From: Nitrospirae bacterium CG2_30_53_67
GTDB lineage: Bacteria; CG2-30-53-67
Direction of reading: 5' to 3'
NCBI GenBank assembly: GCA_001873285.1
Contig: MNYV01000108.1
Location: 1 to 8,541, forward strand
Length of the DNA stretch: 8,541 nt
This document shows, one piece after another, positions 1 to 8,541 of the stretch (within the stretch, counting starts at the first letter, position 1; each line of letters starts with the position of its first letter). A model generated the notes under the pieces. The model searched no databases. It was not told the DNA's origin and worked only from the letters and a program-made list of their open reading frames with translations. A program made the position numbers and the translations under genes.

Positions 1-45
1 GTAGGGGTTCCGCACTCCGGCAGCTTTTCATGAACAGCAGAGAAA

Positions 46-105
46 CCCACGACTCGGCGCCGGCGCCCGACAGGTCCGGCGCCGAAGGCGTGGGAGAGCA
101 TTTTT
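46..105 (+). terminator. GC-rich hairpin followed by T-run, possible terminator of an upstream gene
   Basis: Two nested arms pair perfectly: CCCACG (46-51) with CGTGGG (89-94), and TCGGCGCCGG (54-63) with CCGGCGCCGA (76-85), leaving a 12-nt loop and a small asymmetric internal loop. A run of five T (101-105) follows six bases after the stem, which is a little far for a textbook intrinsic terminator. One rightward frame entering from the left edge stops at 31-33, just before the hairpin, so it could end a gene lying outside the window. Too little of that frame is visible to call a gene. Another rightward frame runs through the hairpin to a stop at 105-107, so a coding origin of the palindrome is not excluded. 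Confidence 0.35.
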
Positions 106-182
106 GAAAGCATGACCGGAACTTCATTTAACGCATCATCGGCGCTCCCGTCCTCCGGGGCTTCTCGAAAACCGGATCGGCA

Positions 183-261
183 TCAATTTCTGATTGACTT
201 TGGGATTCCCGCCCATTAGGATATCCTCATCCGTTTTAATCAACCTTTCTTGTATCGATAC
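183..261. promoter_or_regulatory. Cluster of three dyads over the lysR promoter, candidate operator sites
   Basis: Three short dyads lie in 79 bases. TCAAT-N5-ATTGA (183-197) overlaps the -35 element, the perfect palindrome AGGATATCCT (218-227) overlaps the -10 element, and the perfect palindrome GTATCGATAC (252-261) lies in the leader. LysR-type regulators commonly repress their own promoters by binding interrupted dyads, so autoregulation is plausible. None matches the T-N11-A spacing exactly, and short palindromes of this size can occur by chance. Confidence 0.25.
194..222 (+). promoter_or_regulatory. Sigma70-type promoter for the LysR-family gene
   Basis: A TTGACT -35 element (194-199) is separated by exactly 17 bases from a TAGGAT -10 element (217-222), matching 5/6 and 4/6 of the consensus. 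Transcription would begin near 229, giving a leader of about 40 nt before the ATG at 269. No Shine-Dalgarno sequence is visible ahead of that ATG. Confidence 0.5.
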
Positions 262-268
262 GTTCATT

Positions 269-1174
269 ATGGATGATCATCGCCTCAAAGTCTTCTGCAC
301 CGTGGCCAAAACCCTCAACTTCTCCAGGGCGGCCGAGGAAAATTTCATCACCCAGTCCGCGGTCAGCCGCATCATCAAAAACCTGGAAGAGGAATTGGGC
401 GTACAGCTCGTCCACCGGCAGCGCTCAAGCCTGGCACTGACCGCCATCGGCAAGGAATTCTACAAACGAGCGCGGGAGATCCTGAAGATGTATGCAACGA
501 CCGTAAAGCAAGTCGATGAACTTGCGAATTCGGTCAAAGGGCTCCTTTCCGTGGGCACCAGCACGACTGTGGCCCGGTACGTCTTTCCGGATCTTCTTTT
601 AAAATTCAAGAAGACGTATCCCGCCATCCAGGTCAACCATCTGGTCAACAATACCCGTGGAATTCTGGATGCATTGATCTCCGGGGATATCGAGGTGGGA
701 TTGGTGGAGGATCAGGTCTATTACCCGGGCGTGCTTTCGGAAAAACTCTGCGAGGATGAACTGGTCCTGCTCGTGAACAAGAACCATCCCTGGGCAGGGC
801 TCAAAAGGATCTCCAGGGAACAACTCCTAAAAGAGCCTTTTATCCGGAGGGAAAAAGGATCGGGTACGCGCCACATGATGGAGAACCGTTTAGGGGAAAT
901 GGGGATCAAGCCTTCAGAATTGAACATCGTGCTGACCTCGGCCAGCACGGATCTCATCATCCGGGCCGTGGAACAGGGGATCGGCACGGCCTGTGTCTCC
1001 AAATGGGCGGTCCGGGAGCATCTGAAAAAAGGAAAGCTTAAAACGGTAAGAATGTGCGAGGAGCCGCTCTCCAGGGATTTCCTGATCATCCGGCTCGACC
1101 AGGAATTCTACACCCATGTGGCCCAAACCTTCCTCCAGTTCCTCAAGGAGTCCCCTCTGCCTCCGAGCCCGTGA
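269..1174 (+). CDS. LysR-family transcriptional regulator (CysL/YwfK-like effector domain)
   Basis: This is a 301-residue DNA-binding regulator of usual LysR length. Residues 1-60 form the winged helix-turn-helix, with the recognition region around 18-37 containing FSRAAEENFITQSAVSR and then the typical linker LEEELGVQL. From about residue 88 to 290 is the periplasmic-binding-protein-like effector domain, opening with a stretch like VGTSTTVARYVFPDLL and including an NTRGILDALISGDIEVGLVE-type segment, as seen in CysL/YwfK-like members. An in-frame ATG at 194 would add 25 residues unlike any LysR N-terminus and would overlap the promoter, so the ATG at 269 is chosen. The effector and targets cannot be read from the sequence. 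There is no recognisable divergent partner within the window, and the gene converges on the deoxyhypusine-synthase-like gene. Confidence 0.95.
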   Translation: MDDHRLKVFCTVAKTLNFSRAAEENFITQSAVSRIIKNLEEELGVQLVHRQRSSLALTAIGKEFYKRAREILKMYATTVKQVDELANSVKGLLSVGTSTTVARYVFPDLLLKFKKTYPAIQVNHLVNNTRGILDALISGDIEVGLVEDQVYYPGVLSEKLCEDELVLLVNKNHPWAGLKRISREQLLKEPFIRREKGSGTRHMMENRLGEMGIKPSELNIVLTSASTDLIIRAVEQGIGTACVSKWAVREHLKKGKLKTVRMCEEPLSRDFLIIRLDQEFYTHVAQTFLQFLKESPLPPSP

Positions 1175-1281
1175 CCCATCCTCCAGTATAAGACTTCTTA
1201 TCCCCGGTTGGTTCTTCGCTCCGATTCCGACCTTTGCTGCGACCCTTTATCCTTTTAGTCTCTTCCGTTTTTTTCATGGAT

Positions 1282-1323
1282 GGATCATCTCCAAAAGAGT
1301 GGGTGAAAACATCAGGGGTCAAG
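1282..1323 (-). repeat. Left copy of a 42-bp inverted repeat flanking the deoxyhypusine-synthase-like gene
   Basis: This segment is the reverse complement of 2629-2670 with a single mismatch (41/42); the first 31 positions, 1282-1312 against 2670-2640, match perfectly. It begins 8 bases beyond the stop codon of the deoxyhypusine-synthase-like gene and lies between two convergent genes. Similarity ends sharply outside the repeat (T at 1281), and no obvious target-site duplication is seen beside the two copies. It has no T-tract or internal stem of terminator type. Confidence 0.85.
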
Positions 1324-1331
1324 TGAAGCGC

Positions 1332-2429
1332 TCATTTGAATTTTTTCGGCAGGTCCTTCTTCAGGAAAGCCATGAGTTCGTCCCTCCGGTCGTAGAGGCG
1401 TTTGTGTTTCCTCTTGGGATGTTTGGCCAGGACATAGGCCGTAAGAATCGGAAGGGCGATGGTCGTATCCACATAGGCCACCACAGAATCCGGAAGGCGC
1501 TCGGGGTCCACCTTTCCCCAGGAGACGGCCTCGGAAGGGGTCGCACCGGAAAGACCTCCCGTATCCGGCCGGGCATCGGTCACCTGAAGGAAATAGCCGT
1601 GTCCCGAATCCTTAAGTCCGAAGACCTCCTGGATCTGCGGCTCGGTCTGGAGCACGAAATTCTTGGGGGAGCCTCCGCCCATCAGAACCACGCCGCTTTT
1701 TAATCCGTTCTTCTTGGCATGGTAGATGATGGCGGCGGTTTCGTTTACGTCCAGAGAGAGATCGATCCTCGGACCGGCCCCCTTGATGTTCAGCGCTGCG
1801 ATATTCATCCCGATGGAGGAGTCGCCCGGAGAGGAGGTATAGACCGGGACCCCGTGCTGATACGCCGCGGAAAGGAGGCTCACGGTCGGAAGCCCGAGCA
1901 CCTTTTCCCGTTCGGCCACGAACTTCCCGATCCGGTAATGAAGCTCGGCTGTCCCCATCTCTTTCCGGAACTCCGGAGCGGAGAGAATCTCACGGAAAAA
2001 GCTGTCCGTCTTCAGGAGTACGTCGTAGGAAAAGAGCACATCATAGATCCGGATGACCTCTTCCTTCCTGAGCTCCCGGTCATCAAGAAACGGGGTCCCC
2101 CGGTGCAGCGTCAGCCCGATGCCGAAATGGGTGTCGTGGTAGAGGTTGGCGCCGGTGGAGACGATCCAGTCCACAAAACCGTTCTCAATCAGCGGGATGA
2201 TGCATGATCGCCCCAAGCCGGCCGGGGTCAGGGCGCCCGAAAGGCTTAAGCCTACGGTCACGTCATCCTTCAGGATTTTCTCGTTCAGGAGCCGGCAGGC
2301 CTCATGAATCCTTCCGGCATTGTAGGCGAGAAAGGTCCGCTCCACGAGTTCGGCAACGGTTTCATCTCCCCGGATGCCGCCGGGCACGATCGGCTCTCCG
2401 GAAAGATAAGGATGTTTGTTCTTTGGCAT
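1332..2429 (-). CDS. Deoxyhypusine-synthase-like protein, probable polyamine-metabolism enzyme
   Basis: The 365-residue product belongs to the NAD-dependent deoxyhypusine synthase family, which transfers an aminobutyl group from spermidine through an enzyme-lysine imine. The catalytic lysine is present as Lys306 in AVSWGK, preceded by the family segment SGATPSEA. Other family marks are [12 protein letters not shown] (62-73), [11 protein letters not shown] (91-101), a SPGDSS motif and [12 protein letters not shown]. Length matches the family. Bacteria lack eIF5A, so the acceptor is probably a small amine such as putrescine (homospermidine formation) or agmatine; the sequence does not settle this. 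ATGs at 2495, 2447 and 2438 are possible, but GGAGG at 2441-2445 lies 11 nt before the ATG at 2429 and only 2 nt before that at 2438, so 2429 is preferred. The gene sits between inverted repeats and probably has its own promoter or receives read-through from the leuS operon. Confidence 0.92.
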
Positions 2430-2475
2430 GATAGACATAACCTCCATTATTTTGATATAGGTTCTTCTCTCATTT

Positions 2476-2501
2476 AGTGGGTAAAAAGGGTTCAAGTGAA
2501 G
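2476..2501 (-). repeat. Degenerate direct copy of the flanking repeat, just upstream of the deoxyhypusine-synthase-like gene
   Basis: On the plus strand it reads AGTGGGTAAAAAGGGT followed by TCAAGTGAAG. This matches 1298-1328 (AGTGGGTGAAAACATC then AGGGGTCAAGTGAAG) if a gap of five bases is allowed. Both copies are in the same orientation and lie close to the two ends of the gene, so the gene has degenerate direct repeats as well as inverted repeats around it. The copy lies in the gene's 5' leader or promoter region. Confidence 0.5.
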
Positions 2502-2540
2502 TACTTAAACGCAAACAAAAGCTCCGGAGAAAAACACTAA

Positions 2541-2571
2541 AACCCTTGACCGCTGATGTTTTTAGCACTTC
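2541..2571 (+). repeat. Third related copy of the CCTTGACC...ATGTTTT repeat core
   Basis: The plus strand carries CCCTTGACCGCTGATGTTTT followed by TAGCACTTC. It matches the core of the long repeat, which reads CTTGACCCCTGATGTTTT on the minus strand at 1323-1306 and CTTGACCCCTTATGTTTT on the plus strand at 2629-2646. It abuts the left arm of the 2572-2601 hairpin. The copy is partial: homology fades after the ATGTTTT core. Confidence 0.5.
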
Positions 2572-2601
2572 ACCCCGTTAGAGGATAACCTCTAACGGGG
2601 T
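2572..2601. repeat. Perfect 13-bp-stem hairpin (REP-like palindrome)
   Basis: The arms ACCCCGTTAGAGG (2572-2584) and CCTCTAACGGGGT (2589-2601) are exactly complementary and separated by a 4-nt loop, ATAA. No T-run follows on either strand, so it is not a conventional intrinsic terminator, although it could stabilise or end transcripts of the leftward operon. Its position inside a cluster of related repeats, between two genes, resembles the repetitive extragenic palindromes spread by REP-associated transposases. That is a comparison of form only; no transposase is present here. Confidence 0.7.
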
Positions 2602-2609
2602 TCACTCGA

Positions 2610-2641
2610 CCCCTTGACTCCTTGGCCCCTTGACCCCTTAT
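2610..2641 (+). repeat. Imperfect 16-bp tandem duplication
   Basis: CCCCTTGACTCCTTGG (2610-2625) is followed immediately by CCCCTTGACCCCTTAT (2626-2641), a match at 13 of 16 positions. The second unit forms part of the right inverted-repeat copy, so the duplication probably arose within the repeat family by slippage or partial duplication. Confidence 0.55.
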
Positions 2642-2670
2642 GTTTTCACCCACTCTTTTGGAGATGATCC
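2629..2670 (+). repeat. Right copy of the 42-bp inverted repeat
   Basis: It pairs with 1282-1323 at 41 of 42 positions, with the outer 31 perfect. Together the two copies bracket a 1389-bp segment whose only gene is the deoxyhypusine-synthase-like one. The bases just outside (TTAACTT) do not match those outside the left copy. It lies 55 bases beyond the stop codon of the small 101-residue gene. Confidence 0.85.
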
Positions 2671-2725
2671 TTAACTTATATCGCCATCCAGCTTTCTTGC
2701 GGGTGAATCAAAATCCTTTGATCTT

Positions 2726-3031
2726 TCAATCTCCGGCCTCTTCGCTGACAATCTTCCCTTTAAAGATCTTCTTGGCATTGTGGATCTTCTGCAGATTCTC
2801 CTCATAGTGCGGTTTAAGGGCATCCCTGATCTTCATGAGTTCGGCGATTTCTTCCGGCAAGTAAGCCACACCGTCCACCTTGTCCTCCATGGACGGGTGG
2901 GAGATCAGATAAATTTCAGCGCCGAGAACCCGGCTGAATATTTTCACGGCAAGCCGTTGTTCACGGAACTGTTCTTCGGTCAGCGATAAGAGCGCTTTGA
3001 TCTGTTCAGGGCTGGGTTCATAGACGGTCAT
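2726..3031 (-). CDS. Small protein of unknown function in the leuS-lptE operon
   Basis: I do not recognise this 101-residue protein. It has no signal peptide, membrane segment, cysteine or metal-binding motif. It is rich in charged residues and reads as mostly helical: an N-terminal region with SPEQIKALLSLTEEQFREQR, a central part with YLISHPSMEDKVDG, then a charged helix around EEIAELMKIRDALKPHYEENL and a basic stretch KKIFKGK. A cytosolic helical protein is the most that can be inferred. The ATG at 3031 has AGGA (3039-3042) seven bases upstream and is preferred over the TTG two codons earlier. Its start overlaps the end of lptE by 14 nt, so translational coupling is likely. In many proteobacteria the gene after lptE is holA (DNA polymerase III delta), and this protein is far too short to be that. 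Confidence 0.8.
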   Translation of the reverse strand: MTVYEPSPEQIKALLSLTEEQFREQRLAVKIFSRVLGAEIYLISHPSMEDKVDGVAYLPEEIAELMKIRDALKPHYEENLQKIHNAKKIFKGKIVSEEAGD

Positions 3032-3557
3032 TTCCAAGTCCTGTGTTCACTGCATCCAGCATGTGCCTGACTTCATCTTCTGCAAAGTCCAGGACGCCGC
3101 TCTGCAATGCCTCGGCCTCGGCCTGCTCATTCTGTTCCAGGATACCGGATGCAAAATACTCCTCCCTGAGCTGTGCCGCAGGATTCTGATAGAGAATCTT
3201 CCCTGCCCTGTCCTTGAGAACCAGGTTGATGTCCACCGAAAGGCGGTACTCGCTCACGGTTCCGGCTGCCGATCTCGCCACCGAGGTGTTTGAATAACCC
3301 GAAATACGCCCGGTCAGGATCTTGCCGGCCCGGTCCTCGTTCACGATCATGACCCCCGCCCGGTTGAATTCCCGGATCAGGGCGCCGGTAATCAACGCCT
3401 GGATGTTGGGCTCTGAAGATTCATTCACGAATATCGGAACAGCCACGGTTCCAAACGAAGCCGGGGCCTTGGGCCCAGCCCCCAGGTGATACCCGCATGC
3501 CGTCATGACCAAGGCACAAGAGAAGATCAGAATCCTCTTGAATATATTCATCTTCAT
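3018..3557 (-). CDS. lptE: LPS-assembly lipoprotein LptE
   Basis: LptE is the outer-membrane lipoprotein that plugs the LptD barrel and helps insert lipopolysaccharide into the outer leaflet. The 179-residue product begins with a basic, hydrophobic signal peptide ending in a lipobox, VMTAC, with the lipidated Cys at residue 21. The hallmark CGYHLG follows immediately. The rest shows the family pattern: VAVPIFVNESSEPNIQ, a segment like ALIREFNRAG, a repeated strand-rich middle and a helical end, EDEVRHMLDAV. Length is normal. The ATG at 3557 is chosen because AGGAGG lies six bases upstream; a TTG at 3572 would put the ribosome-binding site inside the coding sequence. The gene follows leuS by 11 nt, a widespread arrangement in Gram-negative bacteria that supports the call. 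Confidence 0.92.
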   Translation of the reverse strand: MKMNIFKRILIFSCALVMTACGYHLGAGPKAPASFGTVAVPIFVNESSEPNIQALITGALIREFNRAGVMIVNEDRAGKILTGRISGYSNTSVARSAAGTVSEYRLSVDINLVLKDRAGKILYQNPAAQLREEYFASGILEQNEQAEAEALQSGVLDFAEDEVRHMLDAVNTGLGNDRL

Positions 3558-3563
3558 CCCGCC

Positions 3564-3569
3564 CCTCCT
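3564..3569 (-). promoter_or_regulatory. Ribosome-binding site deciding the lptE start
   Basis: AGGAGG on the minus strand shares its first base with the TGA stop codon of leuS (3571-3569) and is six bases from the lptE ATG at 3557. Ribosomes terminating on leuS would stop directly on this site, so the two genes are probably translationally coupled. Confidence 0.75.
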
Positions 3570-6049
3570 CAAATTACGATGTTGACCAGTTTACCCGGCA
3601 CCACGATGACCTTTCGGACCGTCTTCCCGTTCGTAAACTCAAGAACACGGGCGTCGGAAAAGGCCGTCTCCCTCAGCATCTCATCGGGTGAGTTCGCAGG
3701 AACCTCGATCCGGCTCCGGATCTTTCCGTTGATCTGCACCACGACGGTGATGGTTTCTTCCTTGGCAATGGTCTCGTCATAGACAGGCCAGAAGACCTCT
3801 CCGATCCCCCCCGTATGCCCCAGGGCCTCCCACATCTCTTCGGCAATGTGCGGCGCGAAAGGCGCAAGCATCAGGGCCAAGGCCTCCAGGGACTCTCGAA
3901 GCACGGGAAGGGTTTCTTCGGTGAATGATTCCTGTTGGGTCTGGAGCAGGAGGTTGACGAGTTCCATGATCGCAGCGATGGCCGTGTTGAAGTGGAACCT
4001 TCCATCCAGGTCGTGGGTGACCTTGCGGATGGTCTGGTGCGTCTTCCTGCGGACGGCCATGACGGAATCGGGAAGGACGCCTCCAATCACGGCATCTTTT
4101 GGAATTTTCCCCAACCTCTCGGCATAGGTGAAGACCAGCCTCCAGACCCTGTGCAGAAACCGATAGGTCCCTTCCACACCCTGATCGCTCCATTCCAGGT
4201 CCTTTTCAGGCGGGGCGGCAAACAGGGAGAAGAGCCTTGCCGTATCGGCGCCGTATCTGCTGATCAGGAAATCCGGGTCCACCACGTTCCCCTTGGACTT
4301 GCTCATCTTGGCCCCGTCCTTGATCACCATCCCCTGGGTCAGGAGGTTCACGAAGGGCTCGTTCAGGGAAATCATCCCCAGGTCACGGAGAACCTTGGTG
4401 AAGAATCTTGAATAAAGCAGGTGCATCACGGCATGCTCGATCCCGCCGATATACTGGTCCACGGGCATCCAGTACTCCGCTTCTTTCCGGTCGAAGGGCC
4501 CCTGGTCCCGCACCATGGAGGCATAGCGAAGGAAATACCACGATGACTCCACAAAGGTGTCCATGGTGTCGGTCTCCCGCCTGGCCGGGCGTTTACATGC
4601 CGGGCAACGTGTCCTCACGAATTCAGCATGGGAATCCAGCGGCGAACCGCCGGTTCCGGTAAAAGCCACATCTTCAGGCAGGACCACGGGGAGGTCCTCC
4701 TCTTTCACCGGAACGATCCCGCAGGAATCGCAGTAGACCATGGGGATGGGCGCCCCCCAGTAGCGCTGTCTGGAGATCCCCCAGTCCCTGAGGCGGTAGT
4801 TGATCGTCCTATCCCCGATCCCTCGGATCTTGATCTCTTCGGTTATCTTTTGTTTAGCGGTCTCGCTGTCGAGACCGATGAACTGATCTGAATTGACCAT
4901 GATGCCCGGTTCGGTATACGCCTCGGCCATCTCCTCCGGCCGGAGGGTCCGGTCGGGCGGCTGGATGACCACCTGTATGGGGATCCCGTACTTTTTTGCA
5001 AACTCAAAATCCCGCTGGTCATGGGCCGGCACGGCCATGACGGCGCCTGCGCCGTATTCCATGAGCACAAAGTTGGCAATATAGATGGGAATGGGTTTCC
5101 CGGTCATGGGATTGACGGCGAAACTCCCGATAAAGACCCCTTCCTTTTCCACGTCCTCGGACGTCCGGACGATCTTGTCGGTCCTGCGCATCCGTTCGAT
5201 AAAGGCCTCCACATCCGCCTTTTGCTCCGGAGCGGTCAAGGAGAAGACCATGGGATGTTCGGGCGCCATGCTCATGAAGGTGGCGCCGAACAGGGTGTCA
5301 GGCCTCGTGGTGAAGATCAGGATCTTCTCTTCCCGCCCTTGAACAGGGAACTCCACCTCCACGCCGTAACTCTTTCCGATCCAGTTCTTCTGCATGGTGA
5401 TGACCCGTTCCGGCCAGCCGGGAAGTTTGTCGCAGAACGAGAGGAGTTCATCCGCATATCGGGTAATCCGGAAAAACCACTGGGATAACTGCTTCTGTGT
5501 CACATCGCTGTCGCACCTCCAGCAGCGGCCGCCTTCCACCTGTTCGTTGGCCAGAACCGTGCGGCAGGAGCTGCACCAGTTGACCGAGGATTCCTTGCGG
5601 TAGACCAGCCCTTTTTCATACATCTTCAGAAAAACCAACTGTTCCCAGCGATAGTACCCGGGATCGCAGGTCGCAACCTCCCGGTCCCAATCGTAGGAAA
5701 GCCCCAACTGCTTGAGCTGGACCCGCATGGCCTTGATGTTTTCGTATGTCCATTTGGCCGGATGGACCCCGTGCTTGATCGCCGCGTTTTCCGCAGGCAT
5801 CCCGAAGGCATCCCAGCCCATGGGATGGAGCAGATTATATCCCTGCATCCGCCTGAACCGGGCGATTACATCCCCAATGGAATAGTTCCGTACATGCCCC
5901 ATGTGGATCTTCCCTGATGGGTAGGGGAACATCTCAAGGATATAGCACTTCTTACGGGATGGATCGGGAAGAGACCTGAAGCTCTTATTCTCTGCCCAGA
6001 AGGTCTGCCATTTCCGCTCAACATTTGAAGGATGGTACTCAGCATCCAC
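3569..6049 (-). CDS. leuS: Leucyl-tRNA synthetase (class I)
   Basis: This 826-residue cytosolic enzyme charges tRNA-Leu with leucine using ATP. The class I HIGH motif is HMGH at 49-52, within [18 protein letters not shown], and the KMSKS loop is at 581-585. Between them are a zinc-type CxxC pair (Cys159/Cys162 with Cys176/Cys179), the CP1 editing domain with the threonine-rich TTRPDT at 247-252 and the downstream [15 protein letters not shown] segment, and further CxxC pairs before the [14 protein letters not shown] region. After KMSKS come the anticodon-binding helical domain and the C-terminal domain ending in [11 protein letters not shown]. Length is a little under the E. coli enzyme but all domains are present. 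The start is GTG at 6049, six bases after GAGGT. It is the first gene of the leuS-lptE operon and is divergent from the nucleotidyltransferase. Confidence 0.98.
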
Positions 6050-6055
6050 TTCTGC

Positions 6056-6060
6056 ACCTC
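6056..6060 (-). promoter_or_regulatory. Ribosome-binding site supporting the GTG start of leuS
   Basis: GAGGT on the minus strand lies six bases before the GTG at 6049. The residues that follow ([15 protein letters not shown]) are the conserved LeuS N-terminus, so this non-ATG start is well supported. Confidence 0.7.
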
Positions 6061-6096
6061 GTCATTTAAGAAAAAGATATGAGGATAATTAACATA

Positions 6097-6111
6097 CCCC
6101 CCCTTTTTTTT
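6097..6111. other. C7-T8 homopolymer tract in the divergent leuS / nucleotidyltransferase spacer
   Basis: Seven C (6097-6103) run directly into eight T (6104-6111) on the plus strand. Read toward leuS, the tract would fill the spacer between a TTGAAA-like -35 element (6114-6109) and a weak AATTAT -10 element (6090-6085). If so, changes in tract length would alter promoter spacing. The -10 is poor, so this promoter assignment is tentative. Confidence 0.4.
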
Positions 6112-6168
6112 CAAGTAAAAAGCCGATATCGCCCCTCCTTGCAGGGAAACATCTACATAGGAAAAAAT

Positions 6169-6196
6169 TTGCTTTTTTGTCACATTCTGCTATGCT
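6169..6196 (+). promoter_or_regulatory. Possible sigma70-type promoter for the nucleotidyltransferase-marC pair
   Basis: TTGCTT (6169-6174) and TATGCT (6191-6196) are separated by 16 bases, each matching four of six consensus positions. Transcription would start near 6203, leaving a leader of about 74 nt before the ATG at 6277. No strong Shine-Dalgarno sequence is seen before that ATG. Confidence 0.35.
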
Positions 6197-6276
6197 ATGC
6201 CATGACGGATCCATTGAGGATGGCCGTGTTCTTTCCCGGCTGAATCGTAACCCATCATGCTGTAATTATTGCGCCT

Positions 6277-7290
6277 ATGGACTTGATCGAAGAAGAGGCA
6301 AAAAAGACTCCAAAGAAAGCCATGGTCCTGGCTGCAGGCCTGGGGGAGAGGCTTCGACCCCTCACCCTGGAGCAGCCCAAACCGCTGATCCCGGTGGCAA
6401 ACCGCCCGCTGATCGAATTCAACCTCGATCTTCTGAAACGAAACGGCATCGAGGACGTCGCCGTGAACCTGCACTATATGGGGGACCGGATCAAAGAACA
6501 TCTTGGCGACGGCTCCCGTTTTGGGCTCAGGATCATTTATTCCGAAGAACCCGCCCTGCTGGGAACCGGCGGAGGGATCAGGAAGATGCGGGCCTTTTTC
6601 GAAGACCGGGCCTTTGTGGTGATTAATGCGGACATCCTGATCGACATCGACCTCGGGGAGGTGATCGGATTTCACCTCTCCCGCAGGGCGTTCTCCACCA
6701 TGGTCCTCAGGCCTAATCCGGACCCCGTCCGTTACGGGACCATCGAAACGGATCATTCAGGAAGGATCAGGGAGTTCCTGGGAAAGGTCAAGACGAAACA
6801 GACCGGCCTTGAGAAATGGATGTTCACCGGCATCCACATCATGGATCCCGAAGTCATGAATTTCATGCCCAAACGCAAGACCTTTTGTATCAACCGGGAC
6901 GTCTACGCCCAATGGATCCGCTCCAAAAAGCCCTGTTACGGATATATCCACAGGGGATACTGGAGAGACCTCGGCGAGATCGGGGACTATTTTCAGGCCA
7001 ATCAGGACATCCTCGATAATCATGCGTTGAAACAGGGATCCGTGGATAACGGGCCGGCAAACTACAAGAGGGGGAACGGGGTCACGGTGGACCCTGACTG
7101 CCTGATCGGGAACGGCGCCGTCATCAAGGATGAGGCCGTGATCGGACCCGGCGCCATCATCGGAGACCGGTGCACCATCGGCTCCGGATCCAGGGTCTCA
7201 AACAGCATCCTCTGGCCCGATACCGTGATCGGCGACCACGAGAATATCCACGGCATGATCGTAACCCACTACCAGAGGATACAGGGATAA
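6277..7290 (+). CDS. Sugar-phosphate nucleotidyltransferase with C-terminal left-handed beta-helix
   Basis: The 337-residue product should join a nucleotide to a sugar-1-phosphate, giving an NDP-sugar for envelope polysaccharide or glycan synthesis in the cytosol. The nucleotide-binding signature LAAGLGERLRPLT is at 18-30 with the PKP lysine at 35. LGTGGG at 95-100 and the metal-binding Asp119 in NADIL follow, and the sugar-site motif YWRDLGEIGDY is around 228. From about 265 to 330 are hexapeptide-type repeats (CLIGNGAVI, AVIGPGAII, CTIGSGSRV), forming a left-handed beta-helix. This layout resembles mannose-1-phosphate guanylyltransferases and glucose-1-phosphate thymidylyltransferases; base and sugar cannot be chosen from sequence alone. 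The ATG at 6277 is the only good upstream start, though it lacks a clear ribosome-binding site and adds about 13 charged residues before the core. A MarC-family gene follows 8 nt later. Confidence 0.9.
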   Translation: MDLIEEEAKKTPKKAMVLAAGLGERLRPLTLEQPKPLIPVANRPLIEFNLDLLKRNGIEDVAVNLHYMGDRIKEHLGDGSRFGLRIIYSEEPALLGTGGGIRKMRAFFEDRAFVVINADILIDIDLGEVIGFHLSRRAFSTMVLRPNPDPVRYGTIETDHSGRIREFLGKVKTKQTGLEKWMFTGIHIMDPEVMNFMPKRKTFCINRDVYAQWIRSKKPCYGYIHRGYWRDLGEIGDYFQANQDILDNHALKQGSVDNGPANYKRGNGVTVDPDCLIGNGAVIKDEAVIGPGAIIGDRCTIGSGSRVSNSILWPDTVIGDHENIHGMIVTHYQRIQG

Positions 7291-7298
7291 ACCAAACC

Positions 7299-7940
7299 AT
7301 GCAGCACTGGACGGAATACACCCGATTCATCACCGCGTTGCTGGCCATCCTGGACCCATTTCTTGCGATCCCCGTATTTTTAAACATCACCAAGGACTAT
7401 ACCGAAAAAGGGCGCAAGAAAACCGCCTTGGTCGTCACCTTCACCGTCACGGGTGTGCTTCTTTGCTCCGCCCTGACCGGGGAGACGATCCTGAGATGGA
7501 TCGGAACCAGCCTCGGTTCCTTCATGGTCGGCGGCGGGATTGTCCTGTTCCTGATGGCCCTGGCCATGCTTCGTGCAACGCCCGGACATGTCAGGCAGAC
7601 GCCTGAAGAAGAGATCGAGATGGCGGATAAGAGCGCTGCGGCAATCGTCCCTCTGGGGATACCCCTGCTGGCCGGGCCCGGGGCCATCAGCACGGTGATC
7701 ATTGCCATGAACCGCGGAAACAGCTGGAATCATTATCTGATCATCCTCTGCTCCATCCTGATGGTCTGTTTCATTCTTTGGATCATGCTCCACCTGGCGT
7801 TTCCCATCGGCACGGCCATGGGGACGCTCGGTCTCAATATCGCCAACCGGATCCTGGGGCTGCTACTCGCCGCCTTTGCTATCGAGATCATGGCCAATGG
7901 ATTGAAACAGTTGTTTCCCATTCTTTCCAGACTGTCATAA
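7299..7940 (+). CDS. MarC-family (UPF0056) integral membrane protein
   Basis: The 213-residue protein has six predicted membrane segments, at roughly 8-30, 41-63, 68-90, 113-135, 144-166 and 182-204. These are split three and three by a charged cytosolic-type loop (TPEEEIEMADKS). Family signatures are ILDPFLAIPVFLNIT in the first helix and PLGIPLLAGPGAISTVI in the fourth, occupying equivalent places in the two halves. MarC proteins lie in the inner membrane; despite the name, the family has no established role in antibiotic resistance and its function is not settled. The ATG at 7299 is eight bases after the preceding stop codon. An in-frame ATG at 7170 lies inside the upstream gene and would add 43 non-membrane residues unlike the family. 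Weak AGGG at 7282-7285 is the only candidate ribosome-binding site, so coupling to the upstream gene is likely. Confidence 0.93.
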   Translation: MQHWTEYTRFITALLAILDPFLAIPVFLNITKDYTEKGRKKTALVVTFTVTGVLLCSALTGETILRWIGTSLGSFMVGGGIVLFLMALAMLRATPGHVRQTPEEEIEMADKSAAAIVPLGIPLLAGPGAISTVIIAMNRGNSWNHYLIILCSILMVCFILWIMLHLAFPIGTAMGTLGLNIANRILGLLLAAFAIEIMANGLKQLFPILSRLS

Positions 7941-7950
7941 TCAATAGATT

Positions 7951-8541
7951 TTATGCATTCATATATGAAAGGGTTTTCCTGACCCGGATCCTGGCGGAGG
8001 GGTCTTCCACGATTTTCCCGATCCGGTGGGCCGCGAGTGCGCCCTTTTCCTTCAGCGTTTGAATCAGTCGGTCCGATTCTTCCGGAGCCACGGCGATCAA
8101 GAGGCCGCCCGAGGTTTGGGCATCGCAGAGCACCAGCCGTTCTATCTCTGAAATGGAGGGGTCCCAGACCACGGCATCCGCCAGAAACTTGAGGTTGGCC
8201 CGGGTTCCGCCCGGGATATATCCCTCGCGCGCCAGGCCCCAGACCTCCTCGATCACAGGGACCTGATTCAGGTAGATCTCGGCGCCGACGCCGGTGGACA
8301 GGGCCATTTCGTGGAGGTGCCCGAGAAGGCCGAAACCCGTGATGTCGGTGCAGGCATGGGGTGAGACGGTTCTCATAACCTCAGCCGCAGCCCGGTTGAG
8401 CGTGGCCATCAGGATGGTGATCTTTTCGATCAGCTCCGGGCCAGCGGCATGGTTCTTGATGGCCGTGGTCACGATCCCGCTCCCCAGGGGCTTGGTCAGG
8501 ATCAGATCATCCCCCACGCGGGCTCCGGCATTGGCCACGAT
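7951..8541 (-). CDS. selD: Selenide, water dikinase SelD, C-terminal part (cut by the window edge)
   Basis: SelD makes selenophosphate from selenide and ATP, the selenium donor for selenocysteine and selenouridine in tRNA. The window holds 196 residues, roughly the C-terminal 55-60% of a protein usually near 345 residues. The frame stays open to 8541, so the GTG at 8538 is not the true start. Visible motifs are the LTKPLGSGIV strand, DITGFGLLGHLHEMA, GGTRANL and DAQTSGGLLIAV, all typical of the second half of the AIRS/SelD fold. The catalytic Cys or Sec and Lys near the N-terminus lie outside the window, so it cannot be said whether this SelD is itself a selenoprotein. The gene converges on the MarC gene, with only 10 nt between stop codons and no visible terminator. 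Confidence 0.96.
   Translation of the reverse strand: MVANAGARVGDDLILTKPLGSGIVTTAIKNHAAGPELIEKITILMATLNRAAAEVMRTVSPHACTDITGFGLLGHLHEMALSTGVGAEIYLNQVPVIEEVWGLAREGYIPGGTRANLKFLADAVVWDPSISEIERLVLCDAQTSGGLLIAVAPEESDRLIQTLKEKGALAAHRIGKIVEDPSARIRVRKTLSYMNA

Follow-up and report, generated by a model that had tools for sequence, protein, structure and literature searches.

A 42-bp inverted repeat around a homospermidine biosynthesis gene very probably derives from two copies of a dispersed miniature transposon

The window, an 8,541-nucleotide stretch of DNA from Nitrospirae bacterium CG2_30_53_67, contains one gene lying between near-identical inverted arms, raising the question of whether the arms bound a unit that moves or flips together with the gene. 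The window is contig C108 of a 2.36-Mb genome of 183 contigs, an assembly that is 95% complete. The arms (1282-1323 and 2629-2670) are 42 nt long, pair at 41/42 positions (98% complementary) and are spaced 1305 nt apart. The second-best inverted pair of at least 30 nt in the window reaches only 76%, and a chance origin of the 42-bp arms is thus excluded. The initial annotation had described this repeat with the same number of matches, enclosing a deoxyhypusine-synthase-like gene whose stop codon (1332-1334) is 8 nt from the left arm, and these observations were all confirmed. The encoded protein matches the deoxyhypusine-synthase fold family (PF01916, 235 bits) and the NCBI model for homospermidine biosynthesis (NF001980, 551 bits, cut-off 450), and is best named a homospermidine biosynthesis protein. 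Three readings of the arms had been offered: a non-autonomous mobile unit enclosing the gene, an invertible segment, and two copies of a dispersed repeat flanking the gene by chance. The evidence below supports the third and speaks against the first two. The relevant features of the window are as follows.

2460-2670, minus strand: complete miniature transposon (MITE-like), 211 bp, delimited by the ends of copies genome-wide and absent from the orthologous site of the sister species
2643-2670, minus strand: left terminal inverted repeat, GGATCATCTCCAAAAGAGTGGGTGAAAA, from the alignment of copies
2460-2487, minus strand: right terminal inverted repeat, reverse complement GGTTCTTCTCTCATTTAGTGGGTAAAAA; 2460-2489 matches the right-end pattern with 1 mismatch
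2573-2600, no strand assigned: nested perfect hairpin of 28 nt, CCCCGTTAGAGG..CCTCTAACGGGG, between TTCA duplications at 2569-2572 and 2601-2604
1282-1334, plus strand: truncated copy with the left end only; no right end follows
1332-2438, minus strand: homospermidine-biosynthesis/deoxyhypusine-synthase-like gene, a host gene outside the element, from profile matches and the ortholog in G003

The complete 211-bp element, which lies between two protein genes, contributes its left end as the right arm; the left arm is part of the truncated copy (about 1282-1334). The arms thus come from copies unequal in length, and their symmetry is limited to the 42 bp that they have in common. The truncated copy is shortened internally between GGGGTCAAG repeats, and its end meets the stop codon of the gene. 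The idea that it had supplied this stop codon was dropped, since the gene of the sister species G003 ends at the same codon. The complete element, read from 2670 to 2460 on the minus strand, stops about 22 nt before the likely start of the gene, an ATG at 2438 with GGAGG ahead; an alternative TTG start at 2495 falls within the element. A promoter scan gave weak matches only, near the edge of the element, and no terminators.

A search of the own genome with the left arm gave 40 scored matches. With the 28-base left core and up to 3 mismatches, at least 105 copies were found (57 forward, 48 reverse), compared with 0 for the reversed core as a control. This bears out the reading in which two dispersed-repeat copies flank the gene by chance, and the genome-wide search suggested in the initial annotation indeed returned many scattered, mostly intergenic copies. 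Aligned copies have a sharp left boundary between GGA and TCATCTCC, and the right end, TTTTTACCCACTAAATGGGAGAAGAACC, is likewise sharply bounded and present in at least 77 copies (up to 3 mismatches, own genome). Over 28 bp, the right end repeats the left in inverted orientation, with agreement at 21/28 positions and the terminal consensus GGwTCwTCTCC...GTGGGTrAAAA. Pairing of left and right ends allowed extraction of 56 elements of 118-411 bp, none of which contains a transposase gene.

Target-site duplication was assessed for 55 of the 56 pairs, a copy on the palindromic contig C47 being excluded, with flanks re-paired at random as the shuffle control. The 8-bp flanks were 67% identical, compared with 43.6% in shuffles (sd 2.1, maximum 50.7%, 1000 trials), and the signal was specific to a length of 8, being absent at other lengths. 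Flanks agreed at 7 or 8 of 8 positions in 23/55 elements and perfectly in 12/55. The 23 well-matched pairs have a target A+T content of 85%, compared with 50% farther out. After removal of each element and one duplication by script, open frames of at least 150 codons crossed 13/45 rejoined insertion sites and 62/75 control positions; since long frames seldom cross the rejoined sites, the insertions are mostly intergenic. Both genomes of the genus contain the repeat in abundance, and other genera of the same family show only a few weak matches. Among named genomes, those matching exactly are metagenome assemblies, namely Hainich H32-bin143 (apparently identical with or close to G003) and Deltaproteobacteria bacterium CG_2015-17_54_20. 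At two contig ends, L063 (G000:C154:6800-7400) and L064 (G000:C47:6400-6950), near-perfect palindromes include unique sequence flanking an element copy. As the flanks are mirrored too, these were discounted as artefacts of assembly, probably hairpin or assembly chimeras; the C154 copy is outside the paired set.

The locus was compared with its counterparts in relatives. The G003 gene is 95% identical and the order LeuS-LptE-ORF-gene is kept, the ORF being small. At the orthologous site, window positions 2457-2716 (260 nt) correspond to about 15 nt in G003 and the element is absent; no element sequence was found downstream of the stop codon of the G003 gene, where the left fragment would lie. 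The locus comparison proposed in the initial annotation thus gave the same gene order and orientation in G003, with neither repeat copy present. Beyond the insertion itself, the flank of the window copy shows further differences from the empty site, and the sequences on either side of this copy, TAAGTTAA and TATATCAA, are 5/8 identical with no clean duplication. Both G001 and G002 have the gene with the same upstream neighbours in the same orientation. These shared neighbours indicate a long-established gene at a stable position, around which the repeats came or went.

Terminal inverted repeats, 8-bp duplications and intergenic sites are marks of a DNA transposon, and the inverted pair very probably consists of two copies, independent of each other, of a single dispersed non-autonomous DNA transposon (MITE). 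The family has terminal inverted repeats and a duplication of fixed length (8 bp), is short and multicopy, and lacks a transposase; presence/absence is seen on comparison of the window locus with G003, whose orthologous site lacks the element. One copy would have inserted just ahead of the homospermidine-type gene, within the leader of a gene string that is conserved in other respects, and a second left end, past the 3' end of the gene, would have been truncated through deletion.

We considered whether the repeat is instead a conserved structured RNA or regulatory hairpin family (REP/BIME-like, intergenic repeat units) kept for its function. The window copy folds far better than shuffled sequences (-83.8 kcal/mol, z -6.1) and the copies are mostly intergenic, as such a family would be. 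However, the 8-bp duplications and the empty site in G003 indicate insertion, the interiors of copies vary freely, the inverted ends and nested hairpins account for the strong folding, and the window has no Rfam family match, leaving this explanation improbable. It is more doubtful still that the 1389-bp segment is a switch in which the gene is flipped by recombination between the arms: 42-bp inverted arms could recombine at a low rate, but every relative with the upstream genes retained (the sister G003 and two more) shows the same orientation, the window has no recombinase gene, and the same 42 bp occur more than 100 times in the genome, so that this pair is not special. Near-identical arms on either side of one gene also recall a composite or non-autonomous transposon carrying the gene, but this has almost no likelihood given that upstream neighbours and orientation are the same in G003, G001 and G002, that G003 has the gene in the same order without either arm, that the arms come from copies unlike in size and state, and that copies standing alone within 8-bp duplications of their own occur throughout the genome. 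Both the composite transposon and the invertible segment were rejected on synteny. The 42-bp inverted repeat is real, yet it delimits no mobile or invertible unit, and the false lead of a mobile metabolic cassette is removed. The finding as such has an ordinary explanation, two copies of a miniature transposon; what is unusual is the interior of the element.

In the 531 kb examined, the end motif (GG.TC.TCTCC, 5-9 bases, GTGGGT) occurs only at the ends of the repeat family and at one IS end. This single non-repeat site is the 5' end of an ISL3 (PF01610) transposase gene in G003, which is frame-broken, lacks its 3' part and starts just inside GGGTCTTCTCCCAAACGAGTGGGTAGG. Among the eight genomes of the class, the IS-type end occurs this once, and a second copy of the G003 ISL3 protein was not found; no ISL3 transposase was found in the own genome (95%-complete assembly). 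A related genome, G005, has an intact ISL3 element of 1306 bp with GGTTCT..GTGGGTAA ends and an 8-bp duplication. Because the motif is limited to the repeat ends and the end of the ISL3 gene, an ISL3-type transposase acting in trans is the likely mover of the repeats, a well-supported reading of the end sequences. Movement would be by cut-and-paste, with an ISL3-family DDE transposase recognising the GG.TC.TCTCC..GTGGGT ends. The transposase in trans invoked by the initial annotation is thereby retained for each small repeat copy but not for the gene.

The repeat resembles ISL3 IS elements (PF01610) in its GG.TCTTC and GTGGGT ends and in its 8-bp duplication, as in the intact G005 element, but has no transposase gene, and its end spacing falls 1 nucleotide short of that in the two ISL3 elements described above. 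Having no PF01610 DDE transposase of its own, the repeat is not itself an ISL3 IS and is only likely to depend on one. Like other bacterial IS MITEs it is short, multicopy and transposase-free, with terminal inverted repeats, a duplication of fixed length and IS-like ends; unlike them, its interiors are mosaics of S23 remnants and nested hairpins, not a simple deletion of a parent IS. TIMEs (PMC4133298) are also non-autonomous, with inverted repeats and AT-rich targets, but they are Tn3-derived with duplications of 5-6 bp, whereas the present element has 8 bp and ISL3-type ends. The analysis thus adds, for an uncultured lineage, a description of a miniature transposon family with abundant copies.

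The copies are mosaics of interior modules, and their interiors vary freely. Pieces of the S23 gene (PF05635, 23S rRNA intervening-sequence protein) were detected by motif in 7/56 elements, all decayed, and no intact S23 frame was seen inside any complete element. Many S23-bearing copies break at contig ends, so that assembly may have dropped intact ones. Both the start and the end of the S23 frame appear to lie within inverted GGGGTCAAG-type repeats. The window copy has no S23 fragments; its interior carries a module common to most copies and the 28-nt perfect hairpin, which duplicated 4 bp (TTCA) on entry. Perfect hairpins of this kind (CCCCGTTAGAG..CTCTAACGGGG, 28-31 nt, one of 80 nt) form a second, nested miniature mobile element with perfect 4-bp duplications, seen at 9/10 such hairpins; the loci are window 2569-2604, L008, L014, L074, L111, L114, L161 and L204. 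Upstream of a YebC-like gene, an element copy appears to occupy the same site in two species (L069 on own contig C75, L161 on a Hainich contig). These two copies carry different internal modules, which suggests turnover of modules following insertion. The interiors of the family would descend at least partly from an S23 (IVP) gene element between inverted GGGGTCAAG-type repeats, and may since have decayed by deletions, duplications and secondary insertions of small hairpins.

Elsewhere in the class, S23 genes have inverted, degenerate tandem repeats of 7-9 nt on both sides in 7/12 loci by eye, although alignment scores of the flanks are not always above shuffled controls, making this a lead rather than a controlled survey. 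The flanked loci (L052, L055, L229, L230, L232, L235 and L236) each have their own repeat unit. In 23S rRNA intervening sequences of Coxiella and Leptospira (PMC4990558), an S23 (PF05635) gene likewise lies between stem-forming inverted repeats; the copies described here differ in being dispersed and mostly intergenic, with 8-bp duplications and decayed S23 genes. Their location is thus unlike that of an intervening sequence inside 23S rRNA, the window copy being between protein genes and the others mostly intergenic. One hypothesis, unsettled, holds that S23 intervening sequences are remnants of transposition (PMC4990558). The S23 remnants in the element bear on the spread of these sequences, and the repeat family is a possible illustration of this hypothesis, not a proof of it. 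We tentatively propose that S23/IVP genes with inverted short tandem repeats constitute a mobile unit that gained ISL3-type ends and spread as about 100 mosaic miniature transposons, a scenario that we hold to be somewhat less probable than its negation. If true, the 23S rRNA intervening-sequence protein family would have a concrete means of spread by DNA transposition. A search of the open-licence literature found nothing on MITEs with S23 or intervening sequences.

One S23 locus of the own genome, L213 (G000:C159:7000-8757), has an intact S23/IVP ORF (840-1229) with inverted CAGTG-rich flanks inside a longer ORF (2-1591). The longer ORF encodes 529 aa, is methylase-like by eye with no Pfam match, and is open across the whole insert in a reading frame different from that of S23; it apparently contains three other in-frame repeat insertions, e.g. 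TPLNPPLRRGE. In the window itself, the product of a LysR regulator gene (269-1174) matches the NCBI selenium-metabolism model, and an apparent selenide-water-dikinase fragment is found at the window end (7951-8538), on the same 8.5-kb contig as the LysR gene.
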